A stretch of 64,000 bases of DNA from Collinsella aerofaciens (lineage in GTDB: Bacteria > Actinomycetota > Coriobacteriia > Coriobacteriales > Coriobacteriaceae): contig NZ_JADPCJ010000008.1 of NCBI RefSeq assembly GCF_015670795.1, forward strand, positions 1-64,000. The letters run 5' to 3'. Numbering within the stretch: position 1 is the first letter of the stretch; every line of letters starts with the position of its first letter. Shown in pieces: positions 1-64,000 of this stretch. The translations under genes were made by a program, and so were the position numbers. Below the pieces are notes generated by a model, which was not told where the DNA came from, did not search any database, and saw only the letters and a program-made list of their open reading frames with translations.

Positions 1-129
1 CAAAGGGAGCTCAAGCCCATAAGGAGGGCCTACGAGGCATGGGTCGAGGCCGGACTTCCGCTCGATTGGGACAGGCAAGCCTTCGAGGCCGAGCGCAAAA
101 TGGATTCTAAAAAACACCTTGCCAAATAG
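1..129 (+). CDS. 3' end of an unidentified gene (partial)
   Basis: Frame 1 is open from the first base of the window to a TAG at 127-129, giving 42 C-terminal residues rich in Arg, Glu, Lys and Trp with a soluble, helical look. A strong terminator hairpin follows 12 bases later, which supports this being the real end of a gene. Too little is present to name a family. Confidence 0.5.
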   Translation, partial: QRELKPIRRAYEAWVEAGLPLDWDRQAFEAERKMDSKKHLAK

Positions 130-141
130 GAGCGTCAGGAC

Positions 142-186
142 GCAAAGAGGCTCCGCAGCGCGAAGCGCGATGCGGAGCCTCTTTGC
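142..186. terminator. Bidirectional terminator between the partial gene and groEL
   Basis: A 16-bp perfect stem (GCAAAGAGGCTCCGCA at 142-157 with its complement at 171-186) encloses a 13-base loop that can itself pair GCGC/GCGC. It lies between convergent genes, so it probably stops both the upstream plus-strand gene and groEL. Confidence 0.8.
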
Positions 187-262
187 ATGTCCGAGGACGT
201 TCCGGAGAGAAGTCCCCGTCCCGCCCCCGGATTCCCGGTGGGAGTTCTAGACCTTGTCGGCC

Positions 263-1978
<1,716 letters not shown>

Positions 1979-1996
1979 TCAGAGATTCTGACGAGA

Positions 1997-2290
1997 CTAG
2001 GCCTCGACGACAGCGTAGATGTCGTCGGCGCGCATCAGCAGATACTTCTCGCCGTCGACCTTGACCTCGTTGCCACCGAACTTACCGTAGATGACAACGT
2101 CACCGACCTTGACGTCCATGGGGATGCGCTCACCCTTGTCGTTGACCTTGCCGGCGCCAACGGCAACGATGGTGCCGCGCTGCGGCTTCTCCTGAGCGTT
2201 GCTGGCGATATACAGACCAGAAGCGGTCTTCTGCTCGGCCTCGTCGGGCTTGACCAGAACACGATCTGCAAGCGGCTTCAAAGACGACAT
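1997..2290 (-). CDS. groES: Co-chaperonin GroES (Hsp10)
   Basis: The 97-aa protein caps the GroEL ring. It begins MSSLKPLADRVLV and carries the mobile loop around residues 16-30 (EAEQKTASGLYI), followed by the beta-barrel core ending in DDIYAVVEA. The frame is open further upstream, but translation should start at 2290: an AGGAGG lies just before that ATG and the family begins here. The upstream open frame runs into the palindromic element at 2429-2639 and is not coding. First gene of the groES-groEL operon. Confidence 0.97.
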   Translation of the reverse strand: MSSLKPLADRVLVKPDEAEQKTASGLYIASNAQEKPQRGTIVAVGAGKVNDKGERIPMDVKVGDVVIYGKFGGNEVKVDGEKYLLMRADDIYAVVEA

Positions 2291-2428
2291 GCTTGTCTCC
2301 TCCTTTTTGGGCCGCGCGGTTATACCACGCGAATTAACCCTTTTTTGTTTGCGTACGCGTTGAATGGTACCCACGAATGGCGGGTTATACAACACGGAGT
2401 CAAAAAATCTTATTTTTTGGCACTTAGA

Positions 2429-2639
2429 TTTTCTGAATGCCGGGGGATAACTTAGCGGTGGCTCCCGTGTGGCTCCGGAGGGGCGGGGCATAAGGTTTCC
2501 TGCTCGGGCAGTCCTGCTCGCACGAAGGCCACATTAAGCGGCTTTCGGCTCGTGCGGAACTCGCGATAAACCTTATGCCCCGCCCCTCCGGAGCCACACG
2601 GGAGGCAGGTTAACTAATTCGGGCCCGGCATTCAGAAAA
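2429..2639. repeat. Long palindromic element (MITE-like or large REP-like unit)
   Basis: Two nested perfect inverted repeats share one centre. The inner arms are 35 bp (2464-2498 and 2568-2602); the outer arms are 16 bp (2429-2444 and 2624-2639) and continue imperfectly to about 2420 and 2649. The 69-base core contains a further pairing, CGCACGA (2519-2525) with TCGTGCG (2550-2556). There is no ORF inside beyond invasion of flanking frames. The right outer arm encodes the last residues of the neighbouring amidohydrolase. No clear target-site duplication is seen. It occupies most of the gap between groES and that gene. Confidence 0.75.
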
Positions 2640-4376
2640 GTCAGTGCAGCAAAATGGCGATGCAGATGTTGCGAACAAGAAAGGGGCACGTTGCTGAAAC
2701 GTGCCCCCTATGAGTGGGGTATGAGGCCAGCGCTCGTAGATTACGTTACCTGCCAGGTAGGTGGCCTGAACCTTGGTGGCTTGCAGTTCTTGGGGGTCAA
2801 CGGTGAGCGGGTTTTGGTCCAGGACTACCAGGTCGGCATACTTGCCGGGCTCCAAGCTGCCGAGGTTTTGCTCGTCGCCCGCTGCGTACGCGCTGCCCAG
2901 GGTATAGTTGCGCAGAGCTGTGGCCGCATCGATACGCTCGCTCGGTAGCCAGCCGCCCTCGGGCCAGTGGCTTTTGGGGTCCTGGCGCGTGATAGCCGTG
3001 TAGAGCACGTTCATGCTGGTAACAGCTGTGATAGGGCTGTCGGTACCGAAGGCTTGGCGAATGCCGCGCTGCTTATAGGTCGCAAACGGCCACATGATGC
3101 GGCTGCGCTCCAGGCCCAGATCGCGCTCCGGTCCACCCGGGTCGAGTGTAATGTGACAGGGCTGGCTCGAGGCAACGACGTTAAGCTTGCGTAGACGATC
3201 GATGTCCTCGGGCAAGAGGTTCTCCAGGTGCTCGAGCGTGTTATGGCCGTGCTGGGGCAGGCCGTACAGGTCGGCGGCCTCCTCGAAGATATCCAGCGCG
3301 GCATGAATCGCACCGTCGCCGATGACGTGGATGCGCACGGTATGGCCGCGCTCCGCGGCCGCCAGAACCAGCTTGCGCATGCGCTCGGCAGGAACCGTCA
3401 GGCGACCTTGATCGCCCGGGAAGCGCGGGTTGGTATAGGGCTCGGTGAGATAGGCCGTGTGTTCGCTCGACACGCCGTCGAAGAACTGCTTAAAGCCTGG
3501 CGCCGAAAGCAGCGCGTTGTTCGCGTAACGTACCTGCAGCTCTTCCAAGCGCGATTGGTCATCCAGCAGCGTGGGAAACAAATGGGCTCGGATGCCCAAC
3601 TTGCCGGCTGCCTGCAGTTTGTCGTAGACGTCGTCGCGGATAAAATCGCAGCCCGGCATGGGCATGAGCGACATATCGCATATCGAGGTGATGCCCTGCT
3701 CGGCCATCCGCCTCATTTGATCGGCGTAAGCGCTTGCGATGCGATCCTCGCCCAGCCACTCAAGGCAGCGCGGTAGCAGCTGCATGGCAGCCGCCTCGTG
3801 AGCAATACCCGTGAGCTCGCCGTTTGCGTCCTTGTCGTAGCTACCGCCCGCTGGTGGCTCGCTGTCGCGCGTGACGCCGAGTGCATCGAGTGCGCGGCTG
3901 TTGAGCCACAGCGTGTGCCCGTCGCCCGAATACATAACACAGGGACGATCGGGGAATGCCACATCGAGCGACACCTTGGTAGGATGCTCGGGCGGGTCCC
4001 AACGGTAGTCGCGCCAGCCCTGCGTCACAACCCAAGCGTCGTCGGGCAGGTCCTGGGAAAACTCGAGCGCATGTTGCACCAGCGCTGCCTCGGACGTGCC
4101 CATATCCATGAGCATGTACGGCGAGGAACCGACCGAGGTATGGAAGAAGTGCAGATGAGCGTCATGGAAACCGGGGCAGACAAACTGCTCGCCGTAGTCG
4201 ATAACCGACGTAGCGGCAGGAGCGGCGGCGATCACGTCATCGGGCGCACCGACTGCGACGATACGGTCGCCTGCGATGGCAATCGCCAGCTCGCGGGTGG
4301 TATCGATGCCGTCTTGCGCGGTAAAGACGTTCTTGGAGCGGATAATCCGATCGATATGTTGCATGGGCATCCCCAT
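2610..4376 (-). CDS. Amidohydrolase family protein, YtcJ-like (Amidohydro_3)
   Basis: The product is about 588 aa, a metal-dependent TIM-barrel hydrolase of the amidohydrolase superfamily; the substrate is unknown. Evidence is the metal-binding HLH at residues 74-76 after CPGFHDA, a central HVIGDGA, TLEHLENL, the C-terminal GTDSPI aspartate motif, and a final GKYADLVVLD segment typical of the family. Three in-frame ATGs (4376, 4370, 4364) open the gene; the last has the best-placed G-rich site. The frame stays open far upstream, but that part is antisense to the divergent M20 gene. The last roughly ten residues come from the palindrome at 2429-2639, so the native C-terminus may have been altered. 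Confidence 0.88.
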   Translation of the reverse strand: MGMPMQHIDRIIRSKNVFTAQDGIDTTRELAIAIAGDRIVAVGAPDDVIAAAPAATSVIDYGEQFVCPGFHDAHLHFFHTSVGSSPYMLMDMGTSEAALVQHALEFSQDLPDDAWVVTQGWRDYRWDPPEHPTKVSLDVAFPDRPCVMYSGDGHTLWLNSRALDALGVTRDSEPPAGGSYDKDANGELTGIAHEAAAMQLLPRCLEWLGEDRIASAYADQMRRMAEQGITSICDMSLMPMPGCDFIRDDVYDKLQAAGKLGIRAHLFPTLLDDQSRLEELQVRYANNALLSAPGFKQFFDGVSSEHTAYLTEPYTNPRFPGDQGRLTVPAERMRKLVLAAAERGHTVRIHVIGDGAIHAALDIFEEAADLYGLPQHGHNTLEHLENLLPEDIDRLRKLNVVASSQPCHITLDPGGPERDLGLERSRIMWPFATYKQRGIRQAFGTDSPITAVTSMNVLYTAITRQDPKSHWPEGGWLPSERIDAATALRNYTLGSAYAAGDEQNLGSLEPGKYADLVVLDQNPLTVDPQELQATKVQATYLAGNVIYERWPHTPLIGGTFQQRAPFLFATSASPFCCTDFSECRARIS

Positions 4377-4532
4377 CTCTGGCAGGAAATTCAACACCCC
4401 CGAGTGTACTCCCCCGCCCTTGTAACAAAACCCCAAGCGGCAAACGGCAACTTTACCAGCCCTAGCGGCAGGTGGCATACTGGAGAGAGCCTGTACGATT
4501 TTGCGATCAACCCAGCAAGGAGCAAATCGACC

Positions 4533-5996
4533 ATGACGAAGACCAAGGCACAGCAGATTATGGCGGCGACCGAGGCTCGCGCGGCTGACGACGTCACCGC
4601 GGCCATCCAAGATATCGCTACCGAGTTTGAACCATATATCATCAAGCAGCGCCGGCACTTCCATAAGCACCCGGAGCTGAGCCTTGCCGAGGAGCGCACG
4701 ACCTCCGACATCGCCAACCAGCTCGACGCCATGAATATCCCCTACGAGCGTCCGCTCAAGACCGGCTTGGTGGCAACGCTTCGCGGTACCGCGCCGGATG
4801 CCTACCGCGAGGACGGCACGCCACGCCGCCGCATCCTGCTGCGCGCCGACATCGACGCCCTGCCCGTCACCGAGCAGACCGGCGAGGAGTTCGCCAGCGT
4901 CAACGAGGGCTGCATGCACGCCTGCGGCCACGACTGCCATATCGCCATGATGCTCGGAACGCTGCAAATCCTGCGCCATATGACCGACGACATCCACGGC
5001 GAAGTCCGCATCGTATTCCAGCCCAGCGAGGAAAACGGCCAGGGCGCTAAGCTCATGATCGGCACGGGTGTGCTCGACGGCGTCGATGGCGCCTACGCCG
5101 CGCACATCTGGAGTGAGGTCGACGCCGGCACCGTGAGCTGCGAGCCCGGTCCGCGCATGGCCAATACCGACTGGTTCCGCATCGACGTACGCGGCACCTC
5201 GTGCCACGGCGCCATGCCCCAGCGCGGTCACGACGCCGTTATGGTGGCCGCCGAGATCGTCAACGCCCTGCAGACCATCGTTTCGCGCGAGATCAGCCCC
5301 TACGAGCCGGCTGTCATCACCGTCGGCGAGCTGCACGGCGGCACCGCGCGCAACGTTATCGCCGGCACGGCCTACCTCGCCGGCACGGTGCGCACCTACG
5401 GCGATTCGACCCACGAGGAAATGCCGGAGCTTATGCGCCGCATCGTGGAGCATACCGCGGCCGCCTTGGGCGCCGAGGCAGAGCTCACCGACTACACCAT
5501 CGCCAACTACAAGGTCGAAAACGACGCCGCCTCGAGCGAGCGCTGCCGTCAGGCTGTAATCAAGTGCCTGGGCCCCACCGGCCAAGGCCATTATCGCGGC
5601 ACGCTTTCGGGCGAGGATTTTTCGGAGTACCTGCGTCGCGTACCGGGCGTGCTCGCCTTTGTAGGCACGCGCAACCCCAAGATTGGCGCCACGTACGCCC
5701 AACATTCCTGCTTCTACAAGATCGACGAGACCGTGCTGGCAAAGGGCTCCATGGTGGCCGCCCAGTATGCTATCGACTTTTTGGCCGAGCCCACGCAAGA
5801 GGAGCTCGACGGCCCCGCGATTACCGCGGTCGCCGAAACCAACCCCGATCTGGCCGCCAAGTTGCGCTCTGCCAAGGCGACGACCGCCGAGGCTCGCGAC
5901 GCCATCCATGATGCCCGAACGGCTCGCCATGCCGCGATCAAGGGCATCCACGACGCACGCGCCGCTGCACGCCGCGAGGAGAAGCACGACGAGTAG
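4533..5996 (+). CDS. M20 family metallo-amidohydrolase (AbgB/hippurate-hydrolase type)
   Basis: A 487-aa cytoplasmic zinc or manganese amidohydrolase that should cleave an N-acyl amino acid or similar amide. Metal-ligand motifs are HACGHDCH (129-136), PSEENGQGA (about 163-171) and, near the C-terminus, GEDFSEY. The bacterial dimerisation domain lies between. The HKHPE segment at about 44-48 is typical of the peptidase D / aminoacylase branch. An Arg/Ala-rich helical tail of about 60 residues extends past the usual end. AAGGAG at 4517-4522 fixes the ATG. The gene is divergent from the YtcJ-like amidohydrolase across 156 bp, so the two may share control and a degradative pathway. Confidence 0.9.
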   Translation: MTKTKAQQIMAATEARAADDVTAAIQDIATEFEPYIIKQRRHFHKHPELSLAEERTTSDIANQLDAMNIPYERPLKTGLVATLRGTAPDAYREDGTPRRRILLRADIDALPVTEQTGEEFASVNEGCMHACGHDCHIAMMLGTLQILRHMTDDIHGEVRIVFQPSEENGQGAKLMIGTGVLDGVDGAYAAHIWSEVDAGTVSCEPGPRMANTDWFRIDVRGTSCHGAMPQRGHDAVMVAAEIVNALQTIVSREISPYEPAVITVGELHGGTARNVIAGTAYLAGTVRTYGDSTHEEMPELMRRIVEHTAAALGAEAELTDYTIANYKVENDAASSERCRQAVIKCLGPTGQGHYRGTLSGEDFSEYLRRVPGVLAFVGTRNPKIGATYAQHSCFYKIDETVLAKGSMVAAQYAIDFLAEPTQEELDGPAITAVAETNPDLAAKLRSAKATTAEARDAIHDARTARHAAIKGIHDARAAARREEKHDE

Positions 5997-6041
5997 TCGA
6001 TTCGCTGGCATCTCGCAGTCATAGCCACATCGCGATGTCAA

Positions 6042-6077
6042 AGCGGGGGCGGACGTTTCGACACGTCCGCCCCCGCT
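6042..6077. terminator. Bidirectional terminator
   Basis: A 15-bp perfect stem, AGCGGGGGCGGACGT and its complement, with a 6-base loop lies between the convergent M20 gene and the zinc-ribbon membrane protein gene. It is likely used in both directions. Confidence 0.75.
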
Positions 6078-6136
6078 CATTCTTCAAGCGCTATTTCTAC
6101 TATTTCTACCCCGTCCCCAAATGGCAGACGGCATGG

Positions 6137-7450
6137 CTACTCGTCCTGAGGTTCCTCGTCGGAGCTTGGCTCGGACGCCGACTCAGGTGCAGGTGCCGGC
6201 TCAGGTGCAGGTGCCGGCTCAGGCTCAGGCGCAGGCTCGGGCTCAGATGCCGTCTCAGGCTCGGGCGCCGGTTCAGACTCGGGCGCCGGCTCAGGCTCGG
6301 TCGCGGGAGCGGGTGCAGGTGCCGGCGAAGCATCCGGAGCACCGTAACCCGAAGGAGCGGACTTCTTCTCGAAGGGCAACACAAAAGTCAGGACGTCGTC
6401 CTTATCCTCATCGGCCCACTCGCTTGCATAGCGTGCGGCCCAATAGCCAACGGCACGGTGCTTGAGTATCTTGCCAAAGACCGTAAGAAATACGGTGACG
6501 AAAGCGACCAGCACCAAGAACAGCGCGAGCGTGACGCCACCGCCGGTAACGATTGCCTCAATACCCGTAGGACGATAGTAGTAGCCATACATACCGACAG
6601 AGGCAATGGCGCCAAAGACGACCGTCAAGATCCATGTGACAACGTTGGCGACCAAGCCGGTCAAAAACTCGGGAAGGAACGAAGCACAGAACAGCTTGGT
6701 CTTGTTGTGCTTAAAGGCCGCCCAGACCTTATCGAGCGAAAACGCGCTCTCGACGCGCCCGGTCACCGCAAAGTGCATCACGGCAATGTCGGCGAACATC
6801 TTAAAGAAGACACCCAGAATCGCCGAGGCAATTAGCGCCAGGACAAGCAGGCCGAGCGAACCGAACAGCGCAGCCTCGAGCGCATAAGAGCCGTAATAAG
6901 AATACGAGCCCGCGGCGCCAATTACCACGCCCTCCACCAGCGAAAGCACTACACCGATAACGGGAATGGCAGCGATAACCTCGAGCGCGACCGAGATAAC
7001 GCTCGAAAAGACTCCGAGACCAAACGACGTGGAACGCATGAGTGGACGGTCCATGCCGTCATCGACCTTGAGCGACAGATCGCGGCCCCACTCGATACCG
7101 AAGCCGGAACCGCACACACTCGCAATGCAAGCTGCCAAAAAGCCGATGGCAGCCGCAATGCCGCCAATAACGGGAATAAACAACACGAGCACCGACACAA
7201 CGCAAATCAGCGCCGGCAAAAACGCGATTTGGCATACACGCTGAAGCACGCCCGGAGTCTTAGTCATATCTTGGAACGCCTGAGCCACACAGCCCTTTGG
7301 CGCATTCGCCACGGGCGGTTGCGGAACAAACTGCTGGGGCTGAGGCTGTCCCTGGGGAGCGGGGCCAGCGGCACCGGCATTAGGAGCACCACACACGCCG
7401 CAGAACTTGTCGTTATCGCCCATGGGGGCGCCACACTGCGAGCAGAACAT
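6137..7450 (-). CDS. Zinc-ribbon membrane protein (DUF4013-like) with Pro/Glu/Ala tail
   Basis: The 437-aa product starts MFCSQCG with a zinc ribbon (Cys 3, 6, 17, 20), then a Gln/Pro linker, then about six hydrophobic segments in the middle of the protein, typical of DUF4013-like membrane proteins of unknown function. The last 65 or so residues are an acidic (E)PAP repeat encoded by imperfect 18-bp and 6-bp tandem repeats around 6180-6320, probably a flexible and length-variable tail. The frame opens 24 codons earlier, but AAGGGA before the ATG at 7450 and the usual MFCxxCG beginning decide the start. Confidence 0.75.
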   Translation of the reverse strand: MFCSQCGAPMGDNDKFCGVCGAPNAGAAGPAPQGQPQPQQFVPQPPVANAPKGCVAQAFQDMTKTPGVLQRVCQIAFLPALICVVSVLVLFIPVIGGIAAAIGFLAACIASVCGSGFGIEWGRDLSLKVDDGMDRPLMRSTSFGLGVFSSVISVALEVIAAIPVIGVVLSLVEGVVIGAAGSYSYYGSYALEAALFGSLGLLVLALIASAILGVFFKMFADIAVMHFAVTGRVESAFSLDKVWAAFKHNKTKLFCASFLPEFLTGLVANVVTWILTVVFGAIASVGMYGYYYRPTGIEAIVTGGGVTLALFLVLVAFVTVFLTVFGKILKHRAVGYWAARYASEWADEDKDDVLTFVLPFEKKSAPSGYGAPDASPAPAPAPATEPEPAPESEPAPEPETASEPEPAPEPEPAPAPEPAPAPESASEPSSDEEPQDE

Positions 7451-7599
7451 AGAATCATCCCTTCGTATCTTGAACAAATCACTTGGATCGCAAACGATGT
7501 CTTTAGCATCATTATTGCCCAATGTGGGGTCAAATACTCAAAGATGACCGATTTGCAAGATACACGGCGCCAGCAGGCGGTTCGTTGGATACGTCTGTG

Positions 7600-8622
7600 C
7601 TAGTTCGTTCCGCGGAAGCCCTTGCCGACAATCTCGGAGCTGTCGACGATCGTGATAAAGGCACCTGGATCGACCTCGCGCGCATAACGGCGCAGCTGCA
7701 CGGCCTCGCGACGGCTCAGCACGCTCATGATCACCGTCACGCACTTGCCCGAGAAGGCACCGTAGCCGCGGCTGATGGTCGCCGTGCGGTTGAGATGCTT
7801 GACGATAAACTCCTCGACCTTAAGGGGTTCGGAGCAAATGACCGTGCAGACCTTACGAAGATGGATGCTCTCGATGGCTTTGTCGACCACAAGCGTCTTG
7901 GCAAACAGGCCGAGCACGCAATACAGACCGACACGCGGGCCATACAAGAAGGCCGCGATGGTCACGATGCCGATATCGACCAGGAGCAGGGCGCGGCCAA
8001 TCTCGAGCGTGGTGCGGCGCTTGAGGATCATGGCAAGAATGTCCGTGCCACCTGTCGAGGCGCCAATATCAAAGACGATGGCACTGCCGAGCGCCGGCAG
8101 AATCACAGCAAAGCACAGATCGAGCCACATATCGCCCGTCAGAGAGACATCGGTCGGAATAAAGAGCTCAAACAGCGAAACATAGGCCGAAAGCGCAAAC
8201 GAGGCGAAGACGCTCCACAGGATTGCCTTGCGCTCCAAAAAGATAAAGCCCAAGACGACGAGAACCGCGTTGATAATCCACATAAAAACGCCGACGGGCA
8301 GGGTCGGGAACAGCGTGGACAGAATGACCGACACGCCCGAGGTGCCGCCAAAAGCAAAGTGATTAGGGGTTTTAAACGCAACGATGGCGAAGGCCGTAAG
8401 AATCAGGCCCAGATTGAGCTCGGCAAAAAAGCGCGGGAAGCCCGGCTCCTGGCTGCGCTTTTGACCGACACGCTCGCCGCGCTCGATATCGGTGCGATCA
8501 ACCACGCGCTCCATCGGCACCACGGGAGGACGATGCACCTCCTCGGCAGCACGCGATGCCGCCTCTGCCGCGGCGGCCTCAATCGCCCATGCCTTGCTTT
8601 CTGTTTCGTGCTCGTCGGCCAT
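7600..8622 (-). CDS. YitT family membrane protein with DUF2179 domain
   Basis: The 340-aa product has a roughly 60-residue charged N-terminus, about five or six transmembrane segments (first near ELNLGLILTAFAIVAF, including the family motif GGTSGVSVI), then a cytoplasmic DUF2179 domain at about residues 255-335 containing SRGYGAFSG and VDPGAFITI. YitT proteins are widespread and biochemically uncharacterised; a transport or sensing role is usually proposed. The gene is 149 bp upstream of the zinc-ribbon membrane protein gene in the same direction. The long N-terminal extension is unusual for the family. Confidence 0.88.
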   Translation of the reverse strand: MADEHETESKAWAIEAAAAEAASRAAEEVHRPPVVPMERVVDRTDIERGERVGQKRSQEPGFPRFFAELNLGLILTAFAIVAFKTPNHFAFGGTSGVSVILSTLFPTLPVGVFMWIINAVLVVLGFIFLERKAILWSVFASFALSAYVSLFELFIPTDVSLTGDMWLDLCFAVILPALGSAIVFDIGASTGGTDILAMILKRRTTLEIGRALLLVDIGIVTIAAFLYGPRVGLYCVLGLFAKTLVVDKAIESIHLRKVCTVICSEPLKVEEFIVKHLNRTATISRGYGAFSGKCVTVIMSVLSRREAVQLRRYAREVDPGAFITIVDSSEIVGKGFRGTN

Positions 8623-8739
8623 TACGGCAACCCCTCGTTAACAATTTGGAAACAATGCGCCCATTAGGGTAACGCGGAACGCGACGATTGCAACCCCTAG
8701 TTAGACGAGCGGTATGCCCACATCGGGGGGCATACAAAT

Positions 8740-8777
8740 AACGGCCGGCCACGCTTTTGCTTGCGCGGTCGGCCGTT
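8740..8777 (-). terminator. Probable terminator of the asp23 operon
   Basis: AACGGCCG and its complement form a stem with one internal mismatch and a T-rich loop, about 55 bases past the asp23 stop codon. There is no long U tract, so it may act with the repeat hairpin at 8789-8832. Confidence 0.5.
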
Positions 8778-8788
8778 TAACGTTTTCG

Positions 8789-8832
8789 CAGATAAAGCCT
8801 GCCAAAACAAACCTGTCCCTTTTTGGAAGGTT
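8789..8832. repeat. Dispersed hairpin repeat, family C, copy 1
   Basis: Shares the order CAGATAAA - CCTGCCAAAA - AAACCTGTCCC - TTTTTGG - AGG with copies at 13662-13705 (inverted) and 55714-55756. CCTGCCAAAA can pair with TTTTGGAAGG. It overlaps the stop codon of asp23. Confidence 0.75.
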
Positions 8833-9358
8833 ACTCGTGCTGGCTGGTGCGGTGCTCGTACTCCTCGGGGGTGATGACGTCCTCGATGCGCAGGTTGACG
8901 CCCGCCACCTCAAGGCCGGTCATCGCGGCAAGGCGCTCGGTGACACGTGCCTTGACATCGTCGAAGATCGCGGGCGCATAGGCGCCGTACTCGATGATGA
9001 CGGAGATGTTGACGACCACGCGATTGTCATCGGTGACCTCAACCGTCACGCCCTTGGTCAGATTCTCGGCACCAAACTGCTCCTGCACAAAGTGCATAAG
9101 GTTACCCTTCATGCCCAGGACGTGCGGCACCTCGCGGGTGGCCATGGCGACGATCTTCTCGATCACACCGTTGGAATAGGTCAGCGAGTCCTCGGACTCG
9201 TCCGCTTCCTCGTCCGCCTCCTCGTCGTCCTCATCAGCATCGGACTCGGCCTCGACGAGCGCCTCGTCCTCGAGCGTCACATCCTCGGCCTCGGCAGCGA
9301 CGGTCTCGTCTGCCTCGAGCTCGGTATCGGCTACATCGACCTTCGTATTAAAAGCCAT
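8831..9358 (-). CDS. Asp23/Gls24 family envelope stress protein
   Basis: The 175-aa protein has an Asp23/Gls24 domain at about residues 58-165 (TYSNGVIEKIVAMATREVP to GVNLRIEDVITP). It is preceded by a very acidic, probably disordered segment (about residues 13-57). In Staphylococcus, Asp23 is tethered to the membrane by AmaP and is linked to cell-envelope stress. The same partners are encoded just upstream (AmaP-like, DUF2273), so this is the third gene of that operon. An AGGAGG site precedes the ATG. Confidence 0.92.
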   Translation of the reverse strand: MAFNTKVDVADTELEADETVAAEAEDVTLEDEALVEAESDADEDDEEADEEADESEDSLTYSNGVIEKIVAMATREVPHVLGMKGNLMHFVQEQFGAENLTKGVTVEVTDDNRVVVNISVIIEYGAYAPAIFDDVKARVTERLAAMTGLEVAGVNLRIEDVITPEEYEHRTSQHE

Positions 9359-9402
9359 GGTTCCTCCTTATGCCTGCCGCAGATGCGACAGTCGAATACA
9401 TA

Positions 9403-9780
9403 TTAGCGGCCGCTAAACAGACGGCCGAAGAAGTTGACGATCCCGTTCTCGCCGTCGCGAATTTGGCCGATCACGGCGCCGATCAGCACGAAGAATGCAA
9501 TGACGAGCGTGTCCCACAGGCCGAGCGTGAGCACCAACACGGCGAGGATAAAGCCAGCGACGGCGCCAAGCGTGGTGTTGGGATGACGCACGGCATAGCT
9601 CCAGATGGCAGCGCCCGTACCCTTGATGAGACCCATAGCCTCGTCAAAATCCGCGGCTGCCGCGTCTTGTAACTCGGTTGCCTCTGCTTTGGAATCAACA
9701 GGTTCGTTCGCCGGCGTGGCGCTCTGGTCAATCGTCAGGCGCGGCGTACGAGCGGTCTTGTCTTGATTGGTATCACTCAC
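9403..9780 (-). CDS. DUF2273 family small membrane protein
   Basis: A 125-aa protein with a soluble N-terminal half and two closely spaced hydrophobic helices (roughly residues 69-110, around TTLGAVAGFILAVLVLTLGL), ending NFFGRLFSGR. Small DUF2273 proteins are regular companions of Asp23 and AmaP. It begins with GTG at 9780, sharing 8 bases (GTGAGTGA) with the end of the AmaP-like gene, a sign of translational coupling. The longer upstream open frame is antisense-like and has no start signal. Confidence 0.8.
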   Translation of the reverse strand: MSDTNQDKTARTPRLTIDQSATPANEPVDSKAEATELQDAAAADFDEAMGLIKGTGAAIWSYAVRHPNTTLGAVAGFILAVLVLTLGLWDTLVIAFFVLIGAVIGQIRDGENGIVNFFGRLFSGR

Positions 9781-10318
9781 CGGAAACCTCCACGGTCTGG
9801 ACGGTAGTCTTGGACGGCAAAAAACGAACGCGTGCGGTCGTGCCCGGCGTGCCAAGCATGGTGTCGCAAGCTTCCTCGATGCGCCGCTGCATCGCAGTAG
9901 CCAGAGATGCCACGTCCTTATCGTCAAGCGCGATAGCCTCGACCTTAAATCGGACGTGCGAATCGTCGGGGCCTTGGACGCGGGCCTCGACATGCTCGAC
10001 CATCACGCGGTCGTCGCGCTCGGCAGCAGCCCTGGCACACGAAGAAAGCGCCGCAAGGGTAACCTCGATATTGCGCTCCCCCGCCGGATGCACGCAGGAC
10101 GGCTCGCGACGAGCAAACATCAGGCGAAAGAAGCTTACCAGCACGCCGATCGCCACAACTCCGCCGCATGCCGTCACGACAATGCGCGGCATGGGGTCGC
10201 GCATCAGCAGCATAAAGCGATACGTATACGGCCCCCAAAACTGGCAGACAAGCGTACCCAGCGCCACGATGGCGGCGGCAAGATACACAATCGCTAGGGC
10301 TCGTTTGAGTACGCGCAC
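9773..10318 (-). CDS. AmaP-like alkaline shock membrane anchor protein
   Basis: The 181-aa product starts with GTG behind AAGGGAG. It has two transmembrane helices (about residues 5-25 and 45-65) followed by a cytoplasmic alpha/beta domain. This matches AmaP, which anchors Asp23 at the membrane in Gram-positives. Gene order AmaP-DUF2273-Asp23 with an 8-bp overlap and then a 44-bp gap supports the assignment more than the sequence alone does. Confidence 0.75.
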   Translation of the reverse strand: MRVLKRALAIVYLAAAIVALGTLVCQFWGPYTYRFMLLMRDPMPRIVVTACGGVVAIGVLVSFFRLMFARREPSCVHPAGERNIEVTLAALSSCARAAAERDDRVMVEHVEARVQGPDDSHVRFKVEAIALDDKDVASLATAMQRRIEEACDTMLGTPGTTARVRFLPSKTTVQTVEVSGE

Positions 10319-10377
10319 GTGGCGCTCCCTTCAAATCTCGGCTCTCGAAATGCAAAACGGTTCGCATCATTATAAAA

Positions 10378-10415
10378 GAGCCGGGTCCGGTGCTCTACGC
10401 ACGCGGATCCGGCTC
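10378..10415 (-). terminator. Terminator of the YebC gene
   Basis: GAGCCGGATCCG pairs with CGGACCCGGCTC (one mismatch) and, read on the minus strand, is followed by TTTTAT. It sits 70 bases past the yebC stop. Confidence 0.8.
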
Positions 10416-10484
10416 ATCTATTCCACGAGGCTTGCATGCTCGCTTCATTATGCCCAGATATGCACGGCTTAACCCGTGCGGGCG

Positions 10485-11291
10485 CTACTCCTCCTCGAGG
10501 GCAGCGATAACCTCGTCGGTCATGTCCATGGTGCTGTAAACATCCTGGACGTCGTCGAGCTCCTCAAGACGGTCGATGAGGCGCTGAACCTTCTTGGCGT
10601 CGGCGCCGGAGACCTCGGTCGGGGTGGTCGGGACCATGGTGGTCTCGGAGCCCTTGACCTGGACGCCCTGCTCCTCGAGCGCCTTGGAGACAGCCATGAC
10701 CTCGTTGGCAGTAGTCCAGACGATCCACTCCTCGCCGGCATCCTCGTAGTCCTCGCCACCGGCCTCGGCGATGGCCATCATGAACTCATCCTCGTCACCG
10801 GCAGCACCGTTGGCGATCATGGTCTCCTTCTTGGCGTTCTCGTCCAGGATCTCCTTGGCGACGACGATCTGGCCCTTGCGCTCAAACTGGAAGGCGACGG
10901 AGCCGGAGGTGCCCAGGTTGCCACCAGCGTGGGAGAAGGCGGAACGGACATCAGCGGCGGTACGGTTGCGGTTGTCGGTCAGGCAGTCGACGTAGACGGC
11001 GACACCGGCGGGACCGTAGCCCTCGTACACGATGTTCTCGTAGACGGCGGCATCGGCACCCGAACCAAAAGCCTTGTCGATAGCGGACTTGATCTTGTCC
11101 TTAGGCATGGACTGAGCCTTGGCCTTGGCAACGGCAGCGGCGAGGCTGGCGTTGTTCTCGGGCAGCGGGTCACCGCCGAGACGGGCAGCAACGGTGATGT
11201 TGCGGCTGAGCTTGGAGAAGAGGGCGGAACGCTTGGCGTCCTGCGCGCCCTTACGATGCTTGGTTGTGGCCCACTTAGAGTGTCCGGACAT
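10485..11291 (-). CDS. YebC/PmpR family protein
   Basis: A 268-aa member of the YebC/PmpR family, starting MSGHSKWATTKHRKGAQDAKR as the family does, with YEGYGPAGVAVYVDCLTDNRNRT in the middle. It is slightly longer than the usual 240-250 residues, mostly through an acidic C-terminus. Family members were described as DNA-binding regulators; more recent work links them to relieving ribosome stalling, for instance at polyproline. GGAGACACGT precedes the ATG. Apparently monocistronic. Confidence 0.95.
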   Translation of the reverse strand: MSGHSKWATTKHRKGAQDAKRSALFSKLSRNITVAARLGGDPLPENNASLAAAVAKAKAQSMPKDKIKSAIDKAFGSGADAAVYENIVYEGYGPAGVAVYVDCLTDNRNRTAADVRSAFSHAGGNLGTSGSVAFQFERKGQIVVAKEILDENAKKETMIANGAAGDEDEFMMAIAEAGGEDYEDAGEEWIVWTTANEVMAVSKALEEQGVQVKGSETTMVPTTPTEVSGADAKKVQRLIDRLEELDDVQDVYSTMDMTDEVIAALEEE

Positions 11292-11423
11292 ACGTGTCTC
11301 CTATCGGTTTCGACCTAAAGCCCAGCGCAGATGCTCGGGCAATATAAACAAACGTCGTTATGATATACCTACTGGCCTGCGAGATAAACCCCAAAATGAA
11401 GGCGTCGTGATGATGTCCCCTTT

Positions 11424-11455
11424 GGTGCAAAGAAACCTGACCCTCAATGCACCAA
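11424..11455 (-). terminator. Possible terminator of the polytopic membrane protein gene
   Basis: CTTGGTGCA and TGCACCAAAG flank an 18-base loop directly after the stop codon at 11457. The spacing and CCAAAGGGG tail resemble the dispersed hairpin repeats elsewhere in the window. Weak U tract, so uncertain. Confidence 0.35.
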
Positions 11456-11456
11456 G

Positions 11457-13640
11457 TTAGAACCAGAAGAAGTCGCTGCGGGTGACGGTGGCGCCGATGG
11501 CGAAGGGCATGCAGGCGATGACCGGATACAGGTAGCGCATGTAAGTCGAGCCGTTGCACGGGCCAATCAGGCACACAGCGAGCACGCCCAACAGCGGCAC
11601 CCAGATCGCCAGCGCACGCCATGAATGACGACGCAGCAAGTAGACCACCACGGCGATCATGATCCACACATAGGTGGCCGAGCTCATGGTGAGCGAGATA
11701 AAGGGAACACGCTGCACCGCCACACGGTACAAATTGATCAGGTGGTCGCACCAGCGCACCACGTTGCTGTCAACCGGATGGAAGTCGAAGTACTTGAGGT
11801 TGTCGGGACGCGCCATGATCTCGGCACTACGCGCCGTGCTGTAGACCCAGGCATCGCGCGCGCTCGGATAAAAATAACCATAGTAGTTATTGATAAGCGC
11901 CGAAATATAGCACTCGGGATCCTTCTTAAACATCTGAGCCCATACCTCAAAATAGGCATCGATGTCCTCCTGCGAGGCGTACTCGTTAAAGCAGTTCTTG
12001 ACGGCATCGGACTTGTCGGGGTTGTAGCGGCGGCCCAGGTTCTCGTACTTGAGCACCCGGTCGATCACGGCGCGCTCCTCATCGGTTACCAAACCGTCGC
12101 AGGGCGCCTCCACGATGGTGCCGTCCTCCTTAACCGTAGGGTTGACGCCCGAGTTGAGGCCGTCGTGCTTTTGGACGAAACGAGCCGTCTGTTGGAACGG
12201 AATCGAGAGGATTTCGCGCTTGGAACCAGGCGTGATATCGTGCGCCGGCATAAAGACCTTGGTGAAGTACATATTAGAGGCAAGGCAGAGCGCGAGCACC
12301 GCGAGAACGCCAACCCAGCGGAAACGCGAGATGGCGCCCGAAGGCGCAGCACCAGCCTGCTTGGCTGCACGACGAGCCACATGCACGTCCCATGCGCAAA
12401 ACGTCGCCGCGATTACGCATGCCGCCAGCGGAAACACCAGGCCGCCGTTGCGCAGAAACGTGGAACCCATGGCGCCCAGAGCGAGAAGCAGCCAGTCGTG
12501 GCGCGCAAAGAGCACGGGCCTCTGTTCGCCCGCACGCTCGGCATTGGCATCGCGACGGGGCAGGCCACATGCCACGAGCTTGACGGTCTGTACCAGCAGC
12601 ACCAAGAACGCGTCGGCAAAGAGCACATCTTTGGTGAGCAACGCCGCGTAGTTAGAGAACATCGGCATAAACGCAAAGAACAGCAGGATCGCACCGCGAA
12701 CCGGCAGACTCACGCCCAGTTTGCGCAGCGACGAAATGGAATACGCCATGCAGGCAGCCGTGATGACAAATTGAGCGCAGGTATAGATGATGAGGCCCGC
12801 GTTAGCGCTGTTGAACAGCGAAAGCCCCAGCTGAACGCACGAGCCGATAATGGCCGTGTGCACTACGGGATGATGCCCGTTGAGCAGCACGTTGGGGTTG
12901 AGTAGGCGCAGATAGTCGCTCGTGCCGTTGGGATAGTTGAACCACTGGCGAATCTGCGCACCCGTATCTCCCATAAAAAGGCCGGGCAGCGAAGCGATGA
13001 GCGTGGGCGCCCAGGCGATCATAAGCACCAGGAAGCGCCCGGCAAAGGGATGGACCGAGAGCACGGCGTGAGCCACACGCCATACGCGGCCAAAGTGCGC
13101 TTCCGAAAACGGAATGCGCCGAGAGCTCAGCCAATCTAGACACTCAAAGGCAAGGTAGAAGGCAACGATCGCTAGGAGCATCCAGCCCGCGCCGCCAATC
13201 CAGGCGCAGATGATGCGGGCTTTGTCGCCAAGGACAATCTCGGCCGAGTCGGTGAGATCGTAGCTGCGGCCGAACACCATGCAGATGGCAAAGAACAGCG
13301 ACGGCAGAATGATCGATGGGCGCCAGGTGTCGCCACGGCCAAAGAACACGTAGCGAAACGGCAGCGTGAGCAGGCAGGCAAGCGCAAGCAGCATGACCGC
13401 GTCGGTATGGCCGGCAAACGAGAGGAGCACCTCGTAGCACACGTACAGCATGCCCGAGGCTTTGGGGTCAATCGCCAAGACTGCGTTGCTCGACACCGGG
13501 GCGGGATCGATGGAAAACGCCGTGGTCGCCAACAGCGCGAGCAAAAATGCGATGAGCGTCTGCTTGGCGGGGTAGCGCTTAAACCAGACGATGCGGGCAG
13601 CGTCGCGCGCAGCCGTTGTGGAGAGATCGGAATCCTTCAC
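11457..13640 (-). CDS. Large polytopic membrane protein, DUF6020-like
   Basis: The 727-aa protein has about a dozen hydrophobic segments: a cluster in residues 25-330, several more around 330-450, a soluble extracytoplasmic-looking stretch at about 465-620 (with KDPECYISALINNYYGYFYP), and three final helices. The arrangement recalls membrane glycosyltransferases and the uncharacterised DUF6020 group; the motif NGHHPVVHTAIIGS after LFMGDTGAQIRQW is typical of these. The function is not established; a role in cell-surface glycan assembly is only a guess. Start is GTG at 13640, with AAAGG rather far upstream, so the true start could be internal. Confidence 0.65.
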   Translation of the reverse strand: MKDSDLSTTAARDAARIVWFKRYPAKQTLIAFLLALLATTAFSIDPAPVSSNAVLAIDPKASGMLYVCYEVLLSFAGHTDAVMLLALACLLTLPFRYVFFGRGDTWRPSIILPSLFFAICMVFGRSYDLTDSAEIVLGDKARIICAWIGGAGWMLLAIVAFYLAFECLDWLSSRRIPFSEAHFGRVWRVAHAVLSVHPFAGRFLVLMIAWAPTLIASLPGLFMGDTGAQIRQWFNYPNGTSDYLRLLNPNVLLNGHHPVVHTAIIGSCVQLGLSLFNSANAGLIIYTCAQFVITAACMAYSISSLRKLGVSLPVRGAILLFFAFMPMFSNYAALLTKDVLFADAFLVLLVQTVKLVACGLPRRDANAERAGEQRPVLFARHDWLLLALGAMGSTFLRNGGLVFPLAACVIAATFCAWDVHVARRAAKQAGAAPSGAISRFRWVGVLAVLALCLASNMYFTKVFMPAHDITPGSKREILSIPFQQTARFVQKHDGLNSGVNPTVKEDGTIVEAPCDGLVTDEERAVIDRVLKYENLGRRYNPDKSDAVKNCFNEYASQEDIDAYFEVWAQMFKKDPECYISALINNYYGYFYPSARDAWVYSTARSAEIMARPDNLKYFDFHPVDSNVVRWCDHLINLYRVAVQRVPFISLTMSSATYVWIMIAVVVYLLRRHSWRALAIWVPLLGVLAVCLIGPCNGSTYMRYLYPVIACMPFAIGATVTRSDFFWF

Positions 13641-13661
13641 AGTCCAAAGAGCCTTTCTAGA

Positions 13662-13705
13662 AACCTGCCAAAAAGGGACAGGTTTATTTTAGCAGGTTTT
13701 ATCTG
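13662..13705. repeat. Dispersed hairpin repeat, family C, copy 2 (inverted)
   Basis: Reverse complement of the element at 8789-8832 and 55714-55756, with AACCTGCCAAAA pairing to TTTTAGCAGGTT. It sits 22 bp upstream of the DUF6020-like start codon and 35 bp from a family A hairpin. Confidence 0.75.
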
Positions 13706-13740
13706 GTGAAACGTTACAGTTCTGTCATCGTTGCCCAGCG

Positions 13741-13777
13741 AACCACCACAAAGGTGCCTGTCCCCTTTGTGGTGGTT
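13741..13777 (-). terminator. Dispersed hairpin repeat, family A, copy 1; probable lgt terminator
   Basis: AACCACCACAAAGG and its perfect complement form a 14-bp stem with loop TGCCTGTCC. The same 37 bases recur without change at 55528-55564. It lies 9 bases past the lgt stop codon. Confidence 0.7.
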
Positions 13778-13785
13778 CGTGATGG

Positions 13786-14607
13786 CTAGGCGTCGAGGTA
13801 GATGCGCTGGGGCTGGTTGCGGCGACGAGCAAAGATGATGAGCGCCAGGCCCGCGATCACAAGCGGCAAACTCAGCAGCTGACCCATGGTGATGACGCCA
13901 CCCAGCAGATAGCCCAGCTGCGCATCGGGCACGCGCACAAACTCAATCAAAAAGCGAACGATGCCGTAGCCCATCACAAAGACGCCCATAAACGTGCCTT
14001 GGGGCAGTAGCGGCTTTTTGCGGCTGAGCACCTGCAGAATGCAAAAGAGCACGATGCCCTCAAGAAATGCCTCGTAGAGCTGGGAGGGGTGACGCGGCAT
14101 ATCGCCCGCGGTGCCACCGAAGACCACGCCCCAGGGTAGATCGGTCGGCTTGCCCCACAGCTCTCCGTTCACGAAGTTGGCGCAACGTCCCAGGCACAGC
14201 GCCAGCGGCGCGCCTATGACGGCAAGGTCCGCCAAAGTCCATGCGTCGAGCTTATACATGCGGCACACGAGCACGCCGCCGATGATGCCGCCCACCAGGC
14301 CGCCATGGAAGCTCATGCCGCCTTCATTGGTGGCAAAGATCTCGAGCGGATGCGCCCAGTAGTAGCCGTCGCCGTAAAAGATGACGTAGAACAGGCGCGC
14401 ACCGATAATGAGGCCAAAGACCACGCCGACCACGACACTCGTCAGGTCGTCGACCGTAATGTCAAAACCCCAACGGCGCTGCGTGCGGTACATGACGACC
14501 GCCGTGAGCAGAGCTCCGACCACATAGGCCAAGCCGTACCAGTAGATGGTGATGGGCCCCGCCGAGATGGCGACGGGATCAAGCATATGGTAGAGGTCGT
14601 TGAGCAT
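13786..14607 (-). CDS. lgt: Prolipoprotein diacylglyceryl transferase Lgt
   Basis: The 273-aa integral membrane enzyme transfers diacylglycerol from phosphatidylglycerol to the lipobox cysteine of prelipoproteins. Seven or so hydrophobic segments are visible. The conserved SFHGGLVGG is at residues 99-107 and the Lgt signature GRCANFVNGELWG is at 140-152, including the key Arg. The GGGGGA site 9 bases before the ATG at 14607 selects this start over one 20 codons upstream. A client lipoprotein, the amino-acid-binding protein at 55872, is in this window. Confidence 0.95.
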   Translation of the reverse strand: MLNDLYHMLDPVAISAGPITIYWYGLAYVVGALLTAVVMYRTQRRWGFDITVDDLTSVVVGVVFGLIIGARLFYVIFYGDGYYWAHPLEIFATNEGGMSFHGGLVGGIIGGVLVCRMYKLDAWTLADLAVIGAPLALCLGRCANFVNGELWGKPTDLPWGVVFGGTAGDMPRHPSQLYEAFLEGIVLFCILQVLSRKKPLLPQGTFMGVFVMGYGIVRFLIEFVRVPDAQLGYLLGGVITMGQLLSLPLVIAGLALIIFARRRNQPQRIYLDA

Positions 14608-14716
14608 ATCGGTCCCCCTGCTCCCTACATACAAATGCGGCCGCGGGCCTTGCGCTCGCAGCCGCATATTCGGGCGTGACGTCTATGCGGAGCATATCGC
14701 CCGCAGCTTTCACTTC

Positions 14717-14995
14717 TTAGAACGGCGCATACTCGTCGTACAGGTCATCGGTCTCGCCGGAGGCATTGACCTGCTCGACACGCGTAACGCCGGGCACGTG
14801 CTCCTTGAGGATACGCTCGATGCCCATGGAAAGCGTCAGGGCGCTCATGGGACAACCGGCACAGGCGCCCTGAAGCTCCAGCTTGACGACGCCCTCGTCA
14901 TCAACGCCTATATACTCCATGTCGCCGCCGTCGGCCTGTAGGTTGGGGCGAATCTCTTCAAGAACCTTCTTAAGCAGCTCTTCGTTAACAGCCAC
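14717..14995 (-). CDS. NifU C-terminal domain protein (Fe-S scaffold, Nfu type)
   Basis: A 92-aa stand-alone NifU-like domain with the cluster-binding CAGC (Cys45 and Cys48) inside the conserved LQGACAGCPMS. Such proteins carry an iron-sulfur cluster between two subunits and hand it to target apoproteins. Start is GTG at 14995 behind AAAGGAG. It is 109 bp upstream of lgt with no strong terminator between, so the two may be cotranscribed. The 170 bp upstream hold no gene. Confidence 0.93.
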   Translation of the reverse strand: MAVNEELLKKVLEEIRPNLQADGGDMEYIGVDDEGVVKLELQGACAGCPMSALTLSMGIERILKEHVPGVTRVEQVNASGETDDLYDEYAPF

Positions 14996-15165
14996 AGGGG
15001 CTCCTTTCTCACAATAACGCGGGCGCGCCCGCGGACAGAGCTATGTTACTACAGCCGTGTACCCGCTCACGAGCCGTCCATGCGCGCGGACGCGACTTTC
15101 ACGAGTAGTCAATTTGGGACGGGGCTCTTTTAGCTGCTTTTGCCGCCAGCTGGCGTTGCCACGCG

Positions 15166-15690
15166 CTACTGCCGAGCCCGCCCCTCGGTGCCGATGTGAA
15201 CATCGACGATAACCTGGCGGTAGCTGATGCCACAGGAGTCGAGAATGCGGCGGCTGATACGGCCGTCATCGGTGTCGGCGTACTTGTTGTCCAGGTAGAC
15301 AACCTCGCCCACGCCCACCTGAGCCAAAATCTTGGCGCAGTCATGGCACGGGAACAGCGTGACATAGACCGTGGAACCCTCGAGGTCCTTGAGCGAACCA
15401 CGGTAGTTGAGCACGGCGTTGGCCTCGGCATGGACCACGTAGTTGTGCTTGTCCTGCAGCGGGTCGTCGCTCGTACCCCACGGGAAAAAGTCGTCGTTGA
15501 GCGCCGAGGGTGTACCGTTGTAGCCCACCGAAAGGATGCGGTGGTTGGTGTTGGCGATGCACGCACCCACCTGCGTGTTGGGGTCCTTGCTGCGGCGCTG
15601 CGCGGCGATAGCCACACTCATAAAGAACTCGTCCCAGCTAATGACGTCCAGGCGCTTGCCTGACGAAGTTTGATGAAGATCGTCCGACAT
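15166..15690 (-). CDS. Deoxycytidylate (dCMP) deaminase family protein
   Basis: The 174-aa zinc enzyme should convert dCMP to dUMP for thymidylate synthesis. The catalytic HAEANAV is at residues 87-93 and the second zinc motif PCHDC at 114-118. YNGTPSALNDDFF at 57-69 is the substrate-loop segment characteristic of dCMP deaminases such as ComEB. GGAGGTG before the ATG at 15690 fixes the start; the frame is open 12 codons further. It shares direction with coaX, 84 bp upstream. Confidence 0.92.
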   Translation of the reverse strand: MSDDLHQTSSGKRLDVISWDEFFMSVAIAAQRRSKDPNTQVGACIANTNHRILSVGYNGTPSALNDDFFPWGTSDDPLQDKHNYVVHAEANAVLNYRGSLKDLEGSTVYVTLFPCHDCAKILAQVGVGEVVYLDNKYADTDDGRISRRILDSCGISYRQVIVDVHIGTEGRARQ

Positions 15691-15774
15691 GGCAGACACC
15701 TCCGTAATCGCAATAGTTTGACCCATTGTAGCAGGTGAAAGGTGGGGGCGTTTGTCCCACCGGCGCCCTCACTT

Positions 15775-16626
15775 TTACACGCGGCGGGGCTTTTGGTTGA
15801 TGTGGTAGAGCTCGGCGAGACCCCGCAACGTCAGTGCATCGTCGACCGTCAGGCTATGGCCGACAAGGGCCGCAAGCGCCTCTGCATCGTCGCCGGTAAT
15901 GACGATGGGCACGCTGCCCTCCCCCGCCGCCTTGGTCGCGCGCATCTCGGCAAGCACCATGTCGAGCATACCGTCGATGCGGGCCACCTCGCCCAAGACC
16001 ACGCCCGAGCGCATCGCCTCGCGCGTGTTACGGCCGATGACATGCGTAGGTGCCGAGGGCTCGACCTGCGGCAGGCGCGCCGCAGCGGCCGAGAGCGAGC
16101 GGGCGCCGAGCGCCAGACCCGGCGCGATAACGCCGCCCACAAAGGTACCGCGCGCGTCGATGACCTCAATATTGGTCGTTGTGCCCAGGTCGATCACGAT
16201 GCACGGAGAGCCGTAGACGGCACGGGCCGCCACGGCGTCGGCGATGCGGTCGGGGCCGATCTCGGCCGGGTCGTTGTAGTGGACGGGCATGCCGGTCTTG
16301 AGGCCCGGCCCCACGGTGAGCACGCGCCCCGTGCAGGTACGGGAAAGTGCTGCCTTCCACGGGCGCTCGAGCGCCGGGACCACACAGCTCAGCACGGCCG
16401 CGGCGGGTACGATCACCCCGGGCACACCTGCATCGGCGGCGAGTGCGCCCATGACCTGCACAAGTCGCATGCGCGCTTCGTCGGCCGTAATACGGGTCGG
16501 CGTCGTGATTTCGCACGTCGCTAGCGGACATTCCTGCGCCGCGGCCGAATCCTCGGCAAACAGGCCAAAGCGAATGAACGTGTTACCCACGTCGACCGTC
16601 AATATATATGCGCACCCATTAAGCAT
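15775..16626 (-). CDS. coaX: Type III pantothenate kinase
   Basis: A 283-aa ASKHA-fold kinase catalysing the first step of coenzyme A synthesis. The phosphate-1 loop is DVGNTFIRFG at residues 12-21; the central GPDRIADAVAA and DLGTTTNIEVID segments, followed by GGVIAPGL, are diagnostic of CoaX. AAGGGAG precedes the ATG at 16626. It is divergent from the OPT transporter gene across 192 bp. Confidence 0.95.
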   Translation of the reverse strand: MLNGCAYILTVDVGNTFIRFGLFAEDSAAAQECPLATCEITTPTRITADEARMRLVQVMGALAADAGVPGVIVPAAAVLSCVVPALERPWKAALSRTCTGRVLTVGPGLKTGMPVHYNDPAEIGPDRIADAVAARAVYGSPCIVIDLGTTTNIEVIDARGTFVGGVIAPGLALGARSLSAAAARLPQVEPSAPTHVIGRNTREAMRSGVVLGEVARIDGMLDMVLAEMRATKAAGEGSVPIVITGDDAEALAALVGHSLTVDDALTLRGLAELYHINQKPRRV

Positions 16627-16702
16627 CGTCGGCGCTCCCTTCGTCTGCCCAGCAGTATATCGCCTACCTAAACCAGTCATCCCAAAATGACTAACTTGCG
16701 GC

Positions 16703-16708
16703 TATACT
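16703..16708 (+). promoter_or_regulatory. Candidate -10 element for the OPT transporter gene
   Basis: TATACT lies 110 bases before the start codon, with no convincing -35 box. The GC-rich leader between it and AAAGGAG (16806-16812) contains inverted segments but matches no riboswitch I recognise. Confidence 0.35.
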
Positions 16709-16818
16709 GGTGCGCGGTCGTTTGCGAGCTCACGCGGCGGCCCTTGGTAACCCGACTTCCCGCGCCGTATCCGTAGCGGCGCTTGCGGGGGAAGCGGATA
16801 TACGCAAAGGAGTTCTAT

Positions 16819-18522
16819 ATGAGCAATCCCTCGAACCGCGCCTCGATGCGCGGGCAACTTACGCTGCGCGGCGTCGTCATCGGCGTCCTTGGCTGCGTGA
16901 TCATCACGGCAAGCTCGGCCTATACCGCCCTCAAGATGGGCGCCCTCCCCTGGCCGATCATTTTCGCTGCCGTCATTTCGCTGTTCTTCCTTAAGCTCAT
17001 GGGCAACGCCAGTCTCAACGAGGCCAACGTCACCCACACCATCATGTCCGCGGGCGCCATGGTCGCCGGCGGTCTGGCGTTTACCATCCCGGGCGCCTGG
17101 ATGCTGGGCTATGCCGACCAGATCAGCTGGCTCGACATGTTTATCGTGGCGCTCGCCGGCACCGTCTTGGGCCTTCTGGCGACAGCGCTCATCCACCGTC
17201 ACTTTATCGTGGACGCCGCGCTTGAGTTCCCCACCGGCAACGCCGCAGCTCAGACCCTGCGTGCTACCGAGGCCGGCGGCAAGACCGGCAAGCAGCTCTT
17301 TGGCTCCATGGCCATCGCAGGCATCTACAGCGTGCTTCGCGACGCTCTGGGCGTGGTGCCCAGCATGCTGTGCACGCTCAATATCCCCGGTGTGACCTTT
17401 GCCATCTACAACTCGCCCATGTTGCTGTCCATCGGCTTTTTGGTGGGCTTCGCCCCCGTCGCCTTCTGGTTTGCCGGCGCGCTTCTGGGCAACTTTGGCA
17501 TCATCGTCGGCGGCACCGCTGCCGGTCTGTTCGATGTCGTAACCGCGCAGGGCATCGTCAAGTCCCTGGGCATGGGTCTTATGATGGGCTTTGGCGTCGC
17601 CGTCGTCCTTAAGGACATCCTGCCGCAGGTCGCCGGCATCGTCCGCGGTCTTGCCGCCGACAGCTCCACCGACACCGACGAGCAGTCGCTCATCTCGGGC
17701 TCCCTTAAGATCGACGCCGGCATCATCGGCCTGGGCACCGCAGCCATCGCCGTGATCATCGCCATCGTGCTTGACCTTGGCCCCGTTCCGGCCGTCATCG
17801 TCACGCTGTTCACCTTTGTCACCACCATCATGAGCGCTCAGAGCTGCGGCCAGACGGGCATCGACCCCATGGAGATCTTTGGACTCATCGTCATGCTCAT
17901 CGTGGCGGCCTTTGCACAGATCGCCCAGGTCAAGCTGTTCTTTATCGCCGGCATCGTGGCCGTGGCGTGCGGCCTTGCGGGCGACGTCATGAACGACTTT
18001 AAGGCCGGCGCCGTGCTGGGCACCAACCCGCGTGCACAGTGGGTCGGCCAGGCCATCGGCGGCATCGTGGGTGCCCTGGTCGCTGCCGCCGTCATGGTCG
18101 CGCTCGTCACCGCCTATGGTCCGGACGCCTTTGGTCCCGACAAGAGCTTCGTTGCCGCGCAGGCTAGCGTCGTCGCCACCATGGTCTCGGGCATCCCGAG
18201 CGTACCGTGGTTCGCAGGCGGCTTTATCGCCGGCATCGTCATGTACTGGCTCGGCATTCCGGCCATGATGATCGGCCTGGGCGTGTACCTGCCGTTCTAC
18301 ATGTCACTCACGGCATTCCTGGGCTCCTGCGTCAAGCTCGCCTACGATAAGTGGTCCGCCCACCGCGACGCCACCGCTGGTCTTTCTGACGAGGAGAGGG
18401 CTGCCAAGGATGCCGCCTTCCAGGAACAGGGCCTGGTTGTCGCCAGCGGCCTGCTCGGCGGCGAGTCCATCGTCGGCGTTATCCTGGCGTTTGTCTCCGT
18501 GGGCTTAAGCCTGCTGGGCTAA
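16819..18522 (+). CDS. OPT family oligopeptide/metal-chelate transporter
   Basis: The 567-aa membrane protein has about 14 to 16 hydrophobic segments and belongs to the OPT family, proton-driven importers of oligopeptides or metal-chelates. Characteristic segments are TASSAYTALKMGALPWPI near residues 29-46, EFPTGNAAAQTLRATE in the first third, and GTNPRAQWVGQAIGGIVGA in the second half. Substrate cannot be told. The start at 16819 follows AAAGGAG. A terminator follows the stop, so the gene is probably monocistronic. Confidence 0.92.
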   Translation: MSNPSNRASMRGQLTLRGVVIGVLGCVIITASSAYTALKMGALPWPIIFAAVISLFFLKLMGNASLNEANVTHTIMSAGAMVAGGLAFTIPGAWMLGYADQISWLDMFIVALAGTVLGLLATALIHRHFIVDAALEFPTGNAAAQTLRATEAGGKTGKQLFGSMAIAGIYSVLRDALGVVPSMLCTLNIPGVTFAIYNSPMLLSIGFLVGFAPVAFWFAGALLGNFGIIVGGTAAGLFDVVTAQGIVKSLGMGLMMGFGVAVVLKDILPQVAGIVRGLAADSSTDTDEQSLISGSLKIDAGIIGLGTAAIAVIIAIVLDLGPVPAVIVTLFTFVTTIMSAQSCGQTGIDPMEIFGLIVMLIVAAFAQIAQVKLFFIAGIVAVACGLAGDVMNDFKAGAVLGTNPRAQWVGQAIGGIVGALVAAAVMVALVTAYGPDAFGPDKSFVAAQASVVATMVSGIPSVPWFAGGFIAGIVMYWLGIPAMMIGLGVYLPFYMSLTAFLGSCVKLAYDKWSAHRDATAGLSDEERAAKDAAFQEQGLVVASGLLGGESIVGVILAFVSVGLSLLG

Positions 18523-18563
18523 GCTGAGCAGCTGCTCGACAGCAACCATATTGCCTACGGCTT

Positions 18564-18604
18564 GCCCGGTCGGTAGCTTCTGCGGCTGCTGACCGGGCTT
18601 TTTG
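18564..18604 (+). terminator. Terminator of the OPT transporter gene
   Basis: GCCCGGTC pairs with GACCGGGC across a 19-base loop and is followed by TTTTT. Confidence 0.8.
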
Positions 18605-18619
18605 ATATCGAAACAAAGA

Positions 18620-18656
18620 AAGGCCGGCGCGCTGCGTTTAACAGCGCGCCGGCCTT
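18620..18656 (-). terminator. Terminator of the surface protein gene
   Basis: A 15-bp perfect stem (AAGGCCGGCGCGCTG and complement) with a 7-base loop; read on the minus strand it is followed by TTCTTTG. It lies 66 bases past the stop codon. Confidence 0.8.
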
Positions 18657-18722
18657 ATCGTTTGGCTAACGAGACGGTCCCGTTATGAATTGAAGTTCGT
18701 TGCAGAAACTACGCTCGAAACG

Positions 18723-21700
18723 CTACATCTGCTTGCGACGACGATCGCTCAGCGTCACGCCCGCAGCCACGAGCGTAATACCGCCGATGACGAACACCTC
18801 GCCCGCAAGAGCGGAATTGTCGCCAGTCTGGGCGAGCGCGGCAGGCGCAGCCTGTTTCTTGGCAACGGGGGCCTTTGCGGCGGCCTGCGTAACCTGGGGC
18901 TTGGCCTGCGGCTCAGCCTTGGGATGATACTTGTCGTACTCGGCCTGAGCGGCAGCCAAGGCATCCTTGGCATCTCCGAGCTCGGCCAGTGCAGCGGCAT
19001 AGGCGTCGTTGGCGTCGGACAGCTTGGCATCGGCATCGCTCAGGGCAGCCTTGAGACCAGCGGCAGCATCGACAGCAGCCTTATAGCGAGCGTAGGCAGC
19101 GTTCAGCTTGACCAGCTTCTCGTTGCCCGTCGTGCCCGCGGCAAGAGAGGCCTTGTGGTCGACAGCCTCAAGATCGGCCTTGAGCGCCTCGTCGTTGGCA
19201 AGCTCGACCTTGGCCTTAAAGATCTCGAAGTTCGCATCGACGACGGCTTCGTTGGCGGCCTCGAGCTGCTTCTGGGCATCGGCGACACTGGCTACGGCAG
19301 CGTCATAGGCGGCCTTGGCGTCGTCGACCGCCTTCTGAGCGCCGGCGAAGCGCTCGAAGGCCTTGTTTGCGCCGGTCAGCTCGCCCTCGGCAGCCTTGGC
19401 CTTAGCCTGTGCGTCGGACACAGCCTGCGCCTTGGCGGCAACCGCCTGCTTGGCGTCCGAAAGAGCAGTCGCGGCCTGGACATCTGCGGCCTGGGCCTTG
19501 TCTACACCAGCCTGGGCGGCATCGTCGGCCTTATTTGCCTCGTCAAGCGAGCCCTGCTTATTCGCAAGGTCCGCCTGGGCGGCATCGCGCTTGGCGGCAA
19601 GGTCCTTGACCGAAGCAGTGGCGTTGACATACGCCTTATTGGCCTGTTCGGACTTTGCCTTGGCGGCATCGCGGGCGCTGCGAGCCTTCGCCTTGTGAGC
19701 AGCGGCATCGGCTGCGTTCGTCTTGCTGTCAGCAAGCGTGGCGTTTGCTTTATCGAGAGCTGCCTGGGCAGTAGCGGCCTTGCTCTTGGCGGCATCGAGC
19801 TTGGTCTGGGGCGTCTTGACGTCGATGCCCTTGAGTTTGGCTTCGGCGGCGTCGTATGTCGTCTTCGCGGCGGCGGTGCCGGACTTAGCCTTCTCGTACT
19901 CGCCCTTGGCAGTGTTCATGTTCGTGTCGGCCGCGGTATAGGCGTCGCGTGTGTTTTCTTGCTTATCCAATGCGTTAGAATAAGCCGTTCCAGCAGCCCC
20001 GAAGTTCTTCTGCGCCTCTGCCAGCTTATTCTGAAGCTGCTTCAGCTGCTCCTTCTGCTCCTGAGTGCCGCCTGCGTTGTAGGCAGAGTCGATGTAGTCG
20101 TTCACGAGCTTCTTGAACTCGGAGACAGTGAAATCCTTCTGCCCCGTGCTCCCGCTATAGTCGAAAACGGTTACCTCGGAATCGGTATTCTTACCGCTAC
20201 CGGTCGCGATGCCGATAGCCTTCGCGCCGGCATCGATGATGTTTAGATAGTGCCCGCACTCATGGTAAATGCTGTTGTAGTGCTGCCAGATATAGTAGGA
20301 ATCATATCGATGGCTTCCAAGTGCGTCGCCATACTGTTTGACGTACTTATCGAATGCCTCTTTTTCCTGGGTATAGAGACCGGTATATGGCCATCCGAGA
20401 GTATCCTCGGTCTCGCCGCCGGCATATGCACCGCCGCCGCCTGCAAGGTTCTCGCCTTTATCGAAATAGCAGTTCGAGTGATCCCAAATATTCGATGAAT
20501 ATGAGGCGTTGAGTGCAGCTGCTGCGGTCATGCGGAGGCTGACGCTAAGCTCCGACTGGCCGTTCGCCTTGCGGAGGTTGTTCTGGGTATCGAGGTAGGT
20601 CAGGGCGTTGCGCATCTGCTCCAAGGAGAGCGGATTGGTGTCTCGAGACATGTCCTGATCGACGTAATTATCATACCAGTCCTGTTTATCTGTCGTCCCC
20701 ATGAGCATCGACGCGGCAGTGCTTGCATTCGACTTCTGCGTGGCTGTGAACTGGCTGCCGCCGATGATATAGTTCATGAAGCCGAACATGCCCTGGCTGA
20801 TGACGTTCTGATCCACGGTCATGTTCGACTTGAGGTCGGCAATCTGCTGGTTGAGCTTCTCGACCTCGGCGTTTGCGGCGTCGTATGCATTGTGTGCGTC
20901 GGTTACTTCAGCACGAGCCTGATCGAACTCGCTGTGCTTCTGTTGGCGGACCTCGACGAGTCGGTCGTACTCCGCCTTCTTGTCGGCCTCGGTCTGCTGA
21001 GCCTGCTCGTATGCCGACTTCGCAGCGTCGCGCTTGCTGGCGGCGGCGTTGTACTCCTTGTTTGCCGCACCGTATGCAGACTGGGCAGATGCCACAGCAG
21101 CGTTGGCGGCGTTGGCCTTCTCCTGCGCGGCAGCGACGGCAGCCTGGGCGGCCTGCAGATTTGTCTGTGCGGTGGCGTCGGCATCCGTCGCGGCATTGAG
21201 CTCCGCCTGCGCGGTCTTGAGCTCACCAGCAGCAGCCTTCTTGGCGGCCTCAAGCGCACTCAGGTCGACACCTGTACCCGAGACGGCAGCATCGAGCGCG
21301 GCCTGCGCCTGGTTGAACTTCTGCTGGGCGTTATCGCGCGCGGTGGTTGCGGCTGCGAGAGCAGCGGCAGTCTCCTGCTTCTTGGCCCGGGCGGAAGTCA
21401 AAGCGGCCTCAGTGTCCTTCTTTTCCTGCTGAGCGCTGGCCTCGGCAGCCTTGGCCTGGTCCAGATTGGCCTGTGCAGTAGCAACGGCCTTATTGGCGTC
21501 ATCGAGCTTTGCCTGCGCGTCCTCGACGGCCTTCTTGGCGGCCTCGTACTCGTCCATACCCATGGCCTCGAGCTTGGCCTGGGCATCGTCGAGGGCCTTC
21601 TTGGCCTCATCCTGCTTTGCCTTGGCGTCCTTGAGCGCCTGGGTCTTATCCTCGACACTCTTGTTGGCTTGATCGAGCTGATCGTTCAGGTCGCCCAGCT

Positions 21701-22178
21701 TCTTCTGCTGCTGCTCGGTCTTTTCGACGGCGGCTTTGAGCTCGTCAATCTTCTCCTGGAGCGCGGCGACTTCTGCTGCGTTCTGCTCGATTTCGTTGTC
21801 GCTCACAGCCTGCGAGGCCTGATTCTTTTGCTGCTGCGCCTGCTTTTGAGACTGGCCCGCCGCGTCGGCCTTCTTCTGGGCGGCATCGTAGGCGGCCTGA
21901 GCGTCCTTGAGCTGCTTTGCCGACTCCTCGGCCAGCTGGGCAGCCGTCTTTACGACCGCTTGGTTACCGGCGGCAACGGTATTCTCTACAGAACTACCCC
22001 CCCCCTGAACAGAATCGCCGTTATCGGTTGACGGTGCGGCGATTGCCGCCAGCGGCGACATGAGCGGCTGAGCGATGAGGCCCGCCGTCAAAACGGTTGC
22101 GACGGCGCGGTTGGCAACGCCCTTGACGTTGACAGTCTTGGCCCGAGGCTCAAAGTGTTGTGGACTGTAGTTTGCCAT
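18723..22178 (-). CDS. Sortase-anchored coiled-coil surface protein with CAP-like domain (SEC10/PgrA type)
   Basis: The 1151-aa product has a signal peptide (hydrophobic stretch near residues 25-48, AIAAPS), a long Ala/Gln/Lys heptad coiled coil (about 70-440), a globular CAP/SCP-like domain (about 500-700, with SLEQMRNALTYLDTQNNLR, SNIWDHSNCY and HECGHYLNIID), a second coiled coil (about 705-1085), and a sorting signal LAQTG (1115-1119), hydrophobic helix and RRRK tail. This layout matches SEC10/PgrA surface-exclusion-type adhesins such as enterococcal PrgA. It probably projects the CAP head from the wall. A run of nine Gs lies just after the signal peptide code (see repeat entry). AAGGGAG precedes the ATG. 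Confidence 0.85.
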   Translation of the reverse strand: MANYSPQHFEPRAKTVNVKGVANRAVATVLTAGLIAQPLMSPLAAIAAPSTDNGDSVQGGGSSVENTVAAGNQAVVKTAAQLAEESAKQLKDAQAAYDAAQKKADAAGQSQKQAQQQKNQASQAVSDNEIEQNAAEVAALQEKIDELKAAVEKTEQQQKKLGDLNDQLDQANKSVEDKTQALKDAKAKQDEAKKALDDAQAKLEAMGMDEYEAAKKAVEDAQAKLDDANKAVATAQANLDQAKAAEASAQQEKKDTEAALTSARAKKQETAAALAAATTARDNAQQKFNQAQAALDAAVSGTGVDLSALEAAKKAAAGELKTAQAELNAATDADATAQTNLQAAQAAVAAAQEKANAANAAVASAQSAYGAANKEYNAAASKRDAAKSAYEQAQQTEADKKAEYDRLVEVRQQKHSEFDQARAEVTDAHNAYDAANAEVEKLNQQIADLKSNMTVDQNVISQGMFGFMNYIIGGSQFTATQKSNASTAASMLMGTTDKQDWYDNYVDQDMSRDTNPLSLEQMRNALTYLDTQNNLRKANGQSELSVSLRMTAAAALNASYSSNIWDHSNCYFDKGENLAGGGGAYAGGETEDTLGWPYTGLYTQEKEAFDKYVKQYGDALGSHRYDSYYIWQHYNSIYHECGHYLNIIDAGAKAIGIATGSGKNTDSEVTVFDYSGSTGQKDFTVSEFKKLVNDYIDSAYNAGGTQEQKEQLKQLQNKLAEAQKNFGAAGTAYSNALDKQENTRDAYTAADTNMNTAKGEYEKAKSGTAAAKTTYDAAEAKLKGIDVKTPQTKLDAAKSKAATAQAALDKANATLADSKTNAADAAAHKAKARSARDAAKAKSEQANKAYVNATASVKDLAAKRDAAQADLANKQGSLDEANKADDAAQAGVDKAQAADVQAATALSDAKQAVAAKAQAVSDAQAKAKAAEGELTGANKAFERFAGAQKAVDDAKAAYDAAVASVADAQKQLEAANEAVVDANFEIFKAKVELANDEALKADLEAVDHKASLAAGTTGNEKLVKLNAAYARYKAAVDAAAGLKAALSDADAKLSDANDAYAAALAELGDAKDALAAAQAEYDKYHPKAEPQAKPQVTQAAAKAPVAKKQAAPAALAQTGDNSALAGEVFVIGGITLVAAGVTLSDRRRKQM
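21997..22005 (-). repeat. G9 homopolymer in the surface protein gene
   Basis: Nine consecutive Gs on the coding strand encode the first Gly residues of SVQGGGSS, about 58-60 codons after the start. Slipped-strand change by one base would frameshift the remaining 95% of the protein. The tract length here is in frame. Confidence 0.9.
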
Positions 22179-22485
22179 GGCTTTCTCCCTTTGACACGGA
22201 TGTATCCATACGTATCAAACGGTAGCTGTCGATTTTTGAATTCTGTTGCGCAACATTGGCGACCAGCGTATTTTTTGAAATTCACGCTCTCATGCTTCAC
22301 AGTTTCGTCACATTTGAAGGAGCTGGTGCATCATATTCTCGCGGGATGGAATTGAGCCTGTGATTTGCATTTGCTCCCGCGTCATCCGCCCTATCGGATT
22401 CCACATCCAACAGACACCCCGCCCGCCACGGTGTAGAGTTAGGACAACGGGCGCGTTGCGCGGACCGCGCTGGAACGAGGTGGAC
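22179..22485. other. Divergent intergenic region (307 bp)
   Basis: Separates the surface protein gene from the DUF389 gene. It is AT-richer near the surface gene and must hold both promoters; only a weak TAGAGT (22434-22439) on the plus side resembles a -10 box. I see no gene or repeat in it. Confidence 0.5.
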
Positions 22486-23625
22486 ATGGAACTCGACAAA
22501 CAACAGATCAAGCGACTACGCGAACGCCATCACCGGCGCCACGGCATCCGCCCCGCCCATAGTGAGGCCATGGAGAACGCCACCCGCTTCCTAAAGCGCG
22601 CATTCAACATTCGCGAGGGTCGCGCGCCCTACCACGTAATTCGCAAGCGTTTTGTAAACGGGGCGCGCCTAACCGGCTCTCACCTGTGCATCCTCATCAT
22701 CGCCATGCTCATCGCAAGCATCGGCCTCGATATCGACTCGGACATCGCCATCGTGGGCGCCATGCTCATCTGCCCGCTTATGGGCTCGGTCCTTGCCATG
22801 GCATACGGTATTGCCACGCTCGACCGCGAGATTACCGTCGAAGCCGTCGCCAGCCTTGCGCTGCAGATGGCCTTTTGCCTGGTCACGTCCACGCTGTACT
22901 TTAAGCTCTCGCCCCTTGGCACCACCACGGCCGCCATCATCGACAACTCGACACCCACCGTCTGGGACCTTACCGTCGCACTCGCAGGCGGCTTTGCAGG
23001 CGGGCTGGGCAACTCGCGCGACCAGGAACCCGCCACGCTCATCGCCGGCGTGGCCGTGGCGACCGCGCTCATGCCGCCCCTGTGCGCGGCGGGCTACGGC
23101 ATCGCCATCGCAAGCGGGTCGCTGTTTCTCTCGGCGCTTTACGAGTTTGGCATCAATGTAGTCTTTATCGCACTGGCTGCCGAAGCCGTGCTGCTTCTTT
23201 TGCGCGTGCCGCTCAAGCGCGACCTGAACGGCGACGGCATTGTGACCGCAGAAGAAGACGCCGAGGTCGGTGAGCTGTCACGCAAGGTGCGCCGCCGCAT
23301 TATTGTGGGCACGGCGATCTTTGCCATCCCCTGCATCGTTATGACCGCGGGGTCTATTGGCTCGGCGCAGGCCGGCGTGCAGGACGGCTACGGCGTCACC
23401 GAAACTACGCGCGAGCTTGCCGCGGTGCTGCCGGGCTTTAGGGATTACACCGTCGCCGTCGAGACCTCGGCTACCGAAGGGGACGAGGAAGGCATTGTAG
23501 AGCGCGAAATCGTCGCCCATGTGACGACAAGCGAGGCGCTCGGGGCACACGACCGTCACGTCGCCCGTAAGCTCATCGACCTCAATGTGCCCGATCTCGA
23601 CCGCGTGGAGTTCGATGTCAGGTGA
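22486..23625 (+). CDS. DUF389 family membrane protein
   Basis: A 379-aa protein with a basic N-terminal 60 residues, then a DUF389 core of about six hydrophobic segments starting at LCILIIAMLIASIGL, including the conserved GAMLICPLMGSVLAMAYG and GGFAGGLGNSRDQEPATLIAGVAVATALMPPLC. The C-terminal third is soluble. DUF389 proteins are uncharacterised; some are annotated as hydrophobic TIGR00341/TIGR00271 proteins. GAGGTGG before 22486 sets the start; the longer open frame lacks a ribosome site. Confidence 0.85.
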   Translation: MELDKQQIKRLRERHHRRHGIRPAHSEAMENATRFLKRAFNIREGRAPYHVIRKRFVNGARLTGSHLCILIIAMLIASIGLDIDSDIAIVGAMLICPLMGSVLAMAYGIATLDREITVEAVASLALQMAFCLVTSTLYFKLSPLGTTTAAIIDNSTPTVWDLTVALAGGFAGGLGNSRDQEPATLIAGVAVATALMPPLCAAGYGIAIASGSLFLSALYEFGINVVFIALAAEAVLLLLRVPLKRDLNGDGIVTAEEDAEVGELSRKVRRRIIVGTAIFAIPCIVMTAGSIGSAQAGVQDGYGVTETTRELAAVLPGFRDYTVAVETSATEGDEEGIVEREIVAHVTTSEALGAHDRHVARKLIDLNVPDLDRVEFDVR

Positions 23626-23700
23626 TGCCGGCGCGGGATGAATGCTCGCACGGACGCAAGCTACGACGAGGCGCAGACGCGATACGGACACGAGCAAATG

Positions 23701-23740
23701 GCGGGGCGCAGTTCGCACCCGCGCCCCGCTCGCTTTTTTA
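23701..23740 (+). terminator. Terminator of the DUF389 gene
   Basis: GCGGGGCGC and GCGCCCCGC with an 11-base loop, then CTTTTTTA. It lies between convergent genes. Confidence 0.8.
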
Positions 23741-23750
23741 TTGCCGTGAA

Positions 23751-24200
23751 TCAACTGTCCGAATCGACCTCGCCAGACTCCACCGTAAACGCTGGATCGG
23801 TGCTCACCAGATAAAATCGGGTCACCTTGCTATCTCTAAATAGATAGAGCTGGCCCTGCTCGCGTCGGCGTGACATATACGCCACGTGGACCGTACCGAA
23901 TTCTTCGCCGTTTTCCTTCTTTAATATCAGGATGTTGGGGTCATCCGTACGCTTAAACTGCCCGTCAACGCAGCTGCCGTCTTTGTCGACCAGTTGCCAC
24001 CGATGGTTATCCTCTTCAAGAAAGGCCAGGGTTTCCAGACTCGTCTTGTCGTCCCGATAGTAACCGTCAATGGCAAACCCTTCGGAAGCGCATTCCTGCA
24101 TATAGGACGTTTCTCGGCTTATAGCAAACAGCCCTGTAGCGCCCAGGAGCACAGCCAGGCAGATCACTGCAAGGGTTATCGAAATAGCACGGCGGTCCAT
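23751..24200 (-). CDS. Small single-pass membrane or secreted protein of unknown function
   Basis: The 149-aa protein has one hydrophobic helix at residues 6-27 (uncleaved anchor or signal), then a soluble domain of about 110 residues with regular beta-like spacing (WQLVDKDGSCVDGQF, ILILKKENGEEFG, GQLYLFRD). It could be a small lipocalin-like or DUF-type extracytoplasmic domain, but I do not recognise a family. Overall base composition is less GC-rich than its neighbours. It is convergent with the DUF389 gene. Confidence 0.65.
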   Translation of the reverse strand: MDRRAISITLAVICLAVLLGATGLFAISRETSYMQECASEGFAIDGYYRDDKTSLETLAFLEEDNHRWQLVDKDGSCVDGQFKRTDDPNILILKKENGEEFGTVHVAYMSRRREQGQLYLFRDSKVTRFYLVSTDPAFTVESGEVDSDS

Positions 24201-24390
24201 GTTAGCCCAATCGATAGTTGTTTAACGGAGCGCGAAACATACCTGGAGCCTCTGATATCAGGGGGAACGTCGCCAGCAGGCTGGCGACAACTATATGTTT
24301 CTGACATCAAACCATATGGCTGCCACTCGCGGAGGGGGCATCGGCGAACGGCGTGTTTTCATACTCCATTGGTCAAACCTAAGCGCGGCC

Positions 24391-24611
24391 CTACAGCTCG
24401 TACTTGTACACGCGGTAGATATACTTTTCGGCTTCCATCTCGTAGGTGGCGATGGGCAGTCCGCAGCGATCATCTCGTCGTTTGGCAGATAGGTCACGCT
24501 GTGCTGGCCCGCGTTGAGCGAAAAATCGCCCTGGGCTTGCAGCAGCTTGTCCTCAAAGCCCGAGCCGGCCCAAAAATCGGGCAAGCCCACGGAAGGCTGT
24601 AGCAAGGTCAT
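24391..24611 (-). pseudogene. Frameshifted gene remnant
   Basis: On the minus strand an ATG at 24611 opens a frame reading MTLLQPSVGLPDFWAGSGFE and onward to NDEMIAA. At about 24465 the sense continues only in another frame, LPIATYEMEAEKYIYRVYKY, then EL and TAG at 24391-24393. The two parts read as one short protein end with a single frameshift. The parent family is not recognised. The flanking 24201-24390 contains only a short perfect hairpin, GTCGCCAGC-AG-GCTGGCGAC (24269-24288). Confidence 0.5.
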
Positions 24612-24633
24612 TTGCGCAACATATGTCCAGCAA

Positions 24634-24668
24634 AAACGGGTAGTAGCCGGCACGGCTACCACCCGTTT
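24634..24668 (-). terminator. Terminator of the activase/dehydratase fusion gene
   Basis: AAACGGGTGGTAGCCG pairs, with one mismatch, across a short loop to CGGCTACTACCCGTTT, followed by TT on the minus strand. It lies about 30 bases past the stop. Confidence 0.8.
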
Positions 24669-24696
24669 GCCTCATATCTAGCCCAAAGCAGGCCAA

Positions 24697-27600
24697 CTAC
24701 TTCTTAATGCCGCGTCCCAGACGCTTGGCGACCGATGCAACGGCCTCCTCGCTGGCCGGTCCGCAGCTCACGCAGCCATCATGGGCACGCATCTGGCCGG
24801 TGACCTCGTCCATCGCGAGCGGCGCCACCTTCTCGAGCTTAAAGCCCTTGCCGGCGCGCATGTTTTCCTTGGCAACGCTGATCATGAGCTTAATACGGTT
24901 GAGCTGGTTGACCTCGGACGCACCAGGATCATAGTCCACCGCAACGATGTTGCTCTCGGGATGTTGACGGCGCAGCTCCTTGATCACGGCCTTGCCCACC
25001 ACATGGTTGGGCAGGCACGCGAAGGGTTGCGTGCAGATGATGTTGGGCGCGCCATGATCAATCAGGTCGAGCATCTCGGCCGTGAGCAGCCAGCCCTCGC
25101 CCATGTTGTTGCACACCGAAAGCACCGTGCGGGCCTTGTCGGCCATGGTGCCGATGCGCTCGGGCGCCTCAAAGCGGCGGGACTTTTCGAGCATCTCCTC
25201 CACCGGCGTGCGCATCCAGTCCACGAGCTTGATGAGCGCCTGCATACCAGCGCGCGTAGTGGCAGAGCTTCCCAGCTCGTCCTTCTGCAGCTCGGCATTG
25301 CTCATGGAGTACAGGAAGAAGTCGAGCAGGCCCGGCACCACGGCCTCGCAGCCCTCGCGCTCGATGACATCGACCACGTGGTTGTTGGCTGTGGGGTGGA
25401 ACTTGACCAAGATCTCACCGACCACGCCCACGCGCGGCTTGGTACCCTCACCCACGAGCGGCATGGTATCGAACGCGCGGATGGCCTCGCGGCACAGCTT
25501 GGTGTAGTTGTGGCGGTTGAACTTGGGCGCCAGCTTGCGGGCGCGCGCCATGTACTCCTCGTAGAGTGCGTTGGCGGCACCGGGCGTGGCCTCGTACGGG
25601 CGGCAGCGATAGAGCATCTGCATCATCACGTCGCCAAAGAGTACCGCGTAGACTGCCTGCTTAAGCAGCGCCGGCGTAATCTTAAAGCCGGGGTTGTCCT
25701 CGCCCAGCGCCACGGCCGAAAGCGAGATCACCGGGATCTCGGGGTGGCCGCTCTCACGCAGGGCCTTGCGGATGAGTGCGATGTAGTTGGTGGCGCGGCA
25801 GCCACCGCCGGTCTGGCTGATGACCACAGCCGTCTTGGACAGGTCGTATCGACCGCTCTCGATGGCCTCCATAATCTGGCCCGTCACCAGGATCGACGGA
25901 TAGCAGATGTCGTTGTTCACGTAGCGCAGGCCGGCCTCGACGGCATCGTGATCGGTCGAGGGCAGCAGCTCCAAGTTGTAGCCAGCACCACGGAACACCT
26001 CTTTGACCAGGTCAAAGTGGATCGGCGCCATCTGCGGGCACAGGATGGTGTAGCCCTCGTCGCGCATCTGCTCGGTAAAGGGCACCTTGGGCCACGCGGT
26101 CGAAGCACTCTCGCGCTGCGCCTCGAACGTGTACTTACGGCTCGCGAACGCGGGGGCATCCGTGGAGGGCGCCACCGGCGCGGCGTCGCCCTGCTCGTAG
26201 GCCTCGCCCGCTGCCGTGGCCTCGGCCAAGCGCTCGGCCTCCTGGTCCTTAAGCGCGGCCATGAGCGAGCGGATGCGGATGCGCGCGGCACCCAGGTTGG
26301 ACACCTCGTCGATCTTGAGCACGGTGTAGATCTTGCCGCTGGCCTCCAGGATCTCCTGCACCTGGTCGGTAGTCAGGGCATCGAGACCGCAGCCGAAAGA
26401 GTTGAGCTGGATCAGGTCCAGGTCGTTGCGCATCGTCACAAAACGGGCGACGGCGTACAGGCGGCTGTGGTACATCCACTGGTCGACGACGCGAATCGGA
26501 CGCTCGGGCTTCACCAGATGCGCGAGCGAATCCTCGGTAAAGACCGCAAAGCCAAAGCTCGAGATAAGCTCGGGCAGGGCATGGTTGATCTCGGGGTCGT
26601 TATGGTAGGGACGACCGGCGAGCACGATGCCGTGACCGCCGTGGTCCTCGACCCACTTAAGAGCCTCCTCGCCCATAGTCTGGATGTCCTCGTGGAAACG
26701 CGCATCGGCCTCAAAGGCAGCGTTGACGGCGGCATCGACCTCGGAGCGCGTGATCTTGGGTCCACGCACGCGACCGCGACCGGCTTGCGCATCGGCCACA
26801 CGGTCGACGGCGAGCACCTGGTACAGGCGGCGCTTGAGCTCGGTCTTGTCGTGATAGGGCACAAACGGGTACAGGAACTCGATGTTCTGCTCGCGAATCT
26901 CGTCGATATTGAGCGCCAGCGCCGTGGGGTAACTCATGACGATGGGGCAGTTATAGCAGTTGCCAGCCGTCGGATCCTCCTTGCGCTCCCAGCGCACGCA
27001 CGGCATCCAGATAAAGTCGACGTCGCGGTCGATGAGGTTCATCACGTGGCCGTGGCTCATCTTGGCCGGATAGCACACGCTCTCGGACGGCATGGACTCA
27101 ATGCCCGCCTGATAGGTCTTCTTGCTCGACTGGTCGGACAGCTGCACGCTAAAGCCCAAGCGCGTAAAGAACGCGTGCCAGAAGGGATAGTTCTCGTACA
27201 TGTTGAGCGCGCGGGGGATGCCGACGGTGCCGCGCGGGGCCTCGTCGGGGCTCAGCACCTCGCGGTTAAAGAGCAGCTCGTTTTTCTTTTTGAAGAGGTT
27301 GGGGGCCTCGGTCTTTTGCTTTTTGTGGCCGGCGCCCTTCTCGCAGCGGTTGCCGGTAATGAAGCGCCTACCGCCGCCAAAATCGTTGACGGTGAGCTGG
27401 CAGTTGTTGGAGCAACGGCCGCAGCGGACATGCTTTTGCGTCACGGTGAGGTGCGCGATGTCCTCAGCCGAAAGGATGGTCGAGGTGCCGTCGGCGCCGG
27501 CGCGATCGCGGGCGAGCAGGGCCGCACCGTAGGCGCCCATGCAGCCGGCGATGTCGGGACGCACGGCATGAACGCCGGTGAGCTGCTCAAACGCGCGCAG

Positions 27601-29478
27601 CGTGGCATCGGACATAAAGGTGCCGCCCTGAACGATTACCTGGCTGCCGATCTCCTTGGGATCGCGCAGCTTAATGACCTTGAACAGGGCATTCTTGATG
27701 ACGGAATAGGACAGGCCGGCCGCGATGTCGCCCACCGTGGCGCCTTCCTTTTGCGCCTGCTTGACGCGCGAGTTCATAAAGACCGTGCAGCGGCTGCCCA
27801 GGTCGACCGGGGCCTTGGCATGGATGGCGGCATCGGCGAACGCGCGCACGTCCATGTTCATAGAGACGGCGAAGCTCTCGATAAAGCTACCGCAGCCCGA
27901 CGAACAGGCCTCGTTGAGCATGATGTGCTCGATAACGCCGTCCTTGACGCGCAGGCACTTCATGTCCTGGCCGCCGATGTCCAGGATAAACTCGACGCCG
28001 GGCAGGAACGCCTTGGCGCCGCGCAGGTGCGCAACGGTCTCGATCTCGCCCGAGTCGGCCTTGAGGGCCTCGATGAGCAGCGCCTCGCCATAGCCCGTGG
28101 TGGTCACGTGGCCGATGGTGCAGCCGGCGGGGATGTGGTTGTAGAAATCGGCCATGATGACCTTGGCCGTGCCCAGGATGTCGCCGTTGTTGTTGCCGTA
28201 CCAGGTGTGCAACAGCTGGCCGTCCTCGCCCACGAGCGCGGCCTTCATGGTGGTGGAACCGGCGTCGATGCCGATGAACACGCGGCCGGTGTAGCCGTCG
28301 AGTTTGCCCTTGGGGACGACTTCCTGGTCGTGGCGGGTTTTGAACTCGGCAAAGTCCTCGTCAGTGGCAAAGAGCGGATCCAGGCGCTCAACCTCGGCGC
28401 CCTGCGTGTCGCCCAGGCTGTCGATGGCCTCGATGAGCTGCGGGAACGTGCTGAGCTTGTTGGACTCATGCGCCATGGCGGCGCCGCTCGCCACAAACAG
28501 GTGGGCGTTTTGGGGCACGATACGGTGCTCCTCGTTCAGATTGAGCGTGAGGTAGAAGCGGTGGCGCAGCTCGGAGAGATACTGCAGCGGGCCGCCCAGG
28601 AAGGCGACGTTGCCGCGGATGGGACGGCCGCACGCCAGGCCCGAGATGGTCTGGGTCACGACAGCCTGGAAGATGGAGGCGGCCACGTCCTCGGGGCGGG
28701 CGCCCTCGTTGAGCAGCGGCTGCACGTCGGTCTTGGCAAAAACGCCGCAGCGGCTGGCGATGGGATAGATGGTGGTGGCGTTGGCCGCGAGCTCATTGAG
28801 GCCGCTGGCGTCGGTGTGCAGCAGGGTTGCCATCTGGTCGATGAACGCGCCCGTACCGCCAGCGCAGGTGCCGTTCATGCGCTGCTCGATGCCGTTGTCG
28901 AAGTAGATGATCTTGGCGTCTTCGCCACCCAACTCGATGGCGACGTCGGTGGCCGGGATAAGGGTCTCGACGGCGCGCTTACTGGCGATGACCTCCTGGA
29001 CAAACTCCAGGTCGAGCCACTGGGACAGCAGCAGGCCGCCCGAGCCGGTGATGGCGCAGGTCATCTGGGCCGTCGGCAGCACGGTCGCAGCGCCCTCGAA
29101 CAGGTCGCGGGCGCAGGCACGGACGTCGGTGTGGTGGCGCTGGTACTTGGCGTAGACGATCTGGTTATCGTCGTTGAGCACGGCGAGCTTAACGGTGGTG
29201 GAGCCCACGTCGATGCCCAGGTGCAGGTTGCCACGAGCGTTTTCGGGGTTGAAGATCGCGCCTTCGGGGGCGTGGGCGGCGGCTACGGGCTCAGCGGCGG
29301 CGGCGGGCTCACTGGCGATGGACGTCTCCCCTGCCGCGTTCTTGGCATCGGCAACTGCCTCGGCGACCTTCTCGGCAGCGGCAGTCGCGGCCTTCTGCGC
29401 GGCGTCCACCACGGCGGGCGCGGCCTCGCGTGCGGCAGCGACCATGCGGTCCTTGATGCCCTCGACGAGTTTGCTCAT
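24697..29478 (-). CDS. Acyl-CoA dehydratase activase / dehydratase-related giant fusion (BcrAD/BadFG + DUF2229 + HgdB-like)
   Basis: The 1593-aa protein joins two ASKHA activase domains (HLGIDVGSTTVKLAVL from residue 86; FIGIDAGSTTMKAAL near 398), each with its cysteine-containing glycine motif (CAGGTGAFIDQMA; CSSGCGSFIESFA). A cysteine cluster, CGRCSNNCQL, is near 684, followed by a DUF2229 region with CVRWERKEDPTAGNCYNCP near 832, then an HgdB-like domain, and a final CVSCGP near 1570. Related 2-hydroxyacyl-CoA dehydratase activases are ATP-driven [4Fe-4S] electron donors. These large fusions are common in anaerobes but their substrate is unknown. The Ala-rich first 75 residues are an unusual helical extension. 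It follows a TetR gene by 11 bp. Confidence 0.88.
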   Translation of the reverse strand: MSKLVEGIKDRMVAAAREAAPAVVDAAQKAATAAAEKVAEAVADAKNAAGETSIASEPAAAAEPVAAAHAPEGAIFNPENARGNLHLGIDVGSTTVKLAVLNDDNQIVYAKYQRHHTDVRACARDLFEGAATVLPTAQMTCAITGSGGLLLSQWLDLEFVQEVIASKRAVETLIPATDVAIELGGEDAKIIYFDNGIEQRMNGTCAGGTGAFIDQMATLLHTDASGLNELAANATTIYPIASRCGVFAKTDVQPLLNEGARPEDVAASIFQAVVTQTISGLACGRPIRGNVAFLGGPLQYLSELRHRFYLTLNLNEEHRIVPQNAHLFVASGAAMAHESNKLSTFPQLIEAIDSLGDTQGAEVERLDPLFATDEDFAEFKTRHDQEVVPKGKLDGYTGRVFIGIDAGSTTMKAALVGEDGQLLHTWYGNNNGDILGTAKVIMADFYNHIPAGCTIGHVTTTGYGEALLIEALKADSGEIETVAHLRGAKAFLPGVEFILDIGGQDMKCLRVKDGVIEHIMLNEACSSGCGSFIESFAVSMNMDVRAFADAAIHAKAPVDLGSRCTVFMNSRVKQAQKEGATVGDIAAGLSYSVIKNALFKVIKLRDPKEIGSQVIVQGGTFMSDATLRAFEQLTGVHAVRPDIAGCMGAYGAALLARDRAGADGTSTILSAEDIAHLTVTQKHVRCGRCSNNCQLTVNDFGGGRRFITGNRCEKGAGHKKQKTEAPNLFKKKNELLFNREVLSPDEAPRGTVGIPRALNMYENYPFWHAFFTRLGFSVQLSDQSSKKTYQAGIESMPSESVCYPAKMSHGHVMNLIDRDVDFIWMPCVRWERKEDPTAGNCYNCPIVMSYPTALALNIDEIREQNIEFLYPFVPYHDKTELKRRLYQVLAVDRVADAQAGRGRVRGPKITRSEVDAAVNAAFEADARFHEDIQTMGEEALKWVEDHGGHGIVLAGRPYHNDPEINHALPELISSFGFAVFTEDSLAHLVKPERPIRVVDQWMYHSRLYAVARFVTMRNDLDLIQLNSFGCGLDALTTDQVQEILEASGKIYTVLKIDEVSNLGAARIRIRSLMAALKDQEAERLAEATAAGEAYEQGDAAPVAPSTDAPAFASRKYTFEAQRESASTAWPKVPFTEQMRDEGYTILCPQMAPIHFDLVKEVFRGAGYNLELLPSTDHDAVEAGLRYVNNDICYPSILVTGQIMEAIESGRYDLSKTAVVISQTGGGCRATNYIALIRKALRESGHPEIPVISLSAVALGEDNPGFKITPALLKQAVYAVLFGDVMMQMLYRCRPYEATPGAANALYEEYMARARKLAPKFNRHNYTKLCREAIRAFDTMPLVGEGTKPRVGVVGEILVKFHPTANNHVVDVIEREGCEAVVPGLLDFFLYSMSNAELQKDELGSSATTRAGMQALIKLVDWMRTPVEEMLEKSRRFEAPERIGTMADKARTVLSVCNNMGEGWLLTAEMLDLIDHGAPNIICTQPFACLPNHVVGKAVIKELRRQHPESNIVAVDYDPGASEVNQLNRIKLMISVAKENMRAGKGFKLEKVAPLAMDEVTGQMRAHDGCVSCGPASEEAVASVAKRLGRGIKK

Positions 29479-29489
29479 TGTCTCTCCTC

Positions 29490-30200
29490 TTAGTTGTTGG
29501 ACTCGACGGTTGCGGCGGTGTCGACCGCGTCCTCGAGCTGCAAGTTCAATAGCTTCATGCCGTATTCCGGAACGTTGATATCGATGGGTTGGCCATACAA
29601 GTCACCAGGGCGCACAAAAGCGAGCACCGTCATAATGCGCGCCATGGCCTCGGGCGATTCGGTGAGCCCGCGCTCAAACCAGCGCTGAATCATGCCGACC
29701 TCGGCACTCACGATGTAGGTGACGTAGTAGTCAAAGAACGTGCCCAGCGCCAGGCCCAAAATGCCCGTCTGCGCACGCGGCACCACAGCCTCACGAGCGG
29801 TGTCGATGATTCTTTTAATGAAAGCTTGGTCGCCGCCCGGACCCAGCAGCGCACCGATTAAGTCGCGGTTGGCCGCAAGATAACGCAGCAGATCAACCGA
29901 ACCGGGCGCGGGCTCGAGTTCATCGATGTTGTGATAGAGATCGGGCAGCTGAGCTGCGGTGATGAGCTCAATGCGCTCACGGATCTCGGCCAGCAAGCCG
30001 TCCTCGATTTGATTGATAAAGTCGGGAATATCGCGGTAGTGCGAATAGAACGTGCGGCGCGTAAGGCCGGCACGCTCGGTGAGCGACGCGACGTTAATGC
30101 GCGAAAGGTCACCGCTTTCGGCAAGCTCGCTGGCAAGCGCCTGGCGAAGGGCACGCTGCGAGCGAAGGGACCGGCGATCGCATTTCTCGAGCTGGGACAA
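29490..30200 (-). CDS. TetR/AcrR family regulator
   Basis: A 236-aa repressor-type protein with an N-terminal helix-turn-helix at about residues 15-60 (SRINVASLTERAGLTRRTFYSHYRD) and an all-helical ligand domain. Start is TTG at 30200, 4 bases after GGAGG. Eleven base pairs separate it from the 1593-aa fusion gene, so it should control its own operon, perhaps in answer to an acyl-CoA or fatty acid. Two palindromes lie in its promoter region. Confidence 0.93.
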   Translation of the reverse strand: MSQLEKCDRRSLRSQRALRQALASELAESGDLSRINVASLTERAGLTRRTFYSHYRDIPDFINQIEDGLLAEIRERIELITAAQLPDLYHNIDELEPAPGSVDLLRYLAANRDLIGALLGPGGDQAFIKRIIDTAREAVVPRAQTGILGLALGTFFDYYVTYIVSAEVGMIQRWFERGLTESPEAMARIMTVLAFVRPGDLYGQPIDINVPEYGMKLLNLQLEDAVDTAATVESNN

Positions 30201-30221
30201 GCGTCCTCCTTGTTACTCAGC

Positions 30222-30266
30222 CTGTGCGCTATTGCACAGTGCGAGTATTATTGCACACCGTGTGCA
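30222..30266. promoter_or_regulatory. Candidate TetR operators upstream of the regulator-activase operon
   Basis: Two palindromes share GTGC/GCAC half-sites: CTGTGC-N6-GCACAG (30222-30239) and TGCACAC-C-GTGTGCA (30252-30266). They lie 22-66 bases before the TTG start, where an autoregulating TetR would bind. Confidence 0.65.
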
Positions 30267-30290
30267 CCAACACGTAAAGGCAATATTTTG

Positions 30291-30322
30291 GATGTGACAA
30301 AGGGCAGCCCCTTTGTCACATC
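30291..30322. repeat. Dispersed hairpin repeat, family B, copy 1
   Basis: GATGTGACAAAGG pairs perfectly with CCTTTGTCACATC across GCAGCC. A near-copy is at 44929-44961. It sits between the divergent TetR operon and the paralog cluster. Confidence 0.75.
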
Positions 30323-30332
30323 GAGCCGCTGC

Positions 30333-30354
30333 TTGGTCCCGTTAATGGGACCAA
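30333..30354. promoter_or_regulatory. Conserved inverted repeat in the leader of paralog 1
   Basis: TTGGTCCC-GTTAAT-GGGACCAA is a perfect 8-bp inverted repeat 53 bases before the start codon. The core CCCGTTAATGGGACCA recurs before paralog 2 at 32629-32644, and the following 45 bases also align, so the leader was duplicated with the gene and has been kept. Confidence 0.55.
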
Positions 30355-30406
30355 CAATCGCCGCACCCGTTGCATCATGTCGGTAACGACCGATAAGGAG
30401 GCCGAC

Positions 30407-32533
30407 ATGAACAATCAGGCAAGCGATGGCATCACCGATGCCGGCAAAGACCTCGTCCTCAGCTGCATCAAAAGCCAAGAGCTGCGCGACCACATGCGCA
30501 AATACTTATACTGGCCGGCGCCAATCATCGCCGGCTCTCTTAAGACGCTTGATGAAAAGCGCACCATGCTCGAGCAACTCCGCATGGAGGTTTCGCCGGA
30601 GCTGTTCGAAAATATCGACTCCCATCTCGCCCAGCTCAACAGCGCGCTCGACATGCTCAACAACGTCGAGCGCGACCGTGGAATCCTCCTGCTATACGTC
30701 ATGTTCTACAACGAGGAGGAGCGTGACGCCGACGCCCTTGACGGCCCCTTCCCCACCGCATCGTGGGACGCCGCACAAACGCTCATGAAGCGTTACATCG
30801 AAGAGTATCCTGACGACGACTGGTCCGAATCGTACTGGAAGATCAATCTCTACACCTCGGAAGATCTGCACGAGCACCAAACGGCGCAGCCCTCTCTGTC
30901 GTTTGCGGCCACCAAGGACGGCGAGCTCATATTCCTCCGCGATCTGCGCAATCACCGCACTCGCAAATCGCATGTCGAAAGCGCCTGGCAAAACGAAAGC
31001 AGGAGGTTCTGCGACAGCAACGAACCCATCTATACGCCGTGGGTCCCAGGCGACATCCTCAAAATCGACGGTCGCCCCTTCGATCACGGGCTTCGCTTTG
31101 CCATTGTGCTCGAAAACGACTACGAGCACACGCTCCGGGGGCAGATCTGGTGCGCAGGGCCTAGCAAAGATCACGGCGTTAAGGAGGGTTCACTTTCATC
31201 CGGCACCTACAGCGACAGTCTCCTGGACCCCTTCATCCCCTCCGCCCTCTATACCGCCGAGCGCTACACCGGCGAGCTGCCGGACGACTGCGCTTTTATG
31301 CTCGAGCTTTCGCAGAAGCTGCACGACAACCCCGACTACGGCAAGCAATGGTCCGAAGGCTCGGTCGGACACGATTGCCTGCAGCCGCACCGCAAGCCTA
31401 CCAGCCAAAGTGAGCTGGATATTCGTCCGGACATCTTTGAGTTTTTAGACTCGCACAGTATTAAGGAGCATCTTCAACGAATCAACTACGAGCTCACCAC
31501 GCCCGTAGCGGCTTTTATCGTCGACCGCTCGCATAAAGCGACATTGCAGCAAAAGCTTGAAGGCTGGCAAAAGATCATCGACACCATGCCCAATTGCGCC
31601 ATGAGCCGCAGAAATGACACGATCAACATCCCGGACTTCCATGCCTTTCTGCGCAATGTCATTAAGCAGGAGCACAGAAAGCTCGCACACTTTAAAAGGA
31701 CGGACGGTCAAAGCCTGTTTTTCTTTGATGACTACTCATGGGACCGGCGCGGGCAAGGCGGCTGTCTTTACGGCCCGTACAGCAGTTATCAAAAGTGCTT
31801 CGATGCAATCTGGAAAGAGTTCGACGGTGACGATCCCAAAGCCATCAGGATCACTCGTCGTCCCATCGACCCAGACGAAGACCACTATGCCGACGACATG
31901 GTCTTACTCAATGCGAACGGCGAAGTAATGTCTTGTGATTACCGCAACGAAAACGAGTGGGACGAGGATGGAACCACAAGCGATTTCGAGGACATGTGGT
32001 TTGATATCCCAACGCCCTTCCATGCCGGAGACATCGTCTGCAACCTCCAACGCCCCGACGAGCCGATGGTGCTGTTTGACCTGCAAACTTGGGGATCCGA
32101 ACGAGTCGACAAAGAGCTGGCCTCCTCCGTCTACAAAGAGCGCCTCGTGCAAAAGGCCGACAAGCTATTGCGTTGGCACCGATATGACGGCGACACCAGC
32201 GACATGTACGCCTACGGCTGCCAAGTCTCATCCGCCTTGCATTTCCCCTTCTACATTGGGGAGCCTGAGGGCTTTCTTTTGGACATCGACTATTACCGCA
32301 AGCCGCTCAAGTCAGAGGAGCGAATCCTTTACGGCGTCAGGGCATATGTCAAAGGCGACCTGGCGGTTGATTCGCTCGCCGCGATGGTCAGCGCATGCGA
32401 GCTACAGGCGCTGGCGGAGAAAAAGGCACGCGGCTTCGAGGACGCAGACGGTTGGCTCAAGGACCGCTATCCAGAGCTGTTCGATGCGACGGTTGAGCCT
32501 TTCTTAGAGGATGATTGCGGCAGTTGCGCTTAG
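30407..32533 (+). CDS. Unknown tandem-domain protein, paralog 1 (two halves)
   Basis: I do not recognise this 708-aa protein. It is cytoplasmic-looking: no signal peptide or membrane segment. The two halves (about 1-335 and 345-700) appear homologous, with the same order of blocks: a helical start with LRDHM or IKEHL; a GPF/GPY-S block before an Ala/Trp helix; a strand ending in DGEL or NGEV; then YTPWVPGDILKIDGRPF in the first half and DIPTPFHAGDIVCNLQRP in the second. The GDI-x-RP pattern resembles SH3-like barrels of the MazF/PemK type, but only weakly. AAGGAG lies 6 bases before the ATG. About 60% identical by eye to paralog 2, which follows. Confidence 0.8.
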   Translation: MNNQASDGITDAGKDLVLSCIKSQELRDHMRKYLYWPAPIIAGSLKTLDEKRTMLEQLRMEVSPELFENIDSHLAQLNSALDMLNNVERDRGILLLYVMFYNEEERDADALDGPFPTASWDAAQTLMKRYIEEYPDDDWSESYWKINLYTSEDLHEHQTAQPSLSFAATKDGELIFLRDLRNHRTRKSHVESAWQNESRRFCDSNEPIYTPWVPGDILKIDGRPFDHGLRFAIVLENDYEHTLRGQIWCAGPSKDHGVKEGSLSSGTYSDSLLDPFIPSALYTAERYTGELPDDCAFMLELSQKLHDNPDYGKQWSEGSVGHDCLQPHRKPTSQSELDIRPDIFEFLDSHSIKEHLQRINYELTTPVAAFIVDRSHKATLQQKLEGWQKIIDTMPNCAMSRRNDTINIPDFHAFLRNVIKQEHRKLAHFKRTDGQSLFFFDDYSWDRRGQGGCLYGPYSSYQKCFDAIWKEFDGDDPKAIRITRRPIDPDEDHYADDMVLLNANGEVMSCDYRNENEWDEDGTTSDFEDMWFDIPTPFHAGDIVCNLQRPDEPMVLFDLQTWGSERVDKELASSVYKERLVQKADKLLRWHRYDGDTSDMYAYGCQVSSALHFPFYIGEPEGFLLDIDYYRKPLKSEERILYGVRAYVKGDLAVDSLAAMVSACELQALAEKKARGFEDADGWLKDRYPELFDATVEPFLEDDCGSCA

Positions 32534-32628
32534 TTTTGAAACGCCACTACCAATTGTTCATTCAATACGCGCACACCCATGTACCAGTGCGTTTCCAGAA
32601 GTATGTTTGACGCGAGATTCATATCAGA

Positions 32629-32644
32629 CCCGTTAATGGGACCA
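32629..32644. promoter_or_regulatory. Conserved leader motif before paralog 2
   Basis: CCCGTTAATGGGACCA, the same core as in the leader of paralog 1, 54 bases before this start; the left arm of the inverted repeat is partly lost (GACCC instead of GGTCCC). Confidence 0.5.
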
Positions 32645-32697
32645 CAAAGCACAACCCCTGATGGATGCTAATGGCAACGACCGAATTGGAGATTGCT

Positions 32698-34830
32698 ATG
32701 GACAGCCAAGCAGATACCGTGATCACCGATGCCGGCAGGGAGCTCGTTTGCAGTTGCATCAAGGACGATGAGCTGCGTGCTCATATGTTCAAACACATGG
32801 GAATGGCAGATGGCTCCCTCTGTAAAATCATCGGCGGCTCCCTCAAGACGCTCGACGAAAAACGGACCATGCTCGAGCAGCTTCGCAAAGAGGCCTCATC
32901 GGATTACGCCGAGGCGATCGACTCCGGCCTCGAACAACTCGACACTGCACTCGATATGCTTTACAACGTTGACCGCGACCGCGGTATCTTGCTGGTCTCC
33001 GCCGTGTTTTACAGTGAAGAGGAGCGCGGGCACGACACCTTTGATGGCCCCTTCCCCGTTGCCTCTTGGGATGCCGCTCAAACCCTTATGAAGCAATACG
33101 TCGATGACGACCCCGATGAAGATTGGTCCGAATCATTCTGGCAGATTAAGCTCTATACCGCCGAAGACTTACACGACCGCCCGCGCGCTCAAGTCTCGCT
33201 GATATTCGCCGCGACCATGACGGGCGATTTGGTCTTTTTGAGCGACCGCCGGAATCAGCGGACTTCGCATCAAAGCATCGATCACTTGCCGTGGAACAAT
33301 AGCAAGCACTTCTGTGCCAATGGTGAGGTTTTCTACACTCCCTGGTCCCCCGGCGACATCATCAAGATCGATAGTCGGCCCTTCGACCACGGTCCCCGTT
33401 TCGCCATCGTGCTCGAAGACGACTACGATAGTTCGTTCAAAGGCCAGGTTTGGTGCGCCTATCCGAGCAAAATCTACGGCGTTGAGGAAGGCAATCTCCG
33501 CTTGAGGGATTTCACGGACGGCTTCCTCGACGACTTCACACCCTCTGCGCTCTACACCGCCGAACGCTATATCGGCGACTTGCCCGATGATTGTTCCTTT
33601 ATGCTCGAACTCTCGAAAAAGCTGCACGATGACCCCGGCTGTGGCAAACAATGGTCGGACGGATCGGTCGTACACGACTGCCTGCAGCCATACCGCACAT
33701 CGGCCGGCTCCGGCGCCAACGCCATACGTTCGGACATTCTCGAGTTTCTCGACTCACCCGACATCAAGGAACACTTAAAGGACATCGGCTACGAGCCCAC
33801 CACGCCCGAGGCGGCGTTCATCGTCGACCGTTCGAGCGAAAAGACGCTGCAACAGAAGATCGAGACTTGGCAAAAGATTCTCGAAAACATGCCCAATTGT
33901 GCGATGAACAGGCGATACGGCACGTTCAATATCCCCAACTTCCACGTCTTTCTCCGCGACGTCATCAAATGGGAGCGCAAGATAATTGCCCGGTTCAAAC
34001 AACCTGGCAAGCACATGTATTTCTTTGAGGACAAGACGGGAAGTCCCCATGAGAGCGGGTGCAATTATGGCCCCTACACCAGCTACGAAAAATGTTTCAA
34101 AGCAATCTGGAATGAACTTGAGGAGGAGAATCCTACCTCGATTGAAATAACACGCCGCCCAATCGATCCGGACGAAGACCACGATGCTGCCGACAGACTC
34201 ATGCTCAACGCGAAAGGCGAGATCATGGACTGCCAACTGCGCTGCATCGACAAGGAACGCGAGGGCGAAGACCCCACTTTCGCTTTTGTGTTGATGTGGT
34301 TTGACATCCCGACGCCATTCCACGCCGGCGACATCATTTGTCGTCACGGCGACCCTGGCGACCCCATGCTGCTTCTCAATATGCAGACATGGACCACGAA
34401 GCGGGTCATGGATGAGCTTCCGCCTTCCACTTACAGGGAATGCGCCGCAAAAAAGGCCGACGACCTGCTCAGGCACCATCGGCAAAATGGCGATGCGAGC
34501 GACATGTACGCCTACGGCTGCCAGATTGAATATCCCCTGGAGTACCCCGTCTATATCGGAGAGCCGAGTTGTTTTCTTCTCGATATGGAATACTGCCGTA
34601 CCCCGCTCAAGCCGGAGGCGAGAATTCTGTACGGCGTGCGGGCATATCTCGACGGCTATCTGGGTCTTGACTCACTTATTGCACTATCGAGCCTTTACGA
34701 GCTGCAGGCACTGGTCAAGAAAAAAGTCGAGTGGTTTGAAAGGGAAGACGGCAGGCTCAAGAGCTGCTATCCGGAGCTGTTCGATGACACGATAGCCCCG
34801 CTGGCACGATTCAAAACAAAGAGGAGCTAA
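32698..34830 (+). CDS. Unknown tandem-domain protein, paralog 2 (two halves)
   Basis: A 710-aa paralog of the preceding gene along its whole length; both begin with ITDAG, share SLKTLDEKRTMLEQLR near residues 45-60, GPFPVASWDAAQTLMK, YTPWSPGDIIKIDSRPFDHG, SALYTAERYIGDLPDDC, and in the second half WFDIPTPFHAGDIICRHGDP and AYGCQIEYPLEYPVYIGEP. No catalytic motif is apparent. The start at 32698 has GGAG 6 bases upstream. A 164-bp gap with the repeated leader separates it from paralog 1, and it ends 2 bases before paralog 3, so it heads its own unit. C-terminus KTKRS differs from paralog 1. Confidence 0.8.
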   Translation: MDSQADTVITDAGRELVCSCIKDDELRAHMFKHMGMADGSLCKIIGGSLKTLDEKRTMLEQLRKEASSDYAEAIDSGLEQLDTALDMLYNVDRDRGILLVSAVFYSEEERGHDTFDGPFPVASWDAAQTLMKQYVDDDPDEDWSESFWQIKLYTAEDLHDRPRAQVSLIFAATMTGDLVFLSDRRNQRTSHQSIDHLPWNNSKHFCANGEVFYTPWSPGDIIKIDSRPFDHGPRFAIVLEDDYDSSFKGQVWCAYPSKIYGVEEGNLRLRDFTDGFLDDFTPSALYTAERYIGDLPDDCSFMLELSKKLHDDPGCGKQWSDGSVVHDCLQPYRTSAGSGANAIRSDILEFLDSPDIKEHLKDIGYEPTTPEAAFIVDRSSEKTLQQKIETWQKILENMPNCAMNRRYGTFNIPNFHVFLRDVIKWERKIIARFKQPGKHMYFFEDKTGSPHESGCNYGPYTSYEKCFKAIWNELEEENPTSIEITRRPIDPDEDHDAADRLMLNAKGEIMDCQLRCIDKEREGEDPTFAFVLMWFDIPTPFHAGDIICRHGDPGDPMLLLNMQTWTTKRVMDELPPSTYRECAAKKADDLLRHHRQNGDASDMYAYGCQIEYPLEYPVYIGEPSCFLLDMEYCRTPLKPEARILYGVRAYLDGYLGLDSLIALSSLYELQALVKKKVEWFEREDGRLKSCYPELFDDTIAPLARFKTKRS

Positions 34831-34832
34831 CC

Positions 34833-35906
34833 ATGAACATCTTGGATTTTGTCGACTCCCGGGACATTCGGGAACACCTGCGCAGTATCGACTTCCAGCC
34901 CAACACCATCGAGGCCGCCTATCTGGTTTGGTTTTCGAAGACCGCCACGCTCGATCAGAAATGCGAAGCTTGGCAGGAGATCGTGCAAACCATGCCCAAT
35001 TGTTCGCTGGAGGCAACCCATGCCGGTCTTGGAAGGCCGGCCATCCCCGATTTCCATGCTTTTTTGCGCTGGACAATCGATTACAACAAGCGGTGCGTCG
35101 ATGCGTTTGCGAGTGGGACGGGCTACGTTTATCAGTATGAAGAGGAGATTGTGCCCGACGGGCAACTTTGTGGGGCCTTCGGCGCGCCATTCAGCTGTTA
35201 TGAGAAATGTGCCGAGGCGTTGCGCGGTGATGATGAACTTGCGAGCCGTCCAGAGGCACGCGTACGCATCACCCGGTACCCACTCGATGCCGACAAAGAA
35301 CATCGCCAGGAAGATTGGCTCATGGCAAACGGCAAAGGCGAGGCCCTTTCCGTTTATTGCCCTTCAGCCGGCCCCGTTGAGAACGATTGGGAGATCGCAT
35401 TCGAGTTCATCTGGGTCGATATCCCCACGCCGTTCCACACCGGCGACATCGTCTGGACGCCGCAGGGCAGTGACCGTGAGCCGTTCACGTTGTTCGATCT
35501 GCCCACGTGGGACCGGACAAAGCTTGAGGCAGAGCTTCGACAGGCAGACCGTTCTGACGAATGGCTTGATCATGCGCAGCAACGCCTCGAGCACTATCGC
35601 CATGCAGGGGATATCAGCAACATGCGTGCCACTGGTTGCTCGATTACCTACAACGAGACGTTTCCCTTCTACATCGGCGAGCCAGACCCGCTTTACCTAA
35701 ATCTTGAGTACTATCGCAAACCACTCGAAGACGAGCAGCGAATTTTAATCGCCGCCCAGGCCTACCTGCGCGGCGACCTGTATGTCGACTCACTCATCGC
35801 GTTTATCGACACCATAAGGATGGAGTCCAAGGCAAAGCGCAACCTGGAAGAACTACGTCTAGATCAGGCACCGCTCAAGGAGAAGTATCCGCAGCTATTT
35901 GATTAG
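34833..35906 (+). CDS. Unknown single-domain paralog 3 (matches the C-terminal half)
   Basis: The 357-aa protein aligns with residues from about 355 to the end of paralogs 1 and 2: it opens MNILDFVDSRDIREHLRSIDF where they read IFEFLDSHSIKEHL, and keeps DFHAFLRW, VDIPTPFHTGDIVW, FTLFDLPTW, ATGCSITYNETFPFYIGEP, YYRKPLEDEQRIL and the ending YPQLFD. It has its own ribosome site, AGAGGAG, inside the end of paralog 2, with only 2 bases between stop and start, so it is translated as a separate protein and not a broken end of paralog 2. Confidence 0.8.
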   Translation: MNILDFVDSRDIREHLRSIDFQPNTIEAAYLVWFSKTATLDQKCEAWQEIVQTMPNCSLEATHAGLGRPAIPDFHAFLRWTIDYNKRCVDAFASGTGYVYQYEEEIVPDGQLCGAFGAPFSCYEKCAEALRGDDELASRPEARVRITRYPLDADKEHRQEDWLMANGKGEALSVYCPSAGPVENDWEIAFEFIWVDIPTPFHTGDIVWTPQGSDREPFTLFDLPTWDRTKLEAELRQADRSDEWLDHAQQRLEHYRHAGDISNMRATGCSITYNETFPFYIGEPDPLYLNLEYYRKPLEDEQRILIAAQAYLRGDLYVDSLIAFIDTIRMESKAKRNLEELRLDQAPLKEKYPQLFD

Positions 35907-35914
35907 AGGCCGCC

Positions 35915-36949
35915 ATGTCCGAATCCACAAGAAGTCGCACCAATAACTCGGAGGCAATCGCGCGCGAAGAAATAATCAACCTTATCGAATCTCCGGAGCT
36001 GCGAGAGCATTTGCTGCATAATCCACAGCTACTGAGTGGCGATCATTACTCGCAAATCATCGGTGGCGCGTCGATAGAAATCAACCGCAAACGGGAGATG
36101 CTCAGCAGGCTGGTTGCTGCCGAGCGCAGCTCGTCAGACGATATCTTTTCTTGGTACGGACCAGAGATTTGTATCGACTACATCGATGACTGCTTGGACG
36201 CGCTAAAGGCCGTCGACGGGAACAGGAAGGTGCTGCTTATTAGCGAAATTAGCTTTGTCGACGACGAAGTGGGATCCGCCATCACGCATGGCCCCTTCCC
36301 CGTGGCATCGTGGCAGGCCGCCCTTGCGGCAATGAAGGCATACGCAGACAAGTGGAGCGAAATGACAGACTTATCGTCCTCATACTGGATGATCGAGCTG
36401 TTCAACCTTGCCAACGACCCGAGCTGTTCATATCCATACGACGGCTTTCTACAGCCAGACTTCACTTACTACGCAAACGCCTCCGGTGAAATCCAGTACA
36501 TCTGCAGGGAAGAAGAGGGCGAATGTGGCGAGGTGCTCGACTGCATTGTGGGTGGAATCTTTGGCCCGTGGTTCAAGGGGGCATATGTCGACCTGCCCAC
36601 GCCGTACAGAAAGGGCGACATTCTTGAGATCGACTGCCGGCCATGGGCGCCGGGACCTTGCTATTGCCTAGTAGCAAACTCGAAATTGGACTGTCTGTAT
36701 CCCGATGGCGATGGGCAGATCAGATGTGGCTCTATCCCCTACGGCAGCTGCTTTGCCGGATGGGCACACACGAACCTGATGCTGTCGCCCGTGTTTAGAG
36801 CGAAGAAAGTAACGCAGCCCTTGCCGGAAGAACGCACGGCATTGCAAGAGATCAAACTGGACCGGATAGATGACTTGCTAGAAACGTGCACCGACAACAA
36901 AGAAGAAGAACCCGGCTGGTTGGATATATATCGGCATCGCTCGCGTTGA
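35915..36949 (+). CDS. Unknown single-domain paralog 4 (matches the N-terminal half)
   Basis: The 344-aa protein aligns with the first half of paralogs 1 and 2: LIESPELREHLLHNPQLL, IIGGASIEINRKREML, GPFPVASWQAALAAMKAY, SSYWMIELFN, then VDLPTPYRKGDILEIDCRPWAPG. It is the most diverged member. Eight bases separate it from paralog 3; ribosome site weak (AGAGG). Paralogs 3 and 4 together carry both domain types in reversed order (C-type then N-type) compared with the fused proteins. Confidence 0.78.
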   Translation: MSESTRSRTNNSEAIAREEIINLIESPELREHLLHNPQLLSGDHYSQIIGGASIEINRKREMLSRLVAAERSSSDDIFSWYGPEICIDYIDDCLDALKAVDGNRKVLLISEISFVDDEVGSAITHGPFPVASWQAALAAMKAYADKWSEMTDLSSSYWMIELFNLANDPSCSYPYDGFLQPDFTYYANASGEIQYICREEEGECGEVLDCIVGGIFGPWFKGAYVDLPTPYRKGDILEIDCRPWAPGPCYCLVANSKLDCLYPDGDGQIRCGSIPYGSCFAGWAHTNLMLSPVFRAKKVTQPLPEERTALQEIKLDRIDDLLETCTDNKEEEPGWLDIYRHRSR

Positions 36950-37031
36950 CGGGAGATGCGGAAAACCGCAGCGATCCCCATCAGCAGGTCTTGCCCATAT
37001 CTCAATTCAGCATTCGAATCTTCATAGATAC

Positions 37032-37062
37032 GAAAAAGGCCGTGCCCAAACCAGGCACGGCC
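37032..37062 (-). terminator. Terminator of the orphan gene at 37188-38312
   Basis: GGCCGTGCC and GGCACGGCC with a 7-base loop; on the minus strand TTTTTCG follows. The 3' side of the paralog cluster has no separate strong terminator; the 238-bp gap between the genes holds nothing else visible. Confidence 0.75.
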
Positions 37063-37187
37063 CAAGAACGTGAATCAGAATATCTTTGGGCGAAGTGAAA
37101 GCATCTTGAGCCGCCCAAGTTCTGCACATTATGTCGAACTTGAGCGAGGCTTTCCCATTGCCAATCGACGCTAATCTTTGCGACGAT

Positions 37188-38312
37188 TTATTTCATCTTA
37201 TCCTTTGCCTTGTCAAGACGACTGCCCTTGAAGAAATACCAAATCATCAGGTCGACTTCATGGAAGCCAATATCTGGGGCGGAGCCGTTATTTGAACCAA
37301 CCGTCTGGTTTTCCTGCTTTCGCCACTCATTGATACCATCAACGATATGGCTGTAAAGGTCGAGGTATCCCAGGTAGCCCCGAGCGACCTGGGCGTCAGC
37401 GTTTTCAACATCCTCATCGGGCGTGGCAACCAGTTTATTAATCGTGCCTCTAATCCATGCGTATCGGTTTCCATAGCGGCTCAATGGAGTGTCATTGTAT
37501 TTTTTACACCATTCGTTAAGCCACTCACTCTCATTGCTACCGTAATCAATATAAGCATCCGCATAATAAGGAAGCATTGTGCCGACAACCGTGTCATAGA
37601 TGCAGAAGTTGTCCGTATCATAGATATAAGAGCCGTTCACCTCACGCCTGCTTAGATTGCGACAACCATGGTGGCAAAACTTTGTTGCAAAGGAAAAATT
37701 ACTTCGATTGCACTTAAGGTCGCTAGGGTCCTCTTCCGGCAATAGTTTATAAGTCATATTTGTTGTAGCGCGCGCGATGCTGGCAACGAGATTCGCTCGG
37801 AACTCAAAGTCTTTTTCCAACAGGCTAGACCCCAGTTTATTATTATTCGCATACTGGCTCACAAGATATGCGGCAGTTATAAGTGTTCCGCCAGTAAGCT
37901 CGGCTTCGCCCTCATCCCCCTTTTCACCACTACCGCCTTGCGGATCCTCTTTGATTTCGCAAAGCCGTTTGAGCTCGGCATTCGTCTTGCCCATTAGCTT
38001 ATCTTGGTCACCCTTTACCGTCACTGCAGCCAAGTGCGTCGAATTCATTTTATTAGTAAAATAAACAGCCTCCCGGATGGCGCAGGCGTCGCCGTTCGAG
38101 GCATCCACATACTTGTCGTGAATTGTGCCCTGATCAATCCATGTGTAATTCGAATCGTTATTTACGAGACCGTTCACAAAGGCGATGTTCTTATCGCTAA
38201 AAACCGGAAAACTGTTCTGGTCTAAATCAAACTCGTAATACCTATCCGGATGAAGCGAAGCCTCAATGGAAGGAACGATTCGCCTAACGTTCCGATCTTT
38301 ACGTGTTGTCAT
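37188..38312 (-). CDS. Orphan protein of unknown function, low GC
   Basis: The 374-aa soluble protein is clearly less GC-rich than its neighbours (many AAA, AAT, TAT codons), a sign of recent transfer. A Gly/Glu-rich linker (GGSGEKGDEGE, about residue 125) separates an N-terminal third from a helical C-terminal part. The segment SFATKFCHHGC, followed about 20 residues later by NFCIYDTVVGTML, resembles the SFxTKYC-(x)n-PIYDS motif found in many uncharacterised bacterial proteins, some in defence contexts; this is recall of a pattern and not a confirmed match. AAAGGAACG precedes the ATG. Transcribed toward the paralog cluster. Confidence 0.6.
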   Translation of the reverse strand: MTTRKDRNVRRIVPSIEASLHPDRYYEFDLDQNSFPVFSDKNIAFVNGLVNNDSNYTWIDQGTIHDKYVDASNGDACAIREAVYFTNKMNSTHLAAVTVKGDQDKLMGKTNAELKRLCEIKEDPQGGSGEKGDEGEAELTGGTLITAAYLVSQYANNNKLGSSLLEKDFEFRANLVASIARATTNMTYKLLPEEDPSDLKCNRSNFSFATKFCHHGCRNLSRREVNGSYIYDTDNFCIYDTVVGTMLPYYADAYIDYGSNESEWLNEWCKKYNDTPLSRYGNRYAWIRGTINKLVATPDEDVENADAQVARGYLGYLDLYSHIVDGINEWRKQENQTVGSNNGSAPDIGFHEVDLMIWYFFKGSRLDKAKDKMK

Positions 38313-38469
38313 TGGACGTTCCTTTCTGAATCTGGCAGAAGCCCGCTCGCCTTTGTCCTCTATTTGATGGTAATTCTTAACCCGCTTAAACGTATCTTCT
38401 TGGCTGTTGAGCGGTCATTTTCTGCTGATAGACGCACTGCTGGCCGAGCAGTTGTTACTTGCTATGACC

Positions 38470-39300
38470 TCAACCGAAGACTCGTGCGCAGAAAGGCTCC
38501 ATGCCATCGGCACTCATGCGGACGAGGGCATCTGCGTTGCAGTGGGCCTCGGCGAATTCCGCGTCGTCCTCTCTGCCCTCCGCCGCGAAGCAGCCTACCA
38601 GGATGGCGGATGTTGGACTGAGCATGTTGCGCAGGTCGCGCAGGATTGCATTTACCGGGCGGTTGTCATCGAACATTTCGAGTCCGTCGATTACGACTAC
38701 GATGTCCTTTAGCACTGCTCTGTTCCACGTTTGGTCGCCGAGCAACCAGCTCGTTAAAAGGTCCATGGTCATGTTGTCTTCGGCAAAGATGCCCAAGTTG
38801 CGCTGCTTGAGGCGCATCGTTGCGCGGATTGCCTCAACCTGTTGCTCCTCAAGATCCGCCGGCAGCTTGACGCCCATCTCGGCACGAATAAGCCGAGCAA
38901 TCGCATCCTCTTCACGCTCCCGAATCGGCACGTAAAGCACGGCGCACTGCTCACTCAGGCGCAGCACCGCGTGTGCCAGCACGTTCGAAACGTCTTCATG
39001 CGCACCGCCAATCACGCTGAGCTTGCCCAGCCCAACGCCGCCACCTAGGGCGTCATCGGCCGACATGCCGGCTTTCAACAAGCGCGGAGCTGCGAACAGT
39101 GACGTTTCCACACCACGGTCGAGTCCAGAAGCCAGTCGATTGTGAAACCCGCTGAGGTCAAAAGCCTCGTCATCACGCTCTCCACGATTCCCGCCGCACC
39201 GATTCGCGGACGGCGGCATCACGCCTGGTAGGCCCAGCATCTCGCCCAAACTCGCAGAACGGCCAATTCGGTTGTCCCTGGAGTCCATCTTTCGCGTCAT
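38470..39300 (-). CDS. DnaB/RecA-like protein with degenerate P-loop
   Basis: A 276-aa protein resembling the C-terminal RecA-fold domain of DnaB-type helicases: LGGGVGLGKLSVIGGAHEDVSN sits where the helicase reads G-x-L-x-I-I-A-A-R-P-S-M-G-K-T, so the Walker A GKT is replaced and ATP binding is doubtful. A Walker B-like IVVVIDGLEMF and a following RDLRNMLSP helix are retained. The first 70 residues are probably disordered. TAGGAGGG before the ATG at 39300. It lies 10 bp after rtcB in the same operon, so it may act with the RNA ligase. Confidence 0.6.
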   Translation of the reverse strand: MTRKMDSRDNRIGRSASLGEMLGLPGVMPPSANRCGGNRGERDDEAFDLSGFHNRLASGLDRGVETSLFAAPRLLKAGMSADDALGGGVGLGKLSVIGGAHEDVSNVLAHAVLRLSEQCAVLYVPIREREEDAIARLIRAEMGVKLPADLEEQQVEAIRATMRLKQRNLGIFAEDNMTMDLLTSWLLGDQTWNRAVLKDIVVVIDGLEMFDDNRPVNAILRDLRNMLSPTSAILVGCFAAEGREDDAEFAEAHCNADALVRMSADGMEPFCARVFG

Positions 39301-39310
39301 CGCAACCCTC

Positions 39311-40408
39311 CTAACGCCTACCGCGCTTACCAGTAGCCTTAAAATTCCAAATCGGCTTGAGTCGGTGAATAACATCAACCGTCGGGTCCATGAGTCTCAG
39401 TACATCATCCGCAGGTTTATACGCTTCGGGCGACTCATCGAGCGTCGTCTCGCATGCGCTCGGACAGTAGATGCCGGCATCGCGCATCTCGTTAACGAAC
39501 GACCTGGTATCGAGCGTTTGGAACGCTTTTGTGCGGCTCATCGCGCGACCCGTCCCGTGTGGCGCCGAGCAGTTCCAGTCCTCGTTTCCCTTGCCGCGCG
39601 CAATAACGGCACCGTCGCGCATGTTGAACGGAATCAGCACCATCTCGCCCGCATGAGCGCTAATAGCGCCCTTGCGAATCATGCCATCTTCCGAGATGTA
39701 GTTGTGCATGGTGGTAAAGCCGTCTCCGTCAAGTCGAATTCCCGTACGCTCAACAATCTGTGCGACAATCGCCTTGCGGTTCTGATTCGAGAAGCGTTGG
39801 CAGTTATGCATATCGACGAGATACTCGGCAGAAAGATCTCCCACGAGATACTTAAGCTCGTCGGGGATATCTGCCGCGCACGTCTTCTGCGCCAGTGCCT
39901 GATGGTGCTCCGCCGTCTGCTTGCCCATGTTGCGCGAGCCGGTGTGCACGACCAGATATTGGCACCCATCCTCGTCCTCGTCGAGTTCAATGAAGTGGTT
40001 GCCGCCGCCCAGCGTACCCATGGAGCGCTCAACCTTGCGTTTATCCTGCAGCCAATCGCGCGACTCCATGTCAAAGTCCGCGAGTGCGCAGGCAGGATCG
40101 CGATGAAGGCTAAAGCCCGTGGGCACCGCGCGCTTCACATCGCGATTGAACTGAATGAGGTCGTCGCGCGCGATGGTTTCCGCAAGCGGCACGCAGTACA
40201 TCCCGCATCCGATGTCGACCCCAACCAGGTTGGGAATCACCTTGTCGCCCAAGTTTGCCGTAAAGCCAATCACGCAGCCCTTGCCCTTATGGGCATCGGG
40301 CATGATGCGGATCTTGGCGCCTTCAAACGCCGGGCAGCTGGAAATCTCCTCGATCTGCTCCCTGGTTGAATCCTCAAGATTCTCGGCAAAGACTTTGATG
40401 TCTGCCAT
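39311..40408 (-). CDS. rtcB: RNA-splicing ligase RtcB
   Basis: The 365-aa enzyme joins RNA 2',3'-cyclic phosphate or 3'-phosphate ends to 5'-OH ends using GTP and Mn2+. Key motifs are MPDAHKGKG (36-44), GVDIGCGM (63-70, with the metal-binding Cys68), GTLGGGNHFIEL in the centre, VVHTGSRNMGK, and CSAPHGTGR whose histidine is the guanylylation site. It is slightly shorter than the E. coli enzyme, as in many bacterial RtcB2-type proteins. CAGGAG precedes the ATG at 40408. It heads a two-gene operon with the DnaB/RecA-like gene and is divergent from a WYL regulator. Confidence 0.95.
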   Translation of the reverse strand: MADIKVFAENLEDSTREQIEEISSCPAFEGAKIRIMPDAHKGKGCVIGFTANLGDKVIPNLVGVDIGCGMYCVPLAETIARDDLIQFNRDVKRAVPTGFSLHRDPACALADFDMESRDWLQDKRKVERSMGTLGGGNHFIELDEDEDGCQYLVVHTGSRNMGKQTAEHHQALAQKTCAADIPDELKYLVGDLSAEYLVDMHNCQRFSNQNRKAIVAQIVERTGIRLDGDGFTTMHNYISEDGMIRKGAISAHAGEMVLIPFNMRDGAVIARGKGNEDWNCSAPHGTGRAMSRTKAFQTLDTRSFVNEMRDAGIYCPSACETTLDESPEAYKPADDVLRLMDPTVDVIHRLKPIWNFKATGKRGRR

Positions 40409-40560
40409 CGCATTTCTCCTGTTCTGATCCTTGTAAACCGGAACCGGCCCCAAGCCAACAGAGTGCACGTCACACCAACCAGCCAAACCGCCGATTTCCG
40501 TTTAACCACCTTTCGCCCTATTCGGGCCCTTATTGCTGCGAATACTACGGTCGCGCGGGC

Positions 40561-40566
40561 TACAAT
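40561..40566 (+). promoter_or_regulatory. Candidate -10 element for the WYL-helicase operon
   Basis: TACAAT, 64 bases before the GTG start; no clear -35 box. The remaining part of the 222-bp divergent region shows no gene. Confidence 0.35.
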
Positions 40567-40630
40567 GAGTCCCAATAACGGGTCTTGTTTTGCATCTCCG
40601 GCTGATACCCTGCCGGCGAAAGGAGACAAC

Positions 40631-41641
40631 GTGGCGAACAGACCAAACCAAAAGCTCAGGCTTCTGTTCCTGCTTAAAACCTTGATGGAAAAGACCGACA
40701 GCACGCACGGACTCACGACGCAGCAGATCATCGAGGAGCTCGCCTATCACGATCTCGAGGCCGAACGAAAGGCCATCTATCGCGACCTGCAAACGCTTCG
40801 CGACTTCGGGCTCGACATCGACCAGCGCGGTGGCAAGGAATGGGCGTTGGTCTCACGCCCGCTCGACCTGCAAGAACTCATCATGCTTGTTGACGCCGTG
40901 CAGAGTTCGCCGTTTTTGACCGATGAGCTGACCGACCACCTCATCGGCAAACTACAGAGCCTCGCCAGCCTGGACGAACGCGAGCTGATGCACAAGCGCG
41001 TCGACGTGCCTTCGCGTGTGAAGATGCAAAACTCCGATGCTCTGCACAATATCGACTTGATTCAGCAGGCTATGCGCGAAAAACGCAAGATTCGGTTTCG
41101 TTACTTCCACTACGACGCCGCCAAGCAAAAGGCCCTTAATCATGACGGAAAGACCTACGAGCTCACACCCGTGCGTCTTATCTACTCCGACGAACTCTAT
41201 TACATGATTGGGTTTAGAGATAAATGGGCCAACGCCGGCTCGGGCCATCAGCCGTTCACGCCCTACCGCGTCGATCGCATGCTCGACGTTGCGGTGTCCG
41301 AAGAGTCCGCGACCAAAGATCCGCGTATCGCGGGCTATGTGCTCGAAGATCACGTCTCTCCATCATTCGGCGTATATGCAGCCAACAAAACCACCATGGT
41401 GCTGGAACTCGACGACCGCGCGATGAATCCGCTCATCGATAAGTTCGGATTGGACGCCGTTGTGTTTGAAAACCAGGATGGGCGCCTGTTAGCAACTGTC
41501 AAAGCCCCGCTGTCGCCGCAGTTCTTTGGCTGGCTGCTGCAACTCAGCACCTTCATTAAGATCGTTCAGCCCCAAAGCGCCATCGATACGTATCTCAAAT
41601 ATCTCGACGACACTCGGGCACTTTACCAGGAAGACAGGTAA
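40631..41641 (+). CDS. WYL-domain transcriptional regulator
   Basis: The 336-aa protein has an N-terminal helix-turn-helix (about residues 5-65, LRLLFLLKTLMEK to AIYRDLQTLRDFGLDI), a central WYL domain beginning near IDLIQQAMREKRKIRFRYF with LTPVRLIYSDELYYMIGF, and a C-terminal WCX-type extension. WYL regulators often sense nucleic-acid fragments or nucleotides and control DNA repair or defence genes. Start is GTG at 40631 with AAAGGAG 5 bases upstream. Six bases separate it from the helicase-nuclease gene, so it surely regulates or co-expresses with it. Confidence 0.92.
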   Translation: MANRPNQKLRLLFLLKTLMEKTDSTHGLTTQQIIEELAYHDLEAERKAIYRDLQTLRDFGLDIDQRGGKEWALVSRPLDLQELIMLVDAVQSSPFLTDELTDHLIGKLQSLASLDERELMHKRVDVPSRVKMQNSDALHNIDLIQQAMREKRKIRFRYFHYDAAKQKALNHDGKTYELTPVRLIYSDELYYMIGFRDKWANAGSGHQPFTPYRVDRMLDVAVSEESATKDPRIAGYVLEDHVSPSFGVYAANKTTMVLELDDRAMNPLIDKFGLDAVVFENQDGRLLATVKAPLSPQFFGWLLQLSTFIKIVQPQSAIDTYLKYLDDTRALYQEDR

Positions 41642-41647
41642 TATTTC

Positions 41648-44600
41648 ATGGCTACAACCCCTAAATTCGATGAATCGTTTAAGAACCTGAACCCCGAACA
41701 GCGCGAGGCCGTCGAATGCCTAGATGGCCCGCTGCTCGTCATTGCCGGTCCCGGCACCGGCAAGACGCAGCTACTGAGCCTGCGCGCGGCGAACATCCTG
41801 GCCAACCGCGATGTCGCCCCGCGCAACATCCTCTGCCTTACCTATACCGAGGCGGGCGCGGAGGCCATGCGCAAACGCCTGATTGAGCTGATTGGGCGCG
41901 ACGCCTACGGCATCGAAGTCAGCACGTTCCACGGATTTGCAAGCAGCATCAGGTCGCGCTATCCCGAGTTTTTCACACGCCCTGCGACCGACACGCTCGT
42001 CACCAGCCTGCACCAGCAAGAGATTTTTGACCGCCTGCTCAAATCGCTTCCCTTTGGTTCTCCGTTAGACGGAGGGTCACCTGATATGCCCGCGCAAAAT
42101 ATCGGCAAGATGATCAGCTTTGTCTCCAAGGCTAAGCGCAGCGGCCTGGACTACGACACGCTGGGCGCCATCGCGCAGCAGAATATCGACGCCGCTGTCT
42201 GGCTCACCGAACATTCCGAGCTGCTTACGCTCGCCTGCGAAAGGGCAAGCGCCGCGTTGGCCGAACGCTTTGAGGAAGAGGCCGAGCGTGCCTGCGGCAT
42301 GGCGCCCACATCGCTCACCCGCCCGATCGACTGTCCCGCCGGTACGTACGTGCCGTACATTCTTGAGTTGCGCGACGCCGTTCGCCGCACCGAACTTATT
42401 GACGAGAAGGGAAAGTCGTCGGGATACACCAAGGTGCGCGATGCCTTCTTTGGAGGCAGCAACTCTCAGGGACGCACCTTTAAGATTGCGGAGCAGAGCG
42501 AGCGACTTAAGACCGCTTGCGACGTCGCGCGTCGCTACCAGAGCGAGCTCGACCAGCACCATCTCTACGATTACGACGACATGATTGGCGATTTTGTTGA
42601 CGCCGTCGAACACAATGACGCGTTGCGCCAAGTACTCCAGGACACCTATACCTATATCCAAGTTGACGAGTTCCAGGACACCAATGGTGCCCAGATGCGC
42701 ATCATCGAGCTGCTCTGCGACGGCGTTGATGCGCCCAATATCATGGCCGTCGGCGATGACGATCAGGCCATCATGCGTTTTCAGGGTGCCACGATCGAGT
42801 GCGCCAACCAATTTGCAGCCGAGTTCTCGCCCCGGAGCATCGTGCTCAAGACCAACTATCGCTCCACGCCCGCCATCGTTGAGCTTGGTCAAGCTATCGC
42901 ACGCCAAATTGAATATCGCCTCGACGCCAGCTCGAATAAGTCAATCGAAGCCTCCAAGCCTCAGGGTGATCAGGTCGGCTTTAGCGAGAACGTCTACGCC
43001 GGCAAAGCCGAGGAATACGCCGCTGTCGCTGCGAGCATTAAGCAGCGGCTTGTTAATCACTATCTCGATGAATGCGAAGATCCCAACGAAGGAATTGCAG
43101 TCATCTCCGCCAAGCACGCCGCCTTGCGCTCGCTGATTCCCTTCCTCGTTAAGGAGAAGGTACCCTTTTCGTATCGCGAGCGGCAGAATCTCTTTGCTTC
43201 CGAGCGTATGCAGACGATGCTGGCACTGTTGCGCTGCGTTACCGCGCTTGCTCGCGGGCAGAAGGAGCTCGCCAGCAGCTATCTTCCGCAGATTGTCTGT
43301 GCCGCCGAGCTGGGCGGCGACCATCCATCGTCCGTGACGTTTGCGCTCAGTGCCAAGCGCGAGCATCGCGGCGACTGGATGGCCGCCATGTGCGAGAGTA
43401 ATAGCGCCCGCGTCAAAGAGCTGTACGACGACCTTATGCAGTGGGCGGCCGAGGCCGGCGCCTCCCCGGTCAGAGCGTTGCTCTTTAAGATTCTCAAACG
43501 CAGCCTTGACTATTATCAGGATCATAAGAAACAGGATCCGCTGGGCGCCGCCGAATTCAATGCCGGCATCCGCGCCCTACTCACCTTTGCTGAGGGTGAA
43601 ATGGGCGACGCGCGCCGCATGGGACGCACGCTTCGCCTGCCCGATATTGTCGACAAACTCGACGCCGCGCAAAAGTTTGGCGTGAGCATCGACGCATCGA
43701 TCGATCTTGGCACACCGGGAGCCGTTCGACTTACTAGCGCTCACAGCTCGAAAGGTCTGCAGTTCGATTGCGTCTACCTGCTCGACGCCGACGACTCCAC
43801 CTGGCACAAAGGTGCTGGCGGCATGAGTCTGTACCCGTCCAACCTGCTTATTCGCGACGAAAAGGATGACGACGATGCGCGCCGTCTGCTGTTTGTAGCC
43901 ATCACACGCGCTAAGCGACACCTCGAGCTCTACCGCGCCGGAGGATCGGCGCTGCAGGAGCTCACGGGGCTTATCGACTCTTGCGAGGTTTCTGCCAAAG
44001 CGGACCAGCTCAGTGCCGCCATCGAAACCGAATGGCGCGACAACTACGTGTTTGATACGCCCGAGCTCCGTGCGCTTTTGGATCCTCACACCGACGTAAA
44101 ACACCTCTCTGCCACGGCACTCAACAACTTTGTGACGTACGAGCCTGGATGCGCAAATAGCCAGCACTTCCCCGAGAAGCAGATTGTGCGCCTACCCACT
44201 GCGCCCACGATTCAAACCGAATTCGGCACTATCGTTCACGCGATGTTCGAAGAAATCGTTAATCGGATGGCAACCGATGGCGCGGCGGCAATTGAGACAA
44301 TTGAGGCCGAGTATCGCCAGCAGATTTCGTGGCTCGATTTTGCCCCCGAGGACGTCCATCGCTATTCGGACCGCTTCGAACGCATTTGTAATGCATTCGT
44401 CCCTTGGCTTGTCGAGCACGTACGTGGCTACCGTTGCATCACGGAAGCGAACATGCAGTGTCTAACTGCCGGTGGAACTCCACTCTTTGGTTTTCTTGAC
44501 CTGCTCCTCGTTGACGATGCAGCTAAGACGGTGCAGATCGTCGACTACAAGACTGGCTTTGGCAAAGAAATCCCTGCAGGCTACCATCGTCAGCTCAAGT

Positions 44601-44935
44601 TTTACAAACTGCTGGTCGAAGCGTCACCCGAGTTTTATGGCTACACCGTCACCTCCATGGGCGACTACTATGTAGAACCCGACAAGACGACGGGCGAGCT
44701 CCGCCCGCCGTTCGCGACAACCGCCAACGCCGTTGACATTGCCGAACTCGAGCAGCTCATCGATGCCACATGGGCTCGCATTGAACACGGTGCTTGGGAT
44801 ACCAGCGCTTTTGAGCAGAGCGATGCCTATGAGCTTGCCATCGAGGAGCAGAAGGGCTGCCGCAAAAAAGCCGATAAAACCGAGGTCATGCAGCGTGCCT
44901 ACGAGCACTGGCTAATTGAGAACTCTAGAATGTGA
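41648..44935 (+). CDS. UvrD/Rep-type helicase fused to a PD-(D/E)XK nuclease
   Basis: The 1095-aa protein carries all SF1A helicase motifs: Walker A AGPGTGKT (33-40), motif Ia TYTEAGAEAMRKRL, motif II VDEFQDTN, motif III VGDDDQAIMRFQGA, NYRS, motif V SAHSSKGLQFD, motif VI LLFVAITRAKRH. The last quarter is a RecB-like nuclease: FGTIVHAMFEE, GFLDLLLVDD, VQIVDYKTG (about residue 963) and QLKFYKLL complete the active site. It should unwind and cut DNA in repair or defence, similar to AddA/PcrA-Cas4 fusions. No AddB partner is near. Second gene of the WYL operon. Confidence 0.92.
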   Translation: MATTPKFDESFKNLNPEQREAVECLDGPLLVIAGPGTGKTQLLSLRAANILANRDVAPRNILCLTYTEAGAEAMRKRLIELIGRDAYGIEVSTFHGFASSIRSRYPEFFTRPATDTLVTSLHQQEIFDRLLKSLPFGSPLDGGSPDMPAQNIGKMISFVSKAKRSGLDYDTLGAIAQQNIDAAVWLTEHSELLTLACERASAALAERFEEEAERACGMAPTSLTRPIDCPAGTYVPYILELRDAVRRTELIDEKGKSSGYTKVRDAFFGGSNSQGRTFKIAEQSERLKTACDVARRYQSELDQHHLYDYDDMIGDFVDAVEHNDALRQVLQDTYTYIQVDEFQDTNGAQMRIIELLCDGVDAPNIMAVGDDDQAIMRFQGATIECANQFAAEFSPRSIVLKTNYRSTPAIVELGQAIARQIEYRLDASSNKSIEASKPQGDQVGFSENVYAGKAEEYAAVAASIKQRLVNHYLDECEDPNEGIAVISAKHAALRSLIPFLVKEKVPFSYRERQNLFASERMQTMLALLRCVTALARGQKELASSYLPQIVCAAELGGDHPSSVTFALSAKREHRGDWMAAMCESNSARVKELYDDLMQWAAEAGASPVRALLFKILKRSLDYYQDHKKQDPLGAAEFNAGIRALLTFAEGEMGDARRMGRTLRLPDIVDKLDAAQKFGVSIDASIDLGTPGAVRLTSAHSSKGLQFDCVYLLDADDSTWHKGAGGMSLYPSNLLIRDEKDDDDARRLLFVAITRAKRHLELYRAGGSALQELTGLIDSCEVSAKADQLSAAIETEWRDNYVFDTPELRALLDPHTDVKHLSATALNNFVTYEPGCANSQHFPEKQIVRLPTAPTIQTEFGTIVHAMFEEIVNRMATDGAAAIETIEAEYRQQISWLDFAPEDVHRYSDRFERICNAFVPWLVEHVRGYRCITEANMQCLTAGGTPLFGFLDLLLVDDAAKTVQIVDYKTGFGKEIPAGYHRQLKFYKLLVEASPEFYGYTVTSMGDYYVEPDKTTGELRPPFATTANAVDIAELEQLIDATWARIEHGAWDTSAFEQSDAYELAIEEQKGCRKKADKTEVMQRAYEHWLIENSRM

Positions 44936-44961
44936 CAAAGGCGCTGCCCCTTTGCCACATT
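44929..44961 (+). terminator. Dispersed hairpin repeat, family B, copy 2; probable terminator
   Basis: AATGTGACAAAGG pairs (one mismatch) with CCTTTGCCACATT. It overlaps the helicase stop codon and the last bases of the convergent HAD gene, and matches the element at 30291-30322. Confidence 0.7.
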
Positions 44962-45823
44962 ATTCGATGACGGTGCGGGAGTTTTGCTTGCGCATGGTGG
45001 CGAGCATGTGTTTGGGGACGGCGTGGGCCATGCAGCTGCCGATAGTTGCGCTCGCGGCGGCCTTGGCTGCATCGCTTGCGTTTTTGGTCGCGTAGCTGTG
45101 GCGGAAGCGTTTGAGCATGGCAATGTCATTGCCGCCGTCGCCATAAACCGCGACCTCGTCCTCGGCAATACCGTAGTAGCCCGCCAGCCAGGCCACGCTC
45201 TCGCCCTTGTTGCACGCCACGTCCGTGATCTCAAACATCACCGGATCGAACGGCGCGTTGACAACGCGGTCCGAGCGCTCGGCAAGATATACCTTAAGGT
45301 CGCGCTCCAGCTCGGGCGAGGTCACGCGACAGTTGATCTTGCACACATCGTGGCGCAGGATGTCGCCGATCGACTGGTCGAAATACTGCTCCTCGTGGTA
45401 CCCGCCACGCGCACGCATGCCGCGCATCACGATGCGCTTGATAGGGCTGTCCTTCTTAAAACCCGCCTGGTGCATCTCGAACGATCCGCTCGAAAACATG
45501 CCATCGGGCGTGGAGCAGTCAAAACAGATATCCGGAAACTCCTTGAGCAGCTCCTCGGTGATCTGTGGGTCGATGGTCCAGGTTTTGAGTACCTCGCCAT
45601 GGCTGTCGCGCACGATGGAGCCGTTAGAGCAGCAGGCATCGAGCGCCAGCCCCGTAAAACCATGCTCGCCGATTGGTAACGTCGAGCGTCCGGTCGCGGG
45701 AACCACATGCAGACCAGCCTCGGTCAGCTCACGAATGGCACGGCGGATGGTCCCGTCTGCCTCGTGCAGGGCGTTCAGCAGCGTTCCGTCTAAGTCACTC
45801 GCAAACATCTTGATCATGGGCAT
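44960..45823 (-). CDS. HAD superfamily (Cof-type) phosphatase
   Basis: A 287-aa Cof/YwpJ-type HAD hydrolase, expected to dephosphorylate a small phosphorylated metabolite. Motif I is DLDGTLL with nucleophile Asp10 and Asp12, motif II ATGRS, motif III Lys in NKGESV, motif IV GDGGNDIAML. A large C2-type cap lies between. ATGs at 45823 and 45817 are both possible; GGAG is 4 or 10 bases away. Both starts and the ribosome site lie inside one arm of a 21-bp perfect inverted repeat, which in the mRNA would mask them. Confidence 0.92.
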   Translation of the reverse strand: MPMIKMFASDLDGTLLNALHEADGTIRRAIRELTEAGLHVVPATGRSTLPIGEHGFTGLALDACCSNGSIVRDSHGEVLKTWTIDPQITEELLKEFPDICFDCSTPDGMFSSGSFEMHQAGFKKDSPIKRIVMRGMRARGGYHEEQYFDQSIGDILRHDVCKINCRVTSPELERDLKVYLAERSDRVVNAPFDPVMFEITDVACNKGESVAWLAGYYGIAEDEVAVYGDGGNDIAMLKRFRHSYATKNASDAAKAAASATIGSCMAHAVPKHMLATMRKQNSRTVIE

Positions 45824-45871
45824 GCCTCTCCTTCGTCTGCACGTTATTGTAGACGAAGGAGAGGCATGCCC
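45818..45871. repeat. 21-bp perfect inverted repeat over the HAD gene start
   Basis: Arms at 45818-45838 and 45851-45871 are exact complements around a 12-base loop. The arms contain the HAD ribosome site (AAGGAGAGG) and ATG; the mirror arm offers the same signals outward on the plus strand, where an unsupported 67-codon frame begins. It may be a hairpin controlling translation or a recombination product. Confidence 0.85.
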
Positions 45872-45932
45872 AAACAATGCCGTCCCGGCGCGGCGTACCA
45901 CCGCCTCCACAAATTCACGGTGCCCCAGCGCG

Positions 45933-47195
45933 TTAAGACAATCGCCACAAGCGATTTTTCAGCCGATAAAACAGCGCCGTCGTCAACGTCAGCACCGCCA
46001 GCATGCCTGCGAATACAATCGCCGGTGTCCATCGATCATATGCAACCCCGTACGTCAATTGGCCGATAGGTGTTGCGCAGGAAAGCGTCATATAAACGAG
46101 TGCCAGCACTTTTCCGCAGAATTCCTTTGGCACTGACCGCTGAACAAATGAAACGATTTCGACCGATGTAATGCTTGCCCACGCCATGACCCATGCCGAG
46201 CCGGCCGCAAGCGCGGCAAACGACAATTCATCAGGACCGCTCAGTAGCATGACAATAATCGGTACGACTCCAAAACAGATCATCGCAACATATCGACATA
46301 TGCCCTTGAAAGAAAAACGATGCGGCCAAATACCGACCAAACCACTGCCGACAAGACCACCTAAGCCCATAGCCACCTCAATAATCCCAACAAAGGATGA
46401 CTGCATTCCGAGATGCTTTGCAACAATAACGGGAGCGCCAATCGTTAGCCCAACCAACGCAAGGTTCAAAACTGCCGCAAGCAAAATCACAGCAACCAAT
46501 GATGCATTTTGCAACAGATACCGAATCGATTCCCGAAAATCGTTTCGGCATGTCGTACGAGTCGCGCCGTCTCCCATCGTTTCAGATGAGGCATTTTGCT
46601 TGAGTGCGCCCCCGAACAGCAGGGCTGAAATCGTAAACGTCAACGCCGCGGTTTCGCATAGAGTATCGATACCAAAGCACCCATAGACTGCCGTCCCGAC
46701 TACAGGCCCCAAGATATTGCTCATCATGATTATCTGCGAGACCAACGCAGTGGCACGCTCAACCTTTTCTTGGCCCGTCATGCGCACCGTCTCAATTTGA
46801 AGCATCGGTTTCAGCAGCGATTGGATGCCATATTGGACGCAAAGCATTGCTGCCACGACAACCGCAAGAGGCAGCGAACGCTTCATGGGGATAAACAACA
46901 GTGATGCAGCCATCAGAACAATGCCGAGTACCACAAGAACCCCGCGATGTCTTCCCCGATCCGCCAAAATCCCGCCAACCGGAGTCGCGAGCACACCTGG
47001 TATGAACGCTATCGCCGCGGCGGCGCCATATAACGTTGACGAGCCGCTGCAATCAAACAAGTAAAGCGGATACGCAAAGCACAGCGCCGACAGCATCGAA
47101 TACGTGCACAGCTGCGCAACAAGAAGGCCAAAAAGCCTGATAGGTCGCACTGTTTTTCGCGTCAACGAGACGCTACTCCTCCGCATTCCAGCCAT
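45933..47195 (-). CDS. MFS transporter
   Basis: The 420-aa membrane protein has about 12 hydrophobic segments in two bundles with a central charged loop (about residues 210-230), and the MFS loop motif GGILADRGRHRG after segment 2. It resembles multidrug or macrolide efflux MFS proteins (MefA/TetV-like). It lies downstream of a TetR repressor with two matching operators between them, the usual arrangement for inducible drug efflux. Less GC-rich than neighbours, which suggests transfer. GGGGGTGGG before the ATG at 47195. Confidence 0.85.
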   Translation of the reverse strand: MAGMRRSSVSLTRKTVRPIRLFGLLVAQLCTYSMLSALCFAYPLYLFDCSGSSTLYGAAAAIAFIPGVLATPVGGILADRGRHRGVLVVLGIVLMAASLLFIPMKRSLPLAVVVAAMLCVQYGIQSLLKPMLQIETVRMTGQEKVERATALVSQIIMMSNILGPVVGTAVYGCFGIDTLCETAALTFTISALLFGGALKQNASSETMGDGATRTTCRNDFRESIRYLLQNASLVAVILLAAVLNLALVGLTIGAPVIVAKHLGMQSSFVGIIEVAMGLGGLVGSGLVGIWPHRFSFKGICRYVAMICFGVVPIIVMLLSGPDELSFAALAAGSAWVMAWASITSVEIVSFVQRSVPKEFCGKVLALVYMTLSCATPIGQLTYGVAYDRWTPAIVFAGMLAVLTLTTALFYRLKNRLWRLS

Positions 47196-47208
47196 AAGCC
47201 CACCCCCT

Positions 47209-47229
47209 ATACATACCGCTAGTATGTAT
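47209..47229. promoter_or_regulatory. TetR operator 1 before the MFS gene
   Basis: ATACATAC-CGCTA-GTATGTAT, a perfect 8-bp inverted repeat, 14 bases upstream of the MFS start codon and overlapping its likely ribosome-binding zone. Confidence 0.7.
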
Positions 47230-47275
47230 TTAATGACTTGAAAAGGGCAGCCGTGGCTACCCTCACAAATCAATT

Positions 47276-47292
47276 ACATACCGTTGGTATCT
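47276..47292. promoter_or_regulatory. TetR operator 2 before the MFS gene
   Basis: ACATACC-GTT-GGTATCT shares the half-site ACATACCG with operator 1, 65 bases away, directly after the TetR stop codon. Confidence 0.55.
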
Positions 47293-47295
47293 ATA

Positions 47296-47958
47296 TTACC
47301 ACCCGGCGCGGTCCCATACGTCCCAAATCTGCGCCGTTGTCTGAAGCACTTCTTCCCCCAAATCGAGTCCCACCGCGGCAGCCATCTGCGCCAAACATTG
47401 AGCGCGAGCGAGCATTCGATCCTTGGTCTCAAGCGGACGGAACAGCGGCAGCAGCCAAAGATTCGCCAACAACGATACGGCCTCCGCCGCTTCACGCGGG
47501 CATTCGCACGCAATGGAGCCGTCGGCGATGCCCTCCTCGATCACTGACAAGAGATAGCCATCGGTCGACTCGTCAAACGAGCCCTGGTACTGCATCGCCA
47601 GCAGACGCGAGCTTTTCACCGGATCTGCCGCAGGATGTATGCGTGCCCATAGCTCAATTTGCGGAACAACGGACTCGGGAGCGTACAGCCGCTTGAGCTT
47701 TTGGGCTCCGGTCATATTACCGATACCAAGCATTGAGCGACGGTGCTCAACAATCGGAGCCATCGCTCGATCAAACGAGGCGTTGAAAATCTCTTCTTTG
47801 CTCTTGAAGTGATGATAGACAGCGCCCTTGGTCATGCCATCGAGACGGTCAACGATATCTTGAATGCTCGTCCCCTCATAACCCTGTGCACAGAATAGCT
47901 CCAGTGCCGCGTCGAGAATCTTCGCGACCGTCTCCTCGGGATATTTATTGCGACCCAT
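47296..47958 (-). CDS. TetR/AcrR family regulator of the MFS gene
   Basis: A 220-aa repressor with the helix-turn-helix at about residues 10-55 (ILDAALELFCAQGYEGTSIQDIVDRL, KGAVYHHFKSKEE) and a helical ligand domain. The ATG at 47958 is preferred over one 12 codons upstream because MGRNKYPEETVAKIL is the normal family beginning, though the ribosome site is weak. It is followed by the MFS gene after 100 bp containing two palindromes with the same half-site. Confidence 0.92.
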   Translation of the reverse strand: MGRNKYPEETVAKILDAALELFCAQGYEGTSIQDIVDRLDGMTKGAVYHHFKSKEEIFNASFDRAMAPIVEHRRSMLGIGNMTGAQKLKRLYAPESVVPQIELWARIHPAADPVKSSRLLAMQYQGSFDESTDGYLLSVIEEGIADGSIACECPREAAEAVSLLANLWLLPLFRPLETKDRMLARAQCLAQMAAAVGLDLGEEVLQTTAQIWDVWDRAGW

Positions 47959-48032
47959 AATCCGCCCATCCGCAACGCAAGTCTTGTGCCTCATTGCAGC
48001 ATTTTAACGTTGCGGATGGCAGGCGGTCGATT

Positions 48033-48371
48033 CTATACCGCGGCGGGGCCGTGTTCGCCGGTGCGAATGCGGATGACCTCCTCGACCGGCTCGACCCAAA
48101 TCTTACCGTCTCCAACGGCACCGGTGCGAGCAGCGTTGCAGATGATGTCGACAATGCCGTCAACGTGCTCGTCGGCACAGATAAGGGTGAACTGTACCTT
48201 GGGAATCGTGTTGACGAGCAACTCGTTGCCGCGCACGTATTCCTTCCAGCCATGCTGTGCGCCGCAGCCCTGCACCTGGTTGATGGTCATACCGCGAACA
48301 TCAGCAGCAAACAGCGCATCTTTGAGAACCTCAAGCTTTTCCTGGCGCACAATAGCCGTAATTTTCTTCAT
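48033..48371 (-). CDS. glnK: Nitrogen regulatory protein PII (GlnK/GlnB)
   Basis: The 112-aa trimeric PII signal protein senses 2-oxoglutarate, ATP and ADP, and gates the ammonium channel. It starts MKKITAIVRQEKLEVLKDAL and ends with the usual GDGKIWVEPVEEVIRIRTGE. The T-loop reads YVRGNELLVNTIPK: the uridylylated Tyr51 of enterobacterial PII is Leu here, so that modification cannot occur. The gene follows amt in the same direction across 156 bp filled by a long hairpin. Confidence 0.96.
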   Translation of the reverse strand: MKKITAIVRQEKLEVLKDALFAADVRGMTINQVQGCGAQHGWKEYVRGNELLVNTIPKVQFTLICADEHVDGIVDIICNAARTGAVGDGKIWVEPVEEVIRIRTGEHGPAAV

Positions 48372-48417
48372 AGTGAATTTCTCTCTTCAATAAAAGAAAT
48401 GAATTGTCCTTCACATG

Positions 48418-48525
48418 GCACGGGTTTTCCAGGTGCCCGAGATTGCCCCGAAAGAGGAGCGCCGCGTACTTCGGTACGCAAGCGACGGTTTGAGGGGCAA
48501 GGTCGGGTGCCTGGGAAAGCCGTGC
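48418..48525. repeat. Long imperfect hairpin between amt and glnK
   Basis: GCACGG...TTGCCCC at the left pairs nearly throughout its roughly 32 bases with GGGGCAA...CCGTGC at the right. The core holds GCGTAC-TTCG-GTACGC, a perfect small stem-loop. The element fills most of the amt-glnK gap and could slow or process the transcript. Confidence 0.7.
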
Positions 48526-48527
48526 TG

Positions 48528-49805
48528 CTAATCGAGCCCGGAGAAAGAAGGATACGCGCTCTCGCCGTGCTGACTCGCATCCAAGCCCAGCGCCTCGTCG
48601 GCCTCGTCCACACGCAGGCTGCCGTGGAACAGCGCCTTGACCACCGCGGCGATCACCAAGTCGAGCACCAGCACTATAGCGACCGTCACCACAATGCCCA
48701 GGACCTGCGAGACGAGCAGCGACACATCGCCCGTGTAGAACAGGCCACCCTTACCGGTCCACGAAAGCTCCGGCACGCAGAACAGGCCCGTGAGCACGCC
48801 GCCCAAGATGCCGCCGATACCGTGGCAACCGAACGCATCGAGCGCATCGTCGTAGCCGAACTTGGTCTTAAGATGGCTGATAGCCAGGTAGCAGACAGGC
48901 GAGACGATCAGGCCCATGACCAGTGCCGCCCGCGGCTCGACAAAGCCTGCGCCGGGCGTGACCACCACGAGGCCCGCAACCAGACCGGTGCTGGCGCCCA
49001 CCAGCGTGGGGCGACCGGTATGCACACGCTCAACGGCAAGCCACGAGACCATGCCCGCCGCGCTGGCCGTCACGGTGTTGAGGATGGCAAGCGCGGCCAC
49101 GGCATCGGCCTTAAACTCACTGCCGCCGTTAAAGCCAAACCATCCAAACCAAAGCAGGCCGGCGCCGAGCGCCACAAACGGCACGTTATGCGGGCGATAG
49201 CTCACCATGCCAAAACCGCGACGACGGCCGAGCATTAAGCAGAGAATCAGGCCCGTAAGACCGGACGAAATGTGCACCACGTCGCCGCCGGCAAAGTCGA
49301 GCGCGCCGATGATGTCGCCGATAAAGGAGCCCTCGCCGCCCCAGACCATGTGGGCGAGCGGCGCATAGACCACGAGCAGCCAAATGCCCAGGAAGGCCGT
49401 CATGGCACCAAACTTAACGCGGCCGGCCAGGCTGCCCGTGACGATAGCGGCCGTGATCATGGCAAACGCCATCTGGAAGGCGATGTTGATGATCTGAGGG
49501 TAGACGGCACCGTCCGCGGTATTGCCCTCGGCCGCCTGCAGCACCTGGTTGAGTACCGGCAGGCACAGCAGCTGGTCAAGGCCTCCAATAAACGGGCTGG
49601 AACCGTCGCCGCCGTAGGCCAGCGACCAGCCGGCAACAATCCACAGCACACCAACCAGGCCAATGGCGCCAAAGCACATAAGCATGGTGTTGATGACATT
49701 TTTGCGCCTGGACAGGCCGCCATAGAAAAACGCCAGGCCCGGTGTCATTAAAAACACGAGCATGGTGCAGATGAGCATAAACGTTGTCGATCCCGTATCG
49801 TACAT
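48528..49805 (-). CDS. amt: Ammonium transporter Amt
   Basis: The 425-aa channel-type ammonium transporter has 11 membrane helices, from STTFMLICTMLVFLMTPGLAFFYGG onward. Conserved segments are the ammonium-site DFAGGDVVHISSG, WFGWFGFNGGS, and the C-terminal DAFGCHGIGGILGGVLTGLF containing the pore histidine. GGGGGAG 4 bases before the ATG at 49805 defines the start; upstream open frame has no signal. Paired with glnK, as is usual for nitrogen-regulated uptake. Confidence 0.96.
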   Translation of the reverse strand: MYDTGSTTFMLICTMLVFLMTPGLAFFYGGLSRRKNVINTMLMCFGAIGLVGVLWIVAGWSLAYGGDGSSPFIGGLDQLLCLPVLNQVLQAAEGNTADGAVYPQIINIAFQMAFAMITAAIVTGSLAGRVKFGAMTAFLGIWLLVVYAPLAHMVWGGEGSFIGDIIGALDFAGGDVVHISSGLTGLILCLMLGRRRGFGMVSYRPHNVPFVALGAGLLWFGWFGFNGGSEFKADAVAALAILNTVTASAAGMVSWLAVERVHTGRPTLVGASTGLVAGLVVVTPGAGFVEPRAALVMGLIVSPVCYLAISHLKTKFGYDDALDAFGCHGIGGILGGVLTGLFCVPELSWTGKGGLFYTGDVSLLVSQVLGIVVTVAIVLVLDLVIAAVVKALFHGSLRVDEADEALGLDASQHGESAYPSFSGLD

Positions 49806-50059
49806 TCGCTCCCCCTTGGTCGCATGAACGTTGTCGGCGCCCATAATGCGGCCGAGGGGCAACTGGTGTAGACCAGATACGGCGTTGTTAAACGCCGCGT
49901 TGTCGAATGGAAACGGTGCCGCAATCTTGGAAACGGCGCGGCAACGGGCGCGAAACCAATGGGAAACGCGTAAATCAAGAGGCCATCTATGCCCGCATTT
50001 CAAATCAGCTATATGCAGAGGTAAGGCAATCCCAAGGCAGACTCCGCATCAGATTCGTC

Positions 50060-50175
50060 CGTGATTCCCCTAGGGAAAACACGGCCAGGCGCTCTTTAGC
50101 GTGTTTTCCCTAGGGGAATCACAGTCGGTGTCGGCAGTAACGTGTTTTCCCTAGGGAGATCACAACTGGGCGGAG
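50060..50175. repeat. Hairpin array, left copy, flanking the DUF559 gene
   Basis: Three 23-bp units with core TTCCCCTAGGGAAAA: 50061-50083 forward, 50100-50122 inverted, 50141-50163 inverted. The first two form a perfect 23-bp stem with a 16-base loop. The whole 116-bp block is repeated, about 90% identical by eye and in the same orientation, at 51478-51593. The rest of the 459-bp gap (49806-50264) shows no gene. Confidence 0.85.
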
Positions 50176-50264
50176 CAGGGTAACGCCCCCTTAAGAAGCT
50201 GACGACCATATCAAAAGCCATACCACGCAAAAACCCTTATCAGCATCTCCTCCACTGCCCAACA

Positions 50265-51245
50265 CTACATATGAGGAGCGACTTTTGGCACGCCGAAACG
50301 CCTCAGTAGATGTTCGAGATAACCGTCCTCGTACACTCGACTAAATTGCACCCTCATGACCGGAATGCCCAGAGCCGTAATGTGCGACTCTCGTTGACGC
50401 TCTGCAACCAAGCGCCTTTGCATCTCTTTTCCCAGGCCGTCCGCACCAACGTATTTGCCAAAACCATCGACTTCAATAATTAAGCGAAGCCCATTCGGCA
50501 ACTCGTAGTACATATCGGCACGGATCGCACCGCCATCGATCGGGTCAACAAACTCGGCTTGCAGCATGGTCGGAGGAAGGTAACCCAGCGCGACAATCAA
50601 TCCGCGCACGATGGATTCGCCGCCGCTCTCCGAAGCGCCATCGGCATAGCGTGCTACCATCTCAGCGCACAAGGCCCCAGAGCGACATCGCGCCAGCGCT
50701 TCAACATAGTCGCGATACTTTTGGATATCAAGCTTGCAGAACCGCAGGGCGCTATCAGCTATAGCCAGACCGTCTTCAAAAGAAGCAACAAGTGAGCAGT
50801 CGAGCACCGTCCGTTCTAGCGTCGTTCGTTTCACGGTGCCGTTTAGCTCGATCTCATTTAGAGGGCACTCATGCCGATGGATTCCCGTGCCGCACCTACC
50901 ATGCGAGCGTCCGCTAGCTACAAGATGAATTGTGTCCAGATATTTCTTCGAAACCCAAAGTCCATGGTCAAGCGCAGCGGAAAAGGAGCAGACGGCCTCG
51001 TCAGGGTGCTCGTCGAGAAACGTATTTTGAACATAGCGCCAACGAACGCGCGGACTCGTCTTGAGCGCATTCCACGTGGAAGCGCGCATGAACATCCCGC
51101 TAAACGGACGCACGGCCACCCCTGCCGCTACGGCGCGACGAAGTGCTTCGCGATCCGCCCTGGTTTTGGGCACTAGACAACGCTGCAAGCGCTCCGCCCC
51201 ATCAAGCTGTTCTTCAATCCTTTGCCGTGCGCTGGTATTCCTCAC
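50265..51245 (-). CDS. AbiEi-like / DUF559 protein (Vsr-fold endonuclease-like C-terminus)
   Basis: A 326-aa protein starting with GTG at 51245 behind GGGAGGTGG. The N-terminal two thirds resemble the AbiEi-antitoxin-type group (LRRAVAAGVAVRPFSGMFMRAS, ALDHGLW, TTLERTVLDCS). The C-terminal third is a DUF559/Vsr-like restriction-endonuclease fold: GGESIVRGLIVALGY, DPIDGGAIRADMYYELPNGLRLIIEVDG, RRLVAERQRESHITALGIPVMRV. Such proteins are frequent orphans in actinobacteria with unknown targets. No AbiEii toxin is adjacent. The gene is bracketed by direct repeats (50060-50175 and 51478-51593), which suggests a movable cassette. Confidence 0.75.
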   Translation of the reverse strand: MRNTSARQRIEEQLDGAERLQRCLVPKTRADREALRRAVAAGVAVRPFSGMFMRASTWNALKTSPRVRWRYVQNTFLDEHPDEAVCSFSAALDHGLWVSKKYLDTIHLVASGRSHGRCGTGIHRHECPLNEIELNGTVKRTTLERTVLDCSLVASFEDGLAIADSALRFCKLDIQKYRDYVEALARCRSGALCAEMVARYADGASESGGESIVRGLIVALGYLPPTMLQAEFVDPIDGGAIRADMYYELPNGLRLIIEVDGFGKYVGADGLGKEMQRRLVAERQRESHITALGIPVMRVQFSRVYEDGYLEHLLRRFGVPKVAPHM

Positions 51246-51477
51246 GAAAGCCACCTCCCAATAGAGGCAGCATAGCCAAAAAGCACCTTGCCAATCTCTT
51301 GCCATTAACTGACCAAAAGCTTGACGTACTGCTTGACGCCGCAGGTCAAAGACGTCATCCCGGTGCGCACCACAACTACGTCGCTCGGTGAACGGTTGTC
51401 CTCGAGGTGCAGGCGGCAGTTTCCTTGCCCCCTCTAGACCCTCTGGCATCAAAGACGCCTCGTAGCCTCAGTTCAAA

Positions 51478-51621
51478 CGTGATTCCCCTAGGGAAAACAC
51501 GGCTAGGAGCTCTTTAGCGTGTTTTCCCTAAGGGAATCACAGTCGGCGACGGCAGCAGCGTGTTTTCCCTAGGGGAATCACGATTGGGCAGAGCGACAAG
51601 GTGACTTCCCTAGGAAACACG
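51478..51621. repeat. Hairpin array, right copy, flanking the DUF559 gene
   Basis: Four units of the CCCTAGGG family: 51479-51501 forward, 51518-51540 inverted, 51559-51582 inverted and 51601-51621 forward (shortened). Adjacent forward/inverted units form stems. The first 116 bp match the left array. The stretch 51246-51477 between the gene start and this array shows no gene and should hold its promoter. Confidence 0.85.
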
Positions 51622-51652
51622 CGCTTGCAAGGCGCCTCTACGACTCCAGCTC

Positions 51653-52672
51653 TTAGCGCCGAAACAGCTCGTGAGCGCGGTCGCGGAGATTAGTTGCTCG
51701 AATGACACCCTCGTAGCGGTTGATGCGCAAGCGCGGGAAGGCATTAAAGAAGCGCAGATCGCGACGACTGAGCGACACACTCGGCACCGGACGGTTCGCG
51801 CGCCTGCCGGCACGGAGACGGGCGAGCGATGGATGGGGCACGCTCGGCGCGGCATCGGCCACGCGGCGGGCGGCAAGCGCCAGGCCATGAGCGCCGTCCG
51901 AGATAAACGTCGGCATCGAAGCCTTCTCACGCAGGGCATCGAGCGTTGCGTCGCCCAGCTCGGCCAGCCACGCGTTAACGGCACGGCTGCGGATATGCGT
52001 CTGCGCCACCGAGTCGATCGCCGAATCGGGAATACGTTCGAGCATGGAGTCAGACGCGTCGGCAAGCGACTCGTTGATGCGGTCGGCAAGGTCGGCGCGC
52101 ACACGCTCCAGCTGATCGGACAAACGGCGCCAGCTGGCCAAAGAGCACACCGCATCGACCATCATCGCGACCGCAACGATAAAGGCCGCCAGCCGCACAA
52201 TCAGCACCGGCAGATGGCCGAGCAGCCCCAGCAATGCCGGCTCCACTAAACGGCAAATGCACAGCGCACCCAGGCCAAACGCGCAGGCCCAGTACAGACA
52301 GATGCGTCCATGCAAATTAAACGGCAGGTGCGAGTAATCCCAAAAGCGCGCACCTGTTGTCTTTTCCAATAGAAGGCCCACGCTGTACTCGATTACGCTG
52401 CATACAAGCGCCGCCGCGACAAACTGGCCCGAGGCATCCGGAATCCCGCGCAGCAAAAGCCAGCAGGCGATGCCGCCCACACCATAGATAGGACAACACG
52501 GCCCCAGCAAGAATCCGCTGTTGGCGAAGCGTCCTTGGTTAAGCATGGCGCATACTGTCGACTCCCATGCCCAGCCGCAAAACCCGTAAAAGGCAAACGA
52601 GAGCACCAGTGCCGAGAGTGGACAGGCGGCAAGCGTCGCGCCGCCAAACGCCATATCAATCGCGGTTTCCAC
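51653..52672 (-). CDS. PF06541-type (CmpB-like) membrane protein
   Basis: The 339-aa protein has five or six membrane helices in its first 180 residues with the family pattern FYGFCGWAWESTVC, RFANSGFLLGPCCPIYGVGG, and WDYSHLPFNLHGRICLYW. A soluble, Arg/Ala-rich C-terminal half follows. Pfam calls this group putative ABC-transporter type IV, although no transport activity is shown. Start is GTG at 52672 behind GAGGAGAGGG, 3 bases after the stop of the HD gene, so translation is coupled. Confidence 0.85.
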   Translation of the reverse strand: METAIDMAFGGATLAACPLSALVLSFAFYGFCGWAWESTVCAMLNQGRFANSGFLLGPCCPIYGVGGIACWLLLRGIPDASGQFVAAALVCSVIEYSVGLLLEKTTGARFWDYSHLPFNLHGRICLYWACAFGLGALCICRLVEPALLGLLGHLPVLIVRLAAFIVAVAMMVDAVCSLASWRRLSDQLERVRADLADRINESLADASDSMLERIPDSAIDSVAQTHIRSRAVNAWLAELGDATLDALREKASMPTFISDGAHGLALAARRVADAAPSVPHPSLARLRAGRRANRPVPSVSLSRRDLRFFNAFPRLRINRYEGVIRATNLRDRAHELFRR

Positions 52673-52675
52673 CGT

Positions 52676-53212
52676 CTACCCTCTCCTCTTTTCGCTCGAT
52701 GCTTTACTCATGCCATCGTCAGCCTCGTCCTTGCGCGGCAGACGGCCGGCGACCGTCTCGCGCAGCGCGCACCACTTATCAGCCAGGCACACAATCCATG
52801 CCTCGCGACACGTCGGCGGCACTGGCACCAGCGGAAACATATGTCGCGCGATAATATTCCGTTCGCGCGGCGTCAGCTCAAAATCCTCTTCGGCACGTGC
52901 CAGGGCAAAAAATGGATGCCGAAAGCCATGCAGCCGATGGCTCGGATCGGGGTCATGCCAATCGTAGAGAAAGTAATCGTGTAACAAGGCTCCGCGCAAC
53001 AGCGATGCACGGTCGACCGAAATGCCAGCACGGCCCAAGCGCTCGGCAAAGGACAGGCTCGCCCGCGCTACCGAAGTCACATGTGCATAGACTGTCACGT
53101 CGCCATGCTGGATAAACTCGTGCGTCAGGTCCAAGCGGCCCGCCTGGGCCAGCTGGTGGGCGGCATAGTCGACCTCGTGCGCGATTTTCTCGGCACGAAC
53201 GGCATCAGACAT
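52676..53212 (-). CDS. HD domain phosphohydrolase
   Basis: A 178-aa cytoplasmic metal-dependent hydrolase-fold protein. The ligand set is visible as HVTSVARASLSFAERL, GALLHDYFLYDWHD (HD pair), HGFRHPFFAL, and NIIARHMFPLVPVPPTCREAWIVCLADKWCA. Proteins of this group are common beside the PF06541 membrane gene in Firmicutes and Coriobacteria. Ribosome site GGAAGGAGG before the ATG at 53212; the frame is open 15 codons more. Confidence 0.88.
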   Translation of the reverse strand: MSDAVRAEKIAHEVDYAAHQLAQAGRLDLTHEFIQHGDVTVYAHVTSVARASLSFAERLGRAGISVDRASLLRGALLHDYFLYDWHDPDPSHRLHGFRHPFFALARAEEDFELTPRERNIIARHMFPLVPVPPTCREAWIVCLADKWCALRETVAGRLPRKDEADDGMSKASSEKRRG

Positions 53213-53440
53213 GCTGCCTCCTTCCAGCGGCTCACGGCGGCAAGCCACGGCCTGCACGCATTGAATAAAATCATCATCGAATCTACCAGTATGGCATCGG
53301 ACAAAACGTTTTGCCCCGCCAGTTGGCGAATTACCGCGCCGCCGTCACATATCAAACGCCAAAATGTGCGAGACTGTTCTGTGCAATTGTGCCGGCCGAG
53401 GGAGCGCCGGCGCTCGATTCGCATGGAGTAACCCACAACG

Positions 53441-55222
53441 ATGCTGCTTACGCAAACGACAACGCCCGAGGACGTCAAGGCTCTTAATCGCGCCGAGCTC
53501 CCGCAGCTCTGCGACGAGATTCGCCACGCCATCCTCGAAAGCTCCGCCGCTGTCGGCGGACACGTTGCCCCCAACCTAGGCGTCGTTGAACTCACGGTCG
53601 CACTCCATCGCGTGTTTAACTCCCCCATCGACAAGCTTGTCTTTGACGTTTCGCACCAGACCTACGCCCACAAGGCGCTGACCGGGCGCGCGTACACCTA
53701 TATCGATCCGGAGCGTTATGGCGAGGCCTCTGGCTTTGCCAATCCCGACGAGTCCGAGCATGACCTGTTTGCCATGGGTCACACCTCGACCTCGGTGAGC
53801 TTGGGCTGCGGTCTTGCCCACGCGCGCGACCTGGCGGGTGACACGTATAACGTCATTACCGTTATTGGCGACGGCTCGCTTTCGGGCGGTCTGGCGTTTG
53901 AGGGCTTTAACAATGCCGCCGATCTCGACAGCAACTTGATCATTATCGTCAACGATAACGACCAGTCCATTGCCGAAAACCACGGTGGTCTGTATCGCAA
54001 TCTGGCCGAGCTGCGCGCCAGCAACGGCACCTGCGAGCGCAACGTTTTCCGCGCGCTGGGGCTCGACTATCGCTACCTGGACGCCGGTAACGATGTCCAA
54101 GCGCTGGTCGATACGCTGCAGGAGCTGCGCGATATCGATCATCCCATCGTACTGCACGTCTCCACCGCCAAGGGCAAGGGCTTTGAGCCAGCCCAGAGCG
54201 ACCCCGAGCACTGGCATCATGTGGGGCCCTTCGATATGGCAACCGGTCGCAAACTTTGCCCGGGCCACCCGAGCGAGCCCGCACCGCGCACCTATGCCGA
54301 TATTACGAGCGAGGCACTCAACGCCGCTATCGCGAACGACCCGCAGGTTGTCGCTATCACGGCTGCCACGCCCTATATCATGGGCTTTACGCCCGAGCTT
54401 CGCGCCGCGGCAGGCAAGCAGTTTGTCGACGTGGGCATTGCCGAAGAGCACGCCGTCACCTTTGCCACCGCGCTCGCCAGCGCCGGCGCCAAGCCGGTCT
54501 TTGGCGCATACGGCACGTTTTTGCAGCGCGCCTACGATGAACTGTGGCACGACCTGTGCCTCAACGACGCCCCCGCAACCATCCTGGTGTTTGGCGCTTC
54601 GGTCTTTGGCACAACGTCCGAGACGCACCTCTCGTTCTTTGATATTTCCATGCTGGGCGGACTTCCCAACATGCGCTACCTGGCACCGGCCTGCATGGAA
54701 GAATACCTGTCCATGCTGAGCTGGTCGCTCGACCACCGCGAGCATCCCGTGGCAATCCGCGTACCGGGCATCGGCCTGGTAAGCCGTCCCGATCTGGCGC
54801 CCGCCGAGGGCGCCGATTACAGCGTCGTGCGCTACAACGTCGCGCGTCAGGGCCGCGATGTAGCCGTGCTTGCGCTTGGCGACTTCTTTGAACTGGGCGA
54901 GCACGTGGCAAACCGCTTGGCTGCCGAGTACGGCATCGAGGCCACGCTCGTCAACCCGCGCTTTGCAACCGAGCTTGACCGCAAGTTTCTCGACAGCCTT
55001 GCCGCCGAGCATCGCGTTGTCGTCACCCTCGAGGACGGCATCTTGGACGGTGGGTGGGGCGAGCGTGTCGCGTGCTACTTGGCCTGCACGCCTGTGCGCA
55101 CGCACACCTTTGGTATCGCCAAGGGCTTCCCCGACCGCTACGACCCCAACGAGCTGCTCGCTCAGAACGGCATGACGGTCGAGAACATGGCCGCCGAAGC
55201 CGTAAGGCTACTCAACGAGTAA
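53441..55222 (+). CDS. 1-deoxy-D-xylulose-5-phosphate synthase or Dxs-like transketolase
   Basis: The 593-aa thiamine-diphosphate enzyme should condense pyruvate with glyceraldehyde 3-phosphate to start the MEP isoprenoid pathway. Thiamine-binding GDGSLSGGLAFEGFNNA and VNDND are near residues 143-170, transketolase pyrimidine domain with GIAEEHAVTFATALASAG, and a C-terminal EDGILDGGWGERV. It is shorter than typical Dxs (about 620), and the conserved GHQ near residue 72 is SHQ, as in a divergent Dxs paralog group, so the annotated activity is likely but not certain. The ribosome site is weak (GGAG 12 bases before ATG). Confidence 0.8.
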   Translation: MLLTQTTTPEDVKALNRAELPQLCDEIRHAILESSAAVGGHVAPNLGVVELTVALHRVFNSPIDKLVFDVSHQTYAHKALTGRAYTYIDPERYGEASGFANPDESEHDLFAMGHTSTSVSLGCGLAHARDLAGDTYNVITVIGDGSLSGGLAFEGFNNAADLDSNLIIIVNDNDQSIAENHGGLYRNLAELRASNGTCERNVFRALGLDYRYLDAGNDVQALVDTLQELRDIDHPIVLHVSTAKGKGFEPAQSDPEHWHHVGPFDMATGRKLCPGHPSEPAPRTYADITSEALNAAIANDPQVVAITAATPYIMGFTPELRAAAGKQFVDVGIAEEHAVTFATALASAGAKPVFGAYGTFLQRAYDELWHDLCLNDAPATILVFGASVFGTTSETHLSFFDISMLGGLPNMRYLAPACMEEYLSMLSWSLDHREHPVAIRVPGIGLVSRPDLAPAEGADYSVVRYNVARQGRDVAVLALGDFFELGEHVANRLAAEYGIEATLVNPRFATELDRKFLDSLAAEHRVVVTLEDGILDGGWGERVACYLACTPVRTHTFGIAKGFPDRYDPNELLAQNGMTVENMAAEAVRLLNE

Positions 55223-55224
55223 AT

Positions 55225-55262
55225 AACCTCCGCAAGGGAAGCACCCCTGCGGAGGTTTTTAT
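55225..55262 (+). terminator. Terminator of the Dxs-like gene
   Basis: AACCTCCGCA pairs with TGCGGAGGTT across a 13-base loop; TTTATTTT follows. It begins 2 bases after the stop codon. Confidence 0.88.
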
Positions 55263-55278
55263 TTTCGCGACGCGATTA

Positions 55279-55494
55279 TCTCAATCTGTAACATCTAGGG
55301 CCCGAATTCCCGTCTAACTGTTACAGATCTAGACAAGACGTCTTAGTCCCAGACCTTTGTCTCAATCTGTAACAGATAGAGACCTTTTGTCCGTCCAGAT
55401 GTTACAGATCGAGACATTCGAATCCCCTGAAGAGATAATCTCGATCTGTAACAGCTAGAACCCATTTCCTCGTCTACCTGTTACAGATTGAGAC
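55279..55494. repeat. Six-unit hairpin array (TCTGTAACAGAT family)
   Basis: Units of 21-25 bp with core ATCTGTAACAG alternate in orientation: 55279-55299, 55312-55334, 55359-55383, 55393-55415, 55439-55461, 55472-55494. Each forward/inverted pair can fold into one stem, giving three hairpins about 80 bp apart. The loops and linkers differ. It fills the gap after the dxs terminator; no ORF is present. Confidence 0.85.
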
Positions 55495-55524
55495 AAAACA
55501 GAGAGGCAGGCCGCCACATCTGCA

Positions 55525-55565
55525 AGAACCACCACAAAGGTGCCTGTCCCCTTTGTGGTGGTTCT
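55525..55565. repeat. Dispersed hairpin repeat, family A, copy 2
   Basis: A 16-bp perfect stem (AGAACCACCACAAAGG and complement) with loop TGCCTGTCC. Its central 37 bases are identical to 13741-13777. Confidence 0.8.
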
Positions 55566-55713
55566 AAGTCATGGTCGGTGCGAAAAACGAATAGCCGTTC
55601 ATACGCGATCTCCTTACTTATATATGCGTCGCGTTGCCGCCATTATAACGACCGCAGCGAGCGACCACGACGTCCGCAAAACGCTTTCTTAACTACAATA
55701 ATCAACGTTTGCC

Positions 55714-55756
55714 CAGATAAAACCTACCATAATAAACCTGTCCCTTTTTGGTAGGC
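55714..55756. repeat. Dispersed hairpin repeat, family C, copy 3
   Basis: Same element as at 8789-8832 and 13662-13705 (inverted); AACCTACC pairs with GGTAGG around TAATAAACCTGTCCC. The 150 bases between it and the family A copy show no gene. Confidence 0.75.
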
Positions 55757-55798
55757 AGAATTACCCATAAGACAAGTATGTTTCTGAGTTATTTCGTG

Positions 55799-55828
55799 TT
55801 GACCCATTTGAGCGGGATAGGGTATAAC
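55799..55828 (+). promoter_or_regulatory. Promoter of the amino-acid ABC transporter
   Basis: TTGACC, 18-bp spacer, TATAAC, followed by a 43-base leader to the start codon with AGAAAGG. The best sigma-70-like promoter visible in the window. Confidence 0.7.
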
Positions 55829-55871
55829 TCTACTCAACCGCTAGGGATTTTATTAAGAAAGGTGTTCTACC

Positions 55872-56867
55872 ATGAGCAAGAACCTCTCCCAGCAGGTCGT
55901 TCTCGACCGCCGCGGCTTCGTTGCCGCCACCTTCGCAACCCTCGCCGGCCTTGGTCTTGCCGGCTGCTCCGACACCAGCGCCGAGGCCGACAAGGGTTCC
56001 GCCGCCGGCTCCTCCAAGAGCTCCAAGGATACCGAAGTTTCCGCCACGCTCGACGCTAAGGCATTCGACAAGCTCGTCGACAACGGCCCCAAGGCCGATG
56101 ACGACGCCATCGCCGCCAGCACCTGGGCCACGGCCGTCAAGGACGCCGGCGTCTTTAAGATCGGTGGCGTTCAGACCTCCACGCTCTTCTCCCTCCTCAA
56201 CGAGAAAGACGGTCAGACCCGCGGCTTCGACGCCGGTATCGCACAGCTCCTGTCCAACTACATTCTGGGCGAGAACAAGGTCGAGATCACCCAGGTGACC
56301 TCGGACACGCGCGAGTCCGTCCTGCAGAACGGCCAGGTCGACGCTGTCTTTGCCACCTACACCATTACCGACGAGCGCAAGAAACTCGTTTCCTTTGCCG
56401 GTCCCTATTACTACACGCAGCAGGCTATCCTGGTGCTCGCCGACAACGACGACATCAAGAGCGTCGACGACCTGGTCGACAAGAACGTCGCCGTCCAGTC
56501 CGGCTCCAACGGCCCCGCCATCCTGGAGGAGTTCGCCCCCAAGGCTAGCCAGCAGGAGTTCAAGACCGACGAGGAGGCCCGCCAGGCACTCCAGCAGGGC
56601 CGCGTTGACGCCTACGTCATCGATAACAACATGCAGCAGAGCGCCCTGGTCCGCGAGCCCGGTAAGTACAAGATCGCCGGCAAGCCCTTCGGCAGCAAAG
56701 AGCCCTATGGCATCGGTCTGCCGCTCGATTCCGACGGCGTCGCCTTTGTCAACGACTTCCTTAAGAAGATCGAGGACGACGGCACCTGGACTGAGCTGTG
56801 GCAGATCTGCATCGGCGACCGTACGGGCGACACCAATGTTCCCGAGCTGCCCGAGATCGGCGCCTAG
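55872..56867 (+). CDS. Polar amino-acid ABC transporter substrate-binding lipoprotein
   Basis: The 331-aa family 3 solute-binding protein, likely for glutamate or a related amino acid, carries lipobox LAGC with Cys32 for Lgt modification. A twin arginine (Arg13-Arg14, DRRGFVA) precedes the hydrophobic part, so Tat export is possible. A Ser/Lys/Asp-rich linker (33-60) leads to two lobes with GFDAGIAQLLSNYILGE, FATYTITDERKKLVSFAGPYY and VQSGSNGPAILEEF. First gene of the operon with two permeases and an ATPase; a stem-loop after it probably lowers downstream expression. Confidence 0.92.
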   Translation: MSKNLSQQVVLDRRGFVAATFATLAGLGLAGCSDTSAEADKGSAAGSSKSSKDTEVSATLDAKAFDKLVDNGPKADDDAIAASTWATAVKDAGVFKIGGVQTSTLFSLLNEKDGQTRGFDAGIAQLLSNYILGENKVEITQVTSDTRESVLQNGQVDAVFATYTITDERKKLVSFAGPYYYTQQAILVLADNDDIKSVDDLVDKNVAVQSGSNGPAILEEFAPKASQQEFKTDEEARQALQQGRVDAYVIDNNMQQSALVREPGKYKIAGKPFGSKEPYGIGLPLDSDGVAFVNDFLKKIEDDGTWTELWQICIGDRTGDTNVPELPEIGA

Positions 56868-56955
56868 GCAGCGAGCCTGGTAACGGCCGCAACGAAACCA
56901 TATGGAAACGCATGATGCGCTTTATTGCGGTAAACTGTTTCCTCACTGAGTTGTC

Positions 56956-56984
56956 GGGGCTTCCGTACACACGGGAGCCCCTTT
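56956..56984 (+). terminator. Intercistronic stem-loop after the binding-protein gene
   Basis: GGGGCTTCCGT pairs with ACGGGAGCCCC (one mismatch) across ACAC, then TTTCC. It lies between the binding protein and first permease, a usual site for partial termination that yields excess binding protein. Confidence 0.65.
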
Positions 56985-57005
56985 CCTTATCGGCGGGAGG
57001 TCCGC

Positions 57006-57665
57006 ATGAGTCTCTCCGAGCTCTGGTCGCTCTATGGCCAGAACTATATCGACGCGCTGCTAGCAACCTGGGGCATGACGCTTGAGTCGTTTGCCATCGC
57101 CATGGTGCTGGCCGTCGCCGTCACCGTGATGCGCGTGTCGCCGCTCAAGCCGCTGCGCGTCTTTGGCGACCTGTATGTCCAGGTCTTCCGTAACATCCCC
57201 GGCATCGCACTGCTCATCATCGTCGTCTATGCGCTGCCGCCGCTCAAGGTCGTCCTACCCTACCGCACCTGCGTTATCGTCGCCACGGTTCTTTTGGGCT
57301 CGGCCTTTGGCTCCGAGAACTTTATGAGCGGCATCAACACCGTCGGCGTCGGCCAGGTCGAAGCCGCCCGTTCGCTCGGCATGAGCTTTAACCGTATCCT
57401 CGCCAAGATCGTGATTCCGCAGGCGTTGCGCTCGAGCGTGCTGCCCATGACCAACCTCTTTATCGCCGTCATGCTCACCACCGCGCTCGGCAGTCAGGTG
57501 CCGCTTAAGCCGCAGGAGCTCACCGGCGTGGTGAGCTATATCAACACGCGCTCGCTCGGCGGCGTCGCCGCGTTCTTTATCTCGGCGCTCGGCTACCTGG
57601 GCACTGCCTTTGTGGTGAGCCACATTGGCAACTACATTGATAAGAAGGTGAGGATCCTCCGATGA
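57006..57665 (+). CDS. Amino-acid ABC transporter permease 1
   Basis: A 219-aa HisM/GluC-type permease with five membrane helices. The cytoplasmic EAA loop that contacts the ATPase is GVGQVEAARSLGMSFNRILAKIVIPQALR near residues 118-146. GGGAGG is 4 bases before the ATG. Its stop overlaps the start of the second permease gene by four bases (ATGA), so the pair is coupled and forms the heteromeric membrane channel. Confidence 0.93.
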   Translation: MSLSELWSLYGQNYIDALLATWGMTLESFAIAMVLAVAVTVMRVSPLKPLRVFGDLYVQVFRNIPGIALLIIVVYALPPLKVVLPYRTCVIVATVLLGSAFGSENFMSGINTVGVGQVEAARSLGMSFNRILAKIVIPQALRSSVLPMTNLFIAVMLTTALGSQVPLKPQELTGVVSYINTRSLGGVAAFFISALGYLGTAFVVSHIGNYIDKKVRILR

Positions 57666-58495
57666 GCAAGCATTCCACCTCCGCGCTCACCATGCGCGAT
57701 GCGCTCTACGAGGCTCCCGGCCCCAAGATGCGCGCCAAGATTCGCATCGGCACCGCCATATCGCTTGTTGCCGTCGCCGTGCTCGTCGCCCTCGTGTTGC
57801 AGCGCTTTTATGTGACTGGCCAGCTTTCGGTTCACTATTGGTTTTTCTTTACGCACCTCACCACCTGGAAGTTCCTGCTTGCCGGCTTTGAGGGCACCGT
57901 TAAAGTCGCACTCACCGCTGGCGCCATCGCGCTGGTGCTGGGCTTAGCCCTTATGCTCGGCCGTACCAGCGACATTAAGCCGCTGCAGCTGGTCTGTCGC
58001 GTGCTCACCGATTTCTTCCGCGGCGTACCGAGCCTGCTGTTCATCTACTTCTTCTTTTTGGTGCTGCCCCAGTACAAGATCGCGCTGCCGTCGTTTTGGA
58101 TGCTCACGCTTCCCGTCGCGCTCGCTGCCGCCGGCGTACTCGCCGAGATCTTCCGTGCCGGCGTCAACGCCGTGCCTCGCGGCCAGGTCGAGGCGGCCCA
58201 GGCGCTCGGTCTCTCCAAGGCTAAAATCACCTTTAAAATCGTGTTGCCGCAGGCTATCCGGTTTATCATTCCGTCATTGATTTCGCAGCTTGTAGTCGTA
58301 GTCAAAGACACCACCGTCGCCTACGTGGTGAGCTACCCCGACCTCATGCAAAACGCCCGCGTGCTCATTACCAACTACGACGCCCTCGTGTCGGTCTACC
58401 TGGTTATCGCGGTCATCTACATCCTCATCAACGTCGCGATTAACAAGGCCGCTGTCTACGTTTCGCACAAGACCGGCGCGACCATCATCCGCTAA
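57662..58495 (+). CDS. Amino-acid ABC transporter permease 2
   Basis: A 277-aa permease of the same family with a longer N-terminal cytoplasmic part (about 35 residues) and five helices. EAA loop: AVPRGQVEAAQALGLSKAKITFKIVLPQAIRF near residues 174-205. FFRGVPSLLFIYF matches the family's FRGTPLLVQLFF region. It pairs with permease 1. Confidence 0.93.
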   Translation: MSKHSTSALTMRDALYEAPGPKMRAKIRIGTAISLVAVAVLVALVLQRFYVTGQLSVHYWFFFTHLTTWKFLLAGFEGTVKVALTAGAIALVLGLALMLGRTSDIKPLQLVCRVLTDFFRGVPSLLFIYFFFLVLPQYKIALPSFWMLTLPVALAAAGVLAEIFRAGVNAVPRGQVEAAQALGLSKAKITFKIVLPQAIRFIIPSLISQLVVVVKDTTVAYVVSYPDLMQNARVLITNYDALVSVYLVIAVIYILINVAINKAAVYVSHKTGATIIR

Positions 58496-58531
58496 CACTT
58501 TACCATTTCGAGTCATAAGGAGCCGAGCACC

Positions 58532-59296
58532 ATGGCACAGAGCACCTCTTCCACCGGCAATCAGCCGCTGATCGAGCTCAGGCACGTCGATAAGCACTAC
58601 GGCGATCTGCACGTTCTCAACGACATCAATCTCTCGGTCGACCGCGGCGAGGTCGTCGTTGTGATCGGACCCTCGGGCTCGGGCAAGTCGACCATGTGCC
58701 GAACCATCAATCGCCTGGAAACCATCGACTCAGGCGAGATCCTCATCGAGGGCGAGCCCCTGCCACAGGAAGGCAAGGATCTTGCCCGCATGCGTGCCGA
58801 GTTGGGCATGGTATTTCAGCAGTTCAACCTGTTTGCACATATGACCGTACTGCAGAACGTCATGCTGGGACCGGTCGATGTGCTGGGCGTCTCCAAGGAG
58901 GAAGCTCGTGAGCGCGCCATGGACCTGCTGGGCCGCGTGGGCGTTGCCGAGCAGGCCGATAAGGTGCCCGCACAGCTCTCGGGCGGCCAGCAGCAGCGCG
59001 TAGCCATCGCCCGCTCGCTTGCCATGCAACCCAAGGCCATGCTTTTTGACGAGCCCACGAGCGCCCTTGACCCCGAAATGATCAACGAGGTGCTCGAGGT
59101 CATGGTCCGTCTGGCTCAGCAGGGCATGACGATGATCGTCATCACGCACGAGATGAACTTCGCCCGCCGCGTGGCCGACCGCGTCGTGTTTATGGCCGAC
59201 GGCCAGATCGTGGAAACCGGCACACCCGACGAGTTCTTCGACCACCCCCAGACCAAGCGCGCCCAGGACTTCCTCAACTCCATCAAGGGCCACTAA
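58532..59296 (+). CDS. Amino-acid ABC transporter ATP-binding protein (GlnQ type)
   Basis: The 254-aa ATPase carries Walker A GPSGSGKST (46-54), Q-loop FQQFNLF, signature LSGGQQQRVAIARSL, Walker B AMLFDEPTSALDPE and switch ITHEMNFARRVADRVVFM. It drives import through the two upstream permeases. AAGGAG lies 9 bases before the ATG. A 36-bp gap follows permease 2. Confidence 0.97.
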   Translation: MAQSTSSTGNQPLIELRHVDKHYGDLHVLNDINLSVDRGEVVVVIGPSGSGKSTMCRTINRLETIDSGEILIEGEPLPQEGKDLARMRAELGMVFQQFNLFAHMTVLQNVMLGPVDVLGVSKEEARERAMDLLGRVGVAEQADKVPAQLSGGQQQRVAIARSLAMQPKAMLFDEPTSALDPEMINEVLEVMVRLAQQGMTMIVITHEMNFARRVADRVVFMADGQIVETGTPDEFFDHPQTKRAQDFLNSIKGH

Positions 59297-59383
59297 CCCA
59301 ATTGCCACGCGGGCAAATTCATCAGTAACGTTTGTCCCGCGCCACCCCTGTGCCATGTCCACCCGGATTCGAAAGCCGCACCC

Positions 59384-60193
59384 ATGATCGGAACCCGCAC
59401 CTCATCGTCCTACACTCCGCACGTCGACGTCGATCCCGCTGACCGCCCGCTTATCCTGGTAGCACCACGCTGGGAAGAAGCGAAGCCCTATTTGAGCGAG
59501 ACGCTCTCCCCCAACGAGGAGATTGCGAGCGTATTTGTCGACGCCATTCTTGCCGCCGGCGGTCTGCCGCTGCAGATGTCCATTACCGAAGACGTCGACG
59601 TTATCCGTCATTACGTGGAAATCGCTGACGGCATCGCCATTCCCGGCGGCCCGGACGTCAACCCCAAACGCTGGGGCGACGAGCGTCCTTACGACCCCAC
59701 GCTGTGCTGCGAGATTCGCGACCGTTTTGAGTTTAAGCTGGTTAACGAGGTACTTCGCGCCAAGAAGCCGCTCTTTACCACCTGCCGAGGCACGCAGCTG
59801 CTCAATGTCGCCACCGGCGGCACCCTGTGCATGGACGTGCCGAGCCTAGGCGCGCGCGAGGGCCGCACGCAGTGGCGCCATACCCACGTGCTCAACGACC
59901 CTGTGCATCCTGTCGAGGTCGTGCCGGGCTCGCTGCTGGAGCGCGCGGTTGGCGGGCACAGGCTGATCCAGACCAACTCCGCACATCACTGCTGCGTCGA
60001 TCGTCTGGGTAAGAGCACGCGCTTGGTCGCCAAGGCAACCGACGGCGTTCCCGAGTGCATCGAAGTCGAAGGCCAGCCGTTCTGCCTGGGCGTACAATGG
60101 CACCCTGAGTACACGTGGAAGACGCTCGAGACCGACTTTAACCTGTGGAAGTCGTTTGTCGAGGCTGCTGCCAAGGTAAAGCAGACCCGCTAG
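59384..60193 (+). CDS. Gamma-glutamyl-gamma-aminobutyrate hydrolase family peptidase (C26)
   Basis: A 269-aa class I glutamine-amidotransferase-like hydrolase. The nucleophile is Cys134 in FTTCRGTQLLN; the histidine is in GVQWHPEY; GIAIPGGPDVNP (84-95) forms the oxyanion region. Members cleave gamma-glutamyl bonds, for example PuuD. It follows the amino-acid transporter by 87 bp in the same direction, so it may release glutamate from an imported gamma-glutamyl compound; this is inference. There is no clear ribosome site at the ATG. Confidence 0.9.
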   Translation: MIGTRTSSSYTPHVDVDPADRPLILVAPRWEEAKPYLSETLSPNEEIASVFVDAILAAGGLPLQMSITEDVDVIRHYVEIADGIAIPGGPDVNPKRWGDERPYDPTLCCEIRDRFEFKLVNEVLRAKKPLFTTCRGTQLLNVATGGTLCMDVPSLGAREGRTQWRHTHVLNDPVHPVEVVPGSLLERAVGGHRLIQTNSAHHCCVDRLGKSTRLVAKATDGVPECIEVEGQPFCLGVQWHPEYTWKTLETDFNLWKSFVEAAAKVKQTR

Positions 60194-60215
60194 CTCGCCA
60201 ACCGCATAACAGATA

Positions 60216-60254
60216 AGGGCGCCCCGCCGGCCACATGGTCCGACGGGGCGCCCT
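60216..60254. terminator. Bidirectional terminator
   Basis: AGGGCGCCCCG and CGGGGCGCCCT form an 11-bp perfect stem with a 17-base loop between the convergent C26 peptidase and HPt genes. Confidence 0.8.
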
Positions 60255-60298
60255 ATTACCTATATGCTGCCGGCACACAGTCCAAGGCTCGCAAGCTC

Positions 60299-60655
60299 TT
60301 ATTCGGCCGCTTCGCGCAGGGCCGACATCGTAGCCGCATATTGCTGCTGCAACGCATGCATCCCCTCGCGGGCGCCGTCAACAGCATCGGCGCCGCGCAG
60401 CGCTTCGGTCACCACAACCGCCGGCTCGTACAGATTATCGAATCCCAGGTTCTGGCTCACGCCCTTGAGCGTGTGCGCTGCCATAAACGCACCTTCGGCG
60501 TCTCCTGCCGCCATGGCGGCCTCCAGTTTGTCCATGCTCTCGTCATCCAAAAACTTGAGGGCAAAGCGGGCAAGCATTTCCCCGCCCATCAGCCGAGCGC
60601 ACGCGTCATCATAATTAGCGCCGATCTTCTCATACGCCTCACGCATGGAAATCAT
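60299..60655 (-). CDS. Histidine phosphotransfer (HPt) domain protein
   Basis: A 118-aa helical-bundle HPt protein. His61 in AAHTLKGVSQNLG is the phosphorylated residue. It passes phosphoryl groups between receiver domains. It lies 24 bp after the response-regulator gene in the same operon, whose REC domain is the natural partner. No histidine kinase is in the window. GGAG lies 10 bases before the ATG. Confidence 0.92.
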   Translation of the reverse strand: MISMREAYEKIGANYDDACARLMGGEMLARFALKFLDDESMDKLEAAMAAGDAEGAFMAAHTLKGVSQNLGFDNLYEPAVVVTEALRGADAVDGAREGMHALQQQYAATMSALREAAE

Positions 60656-60679
60656 GGATTAAAAACTCCTTTGTTCAAA

Positions 60680-62560
60680 CTAAATCGTGGGAAACGCGAC
60701 AACGTCGGCGGGGCGTGCCAACGTCTCGGCAATACGGTCTTGTACCTCGAGCAGGCAGTCGAGCAACAGTGGGTTAAAGGTACCGCACTTACCGTCCAGG
60801 ATCATCTGGATCGCCTCCTTGTGCGGGATAGCGTCCTTGTACACGCGCACGCTCGTCAGCGCATCATACACGTCGGCCACCGAGACCACCTGCGCGGCAA
60901 TGGGAATCTCGTCGCCCTTAAGGCCATCGGGATAGCCCTTGCCGTCCCAGCGCTCGTGATGCCAACGCGCAATCTGGTACGCATATTCCATAAGCGCATT
61001 GCCGACGTGATGGCGGCCCAGCTCAAGCAACATGTCGGCGCCCATCGTGGTATGCGTCTTCATAATCTCGAACTCCTCGGGCGTAAGGCGCCCGGGTTTG
61101 TTGAGAATCGCATCGTCAATCGACATCTTGCCGATATCGTGCAGCGCCGAAGCCAAGGCAATCGTGGAGCGTTCCTCATTGTCGAGGGAGATCGTGCCGC
61201 TACGCTGGACCAGACAGCCAAGCAGCAGCTCGGTCAGCTTCTCGATGTTCGTAACGTGCCTGCCGCTCTCGCCATTGCGAAGCTCCATGACGCCGGCCAT
61301 GATGTCGATGAGCATGCGACTGTTCTTGACGCGCTCGTTGTACTGCTGGGACAGTAGGTTCGTCAGGCGGCGCTGTTTGGCGTATAGGCGGATGGTGTTG
61401 CTTACACGGCGGCGCACGACACGGGAGTCAAACGGGCGGCTGATATAGTCCGAGGCGCCCAGCTCGTACGCGCGCAGAACCGCATCGTCGGAATCTTCGC
61501 TCGAGATCATAATGACAGGCAGATTGTCACTAACCGATCGGCGCGACAGATCGGCCAGCACCTCAAAGCCGCTCATGCCCGGCATGACAATATCCAGCAG
61601 CACGAGCGACAACTCATCGCCATAGCGGTCGACCATGTCGAGCGCCGTACGACCGTTATCGGCCTCGAGGATGCAATACTCGTCCTTGAGCATCTCGTTG
61701 AGAATGACCCGGTTCATCTCGGAGTCATCGATAATAAGCACCAAAGGCTTTTCGCTTTGGAAGGCCTCGATGGAATCGGCATCGCTCACGACCGTACCGG
61801 CTTTTGTCTTAGCGCGACTCAGTAACTGGACAGCGCGGCCAACGCCCTCATCGACCGTCTCGCCATGAATGCGAACGCCACCAACACATGCCGTCAATCT
61901 CACGTACTCATGGCCCGGAATAATCGTGGCATGAACGGCGTCGGATACCTGATGCAGGCGACGGGTGAAGTCATCGGAGGGAATATTGGGCATGACGACC
62001 ACAAACTTGTCGCAGCCATAGCGCACAAGCTCGTCAGTCGAACGAATTCCGCTGCGTATGGCCGTCGCCACAGCACCGAGTGCAAGGTCGCCGGCATGAC
62101 GGCCACACGTATCGTTGAAGACCCTAAAATCATCAAGGTCGATCACCGCAACGCCGGCATTCATGCGGGCGTTGCGGAGCTTTTCCTCGTAATATCGGCG
62201 ATTGCGCACACTCGTCAGCACGTCGGTGTAGACAAGGTCCTCTTCTGCAGCCTCTTGCTCATTGATCGGACGCACCATCAGCAGGACGTGAGGCTCGCCC
62301 TCGACCTTCAGAGGGCGCAGGCGAGCGCGGTACTCAGTACCATCACTGAGCAGTTTCTCCGACACCTCATCGGAGTCTGCCAAGGCCTCAAGACTCGACT
62401 GGCGCAAACAAGGACACCGATCGCCGGCGAGCAGGCAGTTAGGCTCGCTCTTAATCTGATCGACCGACAGCAAACGCACCACGGGGTAGGTCTTCGCGAC
62501 GCGGGCGACCTCGGCGGCAGCCTCCTCGTCAGTTAGATTTGCCTCGTGATTATTGAGCAT
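60680..62560 (-). CDS. GGDEF-REC-HD-GYP response regulator
   Basis: The 626-aa protein has an N-terminal sensor-like region (1-100), a GGDEF-fold domain (about 105-270) whose active-site motif reads YGCDKF in place of GGDEF and is therefore probably inactive, a receiver domain (about 275-395, phospho-Asp in LVLLDIVMPGMSG, near residue 323), and an HD-GYP domain (about 415-605) with LHDIGK, HHERWDGKGYPDGLKG and ADVYDALTS. The HD-GYP part looks intact and should hydrolyse c-di-GMP or a related dinucleotide under phosphorelay control. Confidence 0.92.
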   Translation of the reverse strand: MLNNHEANLTDEEAAAEVARVAKTYPVVRLLSVDQIKSEPNCLLAGDRCPCLRQSSLEALADSDEVSEKLLSDGTEYRARLRPLKVEGEPHVLLMVRPINEQEAAEEDLVYTDVLTSVRNRRYYEEKLRNARMNAGVAVIDLDDFRVFNDTCGRHAGDLALGAVATAIRSGIRSTDELVRYGCDKFVVVMPNIPSDDFTRRLHQVSDAVHATIIPGHEYVRLTACVGGVRIHGETVDEGVGRAVQLLSRAKTKAGTVVSDADSIEAFQSEKPLVLIIDDSEMNRVILNEMLKDEYCILEADNGRTALDMVDRYGDELSLVLLDIVMPGMSGFEVLADLSRRSVSDNLPVIMISSEDSDDAVLRAYELGASDYISRPFDSRVVRRRVSNTIRLYAKQRRLTNLLSQQYNERVKNSRMLIDIMAGVMELRNGESGRHVTNIEKLTELLLGCLVQRSGTISLDNEERSTIALASALHDIGKMSIDDAILNKPGRLTPEEFEIMKTHTTMGADMLLELGRHHVGNALMEYAYQIARWHHERWDGKGYPDGLKGDEIPIAAQVVSVADVYDALTSVRVYKDAIPHKEAIQMILDGKCGTFNPLLLDCLLEVQDRIAETLARPADVVAFPTI

Positions 62561-62769
62561 ATGGGGCCCTTTCTATCGTCACACACGGCAACGGTGCATA
62601 CCAAATGGTACAAGGGCAACATCTAACAGCTGCAGGCAAACGCGCGATTATCGTTGCATTTTATGACCTAGCAAACGGCGGTAATGGAGCCGCGAGCGCG
62701 CGGTTATGGGTGCATTCGTTAACAATGAAGAAACGCTAACAGTCCCCTCCCCACAGGTCATCGAACGAG

Positions 62770-63567
62770 CTAACGCCCCAAGACATCGCGAACGGCGTTT
62801 GCCGCCGTAACGGGGCGATCGCGCAGACCGTTATGCGCGCCCGGGATCGTCACGAGGGGGCAATCGAGATATTCGGCAGCCGCTCGCGTACCAGCCTCGC
62901 GGGGCGTACCGACCGAAAGCTCGCCCAAAAACACGGCCGACACCGCCTTTGACGCGCGGGCGCGCTCCCAGTCGGGAGCATATGTCATATTTGTTTCGTA
63001 TTCATTGGCCATGAAGCAGCGGCCATTGCGCAGGGCATGTTTGGCTTCCGCTTCGGTCGTCCCAGGGGCCTCGGGGTCCAAGTCGCCGAGGGCTCCCAAG
63101 AAAAGCCGGAGCGCCCTTGAAACCTTTCCAGCCGCAATCATATCGAGCAAAACCGGAGCTGCGCCCATGCCGACGCCTTCGGCCGACACAGCTGGCTCGT
63201 GCAGAATCGCACGGGCGACGAGATGGGGTTTGGTGCGAAGAAGCTCCAGCGCCACCAACGTACCGGCGCTGTGCGCAAGCACATTTGTCGGAGCGCCAAC
63301 GTGTTCGATCACAGCTTGCAGGTCGGCGGCCTGGGCGGCAAGATCATAGCTGCCGTCTGCCGCTTCGCTGCTGTCACCACAGCCGCGGCGGTCGTAGGCA
63401 ATTACGCGGTAGTTGCGGCTGAGCTCACAAGCGATGCCGTCGAAAAATGTGCCGTCGACACAAGCTCCGTGCACGCACACCAAAGCAGGAGTATCAGGCG
63501 ACACATCCGGGCCGGCATATTCGCGACAGGCGATCGTGCCTCCCGCATTCTCGACCGTAAAATCCAT
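62770..63567 (-). CDS. Alpha/beta-fold hydrolase
   Basis: A 265-aa alpha/beta hydrolase with oxyanion segment VHGACVDGTFF, nucleophile Ser100 in AHSAG, and a C-terminal GAHNGLRD histidine. The nucleophile elbow A-H-S-A-G is slightly unlike the usual GHSxG. Probably an esterase or haloperoxidase-like enzyme of unknown substrate. GGGGGC before the ATG. It stands alone between gaps of about 210 bp that show no genes. Confidence 0.88.
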   Translation of the reverse strand: MDFTVENAGGTIACREYAGPDVSPDTPALVCVHGACVDGTFFDGIACELSRNYRVIAYDRRGCGDSSEAADGSYDLAAQAADLQAVIEHVGAPTNVLAHSAGTLVALELLRTKPHLVARAILHEPAVSAEGVGMGAAPVLLDMIAAGKVSRALRLFLGALGDLDPEAPGTTEAEAKHALRNGRCFMANEYETNMTYAPDWERARASKAVSAVFLGELSVGTPREAGTRAAAEYLDCPLVTIPGAHNGLRDRPVTAANAVRDVLGR

Positions 63568-63786
63568 GTTGTGCCCCCATCATCAACGCCCATCCAGTTG
63601 CACGTCAGTACGGTTGGATGGACCCGCATTGCCTTACGCCTTGTTAACAGATTAACTGTACCCGACCCAAGGCTTTTCATGGCACGGCATCATGAGCGAC
63701 GTGAAAAAACGAAACTTGTAAAGCAAGAGCCCGCACCTTGTTTTGGAGCCGATGCTATGCTTAGGCACAATTGTCTTGAGGAGCAT

Positions 63787-64000
63787 ATGCCTATGTCTAC
63801 GTTTTTAAATGCCAGCCCCATCTTTGGGCCCGTTCGCAGCCGTCGCCTTGGTCTCTCGCTCGGCGTCAACATGATGCCGGCCAGCGGCAAAATCTGCACG
63901 TTCGACTGCATTTACTGCGAAAACGGCCTCAACGCCGAGCGCCCCTGCCATGAGCCGTACAACACAGCCGCCGTGGTACTCGACGTGCTCGAGGCAAAGC
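63787..64000 (+). CDS. Radical SAM protein, 5' part (runs off the window)
   Basis: The frame runs to the window end with 71 residues visible. The cluster motif is C-x3-C-x2-C at Cys37, Cys41 and Cys44 (KICTFDCIYCENG), preceded by SPIFGPVRSRRLGLSLGVN, a beginning typical of the COG0731-like (wyosine/TYW1-related) radical SAM group. GAGGAG at 63778-63783 fits the ATG at 63793 better than that at 63787, so the protein may start at MSTFLNASP. Confidence 0.85.
   Translation, partial: MPMSTFLNASPIFGPVRSRRLGLSLGVNMMPASGKICTFDCIYCENGLNAERPCHEPYNTAAVVLDVLEAK

Follow-up and report, generated by a model that had tools for sequence, protein, structure and literature searches.

Four head-to-tail genes of Collinsella aerofaciens, here called A-D, encode members of a protein family that is new, being unnamed in the libraries searched, and sit on a 14.6-kb acquired island (30322-44930) of the window, the whole 64,000-nt stretch of DNA that was analyzed. 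The island, which also carries an RtcB RNA ligase and was absent from an earlier, sequence-only reading of this DNA, is a variant of known RtcB/WYL conflict islands. The reading we favor, tentatively, makes A-D accessory factors that bind proteins and belong to an RtcB/WYL island responding to RNA damage or to conflict. The features, in window coordinates, are as follows.

30291-30322, no strand: left boundary; perfect 32-bp palindrome GATGTGACAAAGGGCAGCCCCTTTGTCACATC, REP-like and dispersed in the genome; the empty sites end here
30407-32533, + strand: gene A, 708 aa; N-type domain (1 to ~345) fused to a C-type domain (~346-708)
32665-34830, + strand: gene B, 721 aa; N-C fusion, paralog of gene A
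34833-35906, + strand: gene C, 357 aa; C-type standing alone
35915-36949, + strand: gene D, 344 aa; N-type standing alone
37188-38312, - strand: 374-aa protein of no known family; variable slot
38470-39378, - strand: RadA/DnaB-like protein, 302 aa; weak match
39311-40405, - strand: RtcB RNA ligase (PF01139, E 1e-60); ORF start possibly 40486
40463-41641, + strand: WYL-WCX transcription regulator, divergent from RtcB
41648-44935, + strand: UvrD-like helicase with a C-terminal PD-(D/E)XK nuclease domain; runs a few bases past the boundary
44929-44961, no strand: right boundary; second, imperfect copy of the palindrome

The sequence-only reading had described a head-to-tail cluster of four paralogs, and the four plus-strand ORFs and their pairwise BLAST comparisons bear this out. 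Gene A has an alternative in-frame ATG at 30377, but the AAGGAGG at 30394-30400 favors a start at 30407. The intergenic gaps are 131 bp (A/B), 2 bp (B/C), and 8 bp (C/D), which makes B-C-D a tight operon. All four genes are syntenic in three sister genomes with 85-95% identity, gene B carries a frameshift in G026, one of the sister genomes, and dN/dS between sister species (0.12-0.25, vs. 0.02-0.11 in flanking genes) indicates that A-D are constrained and evolving somewhat fast. They are real genes under purifying selection, and they are the only members of the family in this genome. As had been noted before, no enzyme motif is visible in A-D and no signal peptide or transmembrane segment is evident, the highest 19-residue hydropathy being 1.41; the lack of an export signal and the ordinary character of the selection speak against a surface-variation system, which had also been suggested. 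The pI of A-D is 4.6-4.8, and that of most family members is 4.5-5.6.

Searches of A-D against Pfam, NCBIfam, PHROG, and PADLOC gave no accepted match (for PADLOC, none at E up to 1), some of these libraries were also tried with remote relatives and gave none, and profiles of N, C, and the barrel returned only chance matches from PDB sequences, so that the description of the family as unrecognized still stands. Plasmid and phage tblastn searches yielded nothing except two chance Rhizobium matches. Scans of viral contigs found one contig, a predicted provirus, that contains two tandem C-type genes with YspA-SLOG and a metallophosphatase upstream of them. In a 296-genome sample of the phylum, members were found in Coriobacteriales only; the homologs expected in other Coriobacteria are thus present, and the family seems restricted to Coriobacteriales among the sampled Actinomycetota, plus the viral contig. 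Similar unnamed proteins presumably occur in gut Clostridia. No mention of Collinsella together with RtcB was found in the literature searched.

Judged by their sequences, A-D are one family, with pairwise similarity far beyond chance (BLAST: A_N/B_N, 61% identity, E 6e-158; A_C/B_C, 58%, E 6e-147; A_C/C, 40%, E 1e-81; B_N/D, 28%, E 1.5e-28). Gene C pairs with the C-terminal halves and gene D with the N-terminal halves; the two are not copies of one half. Profiles of the two types, built from remote relatives, aligned over 280 columns (hhalign Prob 97.3, E 2e-11), and on this evidence N and C are mutually homologous, in keeping with the common ancestry earlier proposed for the two halves. A maximum-likelihood tree shows a clean N/C split (support 96/90) in which A_N+B_N is sister to D and A_C+B_C is sister to C; several remote branches are long and their deep positions unsure. 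This topology implies an old N/C duplication, after which the N-C pair was fused and duplicated in Collinsella. In Coriobacteria other than Collinsella, N and C are encoded by separate genes that lie next to each other, either an N gene followed by a C gene with overlapping ends (G327) or convergent neighbors (G095, G258, and G307). Among the carriers in 397 Coriobacteriales genomes, N occurs in 12, C in 14, and both in 8. That N and C are fused in one lineage and adjacent in others suggests that they act together. The residues invariant over both types are one K, one P, and a GD, and nothing else, which, with the acidic pI, fits a protein-binding over a catalytic role without proving it.

Structures were predicted for each half; an alignment of the full-length fusion put D in the wrong place. 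The AlphaFold models, made from shallow alignments (14 and 12 rows), have a mean pLDDT of 70 for gene C (~85 for its first 190 residues) and 68 for B_N. Their secondary structures correspond element for element: in both models, four to five helices are followed by two strands and a single helix, then by three strands and the PxxxGD strand, with a Y-x3-Y-x3-L helical segment at the end. The predicted plan shared by N and C has a helical domain at the N terminus, followed by an alpha+beta domain and a 'PxxxGD' barrel, and ends in a helical tail. No Foldseek match in the PDB or BFVD reached an E below 0.001. Of the SH3-like barrel of the MazF/PemK type that had been weakly suspected from the sequence, a weak signal is seen in the N type only, whose barrel, modeled with moderate confidence, resembles HspQ (Z 6.3 over 76/77 residues) and faintly MazF (Foldseek E 0.84); membership of MazF/PemK is not supported, PF02452 being absent for A-D at hmmscan E up to 5. 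The central domain of both models is weakly similar to the RbcS/SSUL-like alpha+beta fold (Z 5.7 and 5.2), at a level (Z < 8) that may reflect a common arrangement alone, and these matches were considered too weak for a claim of kinship. For the C-type model, a resemblance to small phage proteins (DUF7336, for instance) was seen as well. Neither these phage proteins nor RbcS/SSUL share a context with A-D, and both similarities are below kinship level.

The island is missing from the eight Collinsella sister genomes checked, all of which lack A-D. In these empty sites, the flanks left of 30321 and right of 44930 are joined directly (L082) or through unrelated DNA that ranges in length from a few hundred bases to ~4 kb, and the L082 site contains a single palindrome copy, common to both flanks, where the occupied site has two. 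The G+C content changes from ~0.60-0.65 outside to 0.51-0.58 over most of the island, and no integrase was recognized on it. The REP-like palindrome is dispersed in Collinsella genomes and is a possible recombination site. Four empty sites (L077, L078, L079, and L080) have a 370-700 bp segment in the island's place, with an apparent ~40-aa hydrophobic peptide that has a basic tail and is type I toxin-like.

The active-site motifs of the island RtcB (GVDIGCGM, GGNHF, HTGSR, HNY, and PHG, read in the sequence) are intact, and RtcB family protein and release_rtcB are among the NCBIfam models that it matches below their cut-offs. No PrfH/RF-1 domain was found among the island proteins scanned, and neither a CARF protein nor CRISPR-Cas was recognized on the island. 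The slot of the 374-aa protein holds a 35% identical allele in G026 and G038 and McrBC instead in G039; the alleles, at 34-35% identity, lie at 37188-38312 of the window, L044:4337-5380, and L047:7155-8189, and McrBC lies at L045:3920-6644. The window copy of the RadA/DnaB-like gene has a degenerate P-loop region, and in the sister G039 the gene carries a stop. A DnaB_C protein in G284 (L091:10429-11391) occupies a similar position beside RtcB, making two bacterial families in which this arrangement is seen. Between the window and G046, UvrD is 64%, RtcB 42%, and WYL 24% identical. The same kinds of partner (WYL, and UvrD or RtcB) recur near the family in G046 and in G258, from another bacterial family, along with a ShosT/PsyrT-like phosphoribosyltransferase. 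In G280, RtcB and a true PrfH lie between two N-type genes with YspA-SLOG nearby, and it is in G280 only that PrfH beside the family was confirmed. Macro domain proteins with 52% identity occur in family neighborhoods of two bacterial families (L047:12847-13434 and L041:6780-7367), one of them inserted between A and B; a CbxX-type tandem AAA protein (L043:5819-8722) lies near a C-type gene, and an FtsH-like AAA + M41 peptidase protein (L072:9685-11103) lies near an N-type gene and RtcB-PrfH. These neighbor lists are incomplete, and the simple gene caller sometimes takes antisense shadows in GC-rich loci.

RtcB is present in 59 of the 397 Coriobacteriales genomes and the family in 18, with RtcB in 9/18 carriers vs. 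50/379 non-carriers (Fisher p = 3e-4; p = 0.06 when collapsed to genera). In all nine genomes that have both (G000, G026, G038, G039, G046, G258, G280, G394, and G314, about five lineages), the two are 0.7-5.3 kb apart, that is, within 5.5 kb in genomes of ~1.5-2.3 Mb, and this distance is stronger evidence for a link than the co-occurrence. Within the genus, RtcB was found in 5/5 family-bearing genomes vs. 1/40 others. When 20 other RtcB loci were inspected, an unsuspected member of the family was found at one (G314), and G095 and G307 keep the family at the same locus without RtcB. That half of the carriers lack RtcB argues against strict dependence.

Taken together, the homology of N and C, their fusion or adjacency, the proximity of RtcB, the clean island with its empty sites, and the acidity of the proteins favor an accessory role, as do RtcB-PrfH between N-type genes in G280 and the recurrence of WYL with UvrD or RtcB in G046 and G258. 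We propose that A-D are soluble, acidic, and probably non-enzymatic proteins whose N and C modules would act in pairs, either within a single chain (A and B) or as two subunits, C possibly heterodimerizing with D. They would serve as accessories on a conflict or RNA-damage-response island that was acquired horizontally, is perhaps controlled by its WYL protein, and has RtcB as its best understood enzyme. The likeliest mechanism is protein binding, in which the N-C unit would recognize a partner, whether a damaged component of translation, a toxin that cleaves RNA, or an enzyme of the island, and would help repair or protection to act there. This proposal is weakened by the nine carriers without RtcB, the genus-level p value, the RtcB-less loci of G095 and G307, and the single member among 20 other RtcB loci. 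To our knowledge, acidic proteins are atypical RNA binders, which we also count against it.

Among known systems, the RtcB2-PrfH ribosome-repair operon (PMC9223846, which also deals with E. coli and colicin E3; PMC6514570) resembles the island in its RtcB, which belongs to the same broad class, occurs sporadically, and has spread horizontally, and in the arrangement of G280, where N-type genes flank PrfH and RtcB. The window island differs in that no PrfH was found and a WYL regulator is present. RtcB-PrfH systems accumulate uncharacterized accessory genes (PMC6514570), but those accessory proteins are zinc-ribbon or positively charged, whereas A-D are acidic and multi-domain. WYL regulators are predicted nucleotide-ligand sensors in conflict systems (PMC4012209), which the island recalls by having WYL-WCX beside RtcB and nuclease/helicase genes; it differs in that no CARF or CRISPR-Cas was recognized and that A-D are a new family.

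Islands gather unrelated cargo, and the linkage to RtcB may therefore reflect shared residence. The family could then be defense or anti-defense cargo in its own right (an antiphage sensor or a decoy, say), residing on the same islands as RtcB but not cooperating with it, a possibility nearly as likely as an accessory role. It would account for the carriers without RtcB, for the two tandem members on the predicted provirus contig, and for the neighboring McrBC (in the slot by D, G039), macro (G038 and G307), ShosT/PsyrT-like phosphoribosyltransferase, YspA-SLOG, RelE-like TA, and PD-(D/E)XK genes; however, A-D have no PADLOC match, and proximity to RtcB in about five lineages is beyond what passive cargo readily gives. 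Of the earlier suggestion of a defense component, the defense or conflict context is supported by the neighbors (RtcB, WYL, the McrBC allele, macro, phosphoribosyltransferase, and SLOG).

Immunity proteins had also been raised by the sequence-only reading; that A-D are an orphan array of them against secreted polymorphic toxins appears improbable. Diverged, acidic, soluble tandem paralogs, a variable adjoining slot, and selection somewhat relaxed relative to flanking genes would suit it, but no toxin gene was recognized by any member among the annotated neighbors (several neighbors are unannotated), a fixed pair of two homologous domains is seldom seen in immunity proteins, and the A-D set is conserved in four species. 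Least credible, and very improbable, is a toxin array in which the PxxxGD barrel would serve as an active endoribonuclease of the MazF/PemK kind. The N-type pattern GDI-x-IDxRPF-x-G-x-(R)FAIVLEND, which we take to recall MazF and treat as a lead only, the short GD[IV] strand pattern, and the weak barrel matches point toward it; yet, besides the missing profile match, no R or T is conserved across N and C, proteins of 350-720 aa are far above MazF size, no PF02452 gene occurs anywhere in the genome, and no cognate antitoxin gene was seen in the operon, nor was an antitoxin-like small ORF noted between its genes; a toxin-antitoxin arrangement is lacking.

Returning to the accessory role, its broadest form, which we regard as doubtful, would make the N/C proteins a new type of component of bacterial RNA repair: a new family of non-catalytic factors, acting in pairs, by which an RtcB/WYL response to RNA damage is directed or gated both in Coriobacteria and in mobile elements. 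If the link to RtcB is true, A-D would belong, unrecognized so far, to the means by which gut bacteria mend RNA that is cut by toxins or in phage attack, and the island would provide a defined gene set for testing. Even without that link, A-D constitute a new protein family with an unusual evolution, in which two homologous modules have repeatedly been paired by fusion or adjacency.
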